Origin: Alphaproteobacteria bacterium
GTDB taxonomy: Bacteria > Pseudomonadota > Alphaproteobacteria > Sphingomonadales > Kordiimonadaceae
Length of the DNA: 64,000 bases
Direction of reading: 5' to 3'
NCBI GenBank assembly: GCA_021774695.1
Contig: JAJFIU010000162.1
Span: 1-64,000 of the forward strand
A program made the translations under genes and the position numbers. This document shows positions 1 through 64,000 of this stretch, piece by piece (position 1 is the stretch's first letter; each line of letters opens with the position of its first letter). The notes under the pieces are model-generated. The model ran no database searches. It saw only the letters and a list, made by a program, of their open reading frames with translations, and was not told where the DNA came from.

Positions 1-246
1 AAGTTGATCGAGCAGTTCAGGGGTCATGACAACGCAGTTACCCACATAGCGTTGGCGGGTAATGTATTTCCCGCACTGTATGGTTTCGGGATCAAGAAAT
101 CGGCAGGCTACATCGGTATAATGAATCTCGCCTGTTTCGTCGTCCTCCAACTTGTGCAAACAGCATTTGCCGCAGCCATCACACAGCGATTCCCACTCTT
201 GACGGGTCATCTCTTCCAGTGATTTTTCGCGCCAGAAGGCCATCAT
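1..246 (-). CDS. YcgN-like (UPF0260) cysteine-cluster protein, partial
   Basis: The reading frame starts at a double ATG and runs off the left edge, leaving 82 codons. It carries a CxxCxxCC cluster at about residues 22-29 (CDGCGKCC), then further cysteines near 48 and 58 in the contexts VACRFLD and QCGKY. This pattern is that of the UPF0260/YcgN family, whose cysteines suggest metal or Fe-S binding; its biochemical role is not established. It lies 43 bp downstream of the SCO gene on the same strand, so the two may be cotranscribed. The C-terminus lies outside the window. Confidence 0.85.
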   Translation of the reverse strand, partial: MMAFWREKSLEEMTRQEWESLCDGCGKCCLHKLEDDETGEIHYTDVACRFLDPETIQCGKYITRQRYVGNCVVMTPELLDQL

Positions 247-289
247 ATATCCGATACAAGCTGTGTTTTTGGTTGCGGGCCGAGGGTCG

Positions 290-898
290 CTACTTAACTT
301 TGTCTAACACCGACGCAAGGCTTTTAGCAATATCCTCGGGTTTGTCACGTGACGAAAACAGGCGCACATAATTTCCATCCGGGTCCATGACAAATGTAAG
401 CGCTGAATGGTCCATTAAATAATCAGATGTGCCTGGTTGTTCGCGCTTGGCAAAATAAACCTTATAGCTCCCCGCCACTGCCCGAATTTCATCAACGGTG
501 CCAGTTAAACCGAGCAACCGCGGATGAAAATCAGATAAAAACCCCGCCATTTCGGCTACAGTGTCTCGCTCGGGGTCAACAGTAATGAAAAGTGGCTGGA
601 CAGGTGTGGTGTCATAGCCAGCTTCCTCCAACGAATAGAGCGCGACAGACAGTTTTTGCAGGTCAAGCGGGCAAACATCCGGGCAATAGCTATAGCCAAA
701 ATACACCAACATGTAGCGGCCTAGAAAATCGGTGTTAGACACTTTTTCGCCTGTATGGGCTGTCAAAGTGAACGGGCCGCCCGGCCCGCCAGCACTGCCG
801 GTCAGTGGCTCTTCCTGGTTGCTAATATAGAGGCGCCCAAGCAACAGCAGCGCCGCAACAAATACCAGTAGCCATAGCCCCAATCGCACCATTTTCAT
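290..898 (-). CDS. SCO1/SenC/PrrC-family copper chaperone
   Basis: A 202-aa protein with one N-terminal membrane anchor (about residues 6-22) and a thioredoxin-like domain on the periplasmic side. The copper-binding residues of SCO proteins are all present: CPDVC (Cys72, Cys76) and a distal His near 164 in MDHSAL. The family delivers copper to the CuA or CuB centre of haem-copper oxidases and has been linked to thiol redox signalling. The frame stays open upstream, but the extension would run into the divergent ankyrin gene's promoter, so I place the start at MKMVRLG. In Rhodobacter, senC/prrC sits in the regB-regA locus; the same genes lie within 2 kb here. Confidence 0.88.
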   Translation of the reverse strand: MKMVRLGLWLLVFVAALLLLGRLYISNQEEPLTGSAGGPGGPFTLTAHTGEKVSNTDFLGRYMLVYFGYSYCPDVCPLDLQKLSVALYSLEEAGYDTTPVQPLFITVDPERDTVAEMAGFLSDFHPRLLGLTGTVDEIRAVAGSYKVYFAKREQPGTSDYLMDHSALTFVMDPDGNYVRLFSSRDKPEDIAKSLASVLDKVK

Positions 899-1074
899 CA
901 CAGCTCTCCGAATTGTTACCCCGCCAATGTATTTTACCGGGGTTTCTCCTTGTGATCTCGGCTCCCTTATAGAAATATAGGCTGGTGTTGTCACGGCCCC
1001 TGCGGCAAATAGTGTCAACGAATGGAATTTTTGATTTGGCGCTATGGTGCCTGTTACCAATAAGTGGAGTTTTG

Positions 1075-1641
1075 ATGTTGTTTTCAGTTCGTCGTATAGG
1101 GTTGTTAGCTATTTTGGTTTTGGCGTTGGGCGCGGTTACACCTGCATGGGCACAGAGCCCGCAATATGATTTATTGAAGGCGGTGGACAAAGCGGACCTT
1201 GTTAAAATCAATGACCTGCTGCGCTCAGGCATTTCGCCTGATACCCGTCGGCGCAGTGACCGCACCCCGGTAATCGTAATTGCAGCGCAATCGGCCAATG
1301 CTGCTGTGGTGAAACTGTTGCTCGACAATGATGCCAACCCCAACACCTCTGATAATAGAGGACAAACAGCGTTGATGGTCAGGGCTGTTGTCGGCGACAC
1401 CAACATGATCAAATTGCTTCTGTCCTATGGGGCTGACCCCAACCGAGCTGACACAGGCCAGGAAACTGCACTGATGAAGGCGGTTAGGGGCCGAAAATTT
1501 AAAGCGGCTCAAGCCCTTATTGACGCTGGTGCAGACCCAAATGTGCAGGACCTGACCGGTAAAACAGCGTTAGAGTATGCGAAATTAAGTCGCTCCCGGC
1601 GCTTTGTACGCCTGTTGCAGGATGCCGGCGCTACTTACTAG
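1075..1641 (+). CDS. secreted ankyrin-repeat protein
   Basis: A 188-aa protein with a signal peptide (hydrophobic residues about 8-22, predicted cleavage after AWA) followed by about four ankyrin repeats. Repeat signatures such as TALMVRAVVGDTNMIKLLL, GADPN and TALEYAK are clear. It probably acts as a periplasmic protein-binding scaffold; no partner can be named. I chose ATG 1075 because it gives a clean signal peptide, while the upstream in-frame Met would add non-conserved sequence over the intergenic region. It is divergent from the SCO gene, and the 176 bp between them should hold both promoters. Confidence 0.82.
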   Translation: MLFSVRRIGLLAILVLALGAVTPAWAQSPQYDLLKAVDKADLVKINDLLRSGISPDTRRRSDRTPVIVIAAQSANAAVVKLLLDNDANPNTSDNRGQTALMVRAVVGDTNMIKLLLSYGADPNRADTGQETALMKAVRGRKFKAAQALIDAGADPNVQDLTGKTALEYAKLSRSRRFVRLLQDAGATY

Positions 1642-1705
1642 TGTAGCGGACTGAATGTTACATCTTTTGTATTTGAGTAGCCTTGAAAATTGACCCTTTC
1701 CAGGA

Positions 1706-2623
1706 GTGCTCACTATACAGAGCTTGATCCAGATATACCTTGATAACGCCGCGCCGTGGATCCTTGTTTGGCTGGGAGCCGTGGCGCTGGATATGCTATT
1801 TGGTGGGCCAAAAGCGCTGGGGCTTGTTCCGTCGCTGGACAGTGTTACCACACAGTCAGTCCAATTTCTGCAAACAAGATTAGAACGCCAAACAAGGAGC
1901 AAACGAGCCCACTATTGGCGCGGCATCACCGCGGCGATAGTACTTGGGATAACCTTCGGTGCTGCAGGATACGGCCTTGACCAGTTGGTTTTTCTTCATC
2001 CGGCACTGACCGCCGTGGCTGTTTTCTTTATCGCGAAATTTCTTTCCCTGAAAATAGCCTGGCAACAAAATCAGAAGGAGATTATTAGCCCGGGCGCTGA
2101 CAAATATCGCCGGCTTGCCCGCCAGCCGATTGAGCTTATTGTCAACTATTACATCCCTGCCGCTCTCTTATTCGTCGTCGGCGGTTTTAGTTTGTTATTG
2201 CCTTTTTCCTGCCTGCACGTCGCGAGCCTTTCCGCTCTGGAAAACCATGAAAAGTCTTTTTTCCTCAAACCATTTGCCCGTCTGCGGTCTGTCGCCGCTT
2301 TTCCAGGGGAGATTATTGGCTCGGCCGTAATGGCCATTGCGCTTCTATTTTGGCCTGCAGCAAACTGGAAACAGGGGTGGCTGTCAGTTTTCCATTTTGG
2401 AAAATCGATCAGGCTTTGGCCGCTAACTATCGCGGCGCATGCCTTCAATTGGTCAATAGAGCGACTTGATGGTACCCCTGAAAAAAAGTGGGTTGGCCCC
2501 ACCCACGGGTTAGCGCATTTAAAACCCGCCGACGTTAAAAATGCGCTTATTGTCGCGCTTATTGCCTTTGCTATCGCAAACGCCGTCTTGGCGCTATTGT
2601 GGTTGGCGGCATTCGTTGGATGA
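1706..2623 (+). CDS. CobD/CbiB-like integral membrane protein
   Basis: About 305 aa with several hydrophobic segments. The N-terminal LDMLFGGP and the C-terminal stretch WPLTIAAHAFNWSIERLDG followed by WVGPTHG resemble CobD/CbiB, the adenosylcobinamide-phosphate synthase of cobalamin synthesis. The resemblance is distant, and no other cobalamin gene is present, so activity is uncertain. The start is unclear: GTG 1706 overlaps an AGGAG, and TTG 1724 is an alternative better spaced from it. It lies directly upstream of regB with only 4 bp between stop and start, so it is very likely cotranscribed with regB and regA. Confidence 0.55.
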   Translation: MLTIQSLIQIYLDNAAPWILVWLGAVALDMLFGGPKALGLVPSLDSVTTQSVQFLQTRLERQTRSKRAHYWRGITAAIVLGITFGAAGYGLDQLVFLHPALTAVAVFFIAKFLSLKIAWQQNQKEIISPGADKYRRLARQPIELIVNYYIPAALLFVVGGFSLLLPFSCLHVASLSALENHEKSFFLKPFARLRSVAAFPGEIIGSAVMAIALLFWPAANWKQGWLSVFHFGKSIRLWPLTIAAHAFNWSIERLDGTPEKKWVGPTHGLAHLKPADVKNALIVALIAFAIANAVLALLWLAAFVG

Positions 2624-2627
2624 CAAA

Positions 2628-3992
2628 ATGAAACCCGAGACACGGCACATAAAAAATACCGCAGGAAATCACTCGACCAAACCAGTGTTCGGTGAAATTT
2701 ACCCAGATTTCGGCAGCGAAGGCGGTGTGCGCCTGGGTACATTGGTGGCTATTCGCTGGATCGGTGTAAGCGGCCAATTGTTTGCGTTGGCGCTGGTGGC
2801 CGCCGTTTTCCGTTTTGATGTTAAAGCCGAGATTACAATACCGCTTGTGCTGGTGTCCGCCGTTTTGAATTTATGGTTTTCGCTTCGGTCAGACAAAAAC
2901 AAACGTCTGCCAGACAGCCAGGCCAGAGCGCATCTGGCATTCGACCTTATCCATGTCGCTGCGCTGTTGTTTGTAACTGGCGGGCTTTCAAACCCTTTCT
3001 GTATGCTGATGCTGGTGCCAACAACTGTGTCTGCCACCATGCTGACACGGCAAAGTACCTACGGCCTGATTGCGCTATCGCTGGGACTGGCAACAGCGCT
3101 AGCCTTCACGCCGTTTCCCTTACCGTGGGACGGCGCGCCGCCGGTCGTTGAACCGTTGTTTCTAACTGCAATCTGGATCAGCTTGTGTTTCACGCTGGTG
3201 TTTCTTGCCGTCTATATGGCCCGGGTTGGCCGGGAAAGCCGCATGCGGGCGCGGGCGCTTGTAGCAACCCAGTTTGCGCTCGAGCAAGAGCAAAAACTGG
3301 CCGCGCTAGGTGCGCTTGCCGCCGCCGCAGCACACGAGCTGGGTACACCGATGGGCACAATTATGCTGGCCGCAAAAGACCTTTTGACATCTTGGCAGGG
3401 CGATGATGAAACGAAGGCCGACCTGAAATTGATTCTTGCAGAAATTACCCGGTGCCGAAACATACTGGCCGAACTGCGGGAACATAAAAAAGCCGGCGTG
3501 GGCGAGCATTTCACCATGATGCCGGTTGCCGCCATGTTACGGGAAGCTGCGGCACCCCACGAGCAACGCGGCATTATCCTTGAGTTTGCCGTTGGTGCAT
3601 CCGCCAACTTTGAAATTGCCCGCACACCGGAAATTATCCACTCGGTAAGAAGTATCGTGGAGAACGCCGTCGGTTTCGCCCGCGCTCAAGTGATCATTGC
3701 GGCGGACATGAGCGACGATATCCTAATGGTTACCATCGACGATGACGGGCCAGGCTTTGACCCGCAGATAATACGCAATTTAGGCGAACCTTACGTCACG
3801 ACCCGCAGGCCGCGCCCTGGTCGCGACGGCGGGCTGGGGCTTGGATTGTTTATCGCAAAATCGCTGCTTGAGCGCATGGGGGCATCCCTATCGTTCGGGG
3901 CAACCCCTAGCGGCGGTGCCCGTACAAGTATATTGTTCCCTCAAACACAGTCTCTCAAATCGACCCCATTCACATCCACGTCCACACTCTAA
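2628..3992 (+). CDS. regB: redox-sensing histidine kinase RegB/PrrB
   Basis: A 454-aa kinase with about six transmembrane segments (residues 35-200) followed by a cytoplasmic kinase core. Family hallmarks are visible: the quinone-site heptapeptide GGLSNPF (118-124), the H-box AAAHELGTPMGTI with His236, and the redox-box cysteine Cys276 in TRCRNIL. ATP-binding motifs are DDDGPGFD and GGLGLGLFIAK. RegB senses the ubiquinone pool and cysteine oxidation and controls RegA phosphorylation. The start MKPETRH lies 4 bp after the upstream stop; longer in-frame starts lie inside the CobD-like gene. Confidence 0.93.
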   Translation: MKPETRHIKNTAGNHSTKPVFGEIYPDFGSEGGVRLGTLVAIRWIGVSGQLFALALVAAVFRFDVKAEITIPLVLVSAVLNLWFSLRSDKNKRLPDSQARAHLAFDLIHVAALLFVTGGLSNPFCMLMLVPTTVSATMLTRQSTYGLIALSLGLATALAFTPFPLPWDGAPPVVEPLFLTAIWISLCFTLVFLAVYMARVGRESRMRARALVATQFALEQEQKLAALGALAAAAAHELGTPMGTIMLAAKDLLTSWQGDDETKADLKLILAEITRCRNILAELREHKKAGVGEHFTMMPVAAMLREAAAPHEQRGIILEFAVGASANFEIARTPEIIHSVRSIVENAVGFARAQVIIAADMSDDILMVTIDDDGPGFDPQIIRNLGEPYVTTRRPRPGRDGGLGLGLFIAKSLLERMGASLSFGATPSGGARTSILFPQTQSLKSTPFTSTSTL

Positions 3993-4011
3993 CCCGTTAT
4001 ATGAGGCCTAT

Positions 4012-4560
4012 ATGTCTGAAAAAAACCAAATCGACCCGGAAGATGTTTTGTTGATAGTGGAAGACGATCGCGCCTTTCGTCAGCGGCTTTCTCTGAGCAT
4101 GGAGCGCCAGGGATTTACCGTTGTCGCTGCGGAAAGTGTTGAAGAGGCAGGGTTGATGGCGGCAGACCACAAGCCACGCTATGCTATCTTAGACATGAAG
4201 CTAAATGACGGTAACGGCCTCGATCTTGTGCCGACGCTGCGCCATCTCCGCGCTGATGTACGCATTATAATCCTGACGGGATACGGCAACCTGGCAAGCG
4301 CTGTTGCAGCGGTGAAAGCAGGGGCCGTGGACTATTTGGCAAAACCCGCTGACCCCGATGAAATCGTTAAAGCGCTGTTGACCGGCGACGGTGAGAAGCC
4401 GGAACCGCCGGAAAATCCCATGTCTGCCGACCGGGTAAAATGGGAGCATATTCAGCGCGTTTACGAACTGTGCGACCGCAATGTTTCTGAAACAGCGCGG
4501 CGCTTGAACATGCATCGGCGAACCCTACAAAGAATTCTCGCCAAAAGGTCGCCGCTTTAG
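4012..4560 (+). CDS. regA: response regulator RegA/PrrA
   Basis: A 182-aa response regulator. The receiver domain has acidic residues VEDD (17-19) and the phospho-acceptor Asp61 (ILDMKLNDGNG), with LTGYG and the conserved Lys in YLAKPAD. A linker containing GEKPEPPENP leads to a Fis-type helix-turn-helix (NVSETARRLNMHRRTLQRILAKR) that is nearly invariant in the RegA family. It globally regulates energy-generating and redox processes together with RegB, whose gene ends 19 bp upstream. The start ATG at 4012 follows a TGAGG sequence. Confidence 0.94.
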   Translation: MSEKNQIDPEDVLLIVEDDRAFRQRLSLSMERQGFTVVAAESVEEAGLMAADHKPRYAILDMKLNDGNGLDLVPTLRHLRADVRIIILTGYGNLASAVAAVKAGAVDYLAKPADPDEIVKALLTGDGEKPEPPENPMSADRVKWEHIQRVYELCDRNVSETARRLNMHRRTLQRILAKRSPL

Positions 4561-4611
4561 CTAAAAAGTATCGGTAAAATAGAGGGCCGTGGGATCAGTA
4601 ACCGCGCGGTG

Positions 4612-5031
4612 CTAACTCTTCAATTGCTCCGTCAGATGCTGAGTATAGGCGGCAAAGTCCGCATAATCCTGTTCCAGATCGAACCATTCAATAAACCAAT
4701 CGGTCGCCCCAACAACCGGGTCAAGCGCTCGTAAAAGCGCCGACTCCTTCAGCCGCTTATGAACATCACGCATGGGCGCTGTCAAATCGTTCAATGTCGC
4801 TTCAGCGGTCACCCCTATGCAGTCGGCATTGGGCAGAGCAAACAGCCGCGCGCCTTTATTTTGCACCAGCGGCCTAAGCGCGGACGCCAATTCTCGGCGG
4901 TAATAGGGCTCTTGCATATGACGCTCAAGGCTGGACAGCTTAATATGGAAGGCGCGACGGCCAATGGTGTGACGCCGCAACCGGTGCACATAATCAAGCA
5001 AATCTTCCATAATGTCTGGGGGTTTATACAT
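4612..5031 (-). CDS. uncharacterised small protein in operon with LapG-like protease
   Basis: A 139-aa soluble protein that I do not recognise with certainty. It has no signal peptide or membrane segment. Visible features are the N-terminal DLLDYVHRLRRHTIGRRAFHI, a central LFALPNADCIGVTAEA, and a C-terminal WFIEWFDLEQDYADF. From memory these resemble an uncharacterised domain in larger alphaproteobacterial proteins, but I cannot confirm this. It starts with a good ribosome-binding site (GAGG, 7 nt spacing) 14 bp after the LapG-like gene, so the two form an operon. A cytoplasmic accessory role in the same pathway is inference. Confidence 0.6.
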   Translation of the reverse strand: MYKPPDIMEDLLDYVHRLRRHTIGRRAFHIKLSSLERHMQEPYYRRELASALRPLVQNKGARLFALPNADCIGVTAEATLNDLTAPMRDVHKRLKESALLRALDPVVGATDWFIEWFDLEQDYADFAAYTQHLTEQLKS

Positions 5032-5045
5032 AAACCAACCTCAAT

Positions 5046-5807
5046 TCACCGACCAAACCGTTTAACCTGATGAAGCCACCAATTAGATTCGTTTATCGAA
5101 TAAACTGGCCTGTAATGCAAAATTTTATCATGGGTCAGTACAGTATCTACCTGATTATCGAGGATGTGAAAAGTGCCGTCAAGCTCAACGGCAAGGACGG
5201 CATGAGCGGCCCGCAAGTTTTCGTCCTGCAATACTACAAGGCGCATCTTCGCTGTATCTATGCCCATGCGTTTGAGAGTTATAAACTTGCTTATTGCGTA
5301 ATCTTCGCAGTCACCATCTTTCATAAAAAATTCGTCTGGTGTCGACCAATAATCAGGTACGCCCCAATTAACGGGATCTACAATGTAAGTGGACCGGTTG
5401 AAGTAAAGATTGACCGCACTCAATAATTCAACGGTGAGCACTGTGTCAGCGGCGTCAGCAGATGCGGGTCCTTTAATGCGTTGATCGTCGATAAATTTAT
5501 CCCAAGCTTCACGACTGCATTTCAGGCGCTCTCTGCCCCGGCACCTGTCATTGGCATTCGTATTGGTATTGGCGGGCGTTGCCGTATCAGTTGCAGCATC
5601 CGCTCGTTGTAAATTTTGCCTGCGCCAAACGCCGCTCCATTTATTGAATGATTTCATGTTGGTTGAGTGAATTTCACGGCTACCAAAAAGGCCGCTTGAT
5701 TGGGCATAGGCCGAAGGCGTCAACAAACCCATCGCTGCGATGGCTATGGCTATCCCTATTGCCACACAATATCTGCTGGCGCGTGGATATCTGCTGGCAC
5801 TTGACAA
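5046..5807 (-). CDS. LapG-like periplasmic transglutaminase-like cysteine protease
   Basis: A 253-aa secreted protein of the bacterial transglutaminase-like cysteine proteinase family (DUF920/LapG). A signal peptide ends near PSAYAQ (about residue 36). The Cys-His-Asp triad is visible as Cys167 in KDGDCEDYA, His202 in AAHAVLA and Asp217 in HILDNQ. In Pseudomonas, LapG cleaves the adhesin LapA and is held inactive by the c-di-GMP receptor LapD. Here the divergent neighbour is a membrane sensor with a degenerate HD-GYP domain. I accept the TTG start because AAAAGGGA precedes it; a GTG at codon 15 is the alternative. The first codons contain an 18-bp tandem duplication. Confidence 0.82.
   Translation of the reverse strand: MSSASRYPRASRYCVAIGIAIAIAAMGLLTPSAYAQSSGLFGSREIHSTNMKSFNKWSGVWRRQNLQRADAATDTATPANTNTNANDRCRGRERLKCSREAWDKFIDDQRIKGPASADAADTVLTVELLSAVNLYFNRSTYIVDPVNWGVPDYWSTPDEFFMKDGDCEDYAISKFITLKRMGIDTAKMRLVVLQDENLRAAHAVLAVELDGTFHILDNQVDTVLTHDKILHYRPVYSINESNWWLHQVKRFGR
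5769..5798. repeat. short tandem repeat in the LapG-like gene start
   Basis: The 12-mer ATATCTGCTGGC occurs twice with an 18-bp period. It encodes the repeated peptide ASRY-PR-ASRY at the extreme N-terminus, just ahead of the signal-peptide core. Confidence 0.7.
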
Positions 5808-5981
5808 ATTTTGTCCCTTTTTAGGTCAACCATCGGGCGGTGTTGTTACTTGCCAGCATCCGGAAAATAACAGAATGCCCGCTTGAGCGAGTATAGTGAC
5901 AAATTCTAATAGTCTGTTAATTTATTATCGGTATTTTGATGTTAGTAACTTCACTCAGGCTAGCCAAACAAGGAACTGCAC

Positions 5982-8042
5982 ATGTCACAGCAACGTGAGC
6001 CCGCGCGCGCATTTATAGCGCCTGTCCTTGGCCTGCTGGCAATATCGATAGTTGCGCTGCTGGTTATCTTCAGATTCGCTGCTTCGGAAGCGGAAAAAGG
6101 CCTGGAAAGCTGGCAAAGCCGGATGGACCTGGTGGCGGACAGCCGTGTTGCCGAAGTCTCGGAATGGCTAAACCGACATTTGGGCAATATCGAGCGATTG
6201 GCCGGTGACGCCTCTGTTCAGCTGTATGCCTCAACAATTGTACAAACTGAGGATCAAGGTGATAACGGCGCCGAGGCACAGCGCGGCTATATCTTTTCGC
6301 TATTGTCCGTTGAAGCCGAGGCTAGCGGATTCCACGAGCAGCGCCCCATCGATTCCGTTTCGGCTAACGTAAAACGACCCAGCCGGGCTGGCCTTGCCTT
6401 GTTGGACGGCACGGGTAGAATATTAGTGGCGTCAACCGGAATGCCTATGCTGCGTCCGGAAGAAATAGCGCCGACCGGTGCTCGGCCCTTCGTCAAATTG
6501 GGGCCATCACTTGATGACAAGACGCCGCTGGTGCTTGTGGGCGCGCCCATTGCCCTGAGTGCTGACGGCCAAACTGTTACGGCCTGGATTGTGGGCGCAC
6601 GGCCCCTGGACCGCGATTTTCTCGGCACACTTGATCAACCCGGTGATGACAGTACCACGGCTGAAACTTACCTGGTTACCAGCCCGGAAGCAGGCGCTGA
6701 TCTTGTCACACCAATAACACCGCTGCGCCGCGGTGGCCGGGCCGGCGATGTGCGCCTTGACCCCGCGGCAAGCTATGCAGCACGCCAACCGGGCGGATTT
6801 GAGCAGTTGCTCAATTATGACGGACGGTTGGTGCTGGTTACTGGCCGGGAGCTAAGCGCCCCTGTACCCTGGGTTCTGGTTCGTACCATTGAGGCAAGCG
6901 AGGCTTTTGCCAACATCAACCAGCGCCGCAATAGTTTGTTCATTACGCTGTCGCTGGCTGCCCTTTCAATGCTCGGTGCGCTGGTTCTTGTGTGGCGCCA
7001 CGGCGTTTCGCGCAAGCTGGCAAAAAGCTATCAGCAGCAATCAGCACTATCGTCAGAAAATCAGGCGTTGAGTATTTTTCTGCGCTCTGTCAGCGACAGC
7101 CAACCTGCAGCGATTGCAGCTTTGGACGCTGACATGACAGCCCGCTTCGTCAACAAACAAATGGGCGCTGTAGCCGGTATTGATGCGACGGAACTGGAAA
7201 ATCGGCGCCTTGATACGGTTTTTGACAATGAAACCGCGGGCTTGCTGCGAGAAAAGGTTGAAGACGCCGCGGCGGGCACAGCCCAAACCATCGCGTCGCT
7301 GCGTCCATCAGCAGAATCGGACCGACTATTTAAAACCGACATACTGCCCTTGGAGGGTGCGGGTGAAACCTCGGCCAATGTGTTGCTGGTTATGCAAGAC
7401 ATCACAGACCTGGTGGCAGCCAACCAGCGATCCGAAAATCTGTTTCGCCAACTGATCAGCACCTTGACACAGATTATCGATGCCCGGGATCCCTGGAGCA
7501 AACACCATTCCGCGCGCGTTGCGGACGTTGCCTCTGCGATGGCACGGGAAATGGACTGGGGACCGGAAGAACAAGAAGCAATGCGGACCGCCGGGCAGCT
7601 GGTTAACCTGGGTAAAATATTTGTGCCCATTGATATCTTGACCAAACAATCCCCGCTTTCCGAGGACGAGCTTGCCTTGGTGCGTGACAGCATGAGCAAA
7701 GGCGCGCAGCTGATTGCCGACGTGGGGCTCAAGGGCTCTGTTGCAGAAACACTGGACCAAATGCGCGAGCATTGGGACGGCAGCGGTGAGCCAGAAGGTC
7801 GGGCAGGAGACGCTATCGAACCGGGTGCGCGCTTGCTATCGGTGGCCAACGCTTTTGTTGGCATCGTCTCGGCGCGGGCCCACCGGAAAAGCCTTGGGTT
7901 CGATAAAGCCGTCGATATCCTGCAAGCCGATGCCGGAAAACGCTTCGAGCGGCGCGCGGTAGCCGCGCTGCAGAGCATTCTCGAAAACAAGGATGGCCGC
8001 CAACGCTGGGCTGACTATACCAAAGTCCCAAACATTGATTGA
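5982..8042 (+). CDS. membrane sensor with PAS and degenerate HD-GYP domain
   Basis: A 686-aa protein with transmembrane segments at about 13-31 and 318-338 enclosing a roughly 285-residue periplasmic sensor region. A cytoplasmic PAS-like domain follows (about 365-480), then an HD-GYP-like domain (about 487-665). The first His pair (KHHSARV, 508-509) is kept. The HDIGK motif reads VNLGK (541-545) and the HHExxDGSGYP motif reads MREHWDGSGEP (594-604), so most metal ligands of c-di-GMP phosphodiesterases are missing. It is therefore probably a binding or signalling domain rather than an enzyme. The ATG follows AAGGA. It is divergent from the LapG-like protease gene. Confidence 0.8.
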   Translation: MSQQREPARAFIAPVLGLLAISIVALLVIFRFAASEAEKGLESWQSRMDLVADSRVAEVSEWLNRHLGNIERLAGDASVQLYASTIVQTEDQGDNGAEAQRGYIFSLLSVEAEASGFHEQRPIDSVSANVKRPSRAGLALLDGTGRILVASTGMPMLRPEEIAPTGARPFVKLGPSLDDKTPLVLVGAPIALSADGQTVTAWIVGARPLDRDFLGTLDQPGDDSTTAETYLVTSPEAGADLVTPITPLRRGGRAGDVRLDPAASYAARQPGGFEQLLNYDGRLVLVTGRELSAPVPWVLVRTIEASEAFANINQRRNSLFITLSLAALSMLGALVLVWRHGVSRKLAKSYQQQSALSSENQALSIFLRSVSDSQPAAIAALDADMTARFVNKQMGAVAGIDATELENRRLDTVFDNETAGLLREKVEDAAAGTAQTIASLRPSAESDRLFKTDILPLEGAGETSANVLLVMQDITDLVAANQRSENLFRQLISTLTQIIDARDPWSKHHSARVADVASAMAREMDWGPEEQEAMRTAGQLVNLGKIFVPIDILTKQSPLSEDELALVRDSMSKGAQLIADVGLKGSVAETLDQMREHWDGSGEPEGRAGDAIEPGARLLSVANAFVGIVSARAHRKSLGFDKAVDILQADAGKRFERRAVAALQSILENKDGRQRWADYTKVPNID

Positions 8043-8128
8043 ACGCGACCATTGATTACATCAGACACCGGTCAAAAGCGACAGTCAGCCAGTAATAACC
8101 GTTGGCGGGTATACTAAAAAATCGGGGT

Positions 8129-8701
8129 TCAATTGCTAGCCGCAGATTGTGCGATTACGGACGCACCGCCAACATCAGGTATGCCAGCGCCAAGATCAAT
8201 CCAGTCCATTGGTCCCTGCCAGTCGGCAACCTTGGGTTCACCGAGAAACGGTGTTGCAAGCGAGACCCCTTTGTCGGGCGCGGGCACTGACAAGGCGATG
8301 GCAAACCCTGAAGAACCGTCCGCATCGAAAACCGGCAAAAGCGTAACTTCAAGTCGCAGCATATAGCCGCGTTCATACTCGCTTTCCATCTGGATACAAA
8401 TGCCCGCAGGGCACTCGCACACTTGATGAAGAATCGCGAGCATAAACGGCCACTGATGCTCTTGAATAAATTGCATATAATCCTGGCCGGCAATTTCACC
8501 GGAAAACCGGCCGATCACATTAGAGCCAGCCATGATGACATTCACACCTGTATCGGTGACCTTGCCAACCGTGAAATCTGGCAACAAATCAGGGATATGA
8601 TGGGCTTTAAAATCGGTTCGGAGTGGTACGCCCTTGCTGGACTCGGCGGCCAATTCGCGCCAAATTTTTTCCAGCCTTAAACTTTTTTCAGTCCGCATCA
8701 T
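8129..8701 (-). CDS. PAS-domain protein (PAS_5-like)
   Basis: A 190-aa cytoplasmic protein resembling the alphaproteobacterial PAS_5 family: an N-terminal helical segment (SLRLEKIWRELAAES), then a PAS fold with segments such as HIPDLLPDFTVGKV, RFSGEIAGQDYMQFI and LRLEVTLLPVFD. It probably senses a ligand or takes part in a signalling complex; no output domain is present. I prefer the ATG pair at 8701/8698, which follows GGGGAAAAGG, over an upstream TTG. It is on the same strand as mmcB and the Hpt gene but separated by 165 bp. Confidence 0.75.
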   Translation of the reverse strand: MMRTEKSLRLEKIWRELAAESSKGVPLRTDFKAHHIPDLLPDFTVGKVTDTGVNVIMAGSNVIGRFSGEIAGQDYMQFIQEHQWPFMLAILHQVCECPAGICIQMESEYERGYMLRLEVTLLPVFDADGSSGFAIALSVPAPDKGVSLATPFLGEPKVADWQGPMDWIDLGAGIPDVGGASVIAQSAASN

Positions 8702-8866
8702 CTGCCTTTTCCCCAAAAGTGCCTATGCAATAGCAGTCACTCACTGTGCTTGTATTGCGATAAAAATTCAAGATAAAGACCAGCTCTAAACAAAAAGGAA
8801 AAACAAACAGCGTCTGTCATTTGGGGTATTTTGGCTGCATGAACCCCACCGCACCAAGCGATCAGT

Positions 8867-9301
8867 TTATTCAGCCACTAACGGTCCGGCAAGACGCAAT
8901 GCACCAACCCGGGCCATCTTCAAATGAACGGTTTTGCGACGTGCCGGGTGCAATTTTCGCGCAAACGCACCGCGAATCACATCACCGCCGTATGCGTCCG
9001 CAATAATAATACCTGTTGTTTCCGGAAGAGATGCCTGTTCCGACAAAACATCGATTGGGAAATTCGCATCGACTGCAAAATAAAATTCATCGCTGAACGG
9101 TAAATATTCTTGCCACTTATTGTCGGCCCTGAAATCTGCCAGGCAGGATTTTACCTCGACAATGATTACACTGCCCGATTTTGTGACGCCTACAAGGTCA
9201 GCGCGCCGACCATTAGACAGCGATAATTCGCATAAGGCTGAATACCCCATCGAATGCAGGAGCCGCATAGTGCCCTTGGTAATTAAAGCGGTGCTGGTCA
9301 C
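8867..9301 (-). CDS. mmcB: MmcB-family DNA repair protein
   Basis: A 144-aa protein matching the MmcB family (PF06319), which has a restriction-endonuclease-like core: ADLVGV, then IIVEVKSCLADFRADNKW. The family was identified in Caulobacter as LexA-controlled and mitomycin-protective. It begins with GTG. About 70 bp upstream on the coding strand is GTTC-CTCATTT-GTTC, an exact match to the alphaproteobacterial LexA operator, which supports both the identification and SOS control. It lies downstream of the Hpt gene on the same strand. Confidence 0.88.
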   Translation of the reverse strand: MTSTALITKGTMRLLHSMGYSALCELSLSNGRRADLVGVTKSGSVIIVEVKSCLADFRADNKWQEYLPFSDEFYFAVDANFPIDVLSEQASLPETTGIIIADAYGGDVIRGAFARKLHPARRKTVHLKMARVGALRLAGPLVAE

Positions 9302-9371
9302 AGTTTTTCACAGCCAAAATTTTAAAACGACAGGAAATCTGAACCAAAAAATTATTGTCGGCAAGAAAAAA

Positions 9372-9386
9372 GAACAAATGAGGAAC
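9372..9386 (-). promoter_or_regulatory. LexA operator (GTTC-N7-GTTC) upstream of mmcB
   Basis: On the minus strand the sequence reads GTTC CTCATTT GTTC, the exact direct-repeat consensus of alphaproteobacterial SOS boxes. It sits in the 109-bp gap between the Hpt gene and mmcB. Confidence 0.75.
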
Positions 9387-9410
9387 AATTATCGTCCACA
9401 AAGGCAAAAA

Positions 9411-9818
9411 TTACGGTTCTTCGCTGATAATTGCCATCAGTCTATTTTGAAGTGCAACGCCCTTCTCACCGCCGTCACCCTGAATTTTGTGGGCTAACAC
9501 AACGTCAAACACTTTCACATGCGCGTCAATAACCCTGGCTGACAGGTTTTTGTCATCGGAAAGATCTTTGATATAGGAACAGAGCGAGCCACCAGCGAAC
9601 GTCATCAGGGGGAAATCAAAACTGCCGCCCATACCCTTAATATTGTGGGTCAGGTCGTAAATACGCGCTGCTTTCTCGTCCGATTTCACTTCGGATCCAT
9701 CCAACTCTGTCACAATGGTTTTCAGCTCGTTAACAGCGTCTGTTGTCCAGGTGACAAATTGCTCTACAAGTTCGGCGTCGTCAGCATAAGAAAAATCACC
9801 TGATTCCTCCTCGGGCAT
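9411..9818 (-). CDS. Hpt-domain phosphotransfer protein
   Basis: A 135-aa single-domain histidine phosphotransfer protein. The signature LTHNIKGMGGSFDFPLMT contains the putative phosphorylated His58, and the surrounding sequence is helical. The domain relays phosphate between hybrid kinases and response regulators; the partner kinase is not in this window. The N-terminus is acidic (MPEEESGDFSYADDAE). The ATG is preceded by GAGGACC. The next gene on the strand is mmcB, but that has its own LexA box. Confidence 0.85.
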   Translation of the reverse strand: MPEEESGDFSYADDAELVEQFVTWTTDAVNELKTIVTELDGSEVKSDEKAARIYDLTHNIKGMGGSFDFPLMTFAGGSLCSYIKDLSDDKNLSARVIDAHVKVFDVVLAHKIQGDGGEKGVALQNRLMAIISEEP

Positions 9819-9988
9819 ATACTAGGTCCTCATCAAAATTGCGTCTCAGTGTTAACAATATCTGAGCGTATAACACGATTGAATGATCTACAACCATAGA
9901 GCTAATCGTCTTCCGCAATAGTTTTGCTTGCCATATACCCTTCGCCTTCGATAAACCAGTGCCAGACCGTGAGATTGAGGAGCGTTCC

Positions 9989-10204
9989 GTGACACCAAAT
10001 GATACCGCAAGAGTGCAGGCTTACCTGCAGCGCAAATTTAACAATAATAATTTTCGGCTGGTTCGCCGACCGCAGGCCCCTGATTCGGTAGAAGTCCTGT
10101 TGGGCGATGAGTTTATAGGCGTCGTCTATAAGGACGACGATGAAGGCGAACTCTCCTTTTCCTTCACCATGTGTATGCTCGAGGAAGACCTGCCTAGCCT
10201 CTAG
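9989..10204 (+). CDS. DUF3126 family protein
   Basis: A 71-aa acidic protein of the alphaproteobacterial DUF3126 family, of unknown function: ARVQAYLQRKFNNNNFRLV, VEVLLGDEFIGVVYKDDDEGE and a C-terminal LEEDL. I choose the GTG at 9989 because GAGGAG lies 6 nt upstream and the family is about 70 aa long; a GTG at 9959 would add ten residues without a good ribosome-binding site. Confidence 0.82.
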   Translation: MTPNDTARVQAYLQRKFNNNNFRLVRRPQAPDSVEVLLGDEFIGVVYKDDDEGELSFSFTMCMLEEDLPSL

Positions 10205-10328
10205 GCATAGGCTTCTTGCTATACGGCTACCCAAAAATCGCTATTTCCCGGTTTGGATCTCGCCGTTTTGTAGGCTCGGGATATAATCGGCAGGCGCCGC
10301 ACCCACAGCGGGGTAGTTGCGGGGCCAA

Positions 10329-10913
10329 TTACGGGCCATCGTTCCTGCCCGCAACCGGTGCCACAATCGCCGACATAACCACCAAGGGATTATCTTGACC
10401 GGTTGAACCCCAAAACAGTTTGGCAATCGCTTCAATATGTAGGTTGATTTTTTCCATCGTTGCGGCGTCAGGGGCACCGACCAATCGGAAAATCCAGACA
10501 TTTTTTGCCGGACCGTCACCGACAATAGCGTCTGATTCCAGCCCCCGTTTGAAATCACGTGCAGATTGCCGTGCCTGCGCAGCGACGATTTTGCCGTATA
10601 TCTCCAATGCTTTGGGGTCGTCGAGCGCCAATCCATATTTAAGCGCCGCGCTAGGTGCTTTATATAGCTTTTCCTGGCGGCGATTGATCGCACGCGTGCC
10701 CGAAACTTCAATTAGTCCAACACCCAGCAACAACTCAATATGGTGATACAGCGAAGAGGGTTTCGCCCCCAACAGCGCCGCGATTTCACGAACCGACTTT
10801 TCCCCGACATGGGCTAACAGATCGATAATATCCATCCGGCGCGCGGACGTCAGGCAATCATATTGACCGCGCTGGTTAATCCAGTAAACATCGTCTGGTT
10901 GATCAGAGTGCAT
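10329..10913 (-). CDS. ArsR-like winged-helix transcriptional regulator
   Basis: A 194-aa protein with an N-terminal winged helix typical of ArsR/HTH_20 regulators (TSARRMDIIDLLAHVGEKSVREIAALLGAKPSSLYHHIELLLGVGLIEV). The C-terminal half (about 85-190) is unassigned and probably senses a ligand. I take ATG 10913; one codon upstream is only a TTG. A perfect 10-bp inverted repeat lies just upstream of the start, a possible self-operator. It follows the TolB/amidohydrolase gene on the same strand and may control it. Confidence 0.78.
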   Translation of the reverse strand: MHSDQPDDVYWINQRGQYDCLTSARRMDIIDLLAHVGEKSVREIAALLGAKPSSLYHHIELLLGVGLIEVSGTRAINRRQEKLYKAPSAALKYGLALDDPKALEIYGKIVAAQARQSARDFKRGLESDAIVGDGPAKNVWIFRLVGAPDAATMEKINLHIEAIAKLFWGSTGQDNPLVVMSAIVAPVAGRNDGP

Positions 10914-10929
10914 CAAACCGCCCTATGCA

Positions 10930-10960
10930 AAGGTGCGAAAACTAAATGTCTTCGCACCTT
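10930..10960. promoter_or_regulatory. perfect 10-bp inverted repeat upstream of the HTH regulator
   Basis: AAGGTGCGAA and TTCGCACCTT form perfect arms around an 11-nt centre, 17 bp upstream of the regulator's ATG. It lies between the stop of the TolB/amidohydrolase gene and the regulator, so it could be an operator or a terminator-like hairpin. No long T-run follows on the coding strand. Confidence 0.5.
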
Positions 10961-10974
10961 ATTTTCCAGCCTGA

Positions 10975-13900
10975 CTATTTCGGGCCCTGATCTTGGAACC
11001 AAAGCGTTGGCAGTGGTTTTTGGCGCGGCCATTCTTCATCAAGCGTATCGTCGTTATACAAACGACCGTTCATCATCACCCGGTGGATATCGGCTGTGTT
11101 TTTCAGGTCTACGCGCGGGTCACTATTGAGGACCACAAGGTCGGCAAATTTGCCGGGTTCAATAGACCCCACTTCCTGTTCGTGACCAATAATATGCGCA
11201 CCGTCGATGGTTGCCGCCTTCAACGCTTCCATCGGTGTTGCCTTGCCTGAGCCCAGTGCCCACATTTCCCAGTGATAGCCAAGTCCCTGGAACTGGCCAT
11301 GACTGCCAACCCCCACTTTGCCGCCGGCACGCTGTATATCGATGGCACTGTCAGCAACACGGGTGAAAGCATATTCTTCATCGCGGACCCAAGGTGCGCG
11401 TTTAGTCCGCTGGTCTATAACGCTGTGCGGCATAAACCGGTTCACTTTCACATCGTCGTGTGGGTTCATTTTAGTGAAGAAATAATTCTCCCCCCACGGC
11501 CCGCCGTAGGTCACCAAAAGTGTCGGCGTATAGCCAATGCCGGTCTGTGCTGCCAGCTGCTGCACGTCTTTATACAGTGGGATAATTGGGATATTATGCT
11601 CGTTGCCGGCAAAACCATCAATCATGTGGGTCAAGTCCAGCTTGGCGTCCAGCCCACCTTCGGTAGTGGGCATGATACCAACTTCCTTCGAGGCTTGTAT
11701 GATATTCTGCCGCCGCTTCCGGTTGCCGGTAATGTAGGCTTTGATATTTTTAGTGCGATAATGTTCTTTATAGCGCGTCAACACTTTAACGGCGTCTTCT
11801 TTGGACTTGATCGACGTATCGCTGAAAACACCCGGGCCTGTTGACCAAGCCCGCATGCCGATCATACGGCCAGCTTCAACCAAGTCCTGATAAACAAAAA
11901 TATCCGTGGTGCTTGTTTGAACGTCCAAGCCACTGGTAACGCCGTAAGCAACATTGGCAAGAAAGGGCCAAAATTGCTCTTCAATCACTTCGCTACGGCC
12001 CCAGTTACGCCAATGCCCATGGCTGTCGACAAAACCCGGCGTAATGAACTTGCCAGACATATCGCGCACTTCAGCACCGCGCGGCACGTCAAGCGATCCA
12101 CTGGCACCAACGGCGGCAAATTTGCCGTTGGTGATCAACACGTCGGCGTTTTCCATGGTGCCTTCGGGGCCCATGGTGAGCACGGTGGCACCCGTCAGTA
12201 AAATGCTGCCTTCAGGATTGTCCCGCGGCACTTCCACCCGAGCCTTGAAGGAAATATAGTCCTTTTCCTCCTCAGCTTCTTCCTCTGCCGCGGCGGTATC
12301 AGCATCTGCTGCATCAGAGTCGGTATCATCCGCCTCTGCAGGTTCGGCTTCCTCGTCAGGCTTCTCTTCTTTCTCCGGCTCTTCCGGTTTGACCCATTCA
12401 ACATCTGCTAATTTTTGCGTGTAAATAGTGCTACCTGACGACCATAATATGGTCTCACCGTCCACAGACCATTCGAAATAATCAACGCCAAAATCAGACA
12501 GCGTTTTCAGAGGCACAGAGGGTCCAGCTACATTAACGGTCGCTGCCTTGCGGCCAGTTGGCGGCACGGCAACAATCTGCAATTGCTCCTGCGAGCGTGC
12601 AAGGGCGTACCGACCATTAGGGCTTAGGCGCATATCACGCGCTGGCACCGGCTTGGCCGCAAAATAAAGACCCTGGCCCGTTACTTTCAGATGATCGCGG
12701 CGGTCAGTACCGTCGAGTCGAACAGAAAACAGCGATCCGTCACCGCCGCCAATCAAGCCGCCGCCAGCGTATAAATAGACCCGGTCTGGCGCGTCGCCGA
12801 AGTGGATGGTGCTGAAGCCAGTGCCTGCCAAAACAACGCGCTCGGCGCCGCTATTCACGTCCACTGCAACCAAATCGCTTGGCGGCGAAGGGTTACCCAA
12901 ATTAAACTGATGGTTGGAGCCGCGCACTGCCACAATTTCGTCGCCGCCAGGTGTGAAATGCGGATCCGAGTAATAGCCAGCTGTTTGTGTCAGCCTTTGC
13001 GGGCGACCACGTCCGTTGGCACGCATACGCCACACATGGCCACCGCCCACATCCCAGCTAATATAGGTGATATAACGCCCGTCCCGCGACCAGCTAGGCT
13101 GAAAAACATTTTTACCTGCCCGGGTAATTTTGCTCGGAACCGCGTCTTCTTCAAGCGACATGGAATATAATTCACCGAGCGCAGAGAAGACAACGGTCTC
13201 TCCGTCAGGTGAAAGTGACGGTGTTTGTGCCATACGGGCAACAACCGGCCCTTCAGGGTCTTTCTCCTGCTGAATAAGGTTCGGGCCGACATCTATTTTT
13301 ACTTTGGCGGTAAAGGGAATATTGGTTCGCGCGCCGTCGGCGATGGCAATACGCTCAATCTTACCGCCGCTATTGAGAACAATGGCGCTGCCATCCGGCG
13401 TGAAGCTATAGGCCGGCAACAAGTCGCGCGTTGCCCTCGATTCCTGATCATCCCGGGTGATCGGGTAGGCAAGCCAGCGGTCTTCACCGGTTGCCATATT
13501 ACGCACGCGCAAGCCGGTTTGGGTTTCATGCCGCGTACCGTAAACCAGCATATTGCCGTCCGGTGAAATGGCCGGGCGCACGGCACCGCCGTATGCGTTA
13601 GCTATTGTATCCGTGGTACCTTCCTGCATATCGCGGCGAACCACCGACCAAGGGAAATTGGTCATATTGTATGAAAAGCCACCGCGGGCAGATGCATAAT
13701 ATAGATACCGCCCGTCTGATGACGGAGCGGCTCCCATCGAGTTCGGTTGTTGGGCTCGCGGTGTTGTGGGTCCGGCTGGCTTGGAATTGGTAACCTGAAT
13801 GCCCTTGCCGCCGTGTTTGTGATACATCCATATCTCGTTGGCTCCGATGCCATTCGAGATTTGTGAAAGGAAGACATAATTTCCATCGGCAGACCAGGCC

Positions 13901-14406
13901 GGGCTCATGGCCTCGCCCGACTCCATCGATGAAAGCTTCTTGGGTTTGGTGCCGTCTGCACCGGCAACATAGAGATTATCAGACCCATCCTCATCGGATA
14001 TAAACGCGATCTGGCTACCGTCCGGCGAGTAAACCGGCTGTGACTGAAACGCCATACCAGTGAGCAAAGCTGTCGCTTCGCCGCCCGCTATCGGCATTGT
14101 ATAAACATCGCCCAAAAGCTCAAACATGATGTTTTGACCGTCCGGCGAAACATCCAGTGATACCCATGTGGCTTCGTCTGTTTCAAATTCTACCGTGCGC
14201 GCAGGCTCAAGCGGCAGGGCTTTTTCCTTGTCTTTTTTGGCGTCTTTCTTGTCCGCAGCTGGTTCGTCCTTAACTGCACCCAACACGGGCTCTACCCATT
14301 TTTCCTGCAACGTAGGGGTGCTCGCGCCCAATGCTAGTACCGGTGCAGACAATAAACTTGTTGAAAGAAGCGCCGCAGCCAGCGCCCGTTTGGTTGAAAC
14401 AGACAT
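10975..14406 (-). CDS. secreted TolB-like propeller/amidohydrolase fusion
   Basis: A 1143-aa secreted protein. A signal peptide (about residues 1-28) and a Lys/Asp-rich stretch precede a long PD40/TolB-like beta-propeller region (repeats such as SPDGSQIAFISDEDGSDNLY). A strongly acidic Glu/Asp/Ala linker follows, then a C-terminal metal-dependent amidohydrolase domain with FVDSHGHWRN (HxH), LDLTHMIDG, GVGSHGQFQGLGYHWE and SIEPGKFADLVVLN. The family probably hydrolyses peptides or cyclic amides in the periplasm; the substrate is unknown. I start at MSVSTKRALAAAL because this gives a proper signal peptide. It is divergent from the M28 peptidase gene, with a 296-bp gap. Confidence 0.85.
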   Translation of the reverse strand: MSVSTKRALAAALLSTSLLSAPVLALGASTPTLQEKWVEPVLGAVKDEPAADKKDAKKDKEKALPLEPARTVEFETDEATWVSLDVSPDGQNIMFELLGDVYTMPIAGGEATALLTGMAFQSQPVYSPDGSQIAFISDEDGSDNLYVAGADGTKPKKLSSMESGEAMSPAWSADGNYVFLSQISNGIGANEIWMYHKHGGKGIQVTNSKPAGPTTPRAQQPNSMGAAPSSDGRYLYYASARGGFSYNMTNFPWSVVRRDMQEGTTDTIANAYGGAVRPAISPDGNMLVYGTRHETQTGLRVRNMATGEDRWLAYPITRDDQESRATRDLLPAYSFTPDGSAIVLNSGGKIERIAIADGARTNIPFTAKVKIDVGPNLIQQEKDPEGPVVARMAQTPSLSPDGETVVFSALGELYSMSLEEDAVPSKITRAGKNVFQPSWSRDGRYITYISWDVGGGHVWRMRANGRGRPQRLTQTAGYYSDPHFTPGGDEIVAVRGSNHQFNLGNPSPPSDLVAVDVNSGAERVVLAGTGFSTIHFGDAPDRVYLYAGGGLIGGGDGSLFSVRLDGTDRRDHLKVTGQGLYFAAKPVPARDMRLSPNGRYALARSQEQLQIVAVPPTGRKAATVNVAGPSVPLKTLSDFGVDYFEWSVDGETILWSSGSTIYTQKLADVEWVKPEEPEKEEKPDEEAEPAEADDTDSDAADADTAAAEEEAEEEKDYISFKARVEVPRDNPEGSILLTGATVLTMGPEGTMENADVLITNGKFAAVGASGSLDVPRGAEVRDMSGKFITPGFVDSHGHWRNWGRSEVIEEQFWPFLANVAYGVTSGLDVQTSTTDIFVYQDLVEAGRMIGMRAWSTGPGVFSDTSIKSKEDAVKVLTRYKEHYRTKNIKAYITGNRKRRQNIIQASKEVGIMPTTEGGLDAKLDLTHMIDGFAGNEHNIPIIPLYKDVQQLAAQTGIGYTPTLLVTYGGPWGENYFFTKMNPHDDVKVNRFMPHSVIDQRTKRAPWVRDEEYAFTRVADSAIDIQRAGGKVGVGSHGQFQGLGYHWEMWALGSGKATPMEALKAATIDGAHIIGHEQEVGSIEPGKFADLVVLNSDPRVDLKNTADIHRVMMNGRLYNDDTLDEEWPRQKPLPTLWFQDQGPK

Positions 14407-14702
14407 CGAAATTCCCTCTTTTTGTTGACGTTCACAACCGGTTTTTCCCACCCCGGTTTTTCGTATTCTTTATGGCCCGAAAGTCGAGCGTTCAAAGCCT
14501 AGCGAGCCCCATCAACCTGTTCAAATAAATAATGTGATTTGAACAAGGAATTAAACCAATTGTATAGAAATGCTCAGTTGTGGCGAAGACAGGGATATAC
14601 ATCTCAGCCTTGTATCCGGATGCCATCCACAGCTATGATCATGCTCAATAATCCATCAGGCTTATGTATCCGGGTTATATTAGGAGCAATTAGGGGGGCA
14701 TC

Positions 14703-16196
14703 ATGAAACAGTTTATTAAAACGTCTTTATTGGTTGGCGGCATATTGTTGGCGCAAACATTTCAGGCAGTTCAAGCGGGTGACGGCGACAAATTGCGCGC
14801 TGCACTGGACGGTGCCACCCCCCTTATTGAAGACCTGAAATATCTCACTGACAAAATCGGCGGTAGGCCCATGGGGTCCAAGGCCAACGAGCGAGCCGTC
14901 GACTGGATAGCAAGCCGCCTGCGGGACGCGGGCCTTGCGGTCACAACCCCCTCTTTCGACCTGCCGCGCAATTGGATTGCCGGGCAGGCACATGCCACAG
15001 TAACCAGCTCTTCTTTTTCGTTTGAACCCACGTTTGTACCCCGGGTTTACTCCGCCTCCACTGACGGTGATGTCACTGCCAACATTGTGGATATAGGCCT
15101 TGGCACGGAAGAAGACTTTGCCCGCGTCGGCGACGCCGTAGAGGGGGCCTTTGCCCTGGTCCATACGCCGGTCCTAACCGATAAAGCTGGCCTTGCTGGA
15201 TTGTTCAGCGAATATACCCAAAGCTACCACGCCAAAGCCCGAGCGGCTGCAGCCGGTGCCAAAGGCATTATTTATGTATCGTCCCGGCCCAAGGGCCTGA
15301 TGATGCGCCATGTTTCGGTCAAGGCCTTTGATAATACGCTGATTACTGCCACCATCGACCGGGAAAATGGCTTGCGTATCCAGCGCGGCATCAAGGCCGG
15401 CGAAGCGGTGACCATGACCGCTAACATTAAGGCGGATGATACAAAAGGCGGACAGGCCCGCAATGTCATTGCCGAAATTCTCGGCAGCGAACGCCCCGAT
15501 GAAATCATCATTATTGGCGCTCATATGGACAGCCATGACCTGGGCACCGGTGCGCTTGATAACGGCACCAACACGTCCATCGTTATGGATATGGCCCGCC
15601 AAATCAAAGCATCCGGTATTGTGCCCAAGCGAACCATTCGCTTTGCGCTTTGGAACGGCGAAGAATACGGCTTGCTAGGCTCTGGGGCTTATGTAGCTGC
15701 CCATATGGACCAGATGAACAATCACATTGTCAGCATCACCCATGATATTGGCGGCGGCCGTATCAACGGATATCTTGTTAACGGCGGTGCCGGACTGCTG
15801 GAAGAAACCAACCGGGCCATGGACGTGATCAACGACCGAGGCCCTTTTGCCAATTTTGTTGTGCCTATTGTCGGCACCGATAATTACGATTTCATGATGT
15901 ACGGCGTGCCCAACTTGGTTGCCAGTCAGGAAGATGCCACATACGCCTCAAACTATCATGCGCAGTCAGACACTTTTGACAAAGTGGACCTGGTTCAACT
16001 GAAGAAAAATGCCGCTATCGCCGGTCACACGGTGCTGCATTTTGCCAACAGTGCATGGCGCGGTACCCGGGCAACCGCGGCTGAGATTGCAAGTATGGTT
16101 GAAGCCAACAGCCTGCATCCATCCATGGATAGTTTTGGGCTGTTGGATGCCTGGAGGCGGGGCGAGCGCGGCCTGAACCCAGACCCTGTTGATTAG
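14703..16196 (+). CDS. secreted M28-family metallopeptidase
   Basis: A 497-aa zinc aminopeptidase with a signal peptide (about 1-25). An N-terminal segment and a PA-like insertion (AKARAAAAGAKGIIYVSSRP) precede the catalytic region. Zinc-site motifs are visible: GAHMDSHDLGTGALDNGTN, NGEEYGLLGSGAY, SITHDIGG and NYHAQSDTFDKVD. It removes N-terminal residues from peptides in the periplasm or outside the cell. TTAGGGGGG precedes the ATG. Its divergent neighbour is the TolB/amidohydrolase fusion, which suggests a peptide-use locus. Confidence 0.9.
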   Translation: MKQFIKTSLLVGGILLAQTFQAVQAGDGDKLRAALDGATPLIEDLKYLTDKIGGRPMGSKANERAVDWIASRLRDAGLAVTTPSFDLPRNWIAGQAHATVTSSSFSFEPTFVPRVYSASTDGDVTANIVDIGLGTEEDFARVGDAVEGAFALVHTPVLTDKAGLAGLFSEYTQSYHAKARAAAAGAKGIIYVSSRPKGLMMRHVSVKAFDNTLITATIDRENGLRIQRGIKAGEAVTMTANIKADDTKGGQARNVIAEILGSERPDEIIIIGAHMDSHDLGTGALDNGTNTSIVMDMARQIKASGIVPKRTIRFALWNGEEYGLLGSGAYVAAHMDQMNNHIVSITHDIGGGRINGYLVNGGAGLLEETNRAMDVINDRGPFANFVVPIVGTDNYDFMMYGVPNLVASQEDATYASNYHAQSDTFDKVDLVQLKKNAAIAGHTVLHFANSAWRGTRATAAEIASMVEANSLHPSMDSFGLLDAWRRGERGLNPDPVD

Positions 16197-16252
16197 CCAC
16201 ACAGCCCAATGGTCCATTGTGTTGCGATTGCTCCGGCGTCAGCTAAATAATT

Positions 16253-16684
16253 CTATTGAAGAACAAATGCCTTGGCGATGATCTTCCACTGGCCGTTCAC
16301 CTTGCCCAGCGTGAGCGCGTCATAAAAATTGCCGGCCGAACGGAACAGTACAACCGCCAAATTATCGTTAACCACATTCATACTGATGATTTCGCCGGCG
16401 CGGTCACCACCTGGGGGGCTTGCGTTGGCGGCCCAACTGCTCAGAACCTCATTCATATCCTTCCATGACCGCACTGCATCTTTGCCGTCTTCGCCGCGAA
16501 TCACCCCAACCATCGTTGCATTGTCAGCATCGAAAGCCCGAAGCAAGCGCTCGTGGCTAGCCTCACCTTGACCGTGAAAATAATCAAATACGGCTGCGGT
16601 TATGGCTGCTTTGTCATCGCTGGATTGTGCAGCGGCTGGCACTGCGAGAAAACAGGCCAGTATCAAGGTTTGCAAAATTCTCAT
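16253..16684 (-). CDS. secreted SnoaL/lumazine-binding-like (NTF2-fold) protein
   Basis: A 143-aa protein with a signal peptide (MRILQTLILACFLAVPAAAQ) and an NTF2-like domain close to putative lumazine-binding proteins (Lumazine_bd_2): ITAAVFDYFHGQGEASHERLLRAF and KVNGQWKIIAKAF. It may bind a small ligand; the function is unknown. ATG 16684 follows GGGGATAGAAAAG, and the longer frame lacks a signal peptide. It converges with the M28 peptidase gene. Confidence 0.78.
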   Translation of the reverse strand: MRILQTLILACFLAVPAAAQSSDDKAAITAAVFDYFHGQGEASHERLLRAFDADNATMVGVIRGEDGKDAVRSWKDMNEVLSSWAANASPPGGDRAGEIISMNVVNDNLAVVLFRSAGNFYDALTLGKVNGQWKIIAKAFVLQ

Positions 16685-16987
16685 CTTTTCTATCCCCACT
16701 ATTTTGATCTGTCGTTGCTTGCGTGTCGTATGCAGTTCTCTAAACATAGAACGGAACAGTCACAACATACAATGCTATATCATAACCAAATAGACTTCAA
16801 AATAAATTTCGGGCCGGCTTTTCATTCCTGAACACCCCTTCAAACCAATACATCGCTTATTTTTGCTAATCACCAACTTCGCGTTATGTTGATGGATGAG
16901 ACACCCGAGGATAAATTGGACCGTCACAGGCGGCAGAATCCGGGAAACCGAGACCATCACAGTCCGTAGCGCCAAAGGCTCAACGCA
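16685..16987. other. 303-bp divergent intergenic region
   Basis: The region between the NTF2-fold gene and the ABC ATPase gene should hold both promoters. I see no strong inverted repeat and no convincing gene; a 27-codon frame from 16886 lacks support. Confidence 0.5.
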
Positions 16988-17641
16988 ATGCTGAAAATAA
17001 CCAACCTGTGCAAATCCTATTCGACCCCACAGGGAGAAATGGATGTGCTGAAAAACCTGTCACTGGACATTGCAGCTGGCGAAAAAGTAGCGCTGGTGGG
17101 CGAAAGTGGTTGCGGCAAAAGCACCCTGTTGCATGTGATCGCGGGGCTGGAGCCGATCCAGTCCGGGTCTGTAATGGTCGGCACGGCAGATATCGCAGCG
17201 CTTGATGAGACCGGGCGGGCGGCGCTTCGACGTGAAAAACTAAGCCTGATATTCCAGCAATTTAATCTGATCACCAGCATGACCGTTGCCGATAACTTAA
17301 GTTTCGAGGCCAAGCTGGCTGGTCGCTACGACCCGGCTTGGACAAACGAGTTAGCGGACCGTCTCGATCTTAGCGGGATGATGCAACGGTACCCGGAGCA
17401 ACTATCCGGCGGCCAGCAGCAAAGGCTGGCAATCGGCCGGTCATTTGCAGCAAGGCCCAGCCTAATCCTTGCTGACGAACCGACCGGAAATCTGGACGAA
17501 GTTAACAGCGATATTGTGCTGGATATTGCCTTTGAGCTGGTAGCGCAAACCGGCTGCACCCTGGTGCTTGCCACCCACAGTAGTCGGCTGGCAAAGCGCG
17601 CTGACCGCATCGTTCGACTTAGCGCAGGTCGCCTGTCATGA
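16988..17641 (+). CDS. LolD-like ABC transporter ATPase
   Basis: A 217-aa ATPase of the MacB/LolD type with Walker A GESGCGKST, Q-loop FQQFN, signature LSGGQQQRLAIGRS and Walker B LILADEPTGNLD. Such ATPases pair with FtsX-like permeases that drive lipoprotein or substrate extraction rather than classical import. Its stop overlaps the permease start (ATGA), so the two genes are translationally coupled. With the downstream AttH-like gene it forms a three-gene operon reminiscent of attEFGH-type systems. Confidence 0.92.
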   Translation: MLKITNLCKSYSTPQGEMDVLKNLSLDIAAGEKVALVGESGCGKSTLLHVIAGLEPIQSGSVMVGTADIAALDETGRAALRREKLSLIFQQFNLITSMTVADNLSFEAKLAGRYDPAWTNELADRLDLSGMMQRYPEQLSGGQQQRLAIGRSFAARPSLILADEPTGNLDEVNSDIVLDIAFELVAQTGCTLVLATHSSRLAKRADRIVRLSAGRLS

Positions 17642-20133
17642 CGGCGAAGCCAACCACAAACTCCAAACCCAATTTTTGGGTGATTACAGGTGCTCTGTTC
17701 AGTCACTGGCGGCGCCACAAAATCCAAGCCATTACCTTGGTGGTTGGGCTTGCCGCGGCGACCGGCTTGTGGACCGCAGTACAAGCGCTGAACAGCCACG
17801 CACGCACCAGTTATGCTGCAGCCGCTTCGGCGGTTGCTGATGCAAACCGTCCGGCACTGGTTAGCGCCCACGGCGAACCGCTAGACCAAAGGGTATTTGC
17901 TGCCCTGCGCCGGGCTGGGCTTGACGTTACGCCTGTTGTCGAGGGACGATTTCTGCACCAAAATACGCTGATTGAGCTGACCGGCATCGACCCGTTCACG
18001 GCACGCCGGGCTGATTTGAGTATCACCGGACAATCATCCCAAAATGGGTCGGCAATGCTCAGGTTTATCCAGCCACCAGGATTGCTTTTTGCAGCGCCAG
18101 AAACTGCAGTGCTGCTAACGGATTTTTTTACCACACAGCCCACTGAAAGCAAACCAAAGATCGAGGTGAATGCCCGCCTTAGGGAAGGTACAGCAATCGG
18201 CGATATCGCTACCGTGCAGCAGCTAACAAAAATGGAAGGCAGGCTCACCAAGCTGTTGCTGCCCACCGGTGCCTCGTTTGATCCTAGTGCCATACCCGAG
18301 CCATGGAACGTTGCCCTGAAGTTAGAGGAAAAGCCGCAACAGGTTGACCTCAAGGGTCTCACTGACAGTTTTCATCTGAACCTCACCGCCTTTGGGCTGC
18401 TGTGTTTTCTGGTTGGCTTGTTCATCGTTTATTCGGCAATTGGGCTTGCCATTGAAGACCGCCTGTCCAGTATTCGAACCCTCAGAATATGCGGTGTGTC
18501 GCGGCGGCGGCTGCTTGGTCTGATGGTTTTTGAAATGGTCTGCTTAGCTGTAGTCGCTGGCACACTCGGTGTTATGCTGGGGTATTTTACCGCAAGTCTA
18601 TTGTTGCCCGATATCGCAGCGAGCCTGCGCGGTTTGTACGGCGCGCGCATCAGCGGAGCCTTGTCGCTTGATGCGTCCTGGTGGATCGGCGGTATTGCGA
18701 TCAGCATACTCGGTGTTTTAGCGGCAGCATTGGGTGGATTTTTCAGAGTTTCAAAAATGTCGCTGCTCGAGGCCAAAGGCGCCGATGCATGGCGAGCAAA
18801 ACAAGACAAAATCATTACCATTAAAGCGAGTTTAGCGCTGATTTTCCTGAGTTTAGCTCTGATTTTCTATGGTTTTGGTGAGGGATTAATCGCAGCCTTC
18901 GGTGTGATGGCCGGCGTATTGCTCGCCGCTGCTTTCCTGTTGCCTTTAGTGCTGAAAGCCTTGCTGACTATTGGCGCGCGAGCCAGCACAACACCGCTTA
19001 GCCGCTGGTTTTGGGCCGATGCCCGCCAACAGCTAAGCGGACTTTCACTGGCCTTGATGGCCTTAATGCTCGCGCTTGGTACAAATATTGGTGTCAGCGG
19101 CATGGTCAGCGGGTTTCGCGGCACCTTTGATGCTTTTCTAGACGAACGCCTTTCTGCTGACCTGTATTTGCTCGCCTCATCCAGAGAACAAGGTCGAGCA
19201 ATCATGGAATGGGCCAAGAACCAATCGAATATCGAGGCGGTTTTGCCGATCACCAGCGCGACCAGCCAACTGGACGGCCAATCGGGTAGCCAAGCCGTAA
19301 ATATAGTTGGTTTTGAGGACCACCCCATATATCGGGACACATGGCAGTTTATCGAGGCAGCCCCTAATGTGTGGGACGGCGCTGCATCCGGCGACGCGGT
19401 TCTGATTAACGAGCAGCTGGCACGCCGCCAAAATAAATGGGTCGGCGACCAAATAACACTGACAACAGACGATGGTCCTCGCACATTCCCAGTGGTTGGT
19501 GTCTATTCAGATTACGGCAATCCACGGATTGAAGTTCGCATGCCCAACCATGCAGTATTGAGCGGTTGGCCAGACGCAAGACAACAACGATTTGCCTTTG
19601 TTACACCCGCTGGTGCGCAAGTGCGGTCTGATATCGTCCGGCAGTTTGACCTGCCCGGAAATCAGATCATTGATCAAGCCGCACTCAAGGGTTTCTCGCG
19701 CGGTATATTCGAAAAGACCTTCACAATCTCAGACGCGCTTAGCACCCTCACCCTAGGTGTTGCCGCCATTGCCATGTTCACTAGCCTGCTTGCCTTGTCT
19801 GGCGCGCGTATTTCTGGTGTTGCACCCTTGTGGGCGATGGGTGTGCCGAGAAAAACACTAGCCTTATACGAACTGATGAAAATCTTAATGCTGTCCTTTT
19901 TGACCGCGGTAGCTGCCATACCGCTAGGGATAGCCATCACCTGGTGTCTGGTAGCGGTCGTTAATGTAGAGGCATTTGGATGGCGACTGCCCCTGCACCT
20001 ATTCCCCGGCCAGTGGGCGGTTGTTGGCATGCTGGGTCTGTTGAGCGCTTTGGTCGCCGCGATCTATCCGACCATAAAACTGCAAAGAACCCCGCCTGCG
20101 CTACTGTCAAAGGTGTTTGCCAATGACCATTAA
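17638..20133 (+). CDS. FtsX/MacB-like ABC transporter permease
   Basis: An 831-aa permease with two FtsX-type modules. A first transmembrane segment near residues 28-45 precedes a large periplasmic domain. Clusters of three to four membrane helices follow at about 245-440 and 690-820, giving a duplicated LolC/E-like architecture. A second periplasmic domain lies between them (about 490-680). It probably uses ATP hydrolysis to move a lipid or hydrophobic molecule at the membrane surface. It overlaps the ATPase gene by 4 bp and the downstream lipocalin gene by 11 bp, so the three products probably work together. Confidence 0.88.
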   Translation: MTAKPTTNSKPNFWVITGALFSHWRRHKIQAITLVVGLAAATGLWTAVQALNSHARTSYAAAASAVADANRPALVSAHGEPLDQRVFAALRRAGLDVTPVVEGRFLHQNTLIELTGIDPFTARRADLSITGQSSQNGSAMLRFIQPPGLLFAAPETAVLLTDFFTTQPTESKPKIEVNARLREGTAIGDIATVQQLTKMEGRLTKLLLPTGASFDPSAIPEPWNVALKLEEKPQQVDLKGLTDSFHLNLTAFGLLCFLVGLFIVYSAIGLAIEDRLSSIRTLRICGVSRRRLLGLMVFEMVCLAVVAGTLGVMLGYFTASLLLPDIAASLRGLYGARISGALSLDASWWIGGIAISILGVLAAALGGFFRVSKMSLLEAKGADAWRAKQDKIITIKASLALIFLSLALIFYGFGEGLIAAFGVMAGVLLAAAFLLPLVLKALLTIGARASTTPLSRWFWADARQQLSGLSLALMALMLALGTNIGVSGMVSGFRGTFDAFLDERLSADLYLLASSREQGRAIMEWAKNQSNIEAVLPITSATSQLDGQSGSQAVNIVGFEDHPIYRDTWQFIEAAPNVWDGAASGDAVLINEQLARRQNKWVGDQITLTTDDGPRTFPVVGVYSDYGNPRIEVRMPNHAVLSGWPDARQQRFAFVTPAGAQVRSDIVRQFDLPGNQIIDQAALKGFSRGIFEKTFTISDALSTLTLGVAAIAMFTSLLALSGARISGVAPLWAMGVPRKTLALYELMKILMLSFLTAVAAIPLGIAITWCLVAVVNVEAFGWRLPLHLFPGQWAVVGMLGLLSALVAAIYPTIKLQRTPPALLSKVFANDH

Positions 20134-21214
20134 ACTCACTTTATCAGCGCTGCTGTTTAATTTAGTATTGACCATCGCGGTCTCTGGCCAAGAGTCTGCT
20201 TCTAGGGGTTTTGCGGGTCTTGGCAGTAACGCCGATGGCTTTAAATCCGTTGTGCCGGGTCGGGAGATTCAGTTCCCGGGCGATTTTGGGCCACATCCAG
20301 GTTTCCGCATTGAGTGGTGGTATGTAACCGCCAATCTGACCGCGGAAGACGGGCAAACCTTCGGAGCGCAGTGGACCCTGTTCCGCCAAGCAAGCAAACC
20401 GAAAGCGGCTACTTCAGTGTCTCCCACATGGTCATCAACCGGGTTCTGGATGGGGCATGCCGCCCTGACAAGTGTCGCCCATCACTATTCCGCTGAAAAA
20501 ATTGCCCGAGGCGGCATCGGCCAGGCGGGCGCAAAACCCGCACCGTTTGAAGCCTGGATTGATGACTGGAGCTTTACAGAGATCCAGGCGGATTCAGGCG
20601 AACAATCTGCTTTCAAAATCAAGGCTCGAGGCGAAAATTTCAGCTACGGTCTTGATATGATAGCGACCGGTCCGATGGTATTGCACGGCGATGCGGGCTA
20701 TAGCGTCAAGTCAGATCAAGGGCAGGCTTCCTATTATTTTAGCAACCCGTTTCTCGAAGTTCAGGGCAGCGTTACCATTGATGGCCGGGAGCTGAAGGTT
20801 ACGGGTGACGCCTGGCTGGACCGGGAATGGAGCAGCCAGCCGCTTGCCAGCGACCAAAAGGGCTGGGACTGGTTTTCCCTGCGGTTTGACAGCGGCGAAA
20901 AACTGATGCTGTTTGGCCTGCGAGGAACCACCGGCGAACCCTTCAAGTCAGCCACATGGATCACACCGGATGGCCAGACAAAAAAACTTGGCGGGTCGTC
21001 CTTACAAATGCAACCTTTGCGCTTTGCCAGAGTTGCAGGCAAAGAAATCCCGGTCGAATGGTCAATTAAGATACCGTCGAAAAATGTCTCGCTTGTAGTG
21101 AAAGCGCTCAATGATGATAGCTGGATGACGACCAGCATTTCCTATTGGGAAGGGCCTGTTTTGGCTACTGGCAGCCACCCGGGGCGCGGCTATCTGGAGA
21201 TGACAGGCTATTGA
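20123..21214 (+). CDS. AttH/CrtC-like secreted lipocalin-fold protein
   Basis: A 363-aa protein with a signal peptide (TIKLTLSALLFNLVLTIAVSGQ). The body matches the AttH/carotenoid 1,2-hydratase-like family (CrtC and Lipocalin_9 domains): FPGDFGPHPGFRIEWWYVTANL, FGAQWTLFRQ, GDAWLDREWSSQ and DWFSLRFDSGEKLM. The family includes CrtC hydratase, but members linked to ABC transporters have no proven activity. ATG 20123 lies within the permease's last codons and follows AAAGGTG; a TTG two codons earlier is less likely. A copy of its last codons (GYLEMTGY) is repeated about 2.2 kb downstream. Confidence 0.88.
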   Translation: MTIKLTLSALLFNLVLTIAVSGQESASRGFAGLGSNADGFKSVVPGREIQFPGDFGPHPGFRIEWWYVTANLTAEDGQTFGAQWTLFRQASKPKAATSVSPTWSSTGFWMGHAALTSVAHHYSAEKIARGGIGQAGAKPAPFEAWIDDWSFTEIQADSGEQSAFKIKARGENFSYGLDMIATGPMVLHGDAGYSVKSDQGQASYYFSNPFLEVQGSVTIDGRELKVTGDAWLDREWSSQPLASDQKGWDWFSLRFDSGEKLMLFGLRGTTGEPFKSATWITPDGQTKKLGGSSLQMQPLRFARVAGKEIPVEWSIKIPSKNVSLVVKALNDDSWMTTSISYWEGPVLATGSHPGRGYLEMTGY

Positions 21215-21271
21215 TCTTCCCTTTAACCAGCGCCTAACTGTATAATCCCACGAATGCGAGACCAACAACCC

Positions 21272-22198
21272 TCAGTGCAAGTTCCTGCGGTAATGCGTGG
21301 GCGATACGCCAAACTTACCGGAAAAGGCGCGCGAAAAGGCAGCGGGTGACAGATAGCCGATTTGCCCCGAAACCTGCTGCACGCTGTAACCTGAAGTATC
21401 AAGAAGCGCGAGCGCCTTTTGCAGACGCCAGTCTGACAGATAGGCCATCGGACTGGTACCCACCAGTTCGCTAAACCGTTCTGAAAAACGGCTGCGCGAC
21501 ATACCTACTTCGGACGCCAAACTGGCAACAGTCCACGGCATGGCAGGCTGCTGATGAATGGAAAGCAGCGAACGTCCTATCTGACCATCGGTAAAAGCCT
21601 TCATAACCTCGCCAAAATTCGGATGATTGCTAGCGCCTGTCCTGAGAAGCTCGATAAAAACGATTTCCGACAATCGGGTTACAGTTGCAACACCGCCAAG
21701 GTTTTCTGCAAATACGCACTGTGTAACAAGCCGCAGCGTTTGATCCAGCCACTGGTTCTTGGCCCGGTCAGAAGACCTGACCAACAGATGGTCTGGTAGC
21801 GCTCGCAAAAGCGGATGATCGGCATCCTTTCGGAAACTAAAATGTCCACATATCATCTGTGTTGTGGCGGACGGGTCGCCGTCACCCACAACCAAAACCC
21901 CGTCATTTTTATAGCCAGCTGTAGTAAGCGCCGTTTCCAAATCACATATTGGGGTCTCGGGTGTACAGGAAATAGAATGTGTTGCCCCGTGCGGCACCAA
22001 AACCATATCACCTGCATTTAAATATGCACTGTTGCCCGAGGGAAACCGAATGTAACAGGTGCCCTCCACCACTAGATGAAAACGAGCAGCCTGCTCTAAT
22101 TGAGGTACCTTTATACCCCAGGGCGGTGAGAAATCGGTCCTAAAATAGAAAACACCCTTCATGTTGAGCGTATCAAGAATATCGTCAAGTATATCCAT
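21272..22198 (-). CDS. AraC-family regulator with cupin sensor domain
   Basis: A 308-aa regulator. The N-terminal cupin-type sensor (Cupin_6: FSPPWGIKVPQLEQAARFHLVVEG, AGDMVLVPHGATHSI) precedes two C-terminal AraC helix-turn-helix motifs (WTVASLASEVGMSRSRFSERF and YSVQQVSGQIGYLSPAAFSRAFSGKFGVSPTHYRR). It probably binds a small ligand and controls nearby genes. It converges with the AttH-like gene and diverges from the DUF4142 gene, with a 235-bp intergenic region. Confidence 0.9.
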   Translation of the reverse strand: MDILDDILDTLNMKGVFYFRTDFSPPWGIKVPQLEQAARFHLVVEGTCYIRFPSGNSAYLNAGDMVLVPHGATHSISCTPETPICDLETALTTAGYKNDGVLVVGDGDPSATTQMICGHFSFRKDADHPLLRALPDHLLVRSSDRAKNQWLDQTLRLVTQCVFAENLGGVATVTRLSEIVFIELLRTGASNHPNFGEVMKAFTDGQIGRSLLSIHQQPAMPWTVASLASEVGMSRSRFSERFSELVGTSPMAYLSDWRLQKALALLDTSGYSVQQVSGQIGYLSPAAFSRAFSGKFGVSPTHYRRNLH

Positions 22199-22433
22199 GC
22201 CCTGTAATCCTTATGGCCTGTTCCCGGGGTTTCGGCATCCTACAACTATACTCTGAACCGGCGGGAAAAACACTCATGCTTTTTGCAGATCGTCCCATCC
22301 AGTATGCCGAACGTATCCAATTACGCTAGGGGCATAGCCAATCATCCAGATTTTTATATATAGGCAACAAGCTTCCACGAGGAAGTTCAACCGATGCTGC
22401 GGCGATGTCGGCAGCAAAATATGGAGACTTGGA

Positions 22434-22958
22434 ATGTTAAAAAGATTTCTGATGACAGGCACCGCAGTTGTTGGCATGGCGCTTTCAGGCGCGGCATTTG
22501 CAGACAGTGGCCCATCCGACATGCAGATCGCGCATATCGCCTATACGGCAGGCAATATTGATATTCGCTATGCCCATCTGGCACTGGCAAAATCAGCAAA
22601 CCCCGCCGTTCGAGATTTTGCGCAACTGATGTTGCAGGACCATGAAGCAGTGAACGATCAGGCGCTGGCGCTGCTCGCGAAACTCGGTGCTAACCCCGAA
22701 GACAACCCTACCAGCCAGAAACTGGTCTCGGATGCACACAGCAAACTGGACGAGCTGGCTGACCTGCACGGTGTCAATTTTGACCGGGCGTATGCGGCCA
22801 ACGAACTAGCCTATCATAAGTTTGTCAATAAAACCGTTGAAGAGACCTTCATTCCGAACACCGACAACCGCGAGTTCAAAAGCCTGCTCGGTGAGGCGCT
22901 ACAGGTCTTTAAAATACACCAAAATCATGCGGCAAAGATGGTGAAAAACCTCCGCTAA
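22434..22958 (+). CDS. secreted DUF4142 protein
   Basis: A 174-aa protein with a signal peptide (MLKRFLMTGTAVVGMALSGAAFA) and a helical DUF4142 ferritin-like bundle (DMQIAHIAYTAGNIDIRYAHLALAKSANPAVRDFAQLMLQDHEAVNDQALALLAKLG). The function of the family is not settled; stress and redox roles have been proposed. GGAG lies upstream of the ATG. The cupredoxin gene follows about 60 bp later on the same strand, so the two are probably cotranscribed. The AraC regulator is divergent and may control it. Confidence 0.87.
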   Translation: MLKRFLMTGTAVVGMALSGAAFADSGPSDMQIAHIAYTAGNIDIRYAHLALAKSANPAVRDFAQLMLQDHEAVNDQALALLAKLGANPEDNPTSQKLVSDAHSKLDELADLHGVNFDRAYAANELAYHKFVNKTVEETFIPNTDNREFKSLLGEALQVFKIHQNHAAKMVKNLR

Positions 22959-23018
22959 ATTTTGTGGACAGGAAAGCACGCCCATGCGCTTTCCTGTCGC
23001 CTACTCCCGGAGCTTATC

Positions 23019-23393
23019 ATGATCATGAAAATATTTTCACTGGGCACAGCATTAGCTATTCTTTTGGTTTTGACTGGCGCCTTCAACACACAGGCGAAAA
23101 CCAGCGCTTCGCAAGGAGCGTCGGGCAATGCAAAAACTCATATTGTTGAAATAAAGGGATTTAAATATAACCCTGAAGTTTTGACCGTCAGCGTCGGCGA
23201 CACTGTTCGCTGGATCAATTTGGATGCCGCCCCGCACACGGCCACCGCCGGGAATGAAAGCTGGAATAGCGGCAAGCTGAAGCGCAACGAGGAATGGGCC
23301 TTTACCGTCACGGAAACCGGCGAGACCCGATATATCTGCATCTATCACCCAGTCATGAAAGGCACGCTTATTGTTAAGGAACGAGACCAATGA
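23019..23393 (+). CDS. amicyanin/plastocyanin-like cupredoxin
   Basis: A 124-aa secreted blue-copper protein. After the signal peptide comes a cupredoxin fold with type-1 copper ligands His (DAAPHTATA), Cys and His (YICIYHP), and Met in the following VMKG. It is small, like amicyanin or pseudoazurin-type electron carriers. I start at ATG 23019, which is 6 nt after GGAG; ATG 23025 is an alternative. It follows the DUF4142 gene and is followed at once by a relic of an attH 3' end. Confidence 0.86.
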   Translation: MIMKIFSLGTALAILLVLTGAFNTQAKTSASQGASGNAKTHIVEIKGFKYNPEVLTVSVGDTVRWINLDAAPHTATAGNESWNSGKLKRNEEWAFTVTETGETRYICIYHPVMKGTLIVKERDQ

Positions 23394-23403
23394 CAGGTCC
23401 GAA

Positions 23404-23457
23404 ATGGCTACCGGCAGCCACTGGGCAAAAGGCTATCTGGAGATGACCGGCTATTGA
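23404..23457 (+). pseudogene. relic of the 3' end of an AttH-like gene
   Basis: The last 17 codons encode MATGSHWAKGYLEMTGY and a stop. They closely match the end of the intact AttH-like gene upstream (LATGSHPGRGYLEMTGY, stop). By eye about 44 of 53 bases agree, including a run of 24 of 25. No upstream part of the gene is present, so this is a fragment. Its stop overlaps the stop of the convergent Rrf2 gene. Confidence 0.75.
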
Positions 23458-23885
23458 AGCTTAAGCACGTTGCCCAACCCCGGGCTGCAGCCCACCACAT
23501 CAGCCAATGTTTTACTGTCCAGAACCGCTAGAAATGCATTGAGCGCTTCGGCAATCATGCCGGAAAGCCCACATACACCGGTGATGGAGCACGAGTTTGT
23601 CTTGTTGTTAAAACATTCAACGATGCACAAGTCCTCTTCGCAAGACCGGACCACCGCCCCGATGTTGATCTGTTCAGGCGTGGCGGCTAGTCGCATACCT
23701 CCTTGTCTGCCCCGAATAGTAGTAATGAAACCATTGCGCCCCAACTGATGGACCACTTTCATCAAGTGGTTCTCGGAGACGGCGTAACAGGCAGCAATTT
23801 CCTTGATGGTTGAGAGACCATCGCCTTTGCTTGCCAGGTACATAAGGACCCTGAGCGCGTAATCAGTATGGCGAGTTAATCGCAT
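23451..23885 (-). CDS. nsrR: NsrR-type Rrf2 regulator
   Basis: A 144-aa Rrf2-family regulator with a winged helix (MRLTRHTDYALRVLMYLASKG, VSENHLMKVVHQLGRNGFI, RGRQGGMRLA). Three cysteines for an Fe-S cluster fit the NsrR pattern: EEDLCIVECF and CSITGVCGL. NsrR senses nitric oxide through the cluster and derepresses detoxification genes. ATG 23885 follows AGGGAG; the longer frame covers the promoter. It is divergent from a truncated haemoglobin gene, consistent with an NO response. Its stop overlaps the attH relic. Confidence 0.85.
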   Translation of the reverse strand: MRLTRHTDYALRVLMYLASKGDGLSTIKEIAACYAVSENHLMKVVHQLGRNGFITTIRGRQGGMRLAATPEQINIGAVVRSCEEDLCIVECFNNKTNSCSITGVCGLSGMIAEALNAFLAVLDSKTLADVVGCSPGLGNVLKLQ

Positions 23886-23905
23886 GAATTTCTCCCTGTT
23901 ACTTA

Positions 23906-23928
23906 AAGATATATTTTTTTTATTGCTT
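23906..23928. promoter_or_regulatory. candidate NsrR site
   Basis: AAGATATATTT, one base, then TTTTATTGCTT follows the 11-1-11 layout of NsrR sites. The first half matches the enterobacterial consensus well (9 of 11) and the second half poorly (5 of 11). It lies in the divergent nsrR/haemoglobin promoter region. Confidence 0.35.
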
Positions 23929-24054
23929 TTAGGCAAGGGCGTAATTATATCCTGTAAATAATATGCATGTTTAATGAACTCGGCATATACAATAGGAAAT
24001 ATCCGCAAAACCCATACTAACCGCAATAGTCGCTTCGCCGGAATTAGGAAAAAA

Positions 24055-24492
24055 ATGTCACAAGAAACCCAATTAAGTGCCCGCACCGTCAGGCCGGCTT
24101 TCGTTGTTGAAGACGCGGTGATCGAAACGATTGTTCATACCTTTTACGATAAAGTGCGAGCGCACCCAGCACTTGGACCTGTGTTCAATGACGCCATTTC
24201 TGATTGGAAGCCTCATCTAGCGACCATGGTGAACTTCTGGTCGTCGGTGATGAACACCAGCGGGCGCTACAAAGGCCAGCCAATGCCAAAACATATGGCC
24301 CTGAAAGGCGTTACACCGGCTCATTTCACCGCGTGGCTGGGCTTGTTCGAAGATACGGTCACCGAGTTATGTTCGCCGGAAATAGCCGCGCGTTTTATTG
24401 AAAAGTCGCAGATGATCGCAAAGAGCTTTCAACTGGGCATGTTCGGCCTGCCGGGCCTGCCCAAAGCAGGTTTCCAAGCAGCAGATGAATAA
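24055..24492 (+). CDS. group III truncated haemoglobin
   Basis: A 145-aa globin of the group III (trHb3) type: FVVEDAVIETIVHTFYDKVRAHPALGPVF, ATMVNFWSSVMNTSGRYKG and the proximal-helix segment PAHFTAWLGLFEDTV, which contains the haem-ligating His. Group III globins are linked to NO or oxygen handling under low oxygen. The ATG follows TTAGGA. It is divergent from the NsrR-type regulator and overlaps the DUF1971 gene by 8 bp, so the cluster fits nitrosative stress defence. Confidence 0.9.
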   Translation: MSQETQLSARTVRPAFVVEDAVIETIVHTFYDKVRAHPALGPVFNDAISDWKPHLATMVNFWSSVMNTSGRYKGQPMPKHMALKGVTPAHFTAWLGLFEDTVTELCSPEIAARFIEKSQMIAKSFQLGMFGLPGLPKAGFQAADE

Positions 24493-24781
24493 TTCTAACA
24501 GTCGTATGAACGGCCATCTACCGGCTGGCTTAACTGCTTACAAACGTACGCCTGTTTTTACCGAAAAAACGGTACCTAAAGGGCTGCTCAAAGACCACAA
24601 TACAAAAGCCGGCGTTTGGGGCCAAATTCATGTGGAAAGCGGCCAACTCAAATATATCATTCCGTCAAAAGGCAAAAGCCACCTCTTGACACCTGGCATC
24701 GTCGGCACAGTCATGCCGGATGAACGTCATCATATTGAACCCGTGGGGCCAGTGCAGTTTTTCGTCGAATTTTGGCGGTAA
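24485..24781 (+). CDS. DUF1971 (YeaR/TehB-like cupin) protein
   Basis: A 98-aa cupin-like protein of the DUF1971 family (AYKRTPVFTEKTVPKGLLKDHNTKAGVWG, GTVMPDERHHIEPVG, FFVEFW). In E. coli the relative YeaR is induced by nitrate or NO through NsrR, which matches the NsrR-globin context here. It overlaps the end of the globin gene, so the two are coupled; an internal ATG at 24506 is a possible alternative start. Its stop abuts the stop of the convergent amidase gene. Confidence 0.8.
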   Translation: MNNSNSRMNGHLPAGLTAYKRTPVFTEKTVPKGLLKDHNTKAGVWGQIHVESGQLKYIIPSKGKSHLLTPGIVGTVMPDERHHIEPVGPVQFFVEFWR

Positions 24782-26335
24782 TCACTCTGCCGAAAACCGT
24801 TCGGGCGGACGGCGATGTTTGGTTGCTTGTTCATAGGCGTAAGCAAACTTGATAAGTAAACCTTCAGCATAAGGCCTGCCCAAAATTTGCAGCCCCGCCG
24901 GGAGCGTGCCGCGCGTATAACCCATGGGCACTGTCACTGCTGGCAAGCCGGTTGCCGGTGCAACCAGTTGACTGTTGTCGCCTTTATAGTCTGTGAGTGC
25001 GGTGGCCAGCGGCGCTGGCGGGTTGGTCCATGTGGGATAAATCACTGCGTCAACTGCCGCCCCGTCCATTGCTTTGATAACATCGTCCAGATAGGCTTTT
25101 CGCGCTGGATGGTTTGGGAAATCGAGGCAAGGTGGGCTCGCCTGTTCCGGGTGCTGACCAAGCGGTTTGCCGCCAAAAAACTCAAGCCCTTCTTTGATAT
25201 AGGGCGAGTACTCACCACTTTCATAAACCTCCATCACGTCTTTGATCGGTGCATCCGGCCCTAAAGACTTAAGATACTGTTCCATATCGTAACGAAAGCG
25301 AACACAGAACACATCTGCATCCAGATGGTTGGCGAAATTATCAACCGTGAAGGGGTCAACAATAGTGGCGCCCGCCGCGCGCAGGTCAGCAATCGCCTGT
25401 TCAAAAACCGCAACAACTTCTGGGTCCGCATCTTCGGTGTTAACCAGTGCGCGCAGCACCCCAATGCGTGCACCCTTCAAGCCGCCTGTATCCAGAAAAG
25501 CAGTATAGTCTTTTTCCCGCTTGCCTTTGCCCAGTTCAGTGAAAGGGTCGGCAGGGTCATACCCTGTTACCACATCGAACATACGCGCGCCGTCCTCGAC
25601 CGTGCGGGTCATTGGCCCGGCAATATCCCAGTCAAACGACAGCGGAATAACGCCGTCGCGGCTGGTAAGGCCAATGGTTGAACGAATGCCAAACAGGGCC
25701 AAATGCGATGAAGGCCCGCGGATTGAGTTACCGGTGTCCGACCCCATGCCTGCCGCGCCAAAACTGGCGGCTGTGCCCGATGCAGTGCCGCCGCTGGAAC
25801 CCGCCGGGGTTTTGCTTAGGTCGTAGGCATTTGCGGTTACCCCGAACGAAGAGCTTACGGTTTGGCGCGGGCTAAAGGCCCATTCGGCCATGTTGGTTTT
25901 GGCAAGCACGATCGCCCCCGCCTCACGCAACTTGCGCACCATGAAAGCATCGTCTAGGGGCATACTGTTCTTAAGGGCGATGGAGCCGCCTGTCGTCGGC
26001 AAGCCGTAAGTGTCAAAATTATCCTTAACCAGCACCGGCACGCAAAACAAAGGGCCAACGCTTTCGCCGCTAGCAAGCGCTCGGTCAATGTCATCAGCAC
26101 GCCCGAGGGCCGCCGGATTGATCATGGACACAGCATTGAGACCGCTGGAACTGTCATAGGCATCAATACGATCGAGATAGCCCTGCACAATCTGGCGGCA
26201 TGTCATACGTTCATTTGTTATTGCCGACTGCACATCCGCAATGGTTGCTTCTACAAATTGAAATGGTGCCGGCTCAGCCGGAGCACACGATATAAGGCCA
26301 ACAGCGACCGCTGCCGCAACAATTATTTGTTTCAT
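24782..26335 (-). CDS. amidase-signature lipoprotein
   Basis: A 517-aa amidase with a lipoprotein signal (VGLISC, lipid-modified Cys17). The Ser-Ser-Lys triad of the amidase signature family is visible: Lys in VPVLVKDNFDT, the cis-Ser in GSDTGNSIRGPSSH and the nucleophile region TPAGSSGGTASG. It hydrolyses amide bonds of unknown substrates at the membrane surface or in the periplasm. A second amidase lipoprotein of similar design lies about 15 kb downstream. It is divergent from the pyrimidine cluster, and the shared gap contains a RutR-like palindrome. Confidence 0.9.
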   Translation of the reverse strand: MKQIIVAAAVAVGLISCAPAEPAPFQFVEATIADVQSAITNERMTCRQIVQGYLDRIDAYDSSSGLNAVSMINPAALGRADDIDRALASGESVGPLFCVPVLVKDNFDTYGLPTTGGSIALKNSMPLDDAFMVRKLREAGAIVLAKTNMAEWAFSPRQTVSSSFGVTANAYDLSKTPAGSSGGTASGTAASFGAAGMGSDTGNSIRGPSSHLALFGIRSTIGLTSRDGVIPLSFDWDIAGPMTRTVEDGARMFDVVTGYDPADPFTELGKGKREKDYTAFLDTGGLKGARIGVLRALVNTEDADPEVVAVFEQAIADLRAAGATIVDPFTVDNFANHLDADVFCVRFRYDMEQYLKSLGPDAPIKDVMEVYESGEYSPYIKEGLEFFGGKPLGQHPEQASPPCLDFPNHPARKAYLDDVIKAMDGAAVDAVIYPTWTNPPAPLATALTDYKGDNSQLVAPATGLPAVTVPMGYTRGTLPAGLQILGRPYAEGLLIKFAYAYEQATKHRRPPERFSAE

Positions 26336-26482
26336 TTTGTTCCACCCCTAGCTTGTTTCTCAGGCCCAATTCCCTTGAGAGCAAACCCTAACAGCCTTTG
26401 GCGGTTTTCTAAACCCCGCTACCGGCATTGTGATTTCTCGCCTCTAAACTTGTATGCAACTGTGAATAAGGTCAAAAAACGA

Positions 26483-26510
26483 CTATTCTTGACTGTTTAG
26501 TCAGGAATAG
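26483..26510. promoter_or_regulatory. RutR-like palindromic operator upstream of preT
   Basis: The arms CTATTCTTGACT and AGTCAGGAATAG (11 of 12 complementary) flank a GTTT centre. The core TTGACTGTTTAGTCAG matches the RutR pattern TTGACCA-NN-TGGTCAA at 10 of 14 defined positions. It lies about 25 bp upstream of the preT start, a good repressor position. Confidence 0.6.
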
Positions 26511-26535
26511 GTAAGCTTCCGCAGGGAAATGACAA

Positions 26536-27903
26536 ATGGGAGTGGATATGCCAGCTAATAGTGGCAACAAATCTTGTAGTGGCGGCGCATCCGATAGTGA
26601 TATTGCAGCAAATTTTGACGATCTGCACAAGCCCTTGAATGCACTGCAGGCCATTGGTGCCGCAGATCATTGCATCTATTGCTATGACGCCCCCTGTATT
26701 CAGGCATGCCCTACTTCGATTGATATCCCTACTTTCATTCATCAGATTCGCACCGACAATGTGATGGGCGCGGCGCGCACAATTTTGTCGGAAAACATCA
26801 TGGGCGGCACCTGTGCCCGCGCCTGCCCAACCGAAGTTTTGTGTGAGCAAGCCTGTGTTTACAATCACGGCGACGAAGCCCCGGTTGAAATTGGGTTGCT
26901 GCAACGGTTTGCCGTTGACCATTTAATGCAGGCAGGCGGCGCCCACCCCTTTATGCGTGGCAAAGAAACCGGCAAACACATTGCTGTTGTTGGTGCTGGG
27001 CCTGCCGGACTTTCCTGTGCCCACCGCGCGGCAATGCTCGGCCATGTGGTCACAGTATTTGAAGCCAAAAACAAACCTGGTGGCCTTAATGAATACGGCC
27101 TCGCCGCCTATAAAATGGTTGATGATTTCGCCCAGAAAGAAGTTGCGTTTTTGCTGGGCATCGGCGGTATTGAAATCAAATACGCCCAAACTCTCGGCGA
27201 AAACCTGAGCCTGCAAGAACTGCTTGAAAATTTTGATGGCGTTTTCCTGTCGGTTGGGCTTGGCGGCACCAACAAGCTGGGGCTGGACCGGGAAGGTACC
27301 GAGGGCGTCATTGACGCCATCGATTTCATCGAAACCCTGCGCCAGACTGACAATAAAGCCGAAATGGCAATTGGCCAAAATATCATTGTTATCGGCGGCG
27401 GCAACACCGCCATTGACGCAGCCGTACAGGCAAAAAAACTGGGTGCCGGGAATGTAACGCTGGTTTACCGCCGAGGTGAGGACGCCATGAGCGCCACGCC
27501 TTGGGAAGTTGAACTGGCGCGCAAAAACGGTGTGGTGGTTGAATTATGGGCCAAACCAGCCGCCATTAACGGCGATAGCCAGGTGACCAGCATGACGTTC
27601 GAGCGCACCAAAATGCTGAACGGCAAGCTGGCGGGAACCGGCGAAACCTTCGACATCATTGCGGATACAGTGATGAAAGCGATTGGCCAGCAGCTGGACA
27701 TCGACCCGTTAAAGGGTTTTGAAATTGCTGGCGGCAAAGTTGCTGTTACCGCAGACTTTGCCACCAATATTTCTGGTGTTTTTGCTGGCGGTGATTGCAT
27801 TGCAACCGGCGAAGATTTGACGGTTCAGGCGGTTGAAGACGGTAAACAAGCGGCCCATGCCATCAACGATTTTTTGACAAGCGAAGGAATGCACAATGGC
27901 TGA
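26536..27903 (+). CDS. preT: dihydropyrimidine dehydrogenase subunit PreT
   Basis: A 455-aa FAD/NAD(P)-binding Fe-S subunit resembling the small subunit of glutamate synthase. The N-terminal 4Fe-4S cysteines are CIYCYDAPCIQACP and GGTCARACPTEVLCEQAC; dinucleotide-binding motifs are VVGAGPAGLSCA and IVIGGGNTAIDAA. It takes electrons from NAD(P)H and passes them to PreA, which reduces uracil or thymine. The start could instead be ATG 26548, which follows GGGAGTGGAT. It overlaps preA by 8 bp, so the two are translationally coupled, and it is the first gene of the cluster. Confidence 0.93.
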   Translation: MGVDMPANSGNKSCSGGASDSDIAANFDDLHKPLNALQAIGAADHCIYCYDAPCIQACPTSIDIPTFIHQIRTDNVMGAARTILSENIMGGTCARACPTEVLCEQACVYNHGDEAPVEIGLLQRFAVDHLMQAGGAHPFMRGKETGKHIAVVGAGPAGLSCAHRAAMLGHVVTVFEAKNKPGGLNEYGLAAYKMVDDFAQKEVAFLLGIGGIEIKYAQTLGENLSLQELLENFDGVFLSVGLGGTNKLGLDREGTEGVIDAIDFIETLRQTDNKAEMAIGQNIIVIGGGNTAIDAAVQAKKLGAGNVTLVYRRGEDAMSATPWEVELARKNGVVVELWAKPAAINGDSQVTSMTFERTKMLNGKLAGTGETFDIIADTVMKAIGQQLDIDPLKGFEIAGGKVAVTADFATNISGVFAGGDCIATGEDLTVQAVEDGKQAAHAINDFLTSEGMHNG

Positions 27904-29182
27904 TCTTGGATGCGTGATCGCAGGCATTGAGAGCATCAATCCGTTTTGGCTGGCCTCGGCACCGCCAACCGATAAACACTATAATGTGGTGCGTGCCTTC
28001 GATGCGGGCTGGGGCGGTGTTGTGTGGAAAACGCTGGGTATCGACCCGCCGGTTGTCAATGTTTCAAGCCGCTACGGCGTGCACCAGGATACCGGCGGCG
28101 GCATTATCGGCATCAATAACATTGAGCTGATTTCTGACCGACCTTTGGAGACCAATCTGCGCGAAATAGAACAGTGCCGAAAAGAATGGCCAGACCGGAT
28201 CATCATCGGCTCGATGATGGCTGAAATTGACGAGCAGGCCTGGAAAGAACTGGCGATCAAAATCGCAAATTCGGGTGTGCACGGCATTGAGCTAAACCTT
28301 GGCTGTCCGCACGGTATGTGCGAACGCGGCATGGGGTCGGCCATCGGTCAGGTACCGGAAATGGTTGAGCAAACCACTCGCTGGGTCAGGGAAGCGGTTG
28401 ATATTCCGGTTTTCACCAAATTGACACCCAACATCACCAACATTCTATGGGCGGCAGAAGCTGCCAAGCAAGGCGGTGCGCACGCGGTATCATTGATCAA
28501 CACGGTTAACTCCATCGTGTCGGTTGACCTGGACGAAATGGCCCCAACCCCCGTGGTTGACGGAAAAGGCACCCACGGGGGCTACTGCGGCGCGGCGGTT
28601 AAACCCATTGCGCTCAACATGGTGGCTGAAATTGCCCGCGCGGCAGAAACGCAAGGGCTGGATATTTCCGCGATCGGCGGCATTGAAACCTGGCGGGACG
28701 CAGCAGAATTTATTGCCCTCGGCGCCAACGCGTTGCAAGTCTGCACCGCAGCCATGCTATATGGTTTCAGGATCGTTGATGACATGATTGACGGCCTGTC
28801 TACTTTCATGGACCAAAAGGGCTATCGTTCCATCGAAGATTTTCGCGGTAAAGCCGTTGCAAACACGGTGAACTGGAACGAACTGAACATGAACTTTGAC
28901 ACCAAGGCCCTGATCGACCCGGACAAATGCATCGAATGCGGGCGCTGTCATATTGCGTGCGAGGATACATCCCATCAGGCGATCGAATTTAAGGTGAACG
29001 AAGCGGGCAAACGCAGTTTCACCGTGGTTGATGAAGATTGCGTCGGCTGCAACCTGTGCGCCCATGTTTGCCCGGTACCCGATTGCATTGAGATGGTGCC
29101 GGTGGCCACCGGCAAACCCTATATGACTTGGCCGGAGCATCCGTTAAACCCGCTAAAGGCGGACCCAATAAGCAGCCAATAG
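27896..29182 (+). CDS. preA: dihydropyrimidine dehydrogenase subunit PreA
   Basis: A 428-aa FMN subunit. The dihydroorotate-dehydrogenase-like barrel contains the catalytic cysteine motif LGCPHGMCERGMG (Cys137). The C-terminus has two 4Fe-4S sites, CIECGRCHIAC and CVGCNLCAHVCPVPDC. It catalyses NAD(P)H-dependent reduction of uracil and thymine with PreT, the first step of the reductive pathway. Its gene overlaps preT, and the aminotransferase gene follows 62 bp after its stop. Confidence 0.94.
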   Translation: MADLGCVIAGIESINPFWLASAPPTDKHYNVVRAFDAGWGGVVWKTLGIDPPVVNVSSRYGVHQDTGGGIIGINNIELISDRPLETNLREIEQCRKEWPDRIIIGSMMAEIDEQAWKELAIKIANSGVHGIELNLGCPHGMCERGMGSAIGQVPEMVEQTTRWVREAVDIPVFTKLTPNITNILWAAEAAKQGGAHAVSLINTVNSIVSVDLDEMAPTPVVDGKGTHGGYCGAAVKPIALNMVAEIARAAETQGLDISAIGGIETWRDAAEFIALGANALQVCTAAMLYGFRIVDDMIDGLSTFMDQKGYRSIEDFRGKAVANTVNWNELNMNFDTKALIDPDKCIECGRCHIACEDTSHQAIEFKVNEAGKRSFTVVDEDCVGCNLCAHVCPVPDCIEMVPVATGKPYMTWPEHPLNPLKADPISSQ

Positions 29183-29244
29183 GAAGGCTGGAAGAGAACT
29201 TACCGACAATTGTCAAATTGAAATGTCAAACTGGGGAGGCTGAC

Positions 29245-30591
29245 ATGAGCACACAAAATACCGGCCCTTTAGGCGCAGACGGAAAAGCGAACAATCTTGA
29301 CGCTTACTGGATGCCGTTTACGGCGAACAGACAGTTCAAAGCCAACCCTCGCATGGTTGTCGGCGCCGACGGCATGTATTTCAAATTGTCCGATGGCCGC
29401 GAGTTAATGGACGGCATCGCTGGCCTTTGGTGCTGCAACGCTGGTCACAACCGCCCGCGTATTGTCGAGGCCATCCAAAAACAGGCCGCAGAACTGGATT
29501 ATTCGCCCGCTTTTCAAATGGGCCATGCCAAACAATTTGAGCTGGCAAGCCGGTTGGCGCGCATGATGCCGGGCGATCTGAATAAAATTTTCTTTACCAA
29601 TTCCGGGTCCGAATCCGTTGAAACTGCGCTCAAGATGGCAATTGCCTATCACCGGGCGCGCGGCGAAGGCCACCGTACCCGTTTGATTGGCCGCGAAAAA
29701 GGCTACCACGGCGTAAACTTCGGCGGCATGTCCGTGGGCGGCATGCCTGCAAACCGCAAGATGTTCGGCAGCTTGGTCACCGGTGTTGACCATATGCGCC
29801 ACACTCACGGAATTGAGGAAAACCGTTTCTCTCGCGGCGAGCCAGCGCACGGCGTTGAACTTGCCGACGATCTGGAGCGGCTATGCGATCTGCACGACCC
29901 CTCGACAATTGCTGCAGTAATTGTAGAGCCACTGGCTGGATCGGCAGGGGTTATCGCACCGCCTGTCGGATACCTGAAACGACTACGCGAAATATGCGAC
30001 CGCCACGGCATTCTGTTAATTTTTGATGAGGTTATCACCGGATTCGGTCGGCTGGGCACGCCGTTTGCTGCCAATTATTTCGACGTGATCCCTGATATCA
30101 CCACGACAGCCAAGGCACTAGCCAACGGTGTCATCCCCATGGGTGCAGTTTTCGTCCAGGACAAAATTTATGATGCCTTCATGCAAGGCCCGGAAAATAT
30201 GGTCGAATTTTTCCACGGCTACACTTTTTCAGGCAATCCGATGGCCTGCGCGGCGGCGCTGGGCACCCTTGACACCTACGAGGAAGACGGCTTGCTTACT
30301 CGCGGTGCCGAGCTGGGTGGTTACTGGGAAGACGCTGTTCACAGTCTCAGGGACCTACCCAATATTATCGATCTGAGGAACATGGGTCTGATTGCAGGCA
30401 TTGAACTGGAGCCGAGACCGGGTGCGCCGACCGCACGCGCGTTTGATGCTTTCCTCAAGGCTTATGAAGCCGGGCTGTTGATCCGCACCACCGGTGATAC
30501 CATTGCCTTGTCGCCGCCGCTGATCATTGAAAAAACCCATATCGACTTCGCGTTTGAGACCCTGCGCGGCATTATCAAATCGCTAGACTAA
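29245..30591 (+). CDS. beta-alanine/omega-amino acid--pyruvate aminotransferase
   Basis: A 448-aa class III PLP aminotransferase. Visible motifs are NSGSESVETALKMA, the cofactor-binding LIFDEVITGFGRLG and the Schiff-base Lys in TTTAKALANG. Its high similarity to omega-amino acid:pyruvate transaminases and its position after preTA indicate that it converts beta-alanine (or 3-aminoisobutyrate) to the semialdehyde. I start at ATG 29245, which follows GGGGAGG; the upstream frame overlaps preA. A 12-bp tandem repeat covers its stop codon and the next gene's ribosome-binding site. Confidence 0.9.
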   Translation: MSTQNTGPLGADGKANNLDAYWMPFTANRQFKANPRMVVGADGMYFKLSDGRELMDGIAGLWCCNAGHNRPRIVEAIQKQAAELDYSPAFQMGHAKQFELASRLARMMPGDLNKIFFTNSGSESVETALKMAIAYHRARGEGHRTRLIGREKGYHGVNFGGMSVGGMPANRKMFGSLVTGVDHMRHTHGIEENRFSRGEPAHGVELADDLERLCDLHDPSTIAAVIVEPLAGSAGVIAPPVGYLKRLREICDRHGILLIFDEVITGFGRLGTPFAANYFDVIPDITTTAKALANGVIPMGAVFVQDKIYDAFMQGPENMVEFFHGYTFSGNPMACAAALGTLDTYEEDGLLTRGAELGGYWEDAVHSLRDLPNIIDLRNMGLIAGIELEPRPGAPTARAFDAFLKAYEAGLLIRTTGDTIALSPPLIIEKTHIDFAFETLRGIIKSLD

Positions 30592-30620
30592 GGCCCAGAC
30601 TGAGGCCCAGACTAAGGACA
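30586..30620. repeat. 12-bp tandem repeat across an operon junction
   Basis: GACTAAGGCCCA, GACTGAGGCCCA and GACTAAGGACA follow each other directly. The first unit holds the aminotransferase stop codon (TAA) and the last supplies the AAGGA ribosome-binding site of the dehydrogenase gene. Confidence 0.75.
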
Positions 30621-30623
30621 GAC

Positions 30624-32120
30624 ATGAACCATATCGAACATATCATCGACGGCAAACGCACTTCTGGTGCTGGCACCTCGGTTGCCGCCGTTTATAATCC
30701 CGCCACCGGTGAACAGGTTGCCGATGTGGTGATGGGCGGCAAACGCGACATCAACACAGCGATCGAAAGCGCCAAGGCAGCCTTTGCAGATTGGTCAACG
30801 ACGCCGCCCGCGAAACGCGCGCGGGTGATGTTCAGGCTGCGCGATATTCTGGAGGCGCGCGCTGACGAGGTTGCCCGCACCATTTCCGCAGAGCACGGCA
30901 AAACCCATGACGATGCACTGGGCGAAGTTACTCGGGCGCTCGAGGTTGTTGAGTATGCTTGCGGTATCCCGGATAAACTCAAAGGCAGTTTCAGCCGCGA
31001 TGTTGGCCCGGGCATTGATAGCTGCGACGAACGCCAACCGCTAGGTGTGGTCGCTGGCATCACACCGTTTAACTTCCCAGCGATGGTGCCCTTATGGATG
31101 ATCCCCATGGCGCTGGCGTGCGGTAATACTTTCATTCTCAAACCGTCCGAGCGCGACCCATCCAGCGCCAATCTGGTACATGATCTGTTTGCAGAAGCCG
31201 GGCTGCCCGACGGCGTCCTGAATGTGGTGCACGGCGGTAAGGATGCGGTTGATGCGCTGTTGGACCACCCTGATGTTCAGGCGATCAGCTTTGTTGGCTC
31301 GACCCCGGTGGCAGAATATATTTACAGCCGTGGCTGCACCGCAGGCAAACGCGTGCAAGCACTGGGCGGTGCCAAAAACCACATGATCATCCTGCCCGAC
31401 GCTGACATTGATCAAGCCGCTGATGCGCTGATGGGTGCAGGCTTCGGCTCCGCCGGAGAGCGCTGCATGGCGGTTAGTGTGGCCGTCCCAGTGGGCGAGG
31501 AAACCGCAGATAAGTTGATCGAGAAACTGGCACCACAGGTACGCGCCCTGAAAATCGGTCCGAGCACGGACGCAGAGGCTGAAATGGGCCCGGTAATTAC
31601 CCGCGAGGCACAGGAACGCATCGAAGGATTGATCGCAGCAGGCGAAAGTGAAGGCGCAGAAGTGGTTGTTGACGGTCGTGGCTATAGGCTCCAGGGTTAT
31701 GAAAATGGATTCTGGGTCGGCGGTACGCTCTTGGACCGCGTGACCCCGGAAATGACCGTTTACAAACAGGAAATTTTCGGCCCCGTGCTTAGCGTATTGC
31801 GGGCGAGCAGTTACGACGAAGCGGTTGGCTTGATCAACGATCATGAATACGGCAACGGCACCGCCATTTTCACCCGCGACGGTGATGCGGCACGGGACGT
31901 TGCAGCAAAAATTCAAGTGGGCATGGTCGGCATCAATGTGCCAATTCCAGTGCCGGTGGCCTACCACAGCTTTGGCGGCTGGAAGCGGTCCATATTTGGT
32001 GCCCACGGCATCTACGGCCCTGAAGCAGTTCATTTTTACACCAGACTGAAAACAGTTACATCGCGCTGGCCAACTGGCATTCGCGCAGGTGCTGAATTTA
32101 CTTTTCCAAGCATGGGTTAA
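30624..32120 (+). CDS. mmsA: CoA-acylating (methyl)malonate-semialdehyde dehydrogenase
   Basis: A 498-aa aldehyde dehydrogenase of the MmsA/IolA type: GVVAGITPFNFPAMVPLWM, KPSERDPSSAN, FVGSTPVAEYIY and the catalytic cysteine in GSAGERCMAV. These enzymes convert malonate semialdehyde to acetyl-CoA and methylmalonate semialdehyde to propionyl-CoA. It completes the pathway from uracil (beta-alanine branch) or thymine (3-aminoisobutyrate branch). It lies in the middle of the collinear cluster, 32 bp after the aminotransferase gene. Confidence 0.92.
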   Translation: MNHIEHIIDGKRTSGAGTSVAAVYNPATGEQVADVVMGGKRDINTAIESAKAAFADWSTTPPAKRARVMFRLRDILEARADEVARTISAEHGKTHDDALGEVTRALEVVEYACGIPDKLKGSFSRDVGPGIDSCDERQPLGVVAGITPFNFPAMVPLWMIPMALACGNTFILKPSERDPSSANLVHDLFAEAGLPDGVLNVVHGGKDAVDALLDHPDVQAISFVGSTPVAEYIYSRGCTAGKRVQALGGAKNHMIILPDADIDQAADALMGAGFGSAGERCMAVSVAVPVGEETADKLIEKLAPQVRALKIGPSTDAEAEMGPVITREAQERIEGLIAAGESEGAEVVVDGRGYRLQGYENGFWVGGTLLDRVTPEMTVYKQEIFGPVLSVLRASSYDEAVGLINDHEYGNGTAIFTRDGDAARDVAAKIQVGMVGINVPIPVPVAYHSFGGWKRSIFGAHGIYGPEAVHFYTRLKTVTSRWPTGIRAGAEFTFPSMG

Positions 32121-32132
32121 GAGGAAAAAATC

Positions 32133-33017
32133 ATGACTATTAATACAAATGCAACACTGCGAGGCGGGCTCATTCAAATGGCGCTCAAATCCTCTACCGA
32201 CAACGACCCCGAGACCATTCGCAAAGCGATGATCGAAGCCCATATCCCGCTAATCGAAGAAGCGGGCGAAAAGGGTGTGCAGGTTCTATGTTTCCAGGAA
32301 GTTTTCACACAGCCGTATTTTTGCCCGAGCCAGGACGCCAACTGGTACGAAAGTGCAGAGCCAATTCCGAGCGGTCCGACCACCACCCTGATGCAGGAAT
32401 ATGCCAAAAAATATAAAATGGTGATCGTGGTGCCCATATATGAGCGCGATGATGTCACCGGCATATACTATAACACCGCCGCTGTGATCGACGCCGATGG
32501 TAGCTATCTGGGTAAATACCGCAAAACCCACATTCCGCAAGTTGCCGGTTTCTGGGAGAAGTTTTTCTTCAAGCCCGGCGCGTCCAACTGGCCAGTCTTC
32601 GAGACGCAGTATTGCAAACTGGGAGTTTACATCTGTTATGACCGCCACTTCCCCGAGGGCTGGCGCGCACTTGCGTTGAATGGTGCCGAATATATCGTCA
32701 ACCCGTCGGCAACCGTGGCCGGGCTATCAGAATATCTGTGGAAACTGGAACAGCCGGCTTCTGCTGCCGCCAATGGTTGCTGGATCGGCGCGATCAACCG
32801 CGTCGGTACTGAGGCCCCGTGGGATATCGGTGAATTTTACGGCCAAAGCTATTTTGTAAACCCACGCGGGCAAATTGAAGCGGAGGCCAGCCGTGACAAG
32901 GACGAGCTGATCATCCATGATATGGATATGAGCATGGTTGCCAAAGTGCGTAACAACTGGCAGTTTTTCAGGGACAGGCGCCCAAGCACATATGGCCGGT
33001 TGGTCGAGGGCGAATAA
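32133..33017 (+). CDS. beta-ureidopropionase (N-carbamoyl-beta-alanine amidohydrolase)
   Basis: A 294-aa carbon-nitrogen hydrolase of the nitrilase superfamily. The Glu-Lys-Cys triad is visible: Glu in CFQEVFTQPYF, Lys in YRKTHIPQ and Cys in GVYICYDRHFPEG. The segment FWEKFFFKPG and the genomic context fit N-carbamoyl-beta-alanine hydrolysis to beta-alanine, CO2 and ammonia. The ribosome-binding site is GAGGAAAAA, and the gene begins 12 bp after mmsA. Confidence 0.9.
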   Translation: MTINTNATLRGGLIQMALKSSTDNDPETIRKAMIEAHIPLIEEAGEKGVQVLCFQEVFTQPYFCPSQDANWYESAEPIPSGPTTTLMQEYAKKYKMVIVVPIYERDDVTGIYYNTAAVIDADGSYLGKYRKTHIPQVAGFWEKFFFKPGASNWPVFETQYCKLGVYICYDRHFPEGWRALALNGAEYIVNPSATVAGLSEYLWKLEQPASAAANGCWIGAINRVGTEAPWDIGEFYGQSYFVNPRGQIEAEASRDKDELIIHDMDMSMVAKVRNNWQFFRDRRPSTYGRLVEGE

Positions 33018-33062
33018 TCAACGCAGCTTTCAAACCAGAGCAGCTTACTATCAGGGGGTGTT

Positions 33063-34490
33063 ATGAGCGATTTTGACGCAGATCTTTGGAACGAAGACCT
33101 AGCCCCCACCACGGCGGAAACCCGCACGTGGGACTGGAAATCATATGCCGCCCTTTGGGTTGCGATGGTTGTATGCGTGCCGACCTACATGCTTGCGGGC
33201 GGTCTTGTCTCCGAAGGCATGAACTGGTGGCAGGCGGTTGTGACTGTGCTGCTCGGTAACATGATTGTTCTAGTGCCGATGATCCTTATTGGTCACGCCG
33301 GTGCCAAGCACGGCATTCCGTTTCCGGTTCTCCTGCGTTCGGCGTTCGGCACTAAGGGCGCGCGTATTCCGGCGCTTGCGCGCGGGCTAGTGGCCTGCGG
33401 TTGGTTCGGCATCAACACATGGGTTGGCGGATCGGCAATTTATGTGATTATCAATGCACTAACAAGCGGAGTAATTGCTGGCTCCCCGTTGCCGTTTCTG
33501 GGCATCGACTTGGGCCAATTTGCCAGCTTCATCGGTTTTTGGGCGCTGCATCTTTATTTTATCAAAAACGGCACCGAAAGCATTCGCTGGCTGGAAACAC
33601 TGGCCGCCCCTTTCCTGATTTTGATGGGGCTGGTGTTACTGGCGTGGGCATATATTACTGCAGGCGGTTTCGGCGAGATGCTCGCGGCACCGTCGCAGTT
33701 CATTGAAGGCGGCGCGCGCGAGGGCCAATTTTGGACAGTGTTTATTGCCAGCTTAACTGCCATGGTTGGTTTCTGGGCAACAATGGCCCTGAATATTCCT
33801 GACTTTACCCGTTTTGCCAAATCGCAGCGCGACCAAATAATCGGTCAGGCAATAGGTCTGCCGCTACCGATGGCCTTGTTTGCTTTCATCAGCGTCGCAG
33901 TCACAAGTGCGACCGTCACCATATACGGTGAAGCCATATGGGATCCGGTAGCCCTGGCGGGGCGCATGGGCGGCTTGGGTGTTCTTGTTGCACTGGCGGC
34001 GCTTGTTGTCGCCACGCTTACGACCAATCTGGCGGCTAACACAGTAGCGCCCGCATACGGGTTTTCTAACCTCAGCCCCAGTAAAATCAGCTTCACCATG
34101 GGCGGCTATATTACCGCCGGTATCGGCATAGCGATTTTCCCGTGGAAACTGCTGGAGACAGCAGGCGGTTACCTGTTCGTTTGGCTGGTTGGCTATTCGG
34201 CTTTATTGGGGCCAATAGCCGGGATATTAATCGTTGATTATTTCTTCCTGCGCAAATGTAAATTGGACCATGGCAGCCTGTTCAAACACGACGGCGCCTA
34301 TCCGGTTTGGAATTCGGCGGGCTTGATCGCGCTGGTTATCGGCATTTCGCCTAACCTGCCCGGATTTTTGCACGCAGCTGGCGCACTGGAAAGCGTGCCC
34401 GCAATATTTGACACACTCTATAGCTACGCTTGGTTTGTTGGCTTGTTTATCGCCGGCGGGCTTTATTGGGTATTGGCTAAAAAAACTTGA
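33063..34490 (+). CDS. NCS1-family nucleobase permease
   Basis: A 475-aa permease with about 12 membrane helices of the nucleobase:cation symporter-1 family (PucI/Mhp1/cytosine permease group). Recognisable segments are SYAALWVAMVVCVPTYMLAGGL, IPFPVLLRSAFGTKGARIPALARGLVACGWFGI and NIPDFTRFAKS. Its position inside the pyrimidine cluster suggests uptake of uracil, thymine or a dihydropyrimidine/hydantoin. It starts 45 bp after the beta-ureidopropionase gene. Confidence 0.9.
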   Translation: MSDFDADLWNEDLAPTTAETRTWDWKSYAALWVAMVVCVPTYMLAGGLVSEGMNWWQAVVTVLLGNMIVLVPMILIGHAGAKHGIPFPVLLRSAFGTKGARIPALARGLVACGWFGINTWVGGSAIYVIINALTSGVIAGSPLPFLGIDLGQFASFIGFWALHLYFIKNGTESIRWLETLAAPFLILMGLVLLAWAYITAGGFGEMLAAPSQFIEGGAREGQFWTVFIASLTAMVGFWATMALNIPDFTRFAKSQRDQIIGQAIGLPLPMALFAFISVAVTSATVTIYGEAIWDPVALAGRMGGLGVLVALAALVVATLTTNLAANTVAPAYGFSNLSPSKISFTMGGYITAGIGIAIFPWKLLETAGGYLFVWLVGYSALLGPIAGILIVDYFFLRKCKLDHGSLFKHDGAYPVWNSAGLIALVIGISPNLPGFLHAAGALESVPAIFDTLYSYAWFVGLFIAGGLYWVLAKKT

Positions 34491-34512
34491 AGGAAACCGG
34501 ACGACATACCCG

Positions 34513-36680
<2,168 letters not shown>

Positions 36681-36696
36681 TTATTAGACCTGCTGC

Positions 36697-36733
36697 AAAA
36701 AAAAAGCACCCTGATTGACTGGGGTGCTTTTTG
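36697..36733. terminator. bidirectional rho-independent terminator
   Basis: AAAAAGCACCC and GGGTGCTTTTT form an 11-bp stem with a 10-nt loop, flanked by an A-run on one side and a T-run on the other. It ends the pyrimidine cluster and the convergent S9 peptidase gene. Confidence 0.9.
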
Positions 36734-36751
36734 TTGTTTGTTGCTGCGAGG

Positions 36752-38914
36752 CTAGAAATCCAGAACCCGCTTGAGGAACATCAGTTGGACCGCCGCATTG
36801 GTCGCGGTCCGCTCCGGGGTGCCACCAAAGTTATGCCCGGCCTCAGGCATCATTCTGAATAACACAGGTTTGTCACAAGACTGCGATTGCTGCATTGCAC
36901 CCGCCAACTTCAGACCGTGAAACGGCAAAACCACACGGTCCAACTCGCCCACCATAATAAGCGTTGGCATGCGGCAATCTTTTTCCTGCGCCAAATGATA
37001 CGGCGACTGGCTAAGGATAGCGCGCGCTTCAGCCTCTATGTCAAACGATCCATACTCTTCTGTCATCAGCGCGCCGTTACCAAACAAAGGCGCCCGAACC
37101 ATATCCGCCACCGGATAATCAATTGTGCTGGCGGCAAACACATCATTGTGGCGAATGGCAACAATGCCCCCAAGGGGACCGCTGGCGCTGGAAACATTGG
37201 CTGCTAGTTTAGTGGGGCTTGTATAACTATTGTCAATCAACCAGCGACCGGCAGCGACAAAGTCATCGACCGCATTTTGCCTATTTTGTTTAATACCCGC
37301 CTGATGCCAGCTTGTACCATACTCACCGCCGCCGCGAATGCCAGGCATGGCATATACGCCGCCCATTTCCATCCAGTGCATGATGTTTGGCTGATAAAAC
37401 AGGAAGCTAACCCATTTATGCATGCCGTAACCATACATGAGCGCGGGGTTTTTGCCGTCAAGCCTAGTGGTTTTGTGGCGTGCCACATACATGGGCACAC
37501 GGGTACCGTCCTTGCTGTTGTAAAACACATGCTCAATAATATAGTCATCTGGATCGATTGGAATCGGCGAACTGAATTGTTGTTCAATGAGGCCGGTGCG
37601 CACGTCCACGACGCTAATTTCTGACGGCGAAAGTGCGCTTAGGGTGCCAATTGTTATGGTGCCGCTGCCTGCAACGCTTTGAATGCCTCCCCAGATAGTT
37701 TTGCCCGATGCCAGATCAAGCACATATTTAAACGCGCCGCTTTGATCGAACACCGATACTTCGGGCACGCCGTCTTTCAAATAACCAACCAATATATGAC
37801 CGCCCGCATAGCCAATTATATCACCGCCGGCACTACTGCCCACCAGCATGGGCAAGTCCGTTTGGGCTATAACCTCAACAAGATTATTTGGTCTATCAAG
37901 ATCGACATAAACAACCCGGCCGTTTTCGGCCTGGTAATTGGTTTGGAAAAAAAGCCGGTTACCCTGGTCACCGATAAAGCGAAACTGATCACCAAGTTCG
38001 GCGAAAAGCTCTGTGATCGGTGCGCTCAGATCTTTGGTCGCATAGACGAGATAGCTGTTCTGAGCCTCCAGCCCTTCGCGGCGGCTGACAAACAGATATT
38101 TTCCGTCTTCCGAAACATAGGGCCGGTATAGCACTCGCTCGCCGTCCGCCTGTTCAATAATAGCAGTGTCATCATCCTGCGGTGTTCCCAGCCGGTGAAA
38201 ATAAAGCCCTAGCTGTCTGGTGCGGGTTCCGGCGCCATTTTCAACATCGACGGAACGCGACCGATAATAATAAAATCCGCTGCCGTCGGCGGCCCAGGCG
38301 AGGCTGAGCAGGCCGTGACCAACCTCTCGGATTTCTTCTGGCAAATGCAAACCAGAGCGTTGGTCGACAATACGTAGTTTTCCTTCCCGGGAAATACCGT
38401 CGTTGTAGCCATAAACCACAAGATTGCCAACCCGGTCAGGCCAGTGAGTACCGCCAAAATTACGCCCTGATATGTGCGCTTCATCCATGGTTTTGTCAGG
38501 AACATTTTCAGAATCCAGGATAAGCCTGTCGACGCCGTTTTCCTTGATGCGAAGTTCGGGTGCAACGGTTCCCTGGGTCCTGTTAAGATAAAAAAGACGG
38601 TTACCGCGCACCTTGGGGGCAAACCGTAGATTAAAATTTGAAAGTTCGAAAATACGCGCCCGCATTGCATCATACTGCGGCCCTTTAATAAAATCGGCCG
38701 TTTGCGCTGTTTGATCCGCGACCCAGCTGTTTACTGCCTTTGATCCACTATCTTCCATCCAGCGAAACGGGTCTTTGACCTCAATCCCGTGAATAATCTG
38801 CGAGGTATCATCCGGCTTGTCAGCCTCTGAAGACCAAACCACAGTTTCCAGCAACATCAGGCTAGCCACCAAAGACGGTACAACCAAATATCTCGCTAAT
38901 TTGCGTCGTTTCAT
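36752..38914 (-). CDS. S9 prolyl-oligopeptidase-like protein with atypical nucleophile motif
   Basis: A 720-aa secreted protein with an N-terminal signal or anchor (about 8-28) and the S9A architecture: N-terminal DPFRWMED, a seven-bladed propeller (about 90-450) and a C-terminal alpha/beta-hydrolase. GGVYAMPGIRGGGEYG, the Asp in GELDRVVLPFHG (Asp659) and the His in EAGHNFG (His694) are conserved. The nucleophile region reads VSSASGPLGG (574-583) instead of the usual GGSxGG, so Ser578 is only a candidate nucleophile. Catalysis may be altered or lost. It is divergent from a winged-helix/TolB regulator gene. Confidence 0.82.
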   Translation of the reverse strand: MKRRKLARYLVVPSLVASLMLLETVVWSSEADKPDDTSQIIHGIEVKDPFRWMEDSGSKAVNSWVADQTAQTADFIKGPQYDAMRARIFELSNFNLRFAPKVRGNRLFYLNRTQGTVAPELRIKENGVDRLILDSENVPDKTMDEAHISGRNFGGTHWPDRVGNLVVYGYNDGISREGKLRIVDQRSGLHLPEEIREVGHGLLSLAWAADGSGFYYYRSRSVDVENGAGTRTRQLGLYFHRLGTPQDDDTAIIEQADGERVLYRPYVSEDGKYLFVSRREGLEAQNSYLVYATKDLSAPITELFAELGDQFRFIGDQGNRLFFQTNYQAENGRVVYVDLDRPNNLVEVIAQTDLPMLVGSSAGGDIIGYAGGHILVGYLKDGVPEVSVFDQSGAFKYVLDLASGKTIWGGIQSVAGSGTITIGTLSALSPSEISVVDVRTGLIEQQFSSPIPIDPDDYIIEHVFYNSKDGTRVPMYVARHKTTRLDGKNPALMYGYGMHKWVSFLFYQPNIMHWMEMGGVYAMPGIRGGGEYGTSWHQAGIKQNRQNAVDDFVAAGRWLIDNSYTSPTKLAANVSSASGPLGGIVAIRHNDVFAASTIDYPVADMVRAPLFGNGALMTEEYGSFDIEAEARAILSQSPYHLAQEKDCRMPTLIMVGELDRVVLPFHGLKLAGAMQQSQSCDKPVLFRMMPEAGHNFGGTPERTATNAAVQLMFLKRVLDF

Positions 38915-38974
38915 TTTATTATCCTTTTCAAAGTGAATGTACCGTCGTCATGCCAGACCAAGGGTTGTGTGGCT

Positions 38975-39017
38975 TGAAAATCAGCTGAATTTTTGCTGAA
39001 TTTTTGTTGAAGATTTT
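38975..39017 (+). promoter_or_regulatory. four TGAA direct repeats phased at 11 bp
   Basis: TGAA occurs at 38975, 38986, 38997 and 39008, exactly 11 bp apart, in units such as GCTGAATTTTT (twice, identical) and GTTGAAGATTTT. Direct repeats with about one helical turn of spacing are typical of OmpR/PhoB-type winged-helix binding sites. They lie between the S9 peptidase gene and the winged-helix/TolB gene, so this is a candidate operator for the latter's product. Confidence 0.5.
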
Positions 39018-39050
39018 GGTGATTGCCGATTCTTGAAGTAGACAGTATCT

Positions 39051-41099
39051 ATGAATAGCCCCTTCAAAATTGGCCCCTGGCTGGTCGAGCCCGAACTCAA
39101 TCGGTTGACCAAAAAACGAGAGGTTCACACTCTGGAGCCGCGGCTAATGCGGCTGCTTGTTTTGCTTGCTGAAACGCCGAACAAACTGGTCAGCAAAGAC
39201 GATATCATTGGCATCGTTTGGCAGGGGCTTTCGGTCACCGATGAAAGCCTTTCTCAAGCCATTTCAAAACTAAGGAAACTGTTGGGTGACGACCCGGACG
39301 CGCCGACCTATATTGGAACGATCCGAAAGAAAGGCTACCGCCTTCTTGCCGCCGTAAAGCCCTCTGGTGCCAATGGCGGTACAAAACCAGCCTCCATTCA
39401 GAAAATAGCCGCAGCGACCGTACTTATACTGGCCGTCGGGGTGTTTTACTGGGCAAGCCAAACGCCGATCAACGAGCCCGGCGAAAAAGCCGCCTTTCTG
39501 GTGTCGCAGTTGTTGACCAACGCGGCCGGGCGCGAGCGAGACCCCTCCATCAGCCCCGATGGCAGTTTTCTTGTCTATTCAAAATCATCTGAAGACCAGG
39601 GCCAAAATATCTTCCTGCACGGCATTGGTCGCGGCGTGGCCGACCGGCAGCTGACCGACCGAGGTCGAAATTTCGCGCCTGTAGTGATGCCAACCAATAA
39701 CGCCGTCATTTTTATGCGCCTGCAAAACACACAATGTTCCGTGATGTTGCTGGATCTGATTGACGGTGCCGAACGCGTGGTCGGTGACTGTGCGGGTAGC
39801 AGCTTTCCCGATACTACTGTTTCAAGCGACGGCAGTTTAATTGCCTTCGGCGCACGCTCTCCAGAACAAACTACACACGCGATATACCTTCTTAATCCAA
39901 CAAACGGAGAGCGTACCCGGCTTACCACGCCGCCCTCCGGAATTTGGGGCGACTATGATCCTGTTTTCTCAACAAACGGCAGCACCCTTTATTTCGCCCG
40001 CTCGGTTTCAGAGGCAATGCAGGATGTCTATAAAATTGATATTGGTTCCGGCCTTGAAACCCGCCTTACCTTCGACGGCCGCAACATTATGGGGCTAGCC
40101 CGTGCGGGCGGCGAAACCATATTCGCCAGCAACCGTGACGGCCGCTACGGCATGTGGTCGCTAGGCCATGAGACCAACAGGTTGGGCCGCATGGAAATTT
40201 CCCAGTCCGGCATTATCAACCCGACGGTTTCCCGCGGCGGTGACAGATTAATCTATGAAGTGGTTAACCGCGTGGTCGCACTTCAGTCCTACGCTGACCA
40301 AATTGCCAGCCCGCGTGTTCTACTGCAATTCAATGCAGAAATATTGCATCCGACTACCGCCAGCGACCGCATTGCTTTTTCGTCAAACAGATCAGGATTT
40401 TTTGAAATTTGGGACGCCGATAAAACTGGCAACGGACTGCGACGGCTAACTGACTTCCGGACTGGCTTTACTGCGCACCCGCGATTTTCACCAAACGGTG
40501 ACCGCATAGCTTTTGACGCCAGACCAAATGGCTCAGCCCAAATATATGTAATGAACCAAGACGGCAGCAATTTAGCGGCTGTTTCTGCAGCCGGTATCAA
40601 TCGTTATGCACCCACGTGGCTGCCCGACGGCAGCGGCCTTGTCTATGCAAAAGAAACAGGTGGCACACTAGAACTTTGGGCTTTGAATCTTTCAACCCAG
40701 CAGGAAAAGCAGCTAACCAAAACCGGTGGATATTTTGGTTATATAACCGAGGGTGGCACGCTGTTTCATGTTCGCCCTAACATGCCAGGCGTTTGGCAAT
40801 TAGCTGCGGGAGAGCAAGAACCAAAACTGGTCATCGAGGGTCTAGAGTTTTCGGATTGGGGCAACTGGCGAGTGGCCGGTGGAACCATCAGTTATTTTCA
40901 CCGCCAAACCAGAAGCGTGATGAGCTTTGATCTAAGCGCAAAGACAAACAATACGCAGCGCTTGATTGATGGTTTTGTGCCAACGGCAGACCCGGCGGTG
41001 GCTTTCAACAAGGACGGATCGCTCGCTTTGGCTGGCATAAGAAAAGCGCTTGAAAGCGATATAGAATATGTCGATATTGGCCCGCCGCAACCACGCTAG
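39051..41099 (+). CDS. CadC-like winged-helix/TolB-propeller membrane regulator
   Basis: A 682-aa one-component membrane regulator. The N-terminal OmpR/PhoB-type winged helix (about 5-102: EVHTLEPRLMRLLVLLAE, ESLSQAISKLRKLLGDDPDAPTYIGTIRKKGYRLLA) precedes one membrane segment (about 117-134) and a large periplasmic PD40/TolB-like propeller (DPSISPDGSFLVYSKS, HPRFSPNGDRIAFDA). Signals sensed by the propeller may alter DNA binding, as in CadC-like regulators. It is divergent from the S9 peptidase gene, and its probable operator lies in the shared promoter region. It converges with an amidase gene 24 bp away. Confidence 0.85.
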   Translation: MNSPFKIGPWLVEPELNRLTKKREVHTLEPRLMRLLVLLAETPNKLVSKDDIIGIVWQGLSVTDESLSQAISKLRKLLGDDPDAPTYIGTIRKKGYRLLAAVKPSGANGGTKPASIQKIAAATVLILAVGVFYWASQTPINEPGEKAAFLVSQLLTNAAGRERDPSISPDGSFLVYSKSSEDQGQNIFLHGIGRGVADRQLTDRGRNFAPVVMPTNNAVIFMRLQNTQCSVMLLDLIDGAERVVGDCAGSSFPDTTVSSDGSLIAFGARSPEQTTHAIYLLNPTNGERTRLTTPPSGIWGDYDPVFSTNGSTLYFARSVSEAMQDVYKIDIGSGLETRLTFDGRNIMGLARAGGETIFASNRDGRYGMWSLGHETNRLGRMEISQSGIINPTVSRGGDRLIYEVVNRVVALQSYADQIASPRVLLQFNAEILHPTTASDRIAFSSNRSGFFEIWDADKTGNGLRRLTDFRTGFTAHPRFSPNGDRIAFDARPNGSAQIYVMNQDGSNLAAVSAAGINRYAPTWLPDGSGLVYAKETGGTLELWALNLSTQQEKQLTKTGGYFGYITEGGTLFHVRPNMPGVWQLAAGEQEPKLVIEGLEFSDWGNWRVAGGTISYFHRQTRSVMSFDLSAKTNNTQRLIDGFVPTADPAVAFNKDGSLALAGIRKALESDIEYVDIGPPQPR

Positions 41100-41123
41100 C
41101 GGACCATTGAAGCACTGCTGTAT

Positions 41124-42758
41124 CTATTGGCGCAAATAGCCTTTCATCGGGCCTGCTATTTCCTCGCGTGCCTCGGCTGTTGGCAGATATTGTGGTTCAG
41201 CACGCAGGTGGGTTCGTTGCTCGTAAGCATAACCAAACGACAAAACCTTGGCATCTTGGTCTTTGGCGCCCATGAAAGAAAAACTAACCGGCATGCCGTG
41301 CACCGTGCCCATGGGCACGCTCACATGCGGGTATCCAGCGATGGCTGCCATCCAGCCCGCACCCGGGAACGAAGGCCATACATCACCGTTAATCGCATCA
41401 ATGCGCCCCGGCACAGGACCAGAAGGCGCCACCAATATTTCAACATTATGCGTTGCCATCAGGGCGTCGATACCATCCTCGCGGGTTGCTTTCTGAACCT
41501 TATCACGCGCTTCAATGTAAGCAGGGTCGTCAAGGCCCGGCAGCGGCACTGATATATCAAAGATGCTTTGGTCATACAGTGCCAACTCAATGTCGGCATG
41601 TTCGATATTAAACGCAATTAACTCCGACAGAGTTCGGGTTTTGACCGTGTCAGGTGTTGAGGCCAGATAGTCATTCAATCCAGCTTTAAATTCGTGATAC
41701 AGCAGCTGGCGAGAGCTTCCGCCGAAATCATCAACAGTGACCGGATTATCTGCAATTTCTATAACAGTTGCACCTGCAGCTTCTAGCTCAGCGACAGCGG
41801 CGTTGAAAAGCGCGATAATGTCAGCGTTTGGCCCTTCGGCGAAGCGCAAAACACCAACCCGCTTTCCGGCTAAAATACCGGCATCAAGAGCGGTTACATA
41901 ATCCGTTTTCATATCACCGGTTGCCATCGCGTTCATCATCATCGCCGCACCCTTGACCGACTTTGTCATCGGGCCTGCCGTGTCCTGCGATGCGGAAATC
42001 GGGATGATATATTGCTGTGACACCAAACCAACGGTTGGCTTAAAGCCAACAACACCGTTTACCGTAGACGGGCAGATCACCGACCCATTCGTCTCTGTGC
42101 CGACCGTACCTGCAGCCATCGATGATGCAGCCGCAGCACCGGACCCGGAACTGGAACCACAGGGATTGCGGTCCAATTGGTGAGGATTGCGCACCTGACC
42201 GCCAAGCGCCGTCCAGCCGCTCATGCTGTCGTTGGAGCGGAAATTTGCCCACTGGCTCAGGTTGGCTTTCGCCAGAATAATTGCCCCGGCATCGCGCAGG
42301 CCCGCAACGAGCGGAGAATCGCGGCCGGTGATATTATCTTTCAAGGCCAGTGCGCCAGCGGTTGTTGCCATCTGGTCTTTGGTTTCGATGTTATCTTTAA
42401 GAATGATCGGAACACCGTGCAATGGCCCGATAGGTTCACCGGCCGCACGCATAGCATCAAGTGCACGCGCTTGCTCAAGCGCATCTGGATTTACCGTAAG
42501 CACACTTTGTAGGGTTGGCCCAGAACGGTCCACATTTTCAATGCGCGCCAGATAAGACTTAACCAAATCTTCCGAGCTTACCTCACCACTTTGTAGTGCA
42601 GCAGCGATTTCGGGCAGCGATTTGCTCATCCAACCGGTCGGCGCATAGGATACCGTCTCCGGCGCACCGGATGATGCGGGCGCACCGTCGGTATTGGTTT
42701 CGGGAGAACATGCTGCCAGCAAAGCGGCGGCAACGGGAATAGTGATCCATTTGTTCAC
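41124..42758 (-). CDS. amidase-signature lipoprotein
   Basis: A 544-aa amidase-signature enzyme. The triad Lys (PIILKDNIET), cis-Ser (GTETNGSVICPST) and nucleophile Ser (NPCGSSSGSGAA) is visible. I choose the GTG at 42758 because AAAGG lies 8 nt upstream and the product begins VNKWITIPVAAALLAAC, an ideal lipoprotein signal with Cys17; a longer ATG start at 42791 would spoil it. The substrate is unknown. It lies 165 bp downstream of the HupE-like gene and converges with the winged-helix/TolB gene. Confidence 0.88.
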   Translation of the reverse strand: MNKWITIPVAAALLAACSPETNTDGAPASSGAPETVSYAPTGWMSKSLPEIAAALQSGEVSSEDLVKSYLARIENVDRSGPTLQSVLTVNPDALEQARALDAMRAAGEPIGPLHGVPIILKDNIETKDQMATTAGALALKDNITGRDSPLVAGLRDAGAIILAKANLSQWANFRSNDSMSGWTALGGQVRNPHQLDRNPCGSSSGSGAAAASSMAAGTVGTETNGSVICPSTVNGVVGFKPTVGLVSQQYIIPISASQDTAGPMTKSVKGAAMMMNAMATGDMKTDYVTALDAGILAGKRVGVLRFAEGPNADIIALFNAAVAELEAAGATVIEIADNPVTVDDFGGSSRQLLYHEFKAGLNDYLASTPDTVKTRTLSELIAFNIEHADIELALYDQSIFDISVPLPGLDDPAYIEARDKVQKATREDGIDALMATHNVEILVAPSGPVPGRIDAINGDVWPSFPGAGWMAAIAGYPHVSVPMGTVHGMPVSFSFMGAKDQDAKVLSFGYAYEQRTHLRAEPQYLPTAEAREEIAGPMKGYLRQ

Positions 42759-42923
42759 AACTCGAGCCTTTCTTTTGAAAACTGCGGACATATCCCAGCG
42801 AAACCGACCCACCAAGGAAGACTGCTGAAACTGTCTACAGGATATGAATGTTGATAGCCGGGACAGACTGTAGCGCTGGCAGGGGCTGGATGTAAAGAGG
42901 GGGCACGCCGGTTCAACCAAACG

Positions 42924-43925
42924 TTACACCCACACCGCGACCACGCGCTCAATGGTCCAATAACCGGCAATCAATCCCGCAACATTAACCGCCATTTTAA
43001 GCGACATATCAAAAGAAGGGGCTTCAAACACGCGCATGACAACAGCGCGGCCTGCGTTTACTCCCAGCAACACTGCGGCAATGAACAATATCTGGCCCGC
43101 TTCAACACCCAAATTGAAGAATGCCAAAGCCTGCAGTTTAAACTCGTAAGGCAGTCCAATCTCGGCGAGCGCACCGCCGAAGCCAAACCCGTGCAACAGC
43201 CCAAAACAACTGGCAATCAACACTGGGTATTTTATAGCAAGCGAATCCATGCGCCCAACCCGCTTTTCTGCCGCCAGCAGCACTATACTGAAGGCAATTA
43301 GTGGCTCAACATAATTGGGGGACAGAGAAAAACCGCTGAGAGCCGTGAGCGCCAATGTAATGGAGTGACCAATAGTAAATCCCGTTACTGCCCACAATAT
43401 TTTGCGCACGTTTCCAATCAGCAGCATCAAACAAACAACAAACAGCAAATGATCGTAGCCATCCAGAATGTGAGTGAAACCGCCAACACCGTATGTCTGA
43501 ACCACGGTTTTAAAGTCAGGCTTGGCTGGTAGTTCGATGCTGCGGTCGGATGGTGGCGCTAAAAAACTGTAGCTTTCGCCGCTCGCCTCCTGAAACAAAA
43601 CCAAGGTTGATAACACAGGGTTAGCACCGACATACGTCAGGTTAACCTTTGTTGGCTGCGTGCCTTGGGCACAGCGATAAAGCCGTCGACCCACAAGTGA
43701 AGGGGGCTGCGCTAACCCCGCGCTGGCACATTGCTCACCCACAATCTCGATGCCCGGAGTTTCGCTTTGCGTCAAGACTGGCGGAATTTTCCAGCGCAGT
43801 GTAAAGATGCCGTCTTCTTCCTGGGTAATTTCCACATAAATTGGTCGCCCTTCATGGGCCGAAGACGGCATGAAGCCAGCTATACAAGACGCAAGCATCG
43901 CCAATATAATTAATTTGAGCCTCAT
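42924..43925 (-). CDS. HupE/UreJ_2-family membrane protein
   Basis: A 333-aa protein. A signal peptide (about 1-23, cleavage near SSA-HEG) precedes a periplasmic domain of roughly 130 residues, then about six to seven membrane helices. His/Asp-rich motifs of the HupE/UreJ_2 group are visible: THILDGYDHLLFVVCL, FTIGHSITLALTAL, GLLHGFGFGGALAEIG and FNLGVEAGQI. The HupE/UreJ superfamily includes nickel/cobalt permeases, so metal transport is possible but unproven here. It starts 1 bp after the PpiC gene's stop and forms an operon with PpiC and DUF3604. Confidence 0.88.
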   Translation of the reverse strand: MRLKLIILAMLASCIAGFMPSSAHEGRPIYVEITQEEDGIFTLRWKIPPVLTQSETPGIEIVGEQCASAGLAQPPSLVGRRLYRCAQGTQPTKVNLTYVGANPVLSTLVLFQEASGESYSFLAPPSDRSIELPAKPDFKTVVQTYGVGGFTHILDGYDHLLFVVCLMLLIGNVRKILWAVTGFTIGHSITLALTALSGFSLSPNYVEPLIAFSIVLLAAEKRVGRMDSLAIKYPVLIASCFGLLHGFGFGGALAEIGLPYEFKLQALAFFNLGVEAGQILFIAAVLLGVNAGRAVVMRVFEAPSFDMSLKMAVNVAGLIAGYWTIERVVAVWV

Positions 43926-43926
43926 T

Positions 43927-44829
43927 TCAGCGGGAGCCGGAGGTCTGAGGTGCAGAAGGCAAATGTTTGAGAATGGTATAATGTTCAGCTGCTCGTTGGT
44001 AGGCCGCAAGCCGGGCAGCATCCAGCCGATCGCGCTCCATGTCAGCCAACACTTGGGCAGCAACATTTTCAAGTGGCAACGTTTGTGCTGGCTGCTTGCC
44101 GCGCATCATCACAAGATGGAAACCATATTTGGACTGAAAAGGGCCAATCCAGTCGGAGCCGGGCTCAGTGGAAAAAATGTGGGCCATCATTTCGGATCCG
44201 AAATGATCAGTCACCAGCCTGTCGGAACGCTCAACATAATTACGCAGGAAAAAGAAACGGTCGCCGTGCTGGCCAGCTTGCTCGAACGATACTTGTTCAC
44301 TGTTGAGTTGAATAAGGGCGGCTTCTGCGTCGCGCTTGGCTTCCGCAAGCCCACAGTCCCGGGCATTGAAGAAAATATGAGTGAAGGTTGCCTGCGCAGG
44401 CTGGACATAGCGGTCGCTGTTCGCGCCGTAATAAGCTTCGATGTCCGCGTTGGTTAGGCCTCCCTTTTCCTCGCCAAACCCTTGAAAAATAAAATCCGTT
44501 TTCTGAATAAGACGCTGGCGAATAACATCATCATTTTGGTCAAGACCAAGCGAAATCGCCTCGCGGACCATGATTTCATCACGGATATATTCCGCTTCCA
44601 GTTTCGCCCGGCCAACAGCGTCTAACGACGACAGCAGTAGGCGCGCTTGCTTTGTGTCGAACGCTTTGTCCTGATATTGAAGATAAATCAACAGCGCCGG
44701 GTCATCGACAACAATCAGATACGCATTATCACCCTTATTCTCGCTTGGACCAAAAGCTGCGAGGGCCAGATAAAATAACGCACCGCCAACCAAAAATTGA
44801 ACAAGCGGCTGCCTGAATAATTGCACCAT
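43927..44829 (-). CDS. membrane-anchored PpiC-like peptidyl-prolyl isomerase
   Basis: A 300-aa protein with an N-terminal anchor (about 8-27) and a helical SurA/PpiD-like chaperone region. A parvulin-type domain follows (about 140-255: YVQPAQATFTHIFFNARD, then WIGPFQSKYGFHLVMMRGKQPAQTLPLE). It probably assists folding of a periplasmic or outer-surface protein. It sits between the DUF3604 gene (30-bp gap) and the HupE-like gene (1-bp gap), so a dedicated role in maturing the DUF3604 protein or the transporter is plausible. Confidence 0.85.
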   Translation of the reverse strand: MVQLFRQPLVQFLVGGALFYLALAAFGPSENKGDNAYLIVVDDPALLIYLQYQDKAFDTKQARLLLSSLDAVGRAKLEAEYIRDEIMVREAISLGLDQNDDVIRQRLIQKTDFIFQGFGEEKGGLTNADIEAYYGANSDRYVQPAQATFTHIFFNARDCGLAEAKRDAEAALIQLNSEQVSFEQAGQHGDRFFFLRNYVERSDRLVTDHFGSEMMAHIFSTEPGSDWIGPFQSKYGFHLVMMRGKQPAQTLPLENVAAQVLADMERDRLDAARLAAYQRAAEHYTILKHLPSAPQTSGSR

Positions 44830-44859
44830 CTATTCTATTCCCCTGGAATATTGTTCTAT

Positions 44860-46743
44860 TCAGGGTGTGTACCAGATCGGCGAGGTATACGCACGTTCCT
44901 GTTGCACAGGCGGCCCTTCTTTTGGCGGTTCAATTTGCAAAGCAACCGCATCAAGCAAGGAATGGCGTGCTGTCGGCATCTGCAAAACCCGAACATAATA
45001 AAAGGCGCGCTGATCCGCGTTGAAATCCGGGTCCTGCCAAACGGTCACCAATTCCGGTGCGCCGTCATCTGATGTTAGCTTACCCGTTGTGCGGTCAACC
45101 GTATCAGCAACCGGCGACAACCGCCCGTCAGTGCCAATGGTCCTGCCTTCGGACCAGGCGACATCATAGATTTTCTCGTGCGACAAACCGCTGGCATCAA
45201 CCCAGCCCTTGATAACCTGAACCCTGTCCAGGTTCGCACCAACCGGGTCTTTGACCGCCTGTATGACGAAGCTGGGCGCAGAGTTTCCGGCAGTGGATTT
45301 GATCAGATCACCGCCCATGGGAACGCCGTCGCGGTAGCCGATCTCGGCGATGTTGGTCAATCGCTCGTCAAGGCCGGAGAAATCCCAGCCGCCAAAGAAA
45401 CGCACTTTCATGCGCGGGCCGGTGGTGCCGTATACTTCTTTGCGTTTGAAAGCCGCAAAAATTGCATCGCGGTTATTATCCTCGGCCCACACAGCAGCAA
45501 GCCCTTGCGCTGCCATATTCCATCCAGTAACCGCCCGCTTTCCAATGCCAAAATTCACTTTGGTTTCCGGCGTGCTGTCACGGGCCATTTTGCCCCAAAA
45601 ATTATCTTCATCCGCCGAAGAAAGGCCACTATGGCTGTCGGTCGAGCCGATTACCCCAAATTTATAGGGGTTAACTCCCACTTTTGCCTCGGTTTCCAAC
45701 CCAGTTTTCAGCGCTGAACGGACAAAATCGGCTTTGCTCGGCGTATATTTATATCCGCCGTCGGTTTTCTGGATGTAAAAACTATATTGCTCAAAATCGG
45801 CGAACTCATCGTCAGGTGAAAGACTGGGGTGGGTTTCGGAATCGCCCTTAATTTGAGTGATTTCAGTAACTGGTTCCCAATGATTGCGGGTGCGCGCATA
45901 ATCAGCGGTTATCGGCACACCCTTCAGCGTAGTGTCCTGAAACATGTAGCCTTTTGATATATTGGAATTATGCGGAATCGCGATAAATTCAGCGCCGGTT
46001 TTCTCAGAGGTCTGATCCAGCCAAGCCCACAGGTCTTCTGGATACTGGCTATCATCGGACCCGTAGGGCTGATAGCGTTTGGACACCTCGCCGCCGTTCG
46101 GTGACATAACGATGCGGTGCAGATTTGCCCCTGTTGGGATCGAACTCCATTCCCAGCCAATAAAGCTGGTAAATTTCCCGGGATCATTATGCCGTTCGGC
46201 GGCGTCAATAATCTCGTCCCATGCTATTTTTTCCATGGCATTGGTATCGCCGAAGCTCCGCGGCGCTATCGGTCCGTTGGGGTCTGCTACCGGGTCACTG
46301 CCTGGGCTTTCAGCACTGCTGGGCAGCAAATCAAGAAAAACTTCTCCGGCTGTACCGTCCTCCAATTTGGAATTGAGGACCCGAATGGAGAACAACCTCT
46401 TGAGGCTGTCCCACCAGCCCATTTCGGGTAATTCAGGATCACCCAAATGTACCGCCCGGATCACACCCATCAGTTCGGCATGGTCGGCAACCACTAGAAA
46501 ATCCAGTGGCCGTTCCAATTGCACACGGGCGCGGTTATAGGGGTGGATGACAGGCTGGCCTTTGGCCCAGCGGTAGGCGGTGTCAGGGTCTGCGCTTTTG
46601 TTGCCGTTCATAAAGGCATCAAAGGAATATGATGTGTGTAGGTGAGTATCACCCCAATAGAGATTGGTCGGTTCATCCTGCGCCAACACTGCGTTACTGC
46701 TTAGTGCCAAAACACTGGCGACCGCGATTTTACTCAGTTTCAC
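44860..46743 (-). CDS. secreted DUF3604 protein
   Basis: A 627-aa protein with a signal peptide (about 1-21, cleavage after VLA). The PHP-like metal motifs of DUF3604 are visible: NLYWGDTHLHTSYSFDAF (His34, His36), VVADHAELMGV (Asp87, His88), IPHNSNISKGYMF and GSTDSHSGLSSADEDNFWGK. These suggest a metal-dependent hydrolase, with an unknown substrate. GTG 46743 is preceded by GAGGGG. It is the first gene of a tight operon with PpiC and HupE-like genes and is divergent from a PQQ dehydrogenase gene. Confidence 0.88.
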   Translation of the reverse strand: MKLSKIAVASVLALSSNAVLAQDEPTNLYWGDTHLHTSYSFDAFMNGNKSADPDTAYRWAKGQPVIHPYNRARVQLERPLDFLVVADHAELMGVIRAVHLGDPELPEMGWWDSLKRLFSIRVLNSKLEDGTAGEVFLDLLPSSAESPGSDPVADPNGPIAPRSFGDTNAMEKIAWDEIIDAAERHNDPGKFTSFIGWEWSSIPTGANLHRIVMSPNGGEVSKRYQPYGSDDSQYPEDLWAWLDQTSEKTGAEFIAIPHNSNISKGYMFQDTTLKGVPITADYARTRNHWEPVTEITQIKGDSETHPSLSPDDEFADFEQYSFYIQKTDGGYKYTPSKADFVRSALKTGLETEAKVGVNPYKFGVIGSTDSHSGLSSADEDNFWGKMARDSTPETKVNFGIGKRAVTGWNMAAQGLAAVWAEDNNRDAIFAAFKRKEVYGTTGPRMKVRFFGGWDFSGLDERLTNIAEIGYRDGVPMGGDLIKSTAGNSAPSFVIQAVKDPVGANLDRVQVIKGWVDASGLSHEKIYDVAWSEGRTIGTDGRLSPVADTVDRTTGKLTSDDGAPELVTVWQDPDFNADQRAFYYVRVLQMPTARHSLLDAVALQIEPPKEGPPVQQERAYTSPIWYTP

Positions 46744-46925
46744 CTAGTTTCCCCTCGTTAGCGAGACCCCCAAAGCAACTCGCAAGTTAATGAGGAACAT
46801 TAGTTCATCTTTACCCGCGCCAAGTCAAGTTTCAGCAGCAGATTTGAAGATTGCCAGCCAACCCTATTGGTCATTGACCATCTGCACGCTAGATTAGGTT
46901 GAAGGATAATAACGGGAGAGAACTG

Positions 46926-49079
46926 ATGCTGGTAAATTGGATCAAAATCGGGCTGACGACCGGATGCCTGCTGGCAGCGTCGGCGTGCAGTGATTCTGCA
47001 GACAACAATGAAGCGCCCGCTGCCGTCGGATTCGCTGAGGTCGACACCAAGCGAATTTTGGAAACCAGCCCCGGTGCTGAATGGCTGTCCCACAGTGGCG
47101 GCTACGATGAGCAGCGCCATTCCCCGCTCGCTCAAATAACCCGCGAAAACGTATCAAACCTGGGTGTTGCCTGGACCTATGATCTGGCAACCAACCGAGG
47201 CGTGGAAGCAACCCCCATTGTTGTTGACGGTGTTATGTATGTCACCTCTGCATGGTCGCTGGTATACGCCCTTGATGCCCGCACCGGTGCTGAATTGTGG
47301 GTTTACGACCCTGCAGTGGACAAGCGCGTGGCGGTTAACGCTTGCTGCGACGTGGTAAACCGCGGTGTCGGGGTATACGACGGAAAAATATTCGTCGGCG
47401 TTATCGACGGCCGACTTGAGGCACTGGATGCCAAAACCGGCGCGGTTATCTGGAGCACGGTCACGGTTGACCAATCGAAGCCTTACACCATCACCGGCGC
47501 GCCGCGTGTGGTTGACGGGCTGGTGCTAATCGGCAACGGCGGCGCAGAGCTGGGCGTGCGCGGCTATATATCCGCCTACAGCGCTGAAACCGGTAAGCTG
47601 GTGTGGCGTTTCTACACGGTGCCTAACCCTAACAAGGCGCCCGACGGCGCAGCATCCGATACAGCCTTCACATCTGTCGGCAACATCAGTTGGGGCGACG
47701 AGGGCGCATGGGTTACAGACGGCGGCGGCGGTACGGTTTGGGACAGCATCGTCTACGACCATGTGGGCGACCAGATCATCTTCGGCGTCGGTAATGGCTC
47801 GCCGTGGAACCGAACCATCCGCGATCCCGCTGGCGGCGATAACCTGTTCCTTTCATCCATCGTGGCAGTTGACATAAAAACCGGCACGTATAAATGGCAT
47901 TTCCAAACCACCCCCGGCGATAATTGGGATTACACCGCCACGCAGTCGATCATTTTGGCTAACCTGCCACTCGGCGAAAATGGCGCGCCGCGCCGCGTGG
48001 TTATGCAGGCACCCAAAAATGGTTTTTTCTATGTGCTGGATGCCGAGACCGGCGATTTTATTTCCGCCAAACCGTTCGGACCTCAAAACTGGGCGCAAGG
48101 CTTAGACAAAAACGGAAGACCGGTTGAAAACCCGGCCGCTCGGTACGGCAAAGCCTCGTTTACCCAGTTGCCCGGCGCAATGGGCGCGCACAATTGGCAC
48201 CCAATGGCCTATAATCCAGCACTTGGGCTGGCCTACATCCCGGCCCAGGAAATTCCACAAGCATACGCACTTGATCCGCTATGGAAATCCAATCCGTCAA
48301 AATGGAATACAGGCACTGACGCATCGGTTGACCTGATGGTCGACTTGCCGCCCGGCATGATTAAATTTCTGCGCTCCACGCTCAAAGGTAGGCTGCTGGC
48401 GTGGGACCCGGTGAAACAGGAAGCCCGCTGGAGTGTTGAACACGAAAACGCCTGGAACGGCGGCGTGCTTTCAACCGCTGGCGGCCTGGTGTTCCAAGGC
48501 AAAATTAACGGCGAATTCGCCGCTTACAATGCCGAAAACGGCTCGAAACTATGGAGCGAAGACCTCAAGTCCGGCGGCGCTTCTGGCCCGGCAACATTTG
48601 AAATCGACGGTGAGCAGTATGTTACCATCACAACGGGATGGGGATCTGGCTATGCCCTGTTTGCCGGTTTCGCCTACGACGAAAAAGTTGTCCCAACCAT
48701 CGGCAAAGTGGTCACCTTCAAACTTGGCGGTACAGCACGAATAGCAGACCCCGAATTGGCCTATATTGAACGCACAGTAAAAACTGAACGCTTCGGCACA
48801 GCGGAACAGTTGCAGCTAGGATTGGTCCAATATGCGCGCAATTGCAGTGTATGCCACGGACCAGTTGCTATTAGCAGCGGCGTGCTACCAGACCTACGAT
48901 GGTCTGCCTATGGCGGCGACGGTGACGCCTGGCAGGCGGTGGTGGGCGAAGGCGTGCTCGCCGACGCTGGGATGGTCTCCTTCAGTGCGTTTTTGTCTGC
49001 CGAGGAGATTGAGGCAATCCGCGCTTATGTTGTTGCGCAGGCCCACAATAGCCTTGCCGAAGAAGCCCCAAAAAACTAA
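46926..49079 (+). CDS. PQQ-dependent alcohol dehydrogenase with C-terminal cytochrome c
   Basis: A 717-aa quinohaemoprotein of the methanol/ethanol dehydrogenase family. A lipoprotein-type signal (LLAASAC, Cys21) precedes an eight-bladed PQQ propeller with the adjacent-Cys motif VNACCDVV and catalytic GDNWDYTATQ. A C-terminal cytochrome c domain follows with CSVCH. Thr stands two residues after the catalytic Asp, where lanthanide-type enzymes have Asp, so a calcium-type site is predicted. It oxidises alcohols in the periplasm and passes electrons to a haem chain. No PQQ biosynthesis gene is in the window. The ATG at 46926 follows GGGAGAG. Confidence 0.92.
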   Translation: MLVNWIKIGLTTGCLLAASACSDSADNNEAPAAVGFAEVDTKRILETSPGAEWLSHSGGYDEQRHSPLAQITRENVSNLGVAWTYDLATNRGVEATPIVVDGVMYVTSAWSLVYALDARTGAELWVYDPAVDKRVAVNACCDVVNRGVGVYDGKIFVGVIDGRLEALDAKTGAVIWSTVTVDQSKPYTITGAPRVVDGLVLIGNGGAELGVRGYISAYSAETGKLVWRFYTVPNPNKAPDGAASDTAFTSVGNISWGDEGAWVTDGGGGTVWDSIVYDHVGDQIIFGVGNGSPWNRTIRDPAGGDNLFLSSIVAVDIKTGTYKWHFQTTPGDNWDYTATQSIILANLPLGENGAPRRVVMQAPKNGFFYVLDAETGDFISAKPFGPQNWAQGLDKNGRPVENPAARYGKASFTQLPGAMGAHNWHPMAYNPALGLAYIPAQEIPQAYALDPLWKSNPSKWNTGTDASVDLMVDLPPGMIKFLRSTLKGRLLAWDPVKQEARWSVEHENAWNGGVLSTAGGLVFQGKINGEFAAYNAENGSKLWSEDLKSGGASGPATFEIDGEQYVTITTGWGSGYALFAGFAYDEKVVPTIGKVVTFKLGGTARIADPELAYIERTVKTERFGTAEQLQLGLVQYARNCSVCHGPVAISSGVLPDLRWSAYGGDGDAWQAVVGEGVLADAGMVSFSAFLSAEEIEAIRAYVVAQAHNSLAEEAPKN

Positions 49080-49082
49080 GCG

Positions 49083-50447
49083 TCAAATCAGTAGATGCCC
49101 AGCGATGAGGAATATCGGGAACAGGATCACCGTTCTGAGCGCAAATATTTTCAGCAGGTCAATGAGGCTTAGCGGCAGGTGCGACCGCAGGATCAGCACG
49201 CCCACTTCAGACATGTAAATGAGCTGCGATACCGACAAGCCTGCAAGGATGAAGCGCATGCGTTCGTCTTCAATGCCCGACGCGACGACCGCAGGCGTGA
49301 ATTGTTCAAGAAACCCAACCAGCAAGCCGGGTGCAACAAGCCGAGCCTCTGGCAGGGCCATCCAGTCCAGAACCACATAGACCGGCCACGCAATAATATC
49401 GAATACGCTGGTATGAAAAACCAGAACACTGGTGATGGTGGCAATGGCGAGCGACGGCCCGATGACCTTGGCCAGAGTGGTCAGTCCAGCAATGGCCCCT
49501 CCCAGAAACAAATTGGGAATGTTAGGCGCGTTCTCGGCACGCTTAACTGCCTGACTAATAGCCCAGTTGAAAAGCGAAACGTCACCTTCGCGCTCTTCAT
49601 GGATTTGCTTGCCCACCGGCGCGTAATAAGTATCGGCGATCATCCGCAGCGGCTTGAGGCGGACCATAATCGCGGCGGAAATCAGGCATGCACCAATCAC
49701 CGTCAGGTACCAGGTGAAAAACATATGATCGAGTTTGGCAGTTGCCGCAATCACCAGACTGAAAGGCAACGATACAATAGAGAAATTTGTCGCCACCGAG
49801 GCGGCTTCCCGCGCAGTGTAGCGGCCATCATCATATTGCTTGAGCGTGATCAGCAAACCCACGGACGCCGCCACCACCAACGACGATGTAGCATCGATCG
49901 CCGCCCTGCCCGGCAAGGTGAACAGCTTCTCAAATGGCCTGCGCAGCAAGGTGCCTGTAAATTCAAGAAAACCAAAATCTGTCAGGAAGGGCAAAAACAA
50001 ACAGGCGACCAAAACTGTAAAAAACAGGCCAGGCCCAATAACGGCAAAAACAATACCGCCCGTGTCCGCAGCCAAGACAACCGCAGGACCGGCCTCAAAA
50101 TAAACCATCAAACCAATGAAAGCCCCGAGCAGCCGCATCAAAAACCAGCCAGGTGTTGTGTCAAACATGGCAAACAATAGCGGCTTGCTATCTTCCCAAT
50201 CAGGTTTGCGAACAAGAAAATAGCCCGCACCAACAACCGTGACGCACACAAAGCCGACAAGAATATCCAGCAATATTGCCTCGAACGGCGCGCGCACGAA
50301 ACCCATGATCACGCCCATGACGATAGTGCTATTGCCGTCCACCGTTACCGGTGTGAGAAAAATAAAAATACCAACCAGCGACGGCAATATAAATTTGGCC
50401 AGACCCAACGCGCTGATGGGCTGTTCCGTAGGTTGATCTTCGCTCAT
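49083..50447 (-). CDS. YjiH-family nucleoside-recognition-domain membrane protein
   Basis: A 454-aa multi-span protein of the YjiH/Gate-domain group: PSLVGIFIFLTPVTVDGNSTIVMG, GFLEFTGTLLRRPFEKLFTLPGRAAID and QFTPAVVASGIEDERMRFILAGLS. Related proteins are thought to transport nucleosides or other solutes; the substrate is unknown. I start at MSEDQPTEQP, where GGGGAC precedes the ATG. It converges with the PQQ dehydrogenase gene. A long frame antisense to it is basic and Gln/Arg-rich and is not a gene. Confidence 0.83.
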   Translation of the reverse strand: MSEDQPTEQPISALGLAKFILPSLVGIFIFLTPVTVDGNSTIVMGVIMGFVRAPFEAILLDILVGFVCVTVVGAGYFLVRKPDWEDSKPLLFAMFDTTPGWFLMRLLGAFIGLMVYFEAGPAVVLAADTGGIVFAVIGPGLFFTVLVACLFLPFLTDFGFLEFTGTLLRRPFEKLFTLPGRAAIDATSSLVVAASVGLLITLKQYDDGRYTAREAASVATNFSIVSLPFSLVIAATAKLDHMFFTWYLTVIGACLISAAIMVRLKPLRMIADTYYAPVGKQIHEEREGDVSLFNWAISQAVKRAENAPNIPNLFLGGAIAGLTTLAKVIGPSLAIATITSVLVFHTSVFDIIAWPVYVVLDWMALPEARLVAPGLLVGFLEQFTPAVVASGIEDERMRFILAGLSVSQLIYMSEVGVLILRSHLPLSLIDLLKIFALRTVILFPIFLIAGHLLI

Positions 50448-50465
50448 ACTGTCCCCGTTTCTAAC

Positions 50466-50486
50466 TACTGCTCGTATCAAGCAGTA
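50466..50486. promoter_or_regulatory. inverted repeat upstream of the YjiH-family gene
   Basis: TACTGCT and AGCAGTA form perfect 7-bp arms around a 7-nt centre, about 19 bp upstream of the YjiH-family ATG. The position suits a repressor operator; the regulator is unknown. Confidence 0.35.
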
Positions 50487-50555
50487 TGCCGTCTCCCCAA
50501 AACGACGCTAGCAGTGACACGGCGATAGAACAAGCCGGGCTAAACAAAGCACGGC

Positions 50556-50575
50556 AAAACAAGTCGACTTGTTTT
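50556..50575. terminator. 20-bp palindrome after hslO, probable terminator
   Basis: AAAACAAGT-CG-ACTTGTTTT is a perfect palindrome about 20 bp beyond the hslO stop. With a TCGA loop the stem is AT-rich and is followed by a short T-run on the minus strand, so it may be a weak terminator for argD-argF-hslO. Confidence 0.4.
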
Positions 50576-50594
50576 TAGGTTAACGGCAGTGCAG

Positions 50595-51560
50595 TTACCC
50601 GGCAACGCTGACAACATCGTCCAACGTGAACTCATAGGTCGCGTTGCAGAACTGGCAATTCACATCAATGATGCCGTCCTTAACCATATCTTCCAGTTCT
50701 TCTTTCCCGAACTGGCCGAGCACACCTTGCAATCGCTTGCGCGAACACCGACAGGCGTGAACAAGGCGCGCCGAATCAAAAACCCGAACCCCGTCTTCAT
50801 TGTAAAGCCGGTACAAAACCGTATCCAGATCCAATTGCGGGTCTAAAAGTTCATCTGCCTTAACGCTGTGCATCAACAGGCTGGCCCGGTCCCAGTGTTC
50901 CTGGGTCGCGCGGTCAAGAAGCCGCTCCTGCCCTTCTTCGCCTCGTGCCAGATGCTGCACCATAATACCGCCTGCGCGCCAATGGCCGGTCACGTCGTTT
51001 TTTGCACATACCAAACGAAGTTCGGTCGGCGTTTGCTCTGAATTCATGAAATAATTTCGGGCAACATCCGCAACATTGTCGCCGGTCAGGTCAACAATAC
51101 CCTGATAGCGCTCCATATCATCACCCTGGTCGATGGTCAGCGCCAAATAGCCCGACTTCGAGCCAATCAAACCTTTAAAACTGGGATTTTTGCCGTAGGT
51201 GGACAGTTTCGCTTGATCAATATCAGTGTATCCCCGCAAACGTCCCACACCGTCGTCGCGCCGCTCATAGTCCGCGACCATCATGGGAACCGCGCCGCTT
51301 GATTTCGTCTGCACAGTAACGATGCCGTTAAATTTCATGATCGAACCCAGCATACCGGTAAGCGTCAGAAGTTCGCCGAGAATACGCGCAACCGGGTCCG
51401 GGTAACTATGCGCCCGCAGTATCTGGTCAACCACGGTACCCAGCCGCACAGCGCGGCCGCGCACATCCATACCTTCAATTTGAAAGGGGCGTACTTCGTT
51501 GTCGCGGCTGCCGTCGGGGTCGGCGACAACAATCGGCGTTGTGTGGTCTGTATCAGTCAT
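50595..51560 (-). CDS. hslO: redox-regulated chaperone Hsp33
   Basis: A 321-aa Hsp33. The N-terminal domain (FQIEGMDVRGRAVRLGTVVDQILRAH) and the C-terminal zinc/redox switch with CRCSRKRL and CQFCNATYEF (CxC and CxxC) are clear. Oxidation of the four cysteines releases zinc and activates holdase function under oxidative heat stress. The start at MTDTDHTTP avoids a long overlap with argF. It lies 22 bp downstream of argF on the same strand, an order often seen in alphaproteobacteria. Confidence 0.93.
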   Translation of the reverse strand: MTDTDHTTPIVVADPDGSRDNEVRPFQIEGMDVRGRAVRLGTVVDQILRAHSYPDPVARILGELLTLTGMLGSIMKFNGIVTVQTKSSGAVPMMVADYERRDDGVGRLRGYTDIDQAKLSTYGKNPSFKGLIGSKSGYLALTIDQGDDMERYQGIVDLTGDNVADVARNYFMNSEQTPTELRLVCAKNDVTGHWRAGGIMVQHLARGEEGQERLLDRATQEHWDRASLLMHSVKADELLDPQLDLDTVLYRLYNEDGVRVFDSARLVHACRCSRKRLQGVLGQFGKEELEDMVKDGIIDVNCQFCNATYEFTLDDVVSVAG

Positions 51561-51582
51561 TTTTTCTGCTATTATTTGAAGT

Positions 51583-52524
51583 TTAAATTTTGCCGAGGCA
51601 CCAGGCCAATATGGCCTTCTGTGCGTGCAACCGGTTTTCAGCCTCGTCCCATACAGCTGATTGCGGCCCATCGATGACGCTGGTTGCCACTTCCTCGCCG
51701 CGATGGGCAGGAAGACAGTGCAAAAACACGGCATCTGCAGATGCTTTTTTCATTAACTCTTCTGTCACTTGAAAAGGTTTGAAGGCGTTCATTCGCACAT
51801 CGCCGCCGCCGTCGCCCATAGACACCCATGTGTCGGTAATAACAGCGTCGGCACCCGCTACAGCCTCAATGGGGTCACTGCCAACGGTAATATCCCCGCC
51901 CTCAGCTTTCGCCCACGCAACAGCATCGGCTGATGGCATATATCCCTCGGGGCACGCCAGAGTCAGTGAAAAATCAAACCGTGTTGCCGCTTCGATCAAC
52001 GACGTTGCAACATTGTTACCGTCACCGACCCAGGCAACCTTGCGTCCCTGCATTGGACCAATACGCTCCTCAAGCGTCAACATATCTGCCATCAGTTGGC
52101 AAGGATGAGACCGATCAGTTAGCGCATTGATAACCGGCACGGTCCCGGCTTTTGCCAGCTCCACCAGCGTTGCATGATCGTTGGCGCGCACCATCACTGC
52201 ATCAACATACCGGCTGATAACCCGCGCTGTATCGGCCACGCTTTCGCCGCGCCCAAGTTGCATAGCGGCACCCTGTAGCACCACACTGCTACCGCCCAGC
52301 TGGTGCATTGCCATTTCAAAACTAATGCGGGTGCGGGTGGAGGACTTTTCAAATATCATCGCCAACGTATGGCCGGCAAGCGGCGCACCTTCATCCAGCG
52401 CGCCTTTGGGCAACCCAGCGCGCGCCGTCTTCCAAACCTTGGCCGTATCCAGAATGTGCCGCAGCACTTCTGAGGGCAGGTCCTTCAGGTCCAAAAAATG
52501 ACTACTCGGCGCGGCGGTTTTCAT
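51583..52524 (-). CDS. argF: ornithine carbamoyltransferase
   Basis: A 313-aa enzyme with the carbamoyl-phosphate motif [20 protein letters not shown], the HPCQ motif in [13 protein letters not shown], ornithine-site [10 protein letters not shown] and the catalytic [11 protein letters not shown]. It transfers the carbamoyl group to ornithine in arginine synthesis. ATG 52524 is preceded by GGAAG; the TTG nine codons upstream is less likely. The gene follows argD, and a 23-bp tandem duplication lies in the short gap between them. Confidence 0.95.
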
Positions 52525-52551
52525 GCACGGCTTCCAGTGTTTTGGTTTCAA

Positions 52552-52597
52552 CCAGCTATTTTTTGCTGCGAAACCCAGCTATTTTTTGCTGCGAAAC
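52552..52597. repeat. perfect 23-bp tandem duplication at the argD stop
   Basis: A 23-bp unit beginning CCAGCTATTTTTTGCTG occurs twice head to tail without a mismatch. The copy nearer argD carries the last codons (RSKK) and the stop codon; the second copy lies in the argD-argF gap. The unit is not a multiple of three, so it probably arose by slippage. Confidence 0.9.
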
Positions 52598-53760
52598 GAC
52601 GTCAAAGATGCATCCAGATGATTGATCGCTTCTTCGATGTGGCTTTCATCCAGAATAAGCGGTGGCAACATACGAACAACCATGTCGCCGGCAACCGCCG
52701 GGATCATGCCGCGCCCGATAAGGTCAACCACAATATCACGCGTTGGAATATCAGGCACCCGGATACCAGCCATCAGACCCTTGCCGCGCACTTCGCTGAT
52801 CAGGTCGCCGTGGCGTTGCTGCAACGCTGCAAGGCGGCCATGAAGCATGTCACCCATTTCAATGACATGGTTGAGAAACCCAGGCGCAAGCATCTCATCC
52901 AAAACAGCATTACCCACCGCCATCGCCAGCGGATTGCCGCCGTATGTAGATCCGTGCGTGCCAACAATCATGCCTGATGCTGCGTCTTCCGTCGCCAGAC
53001 ACGCACCCAGCGGAAAGCCGCCGCCGATGCCTTTAGCTGCGGTGATAATGTCCGGCTCAATACCCGACCATTCGTAGGCAAATAATTTACCGGTGCGCCC
53101 CATGCCACACTGAATTTCGTCAACCACCAGCAGCAAACCGTTATCGTCGCAGATTGCGCGCAGCGCCTGCATGGTCTCTACCGGAATCGGCCGAATGCCG
53201 CCTTCGCCTTGTACCGGTTCAACCATGATACCACCGGTATTGGGGCCGATTGCCGCTTTTACGGCTTCAATGTCATTGAAGGGCACAACATCGAAACCCT
53301 CAGGAAGCGGCTCAAAACCTTTGGTCAATTTTTCCTGACCCGCAGCGGCGATCCCCGCCAGCGTACGGCCATGAAATGCCGACGCCATTGTGATGATGCG
53401 GTAGCGACCTTTTTGGCCTTTATCATGGTGATATTTACGCACCATCTTGATCGCACATTCGATTGCTTCGGCGCCGGAATTACCAAAGAAAACCGTGTCG
53501 GCGGCGCAGGCGTCTGTCAGCCTTTTAGCAAGCCGTTCGCCTTCAGGAATAGTGAAGCCATTGGCTGTATGCCAAAGTTTGGCGCCTTGCTCCTGTAGTG
53601 CCTTCACCAGTGCCGGGTGGCTGTGCCCGAGGCACATAACGCCGATGCCCGCGTAGAAATCCAGATATTTTTTGCCGTCAGTATCATACAGATACATGCC
53701 CTCACCGCGTTCAAACGCGATCGGATTGCGGGCATAAGTTGGCATCAATGGTGTAATCAA
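52579..53760 (-). CDS. argD: acetylornithine aminotransferase
   Basis: A 393-aa class III PLP aminotransferase: NSGAEAIECAIKMVRKYHHDKG, MVEPVQGEGGIRP, VVDEIQCGMGRTGKLFAYE and the PLP lysine in TAAKGIGGGFPLGA. It acts in arginine synthesis and often also in lysine (diaminopimelate) synthesis. The frame begins with TTG (MITPLMPTYARN) preceded by GGGAGAAGG; an ATG five codons on is the alternative. It is followed by argF and hslO on the same strand. Confidence 0.93.
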   Translation of the reverse strand: MITPLMPTYARNPIAFERGEGMYLYDTDGKKYLDFYAGIGVMCLGHSHPALVKALQEQGAKLWHTANGFTIPEGERLAKRLTDACAADTVFFGNSGAEAIECAIKMVRKYHHDKGQKGRYRIITMASAFHGRTLAGIAAAGQEKLTKGFEPLPEGFDVVPFNDIEAVKAAIGPNTGGIMVEPVQGEGGIRPIPVETMQALRAICDDNGLLLVVDEIQCGMGRTGKLFAYEWSGIEPDIITAAKGIGGGFPLGACLATEDAASGMIVGTHGSTYGGNPLAMAVGNAVLDEMLAPGFLNHVIEMGDMLHGRLAALQQRHGDLISEVRGKGLMAGIRVPDIPTRDIVVDLIGRGMIPAVAGDMVVRMLPPLILDESHIEEAINHLDASLTSFRSKK

Positions 53761-53934
53761 GGTCCTTCTCCCTTAAAAAGGTCCCAAACTCTATAATAGA
53801 ATCGGGCTCAATCGCCACACAGGTGTGAATTTAAAAAAACGTCCGTCAAACGTGAGAGCCGACACACAGGTTGGTACCGGCTGGTCAAGCGGTCAAGATG
53901 CCTGCGGCCCTGCCGGTTGTCAATGCTAGCGAAC

Positions 53935-54027
53935 CTATATTTTCTGCGGCCTGAAGTAAGGTTTACTCTGGTGCTTCACCGGCAGTTGCACACCGCCGAT
54001 ACGGCGGTTCAATACGCCGAAATTCAC
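53935..54027 (-). CDS. possible 30-aa basic leaderless microprotein
   Basis: A 30-codon frame starts at a GTG 2 bp after the ABC-2 permease stop, with AAGG about 7 nt ahead. The product is basic and ends PVKHQSKPYFRPQKI; I do not recognise it. A perfect hairpin (ACCGCCG-ATA-CGGCGGT) lies within it. The rest of the 269-bp gap up to argD holds nothing else I can support. It may be a real coupled small protein or chance. Confidence 0.25.
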   Translation of the reverse strand: MNFGVLNRRIGGVQLPVKHQSKPYFRPQKI

Positions 54028-54029
54028 CG

Positions 54030-54854
54030 TCACGCCTTAAGGCGATAACCCTTTTTAAACACCAGATAAACCGCCGCGGTCAAAACCATGTTGAACCCTA
54101 AAGTGAACAGCACTCCAACCATCAAATTGCTATCGGCCCGATCGATAAAACCGTAACGAAAGCCATCAATCAGATAGAAAAACGGATTGATACTGGAGAA
54201 AAGCTGCCAGCCTTCACTCAGTCGTTCAATCGAGTAAAATGTGCCCGAAAGCAAGCTAAGCGGCGCAATGACAAAATTGGTGATCGCTGCAGAGTGGTCA
54301 AACTTTTCCGCCCAAATGCCCGCAAGTACACCAACCAGCGACAGCATGGCACTGGCCGCCAGCGCAAAATACAGCACAGCCCAAACGTGCGAGACCGCCA
54401 TGCTAACGCCTGGCATCAATACAAAAGCCATACTGACCGACAAGCCGACCACAATGCCGCGCGTTACACCGCCCATTACAAAACCAATGGTCAATTCAAG
54501 CGCTGACAAAGGCGGCATCAGCGAATCAATAATAGTGCCTTGAACTTTGGAAATGAGAATCGATGACGATGTATTGGCGAATGCGTTCTGCAAAATCGCC
54601 ATGACAACCAATCCGGGCGCCAAAAATTGACCGTACGACATGCCTGCCACCATGCGGCCACGCCCGCCTAGCGCCAGTGAAAAAATCACCATAAACAGGA
54701 TAGTGGTCACCGCTGGTGCCAACAGTGTTTGCGTCCATACTTTCATGAAACGCCTGGTTTCCTTCAGGTACAGGGTTTGCAAACCCACCCAGTTAACCCA
54801 CCCGATGGTACGAGTTCCCAGTTCTGGATAGGACATGCTGCTGGTGTCTGTCAC
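54030..54854 (-). CDS. ABC-2 type transporter permease
   Basis: A 274-aa permease with about six membrane helices of the ABC-2/YadH-like group: TLYLKETRRFMKVWTQTLLAPAVTTILFMVIFS, GGRGRMVAGMSYGQFLAPGLVVMAIL and LSLLSGTFYSIERLSEGWQ. It probably exports a lipid or polymer together with an ATPase, but no ATPase gene is adjacent. I choose GTG 54854 (VTDTSSMSYPEL) because GGAG lies 8 nt upstream; the ATGs at 54911 and 54899 lack a good ribosome-binding site. It is divergent from gcrA. Confidence 0.83.
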   Translation of the reverse strand: MTDTSSMSYPELGTRTIGWVNWVGLQTLYLKETRRFMKVWTQTLLAPAVTTILFMVIFSLALGGRGRMVAGMSYGQFLAPGLVVMAILQNAFANTSSSILISKVQGTIIDSLMPPLSALELTIGFVMGGVTRGIVVGLSVSMAFVLMPGVSMAVSHVWAVLYFALAASAMLSLVGVLAGIWAEKFDHSAAITNFVIAPLSLLSGTFYSIERLSEGWQLFSSINPFFYLIDGFRYGFIDRADSNLMVGVLFTLGFNMVLTAAVYLVFKKGYRLKA

Positions 54855-54953
54855 GGCGTGCGCTCCGGCAAAAGGGTCAAAATATGAAGGTTCCTTCATA
54901 TGGTGATACATGAGGTCTTGGCAAGGGGGGGCGCAAGGCGATATAAATAAATC

Positions 54954-54965
54954 GAATCTCGACTC
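54954..54965. promoter_or_regulatory. paired GANTC methylation sites upstream of gcrA
   Basis: GAATC (54954-54958) and GACTC (54961-54965), both GANTC, lie 63-74 bp upstream of the gcrA start. GANTC is the target of the alphaproteobacterial methylase CcrM, and GcrA acts at such methylated sites. Confidence 0.5.
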
Positions 54966-55027
54966 GCAAGTCGTCTCATAAAAATATATAGATGCCGTTA
55001 AACAGCATTCAATCAAAGGACACCTTC

Positions 55028-55444
55028 ATGGCCTGGACGGAAGACCGCATCGAGAAGCTCAAAAAACTCTGGGACGACGGGTTGAGCGCTAGCCAGATTG
55101 CCAAAGAATTAGCTGAAGGTGTTACCCGCAACGCTGTGATAGGCAAGGCCCACAGGCTTGGTTTGAAGTCGCGGCCTTCTCCGGTTAAAACCGATACTAC
55201 AAAGAAAAAGGCGGCCCCCAGACCTGCAGCCAAGAAAAGTGACAAGAAACTCGTGTCACTTTTGGACCTGACCGATCGCATGTGCAAATGGCCGCTTGGT
55301 CATCCCGGCGACTCGGATTTCCATTTCTGCGGAAAGTCATCAGAGCCGGGCATGCCTTACTGCGCTCGCCACTGCGCTGAAGCCTATCAGGCGCAACCAC
55401 CGCGTCGTGACCGTCGCCCCAACACGCGGGCACCTATATTATAA
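55028..55444 (+). CDS. gcrA: GcrA-family cell-cycle regulator
   Basis: A 138-aa protein. The N-terminal DNA-binding domain (MAWTEDRIEKLKKLWDDGLSASQIAKELAEGVTRNAVIGKAHRLGL) precedes a Lys/Ala-rich linker and a C-terminal sigma70-interacting domain with conserved cysteines (DRMCKWPLGHPGDSDFHFCG, PYCARHC). In Caulobacter GcrA activates sigma70 promoters that carry methylated GANTC sites. AAAGGA precedes the ATG. Two GANTC sites lie upstream, hinting at self- or methylation-linked control. The gene is diagnostic of alphaproteobacteria. Confidence 0.93.
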   Translation: MAWTEDRIEKLKKLWDDGLSASQIAKELAEGVTRNAVIGKAHRLGLKSRPSPVKTDTTKKKAAPRPAAKKSDKKLVSLLDLTDRMCKWPLGHPGDSDFHFCGKSSEPGMPYCARHCAEAYQAQPPRRDRRPNTRAPIL

Positions 55445-55491
55445 GTCCACCGCTCGCCGCCCAGACCAGACTAGTCCAAACTGGGGAAATA

Positions 55492-55538
55492 AGCCGGAAA
55501 TAAGCTGTACAAAATCTGTATTTTAGCTTTTTTCGGCT
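55492..55538 (+). terminator. imperfect hairpin after gcrA
   Basis: AGCCGGAAATAAGCT and AGCTTTTTTCGGCT can pair over most of their length around an 18-nt loop, with T-rich sequence on the right arm. It may end gcrA transcription, although the T-run is within the stem. Confidence 0.35.
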
Positions 55539-55641
55539 GATTATCAGCGACTTCAACAATTAGTTACCGGTTCACTCTTGCCCTCTTTGGCGACGGCGCT
55601 ACCATCATTTTCGGAGTGAGGTCACATTTAGGGAGAGTCGA

Positions 55642-56127
55642 ATGACCAGAAAATTTACCTTTAAAAAAGTTGCAATCGCCGCTCTTGTGTGTGCCGCGCT
55701 GCCGCTTTCTTCATCTGTTGCCGACAGCCACGAGGGCGAAGAAGAGCGCTTTTTCGAATCAAAATACCGCCACGATACAATGCAGCATTTTAATTATTCG
55801 ATGCAAAAACTGGTGCCCATTCTCTTTCAAGGTACCGGTAACCCGGACCACCTTCCGGCCATCGCCACAATCCTAGCAAGCACAGCTACCATGACAAAAT
55901 CGGTGTTTGAAAAAGACACCCGCGGCACCGAAGGTTTTACAAAAGCAAAAGACGCTGTTTGGGAGAACTGGGAAGACTTCGCCAAACGCATGGACGCCCT
56001 ACAAGTAGATACCGCAGCATTTGCAGAAGTCACCCAGCGAACCACTGACAAGGAAGAAATTATGGCTGCTTTTAAAAATGTTGGCCGCAACTGCAAAGGG
56101 TGCCACGACGAATATAAAGCAAAGTAA
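55642..56127 (+). CDS. cytochrome c' family protein
   Basis: A 161-aa protein with a signal peptide (about 1-27) and a four-helix cytochrome c' fold. The C-terminal haem motif CKGCH (GRNCKGCHDEYK) is diagnostic. Cytochromes c' bind NO and may protect against nitrosative stress. The region SKYRHDTMQHFNYSMQKLVPILFQ fits the first helix. It stands alone between gcrA and a terminator, and converges with a cytochrome b561 gene, a common functional partner. Confidence 0.9.
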   Translation: MTRKFTFKKVAIAALVCAALPLSSSVADSHEGEEERFFESKYRHDTMQHFNYSMQKLVPILFQGTGNPDHLPAIATILASTATMTKSVFEKDTRGTEGFTKAKDAVWENWEDFAKRMDALQVDTAAFAEVTQRTTDKEEIMAAFKNVGRNCKGCHDEYKAK

Positions 56128-56158
56128 AATACGCTGGTAAAATTTGATACCTGTAAAG

Positions 56159-56188
56159 CGCTCCCTTAATTTAGGGGGCGTTTTTTTT
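56159..56188 (+). terminator. rho-independent terminator of the cytochrome c' gene
   Basis: CGCTCCC and GGGGGCG form a 7-bp stem (one G-T pair) with an 8-nt loop, followed by eight T. It ends the cytochrome c' gene just before the convergent cytochrome b561 stop. Confidence 0.9.
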
Positions 56189-56190
56189 GA

Positions 56191-56865
56191 TCAGAAGACC
56201 GATAGGCAAACCGCCGCACCGACCGCGAAAAACAGTAATAATGCCAACCAGCCTGGCTTCATTATCGGGACAGACGCTGAAGGCTCAGCACTGATATTTC
56301 CGCTAATCATCGGCCAAATTAAATTGGCCCGTTTAAAAACGCCGTACACCAATACAACAAGTACATGAAACGCCACAATGCCGATTAGGATACGCCCCAG
56401 CAATGCATGCCAACTGGTAAGGTCGCTGGACAGGGAACCAGTTACTTCCCTGGATAATGGTCCTGAAAAAATCATGCCGTCACTGGCAAACAAACCCATT
56501 GATGCCTGCGCCAACAACAATACTAGCATTAATACTACCGACAGCCCCCCAAGCGGATTATGGCCAATGGCCTTATAAGGAAGCCCGGCAACCATTTTCT
56601 TCAAATGCGCAAAACCCGCGGTTGGACTTTTTACAAATTGGCTAAAGCGGGCGGTATCGCTGCCGACCACTCCCCACACGATGCGCCATATTACCAACAT
56701 TAAGGTCGCAATACCGGCATTCAAATGTATATCTGCATAGATGCCGAACTTGTCCTGAAACGCCGAATAGGCCGACAGGCAAAACAAAATTGCCAACGCC
56801 CAATGAAACAGGCGAATGCCCGCATCCCATACTTTTACCGTCTTATTCGGCTTCTTCTCGCTCAC
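56191..56865 (-). CDS. cytochrome b561-family membrane protein
   Basis: A 224-aa membrane cytochrome b with the dihaem b561/Ni-hydrogenase-type fold: VWDAGIRLFHWALAILFCLSAY, IHLNAGIATLMLVIWRIVWG, SWHALLGRILIGIVAFHVLVVLVYG. Histidines in helices 1, 2 and 4 are the likely haem ligands. It shuttles electrons between quinol and periplasmic carriers. GTG 56865 directly follows the E1beta stop, so it is coupled to that gene. It converges with the cytochrome c' gene. Confidence 0.87.
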   Translation of the reverse strand: MSEKKPNKTVKVWDAGIRLFHWALAILFCLSAYSAFQDKFGIYADIHLNAGIATLMLVIWRIVWGVVGSDTARFSQFVKSPTAGFAHLKKMVAGLPYKAIGHNPLGGLSVVLMLVLLLAQASMGLFASDGMIFSGPLSREVTGSLSSDLTSWHALLGRILIGIVAFHVLVVLVYGVFKRANLIWPMISGNISAEPSASVPIMKPGWLALLLFFAVGAAVCLSVF

Positions 56866-57876
56866 CTATGCCCCCATCATGTCTTGGGTGGCTTTCACAA
56901 TATCTGGGCTGGCCGGCAGCCATATGTTTTCCGCGCCCGGCGCATAAGGAACCGGTGTGTCGGGCGGGCACAGTTTCCTCGGCGCCGCCTTTAGCGAAGC
57001 AAACGCCTGCTCGGTCACTGCAGCGATCACGGCGTCGGCAAAACCGGCAAAGGCGGCTCCTTCATCGACCACCAACAGCCGTCCGGTTTTACGTACGCTG
57101 GCTGCAATTGAAGCCACATCTAATGGTTTGATCGTGCGCGGGTCGATCACTTCTGCTGAAACGGAATTTTGGGCCAGAAGACCAACGGCCAGTTCAGCCT
57201 CAACCGCCATAGCCGCGGCGGCGACAATGGTAATATCGCTGCCCTCGACCACGGTTCTGGCTTTTCCGAATGGCACGTTTGGCAACACCAGTTCGACGTC
57301 ACCATCAATTCCATACAGCTGTTTATGTTCCATCATAACGGTTGGGCCGCTGGATTTAAGCGCAGTTTTCAACAACCCCGCTGCGTCTGCTGGCGTCGAC
57401 GGACACACAACAGTCAGTCCTGCAACCGACGCCAGCAAGCCGTGCAAGCTGGCGCTATGCATAGCGCCAGAGCCATCACCCGCTCCCATTGTGGTTCGGA
57501 TAATCAGCGGCAGGTCCATGCGACCATTTGACAAAAACCGCGCCTTGGCAGCCTGATTAAGGATCTGATCGAAGCACACGCCGATAAAATCGTTGAACAT
57601 AATCTCTACCACAGGCCTAAGGCCGGTCATCGCCGCACCCACCGCCATACCCACAAAAGCGGTTTCCGATATGGGGGTATCGATAACCCGGTTCAGCCCG
57701 TATGTTTCCGCCAGTCCTTGCGTCACGCCGAACACGCCTCCGCCCGGAGAAGCACCCTCAACACCGGCACCGCCAACAATATCCTCGCCGATGCAAATGA
57801 TTTGGTCGTCTGCTGCCATTGCCCGGTGAAGCGCTTGGTTAAGCGCTGTCGCCATGGTCATTTTGACCGCGCTCAT
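56866..57876 (-). CDS. 2-oxoacid/acetoin dehydrogenase E1 component, beta subunit
   Basis: A 336-aa E1beta of the TPP-dependent 2-oxoacid/acetoin dehydrogenase family: ALHRAMAADDQIICIGEDIVGGAG, DTPISETAFVGMAVGAAMTGLRPVVEIMFNDF and a C-terminal transketolase domain (VIDPRTIKPLDVASI, VVDEGAAFAGFADAVIA). It partners the E1alpha subunit, whose gene overlaps it by 4 bp (ATGA). No E2 or E3 gene follows; instead a cytochrome b561 gene starts at once, which is unusual. Confidence 0.88.
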   Translation of the reverse strand: MSAVKMTMATALNQALHRAMAADDQIICIGEDIVGGAGVEGASPGGGVFGVTQGLAETYGLNRVIDTPISETAFVGMAVGAAMTGLRPVVEIMFNDFIGVCFDQILNQAAKARFLSNGRMDLPLIIRTTMGAGDGSGAMHSASLHGLLASVAGLTVVCPSTPADAAGLLKTALKSSGPTVMMEHKQLYGIDGDVELVLPNVPFGKARTVVEGSDITIVAAAAMAVEAELAVGLLAQNSVSAEVIDPRTIKPLDVASIAASVRKTGRLLVVDEGAAFAGFADAVIAAVTEQAFASLKAAPRKLCPPDTPVPYAPGAENIWLPASPDIVKATQDMMGA

Positions 57877-58820
57877 ACCCCGGCTCCGGTGATTGATATC
57901 CAGCGATCAAGCTCCACGCGCCCGACCTTGGGTGCAGCCAAAGCCACTGCAATTGCGGTGTGCGCAAGGTTTTCCGCTCCATTTTTTGCCTGTTCACAGG
58001 CCAGCGCGTCAACACCGTCTGCCAACAACTGCGCGCGAATTGCCCGTATTGCACCGCCTCCATTTTCAGCATCCGTTGAGGTCTGTTGCTCACCGTAATA
58101 GTGACCATCATCTCGCCCCACACCAACTTCAATAAATGCAGGTTTGAAAGCGCGTGCTGACGCGGTTGCTCGCTCCAACGCATCACAGCAAAGGCGTATA
58201 TCACAGCCGTCAGCCACAAAAGCGTTCAAGCCAAACGACGCTGCGCGCTGGATGAAACTACCGCTGCCACCGGCAAATGCAGCACTTGTGGTTTGTGCTA
58301 CGCCGTTATTATACAAGACAAAAACCATCGGAAGTGCCAATGCAACCGCTAAATTCATGGCCTCCAAAACCGCGCCCTGGTTAGCGGCGCCGTCACCAAA
58401 TACCGCCACACCCACACCGCCGGTTTTCATGGTCTTGGCGGTCAATGCAGCCCCGGCAGCAAGTGGCACCTGCGCGCCGACAATGCCGTTAGAGGTCAGG
58501 AAACCAGATTCGGGTGCAATCAGATGCTGGGTGCCCGCCATGCCGTCCGACAAGCCGCCAACACGGCCCAGAATCTCTTTGGCAACTTTAATAGGATCAG
58601 CCCCCATCGCCAGCGCCAAGCCGTGGCTTCTGTGCGAACCGGTTACCCTGTCAATGGTCGGGTTGAGCGCATCGGCCAGCGCAGCGTCCGCAATTTCTGT
58701 TCCGGTGCTCAGATGTGCCAAACCAGGCACTTCACCCGCATCACACTGACGCGCAATCTCGTATTCAAACGCGCGAATAAAGCAGGCTTTTTCAAACAAT
58801 TTCAGCAGGTTCAACGACAT
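57873..58820 (-). CDS. 2-oxoacid/acetoin dehydrogenase E1 component, alpha subunit
   Basis: A 315-aa E1alpha with the TPP-binding motif FGDGAANQGAVLEAMNLAVALALPMVFVLYNN and SHRSHGLALAMGADP. It decarboxylates a 2-oxoacid or acetoin with the E1beta subunit encoded next. The absence of E2 and E3 genes means the complex must borrow them from elsewhere or work alone. It is the first gene of the operon and is divergent from the suf regulator gene; a 15-bp perfect palindrome lies upstream. Confidence 0.88.
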   Translation of the reverse strand: MSLNLLKLFEKACFIRAFEYEIARQCDAGEVPGLAHLSTGTEIADAALADALNPTIDRVTGSHRSHGLALAMGADPIKVAKEILGRVGGLSDGMAGTQHLIAPESGFLTSNGIVGAQVPLAAGAALTAKTMKTGGVGVAVFGDGAANQGAVLEAMNLAVALALPMVFVLYNNGVAQTTSAAFAGGSGSFIQRAASFGLNAFVADGCDIRLCCDALERATASARAFKPAFIEVGVGRDDGHYYGEQQTSTDAENGGGAIRAIRAQLLADGVDALACEQAKNGAENLAHTAIAVALAAPKVGRVELDRWISITGAGV

Positions 58821-58887
58821 TCTTTACCCCTACACCAAGTATTTGGAAGCCGCCAGCCGAAATCAATGCCGTTTTTTCCACAAATCA

Positions 58888-58902
58888 CTGCGAATTTCGC
58901 AG
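58888..58902. promoter_or_regulatory. 15-bp palindrome upstream of the E1 operon
   Basis: CTGCGAA-T-TTCGCAG is a perfect palindrome about 68 bp upstream of the E1alpha start, in the divergent E1/suf promoter region. It could be an operator for the E1 operon; the regulator is unknown. Confidence 0.4.
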
Positions 58903-59030
58903 AAATAACGTGCAAAACAACCAATTTATCGCCATAAGACTGTGCACGTCATTAGTGGACAAACTGTCGCGGTGGATACCGAAGATGGTTGACTCGCAAC
59001 CCATACATCCCATATGTAAACCTGACTTAA

Positions 59031-59053
59031 TTGGTCATATATAGTATGATCAA
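59031..59053. promoter_or_regulatory. palindromic operator candidate of the suf operon
   Basis: TTGGTCATA and TATGATCAA (8 of 9 complementary) flank TATAG, about 32 bp upstream of the Rrf2 regulator's start. The position and the AT-rich dyad fit an Rrf2-type self-operator overlapping a promoter. Confidence 0.55.
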
Positions 59054-59085
59054 GTCTCACATCGCGGGAACAAAGGGCCAACCCC

Positions 59086-59544
59086 ATGATAAGACTTACA
59101 AATTTAGCAGACTATGCAGTCGTTTTGATGTGCGAAGTTGCGGGTGCAACGGACCGGATCAACGCCCAAAACCTGTCCGCCAGCACCAATATACCGGTGC
59201 CGACGGTGTCGAAAATATTAAACGCATTGAGCCGGGCTGACCTGCTGGTGTCGCACCGCGGGTTGAAGGGCGGCTTTGTCCTTGCGCGGGCCGCAGACGA
59301 GATCACCGCTGCTGACATCATCGAAGCCATTGATGGACCCATCGCCGTCACCCACTGCACGGAGCCCACAGATAACGATTGCAGCTATACCAACATTTGT
59401 GTGATGCGCCCCAAATGGCAGGTTATTAATAGCGCGGTCAAAGATGCTCTTGATGATGTCACACTGGCCTCATTGGTTACACCCGTCGGCGGCGAAGAAC
59501 TTGTTGCCCAATTTGAAGCCCAGGCGCTAAGCGCCAGAAACTAG
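59086..59544 (+). CDS. Rrf2-type regulator of the suf operon
   Basis: A 152-aa Rrf2-family (IscR-like) regulator: MIRLTNLADYAVVLMCEVAG, VPTVSKILNALSRADLLVSHRGLKGGFVLAR, and three cysteines for an Fe-S cluster (VTHCTEPTDNDCSYTNICVM). It most likely senses Fe-S status and represses the suf genes. AAGGG precedes the ATG, and a palindrome lies upstream. sufB follows 31 bp later, the standard alphaproteobacterial order. Confidence 0.9.
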   Translation: MIRLTNLADYAVVLMCEVAGATDRINAQNLSASTNIPVPTVSKILNALSRADLLVSHRGLKGGFVLARAADEITAADIIEAIDGPIAVTHCTEPTDNDCSYTNICVMRPKWQVINSAVKDALDDVTLASLVTPVGGEELVAQFEAQALSARN

Positions 59545-59575
59545 ATAAAAAACTAATTAGCAAGGAGCCAGCCAC

Positions 59576-61045
59576 ATGGCAGGTACCCAGGAAACCCGGG
59601 AACAAGTTGCAGAAATAACCGGTGACTATAAATACGGTTTTGTAACCGATGTTGAAATGGACATGGCCCCCAAAGGCCTGTCGGAAGACATCGTGCGCTT
59701 TATTTCTGCCAAGAAAAAAGAGCCGGAGTGGTTGCTGAATTGGCGGCTCAAGGCCTACCGCGCCTGGTTGAAAATGGATGAACCTGACTGGGCCAAGGTC
59801 AACTATCCAAAAATCGACTATAACGACACCTATTTTTACGCTGCACCAAAAAGCCAGGACAAGCCAAAAAGCTTGGACGAAGTAGACCCCGAATTATTGC
59901 GGGTATACGAAAAACTGGGCATCCCACTTGCCGAGCAAGAAGTGTTGGCGGGAGTTGAGGGCGCGCGCAAAATTGCCGTAGATGCAGTGTTCGATTCGGT
60001 ATCGGTTGCAACAACTTTCCGCGAAGAGCTGAAAAAAGCCGGCGTGATTTTCATGTCCATATCAGAGGCGGTTCACGAATATCCTGAGCTGATTAAGAAA
60101 TATATGGGTACCGTTGTGCCGCAGCGGGACAATTATTTCGCAGCATTGAACTGCGCGGTATTCTCGGACGGTACGTTTGTTTATATCCCCAAGGGCGTGC
60201 GTTGCCCCATGGAGCTGTCTACGTATTTCCGCATCAACGCCGAGAACACCGGACAGTTTGAGCGCACGCTGATTATTGCCGAGGAAGGCGCGTATGTGTC
60301 CTACCTTGAAGGCTGCACCGCACCCATGCGCGACGAAAACCAACTGCATGCCGCGGTGGTTGAACTGGTCGCCCTCGACGATGCCGAGATAAAATATTCC
60401 ACGGTGCAAAACTGGTATCCCGGCGATAAAGACGGCAAAGGCGGCATCTATAATTTCGTGACCAAACGCGCCCTGTGCAAAGGCAAAAACTCCAAAGTTT
60501 CATGGACCCAGGTTGAAACCGGCTCGGCTGTTACCTGGAAATACCCTAGCTGCGTGCTGGCGGGCGAAGGCTCTGTGGGCGAGTTTTACTCGGTTGCCGT
60601 TACCAATAACCTGCAGCAGGCCGACACCGGCACAAAAATGATCCATATGGCACCCAACACGCGCTCGACGATCATTTCCAAGGGCATCTCCGCCGGGCGG
60701 TCACAAAACTGCTACCGCGGTTTGGTCAAAGTGTTAAGCGGTGCCGAAAATGTGCGCAATTACACCCAGTGCGATTCGCTTTTGGTCTCGTCGACTAGTG
60801 CTGCGCACACCGTGCCCTATATCGAAGTGAAAAACCCAACCGCTCAGATCGAACACGAGGCAACAACCTCCAAAATATCCGAGGACCAGTTGTTCTATTG
60901 CCGAGCACGCGGTTTGGGTGAAGAAGAGGCGGTCGCCATGATCGTCAACGGATTTTGTAAAGAAGTAATGCAACATCTGCCGATGGAGTTTGCTGTAGAA
61001 GCCCAAAAGCTTCTGGGCATTTCCCTTGAAGGCAGCGTTGGATAA
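59576..61045 (+). CDS. sufB: Fe-S scaffold protein SufB
   Basis: A 489-aa Suf[22 protein letters not shown] at the N-terminus, [19 protein letters not shown]-like and [18 protein letters not shown] in the core, and the C-terminal [28 protein letters not shown]. With SufC and SufD it forms the SufBC2D scaffold for cluster assembly. The length is typical. CAAGGAG precedes the ATG, and sufC starts 14 bp after its stop. Confidence 0.97.
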
Positions 61046-61059
61046 ATAGGCCAAATATT

Positions 61060-61797
61060 ATGTTAACTGTCAGAGACTTACGCGTCAGCGTCGAAAATAA
61101 AGAAATTATCAAAGGCCTTAGCCTGGAGATAAAACCAGGCGAAGTGCATGCCATCATGGGCCTTAACGGCGCCGGCAAATCTACGCTCGCAAACACTATC
61201 GCCGGGCGCAATGACTATGAAGTTACCGCAGGCACTATCGAGTTTGACGGCAAGGATATTAAAGACCTGGAGCCGCACGAACGCGTAGGCGAAGGCCTGT
61301 TTCTCGGGTTTCAGTATCCAGTGGAAATTCCAGGGGTTTCGAACCTTAATTTCATGCGCACCGCGCTTAACAGCGTGCGGCGTTATCGCGGCGAAGAAGA
61401 TATGTCTGCCGCCGAGTTTATGAAGCTTGTTAGGGTCAAGGCTGCCGAGTTGAAAATGGACTTGGACATGCTCAAACGTTTCGTCAATGTGGGCTTTTCT
61501 GGCGGCGAGAAAAAACGCAATGAAATGGTGCAGATGGCAGTGCTTAACCCCAAACTGGCCGTGTTGGACGAAACTGATTCTGGGCTGGACATTGATGCGC
61601 TAAAGGTGGTTGCCGACGGCATCAACGCCCAACGCCGCAACGATACAGCAATTTTGTTGATCACCCACTACCAGCGTTTGCTCAACTATGTTCAGCCCGA
61701 CGTTGTACATGTGATGATCGACGGAAAAATCGTCAAGTCCGGCGGCAAGGAACTGGCGGCTGAGCTCGAAGAAAAAGGCTATGCCGACGTTGCCTAG
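61060..61797 (+). CDS. sufC: Fe-S assembly ATPase SufC
   Basis: A 245-aa ABC-type ATPase without membrane domains: Walker A GLNGAGKSTLANTIAG, signature FSGGEKKRNEMVQ and Walker B LAVLDETDSGLDID. It drives conformational change of the SufB-SufD scaffold. It lies between sufB and sufD (54-bp gap to sufD). Confidence 0.97.
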   Translation: MLTVRDLRVSVENKEIIKGLSLEIKPGEVHAIMGLNGAGKSTLANTIAGRNDYEVTAGTIEFDGKDIKDLEPHERVGEGLFLGFQYPVEIPGVSNLNFMRTALNSVRRYRGEEDMSAAEFMKLVRVKAAELKMDLDMLKRFVNVGFSGGEKKRNEMVQMAVLNPKLAVLDETDSGLDIDALKVVADGINAQRRNDTAILLITHYQRLLNYVQPDVVHVMIDGKIVKSGGKELAAELEEKGYADVA

Positions 61798-61851
61798 GCA
61801 ACCGGTAACTATCCAAATGATGCAGACAAGATGGTACAGGAGTAACGGCGA

Positions 61852-63144
61852 ATGCCGGAGTTAGTAACAACAGCGTATAGCGACCAGGCGGCCAGCCTTG
61901 ACGGCACGCTTGCGGGCATGGGCCATGTGCGCAGCGCAGCCATCAGCAAATTTGAAGAAACTGGGTTTCCAACCGCGCGGGACGAAAATTGGCGCTACAG
62001 CGACATAAAGCAACTTCGTGGTCAGGCTTTTTCCGTAGCTCAGAAGCCTCCCAGCACCGAAATCCCTGACGCAATCTGCGAAACCGCCGCGCGGCTGGTG
62101 TTGGTAAACGGTCGTTTTGACGTAGAGCGAAGCAACTTCGGCGACCTGCTACAAGCAATGTCTATTCGCCCAATAGCCAATCATCTGATGGCAAACAATG
62201 ACCGCGCCAATGAATTGCATAGCGGCAGCGACGCACTTACGGTTTTGAACACTGCTTTGATGCGGGATGGGTTAGTTTTTTCAGTGCCTGCAGGCGTTGA
62301 AATAGAAGAGCCTATCGAGATTGTCCACCTGATGTCCGGTGCAGACGGCGCGGCCGCCCATGTGCGACATCTTATTGAATTGGGCGAAGGTGCAAAGGCT
62401 ACGATCCTGGAGCGGTTTGTCGGTGATGAAAGCACCTACTGGTTCAATTCCGTGCTGCAAGCCCGGGTTGCCGAAGGGGCTGCACTCAACCATTACCGCC
62501 TGCAAACAGAAGGCCCGCAGGCCATTCATACCGCCAAAGCTGTTGTTAGTGTCGGCGCTGGCGGAAACTATAATGCCTGTAATATCTCGCTCGGGGCATC
62601 GCTATCGCGGTTTGATGCCGAGGTGAGACTATTGGTTGACGGGGCAAACGCCACAATCGACGGGGTAGCGCTAGCGGCCAGCCGCCAAAGCCATGACATG
62701 CTGGTTCATGTGGACCACCGGATGCCAACAACCACCAGCGATCAGGTTTTCCGCACCGTTGCAGATGCGCTGGGTAAAAGCTCTTTCCAGGGCAAAATTA
62801 CAGTCGCTGTGGGTGCCCAACAAACCCTGGCTGACCAGTCTTTCAAGGCACTGTTGCTGGCCCGCACGGCGGAAGCTAACGCCAAACCCGAGCTTGAGAT
62901 ATATGCTGACGATGTAAAATGCAGCCACGGCGCCACAATCGGCGAACTGGATGCAAAGGCAATGTTTTACCTGATGTCACGGGGTATTGACCCAGCCACC
63001 GCGAGGCAGATGCTGGTGGAAGCTTTCACGGACGACGCGCTTGAGCGCATCGATAACGCGAGTGTTGCAGACGCTTTCCGCGACCGTATCAAAAGTTGGA
63101 TGATGGCACATGCGCCGACACAGCTTGAGAAAGATGTCGCCTGA
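61852..63144 (+). CDS. sufD: Fe-S scaffold protein SufD
   Basis: A 430-aa SufD with the family C-terminal core: YADDVKCSHGATIGELDAKAMFYLMSRGID and RQMLVEAFTDDALERI. The N-terminal region (GFPTARDENWRYSDIKQL) is also typical. SufD partners SufB in the scaffold and is linked to iron delivery. Its stop overlaps the sufS start (TGATG), so the two are translationally coupled. Confidence 0.95.
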   Translation: MPELVTTAYSDQAASLDGTLAGMGHVRSAAISKFEETGFPTARDENWRYSDIKQLRGQAFSVAQKPPSTEIPDAICETAARLVLVNGRFDVERSNFGDLLQAMSIRPIANHLMANNDRANELHSGSDALTVLNTALMRDGLVFSVPAGVEIEEPIEIVHLMSGADGAAAHVRHLIELGEGAKATILERFVGDESTYWFNSVLQARVAEGAALNHYRLQTEGPQAIHTAKAVVSVGAGGNYNACNISLGASLSRFDAEVRLLVDGANATIDGVALAASRQSHDMLVHVDHRMPTTTSDQVFRTVADALGKSSFQGKITVAVGAQQTLADQSFKALLLARTAEANAKPELEIYADDVKCSHGATIGELDAKAMFYLMSRGIDPATARQMLVEAFTDDALERIDNASVADAFRDRIKSWMMAHAPTQLEKDVA

Positions 63145-64000
63145 TGTCGGACACCGCTAAAAATATCAACCCGGCGCCTCAATTGGCACCAACGCCTTTG
63201 GACGTAGCGGCAATTCGCGCTGATTTTCCAATTTTCAGCCAAACGGTATATGGGAAACCACTAACGTTCCTCGATTCCGCTGCCAGCGCCCAAAAACCAA
63301 GTGTGGTCATCGAGGCGGAAAAAGACCTGTATGAGCATTATTACGCCAACATCCACCGCGGCGTATACAAGTTCAGTCAAGACGCGACCGAAGCTTACGA
63401 GCAAACCCGCGAGACGGTTCGCACTTTTATAAACGCGCGTAGGTCGCGAGAATGTATTTTTGTGCGCGGTGCCACCGAGGGCATTAATCTGGTTGCTCAA
63501 ACCTGGGGCAGACACAATATCGCTGAGGGCGATGAAATTATCCTGTCGGAGCTAGAGCACCACTCGAACATCGTTCCCTGGCAAATGTTGGCCGAGGAAA
63601 AAGGCGCCTCTATCAGGGTGATCCCGCTTCTGGATGACGGCTCGGTGGACATGGAAACCTACGCCTCGCTATTGAGCGAGCGCACAAAACTGGTCGCGGT
63701 TGCCCATATTTCCAATGCTATCGGTACTCATTTGCCGGTGGAGGAAATTATTCGCGCAGCCCACGCAGTTGGCGCAAAAGTGTTGATAGACGGGTGTCAG
63801 GCCGCACCGCACTGCCCCATTGACGTTCAGGCACTGGACGCAGATTTTTATGTCTTTTCAGCGCACAAAGTTTACGGCCCGACCGGCATAGGCGTGCTGT
63901 ACGGCAAAAAAGCATTGCTGGACGAAATGCCGCCATGGCAGGGCGGCGGCGACATGATCTCAACCGTTACCTTTGCCAAAACAACTTACAATGACCTACC
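63144..64000 (+). CDS. sufS: cysteine desulfurase SufS, partial
   Basis: The frame starts at an ATG overlapping the sufD stop and runs off the right edge, leaving 285 codons of a protein usually about 405-420 aa long. PLP-enzyme motifs are clear: FLDSAASAQKP, ANIHRGVYKFSQ, ELEHHSNIVPWQ, LIDGCQAAPH and the Schiff-base Lys in FSAHKVYGPTGIGVLYG. It supplies sulfur from cysteine for cluster assembly. The catalytic cysteine lies beyond the window. Confidence 0.95.
   Translation, partial: MSDTAKNINPAPQLAPTPLDVAAIRADFPIFSQTVYGKPLTFLDSAASAQKPSVVIEAEKDLYEHYYANIHRGVYKFSQDATEAYEQTRETVRTFINARRSRECIFVRGATEGINLVAQTWGRHNIAEGDEIILSELEHHSNIVPWQMLAEEKGASIRVIPLLDDGSVDMETYASLLSERTKLVAVAHISNAIGTHLPVEEIIRAAHAVGAKVLIDGCQAAPHCPIDVQALDADFYVFSAHKVYGPTGIGVLYGKKALLDEMPPWQGGGDMISTVTFAKTTYNDL

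Follow-up and report, generated by a model that had tools for sequence, protein, structure and literature searches.

A LapG-type protease paired with a degenerate HD-GYP membrane receptor in Kordiimonas and other Alphaproteobacteria

The central feature of the locus described here is a pair of divergent genes, one for a LapG-type periplasmic cysteine protease and the other for a membrane receptor whose HD-GYP domain has lost its metal ligands. The pair lies in a stretch of 64,000 nucleotides (the window) from a draft genome of the genus Kordiimonas as defined by GTDB (3.8 Mb, 172 contigs); among named genomes its near relatives are Kordiimonas species and Kordiimonadaceae. In our reading, to which we give a probability of a little over three in four, receptor and protease form an inside-out switch resembling DvhD–DvhG.

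In this model the HD-GYP domain would have lost catalysis and would act as a c-di-GMP binding module. Binding of the nucleotide would reshape the helical stalk and the PAS dimer, and the change would be relayed across the membrane by the two helices to the periplasmic dCache domain, whose role would be to restrain the LapG-type protease. A fall in c-di-GMP would free the protease to cut a surface protein retained in the outer membrane, near its N terminus, and so bring about its release. The dCache domain may add a signal from outside. The binding of c-di-GMP, the direction of control and the contact between receptor and protease are all proposed by analogy with DvhD–DvhG.

Architecture of the protease and the receptor

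A preliminary description, made from the DNA letters alone, had proposed an operon of a protease and a 139-amino acid protein divergent from a membrane sensor, and all three open reading frames were found in this layout, with the 139-amino acid frame downstream of the protease and a receptor of 686 amino acids on the opposite strand (Table 1). Its outline of the sensor, with two membrane helices, a periplasmic domain and an HD-GYP domain, also holds: hydropathy places the helices near residues 10 and 317, and the C-terminal part matches HD_5/HD-GYP.

Table 1. Features of the protease–receptor locus, with positions in the window
Feature	Position	Strand	Basis
Truncated gene: GGDEF-like first half of a degenerate GGDEF-EAL protein	4612..5031	-	Homologues, lengths, EAL, Foldseek
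LapG/DvhG-type periplasmic cysteine protease (BTLCP, peptidase C93), clade A	5046..5807	-	PF06035; PDB 4u65/4fgo; triad
Hydrophobic N terminus of the protease, Sec signal-like, ...PSAYA|Q	5700..5807	-	Hydropathy and sequence; probable cleavage point
Intergenic region between the divergent protease and receptor genes; presumed site of both promoters	5808..5981	.	174 bp from coordinates
Membrane receptor, TM-dCache-TM-PAS-degenerate HD-GYP	5982..8042	+	Pfam; AF2 model; Foldseek
First transmembrane helix, aa ~10-30	6009..6071	+	Hydropathy
Periplasmic dCache-like domain, aa ~35-305	6084..6896	+	Foldseek: 9rc2, 5t65
Second transmembrane helix, aa ~317-337	6930..6992	+	Hydropathy
PAS domain (PAS_4), aa 372-478	7095..7415	+	PF08448, E 2.2e-11
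Degenerate HD-GYP domain, aa 483-673	7428..8000	+	HD_5, E 3.7e-34; motif counts, 90 sensors

The protease matches PF06035 in Pfam with an E value of 2.9e-16, and in the PDB it matches the LapG structures 4u65 and 4fgo. The catalytic triad of C167, H202 and D217, correctly read as intact at the outset, is unchanged in 28 relatives, as are D166 and E168, which flank the catalytic cysteine in a D-C-E calcium motif. The protein scores 78 bits against the NCBIfam LapG equivalog NF045674, short of the 320-bit cut-off, and by this model would be classed as LapG-like but not as a LapG orthologue. The genome has a second PF06035 gene (L080), which might have been a competing LapG but was set aside; it encodes a lipoprotein-like product of 194 amino acids in an unrelated context, with carbonic anhydrase and SulP-like genes as neighbors.

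The AF2 model of the receptor has a mean pLDDT of 82 and a pTM of 0.46. Because the pTM is low, the arrangement of the domains is uncertain and it is the matches to single domains that count. Among these, the top PDB matches found by Foldseek are the PAS/HD-GYP and HD-GYP structures of DvhD (9rc0/9rbz), and the periplasmic part matches the DvhD dCache domain (9rc2, E 1.9e-5) as well as dCache domains of chemoreceptors such as 5t65. The periplasmic match to DvhD is one of fold, at 12% identity. By sequence, too, the PAS/HD-GYP part of DvhD is the best PDB match (8e-35 with phmmer, 2e-57 with a profile).

Conservation of the pairing and of the degenerate HD-GYP site

The pairing of receptor and protease is conserved. 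At the level of the family, the receptor was found in 29 of 30 genomes and the protease in exactly these 29, the two genes being adjacent and divergent at their loci. In a sample of 398 genomes from the order, the receptor (counted at E <= 1e-50) is present in 61, and in 60 of these the protease is adjacent by coordinates; in the one exception (G096) the assembly is a draft and the two genes fall on separate contigs. Across the class, largely complete receptor matches were counted in about 58 other genomes of 385 (~15%). Forty of these class-level loci were examined: 32 have an adjacent LapG gene, divergent in 30 cases, and among the genomes of the other eight, six carry a related protease elsewhere, while in the remaining two, which belong to one genus, the receptor is present and no such protease was found. 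As a control, 15 catalytic HD-GYP genes were inspected, and no LapG gene lies within the flanks retrieved for any of them. The arrangement, whose conservation the preliminary description had proposed to check, is thus kept far beyond chance.

The HD-GYP domain has lost its metal ligands, as had in large part been noticed from the window. VN (541-542) stands in the place of HD and MR (594-595) in that of HH, and the positions of the third His and of the last Asp are occupied by S570 and N623. The same pattern recurs in about 90 sensors, a set that includes close relatives, so that the following counts are non-independent. The His of HD is hydrophobic in 90/90 and its Asp is Asn in 88/90, both His of HH are replaced in nearly all 90, and the final Asp (623) is Asn in 87 of 88. 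The degenerate state is fixed across the clade and therefore does not reflect decay in the window species; the term "relic", applied to the domain earlier, is misleading because the same inactivation has been maintained in about 90 sensors.

Other positions of the domain are kept. These include R502 (89/90), which corresponds to the bridging K520 of DvhD, L559 (90/90), P549 (83/90) and R632 (88/88), together with a nearly invariant R635; position 634 is aromatic or His in 88/88, and position 505 is mostly aromatic. Three DvhD contacts are altered in the window receptor, with E for Y621, L for K582 and D for E668. In this comparison, in which residues were mapped by hand from the sequence alignment and the positions given for DvhD, most of the c-di-GMP contact positions of DvhD appear to be retained in the clade, and the receptor putatively binds c-di-GMP. 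The active HD-GYP phosphodiesterases PmGH (4mcw) and PA4781 (4r8z) have the same fold, but their ligand set, HD...H...HH...D, is lost from window-type members.

Relation to DvhD–DvhG and LapD–LapG

LapD–LapG is the classic example of an inside-out switch in bacterial attachment; DvhD–DvhG is, to our knowledge, the first case with a receptor other than LapD. The window pair shares with LapD–LapG of Pseudomonas fluorescens the combination of a LapG-type protease and a candidate membrane receptor for c-di-GMP, and the same inside-out logic is proposed for it. In contrast to LapD, the window receptor has neither the LapD_MoxY periplasmic domain nor HAMP, GGDEF or EAL domains, LapD_MoxY and GGDEF-EAL having been sought by Pfam and Foldseek; it is built instead from dCache, PAS and HD-GYP domains. 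A search of this genome for lapD through PF16448 gave 0 matches, and the controls also gave none.

The closest known counterpart is DvhD–DvhG of Desulfovibrio vulgaris (9rc0, 9rbz, 9rc2), in which a receptor of the same TM-dCache-TM-PAS-degenerate HD-GYP architecture is encoded with a LapG-type protease. The likeness extends to a dead metal site, to most of the c-di-GMP contact positions and to the best match in both sequence and fold. According to PMC13090378, the HD-GYP domain of DvhD, which is devoid of metal, binds c-di-GMP without hydrolyzing it, and the work supports control of the LapG-type protease DvhG by DvhD as a model for Desulfovibrio; the reconstitution of DvhD/DvhG in P. fluorescens is cited there (Karbelkar et al., 2024). 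The preliminary description had suggested that a dead HD-GYP domain could take the place of LapD, in a scheme it did not recall being described. The substitution itself draws support from the conserved pairing, the DvhD-like fold and the adhesin and type 1 secretion genes at distant loci (see below). However, the scheme is not new, since DvhD/DvhG has been reported to work in this way in Desulfovibrionales (PMC13090378).

The window receptor is nevertheless distinct from DvhD. In a tree of HD-GYP domains, the catalytic, window-type and DvhD-type sequences form three groups, each set apart with 99-100% bootstrap support; if the root, which is assumed, lies among the catalytic enzymes, the two dead groups would be sisters. 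Orthology with DvhD was rejected because tree and motifs both separate the window receptor, which falls in a separate group with 100% support, a group whose inactivation pattern is a hydrophobic residue followed by N (MN/VN), as opposed to SQ for HD in DvhD. Alphaproteobacteria also contain receptors of the DvhD type (L304-L314), which carry LSQ.GK or a similar motif, and there 8 of 10 loci have a co-directional LapG gene, as in DvhD–DvhG, whereas the window genes are divergent. The protease tree likewise distinguishes the partners of window-type receptors (87%) from those of the alphaproteobacterial DvhD-type receptors (100%). In one genome (G563), pairs of both types lie around a single secretion system (L247).

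Our comparison points to an alphaproteobacterial clade of its own beside DvhD–DvhG, broad in the class and apparently undescribed. In the open-licence literature we found no description of such a pair from Alphaproteobacteria; Figure 9b of PMC13090378, on the distribution of DvhDG by class, quite possibly covers the alphaproteobacterial pairs of DvhD type. We lean, with less confidence than for the switch itself, towards a wider view in which this clade of dead HD-GYP receptors controls LapG-type proteases, split from the DvhD type along with the protease it is paired with, and replaces LapD across much of the class. It would sometimes coexist with a DvhD-type pair around one secretion system, as in G563, and some lineages would have acquired a further c-di-GMP element in the form of a soluble, degenerate GGDEF-EAL protein. 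If the clade works as proposed, HD-GYP receptors for LapG are not restricted to Desulfovibrio, evolution has long maintained a dead enzyme in the role of a receptor, and a testable system of attachment control exists in many bacteria beyond those groups in which LapD has been worked on.

Possible substrates, the third gene and alternative readings

Some distant members of the clade have the pair next to secretion or adhesin genes. In four distant genomes it lies beside type 1 secretion genes, in three of them (L264, L274, L281) with a large RTX adhesin as well as ABC, HlyD and outer-membrane channel genes, and in the fourth (L296) with the secretion genes; secretion components also lie near the pair at L246, L247, L255 and L278/L295. 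The adhesin of L295 has VAAG at residue 108, counted from a likely GTG start, and LapA loses 108 residues; this closeness to the LapA cleavage position is suggestive only.

Unlike DvhD–DvhG, the window pair has no adhesin or secretion genes alongside. The Kordiimonas neighborhood contains neither an adhesin nor type 1 secretion genes beside the pair, in agreement with the initial remark that no large adhesin accompanies it in the window. Giant adhesins, which the same account proposed to look for, were sought among RTX proteins; these are numerous in Kordiimonas and include a frame of 6862 amino acids in G025. The LapA retention module NF033682, a narrow model, has no match in 30 genomes of the family. 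We considered these RTX proteins as substrates and name none for Kordiimonas, because the N termini that were read show no clear LapA-type retention module.

The absence of an adjoining adhesin in Kordiimonas would suit a different role, in which the protease is an HvyA-like BTLCP that acts on the capsule or on some other target in the envelope, with the receptor tuning this activity rather than adhesin release. HvyA is, like the window protease, a periplasmic BTLCP of an alphaproteobacterium; it has a role in Caulobacter capsulation, and such proteins are widespread in Alphaproteobacteria (PMC4241560). We regard this reading as unlikely. HvyA is encoded in a capsule export locus and controlled by timed synthesis, and the passages of PMC4241560 consulted mention no membrane receptor, whereas the window protease gene is paired with one. 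In addition, the recognized genes around the window pair are redox-regulator, PAS, DNA-repair-like and Hpt genes, with no capsule genes among them, and the distant homologous pairs lie beside type 1 secretion systems and large RTX adhesins.

Control could also run from outside to inside, the dCache domain sensing a periplasmic ligand, the protease processing the receptor or being recruited by it, and the cytoplasmic part signaling onward. dCache domains usually bind small ligands, and by Foldseek the periplasmic part resembles the ligand-binding domains of chemoreceptors. However, the only cytoplasmic domains, a PAS domain and a dead HD-GYP domain with conserved nucleotide contacts, suit a ligand-binding input rather than an output, and the DvhD precedent runs inside-out, which leaves this direction less probable still than an HvyA-like role.

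The third gene, the 139-amino acid frame, had been called unknown and indeed has no family match in a Pfam search, but its relatives identify it as the truncated half of a degenerate GGDEF-EAL protein, an extra gene that many relatives of the window pair have and DvhD–DvhG does not. The full-length form in most relatives has 410-480 amino acids, and EAL (PF00563) is above cut-off in two of them. The predicted structure of one full-length copy (pLDDT 84) gives Foldseek matches to MorA, PA0861 and the GGDEF-EAL part of LapD, and the catalytic motifs are unrecognizable in the alignment. The window and its two closest relatives keep the first half alone, and three others have no such gene at all, which makes it dispensable to the pair.

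This protein might nonetheless be the real c-di-GMP sensor of the operon, the HD-GYP protein being secondary, as could be suggested by the LapD-like fold predicted for the full-length form and by two genomes (G047, G043) that keep the protease and the GGDEF-EAL gene with no receptor next door. We consider this improbable: only a truncated gene is left in the window and in its closest relatives, others that keep the pair have none, hydropathy gives the window copy no membrane helix, and most class-level loci lack the gene. Hardly credible, finally, is a phosphodiesterase with an unusual active site. The model does show a well-folded HD-GYP domain, and the HDxGK lysine and the Asp-Gly pair of DGSG are still present. 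However, almost all members have substitutions at the His-Asp pair, at both His of HH, at the third His and at the final Asp, and DvhD is without activity (PMC13090378).

Genes flanking the receptor-protease pair

On one flank of the pair in the window, SCO1-like, ankyrin and regB/regA genes are conserved; PAS_5, mmcB-like and Hpt genes are conserved on the opposite flank. The secretion clusters that adjoin the pair at four loci (L264, L274, L281, L296) repeatedly include genes for a CHASE2-cyclase and a sulfatase-modifying-factor-like protein.

Conserved surroundings of the pair
Feature	Window positions
Conserved flanking genes	290-4560 and 8129-9818

Other receptors and shorter HD-GYP proteins

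Receptors of the DvhD type, with an LSQ.GK-like motif and a co-directional LapG, also occur in Alphaproteobacteria (L304-L314, class-level genomes), and one genome (G563) carries window-type and DvhD-type receptors together, around a single type 1 secretion system. Two further loci (L315, L316) encode dead HD-GYP proteins of the window type, ∼445 aa long, which apparently lack the periplasmic domain and have no apparent LapG nearby.

Proteases apart from the receptor, and RTX proteins

G047 (L173) and G043 (L177) retain the protease and a full-length degenerate GGDEF-EAL gene, with no HD-GYP receptor alongside. The window's genome contains another PF06035 gene (L080, G000:C43), which encodes a 194-aa lipoprotein-like protein and adjoins carbonic anhydrase and SulP-like genes. 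RTX proteins are numerous in Kordiimonas genomes, and a 6862-aa open frame in G025 (C5, ∼322000-346000; L161, L162) abounds in RTX repeats.
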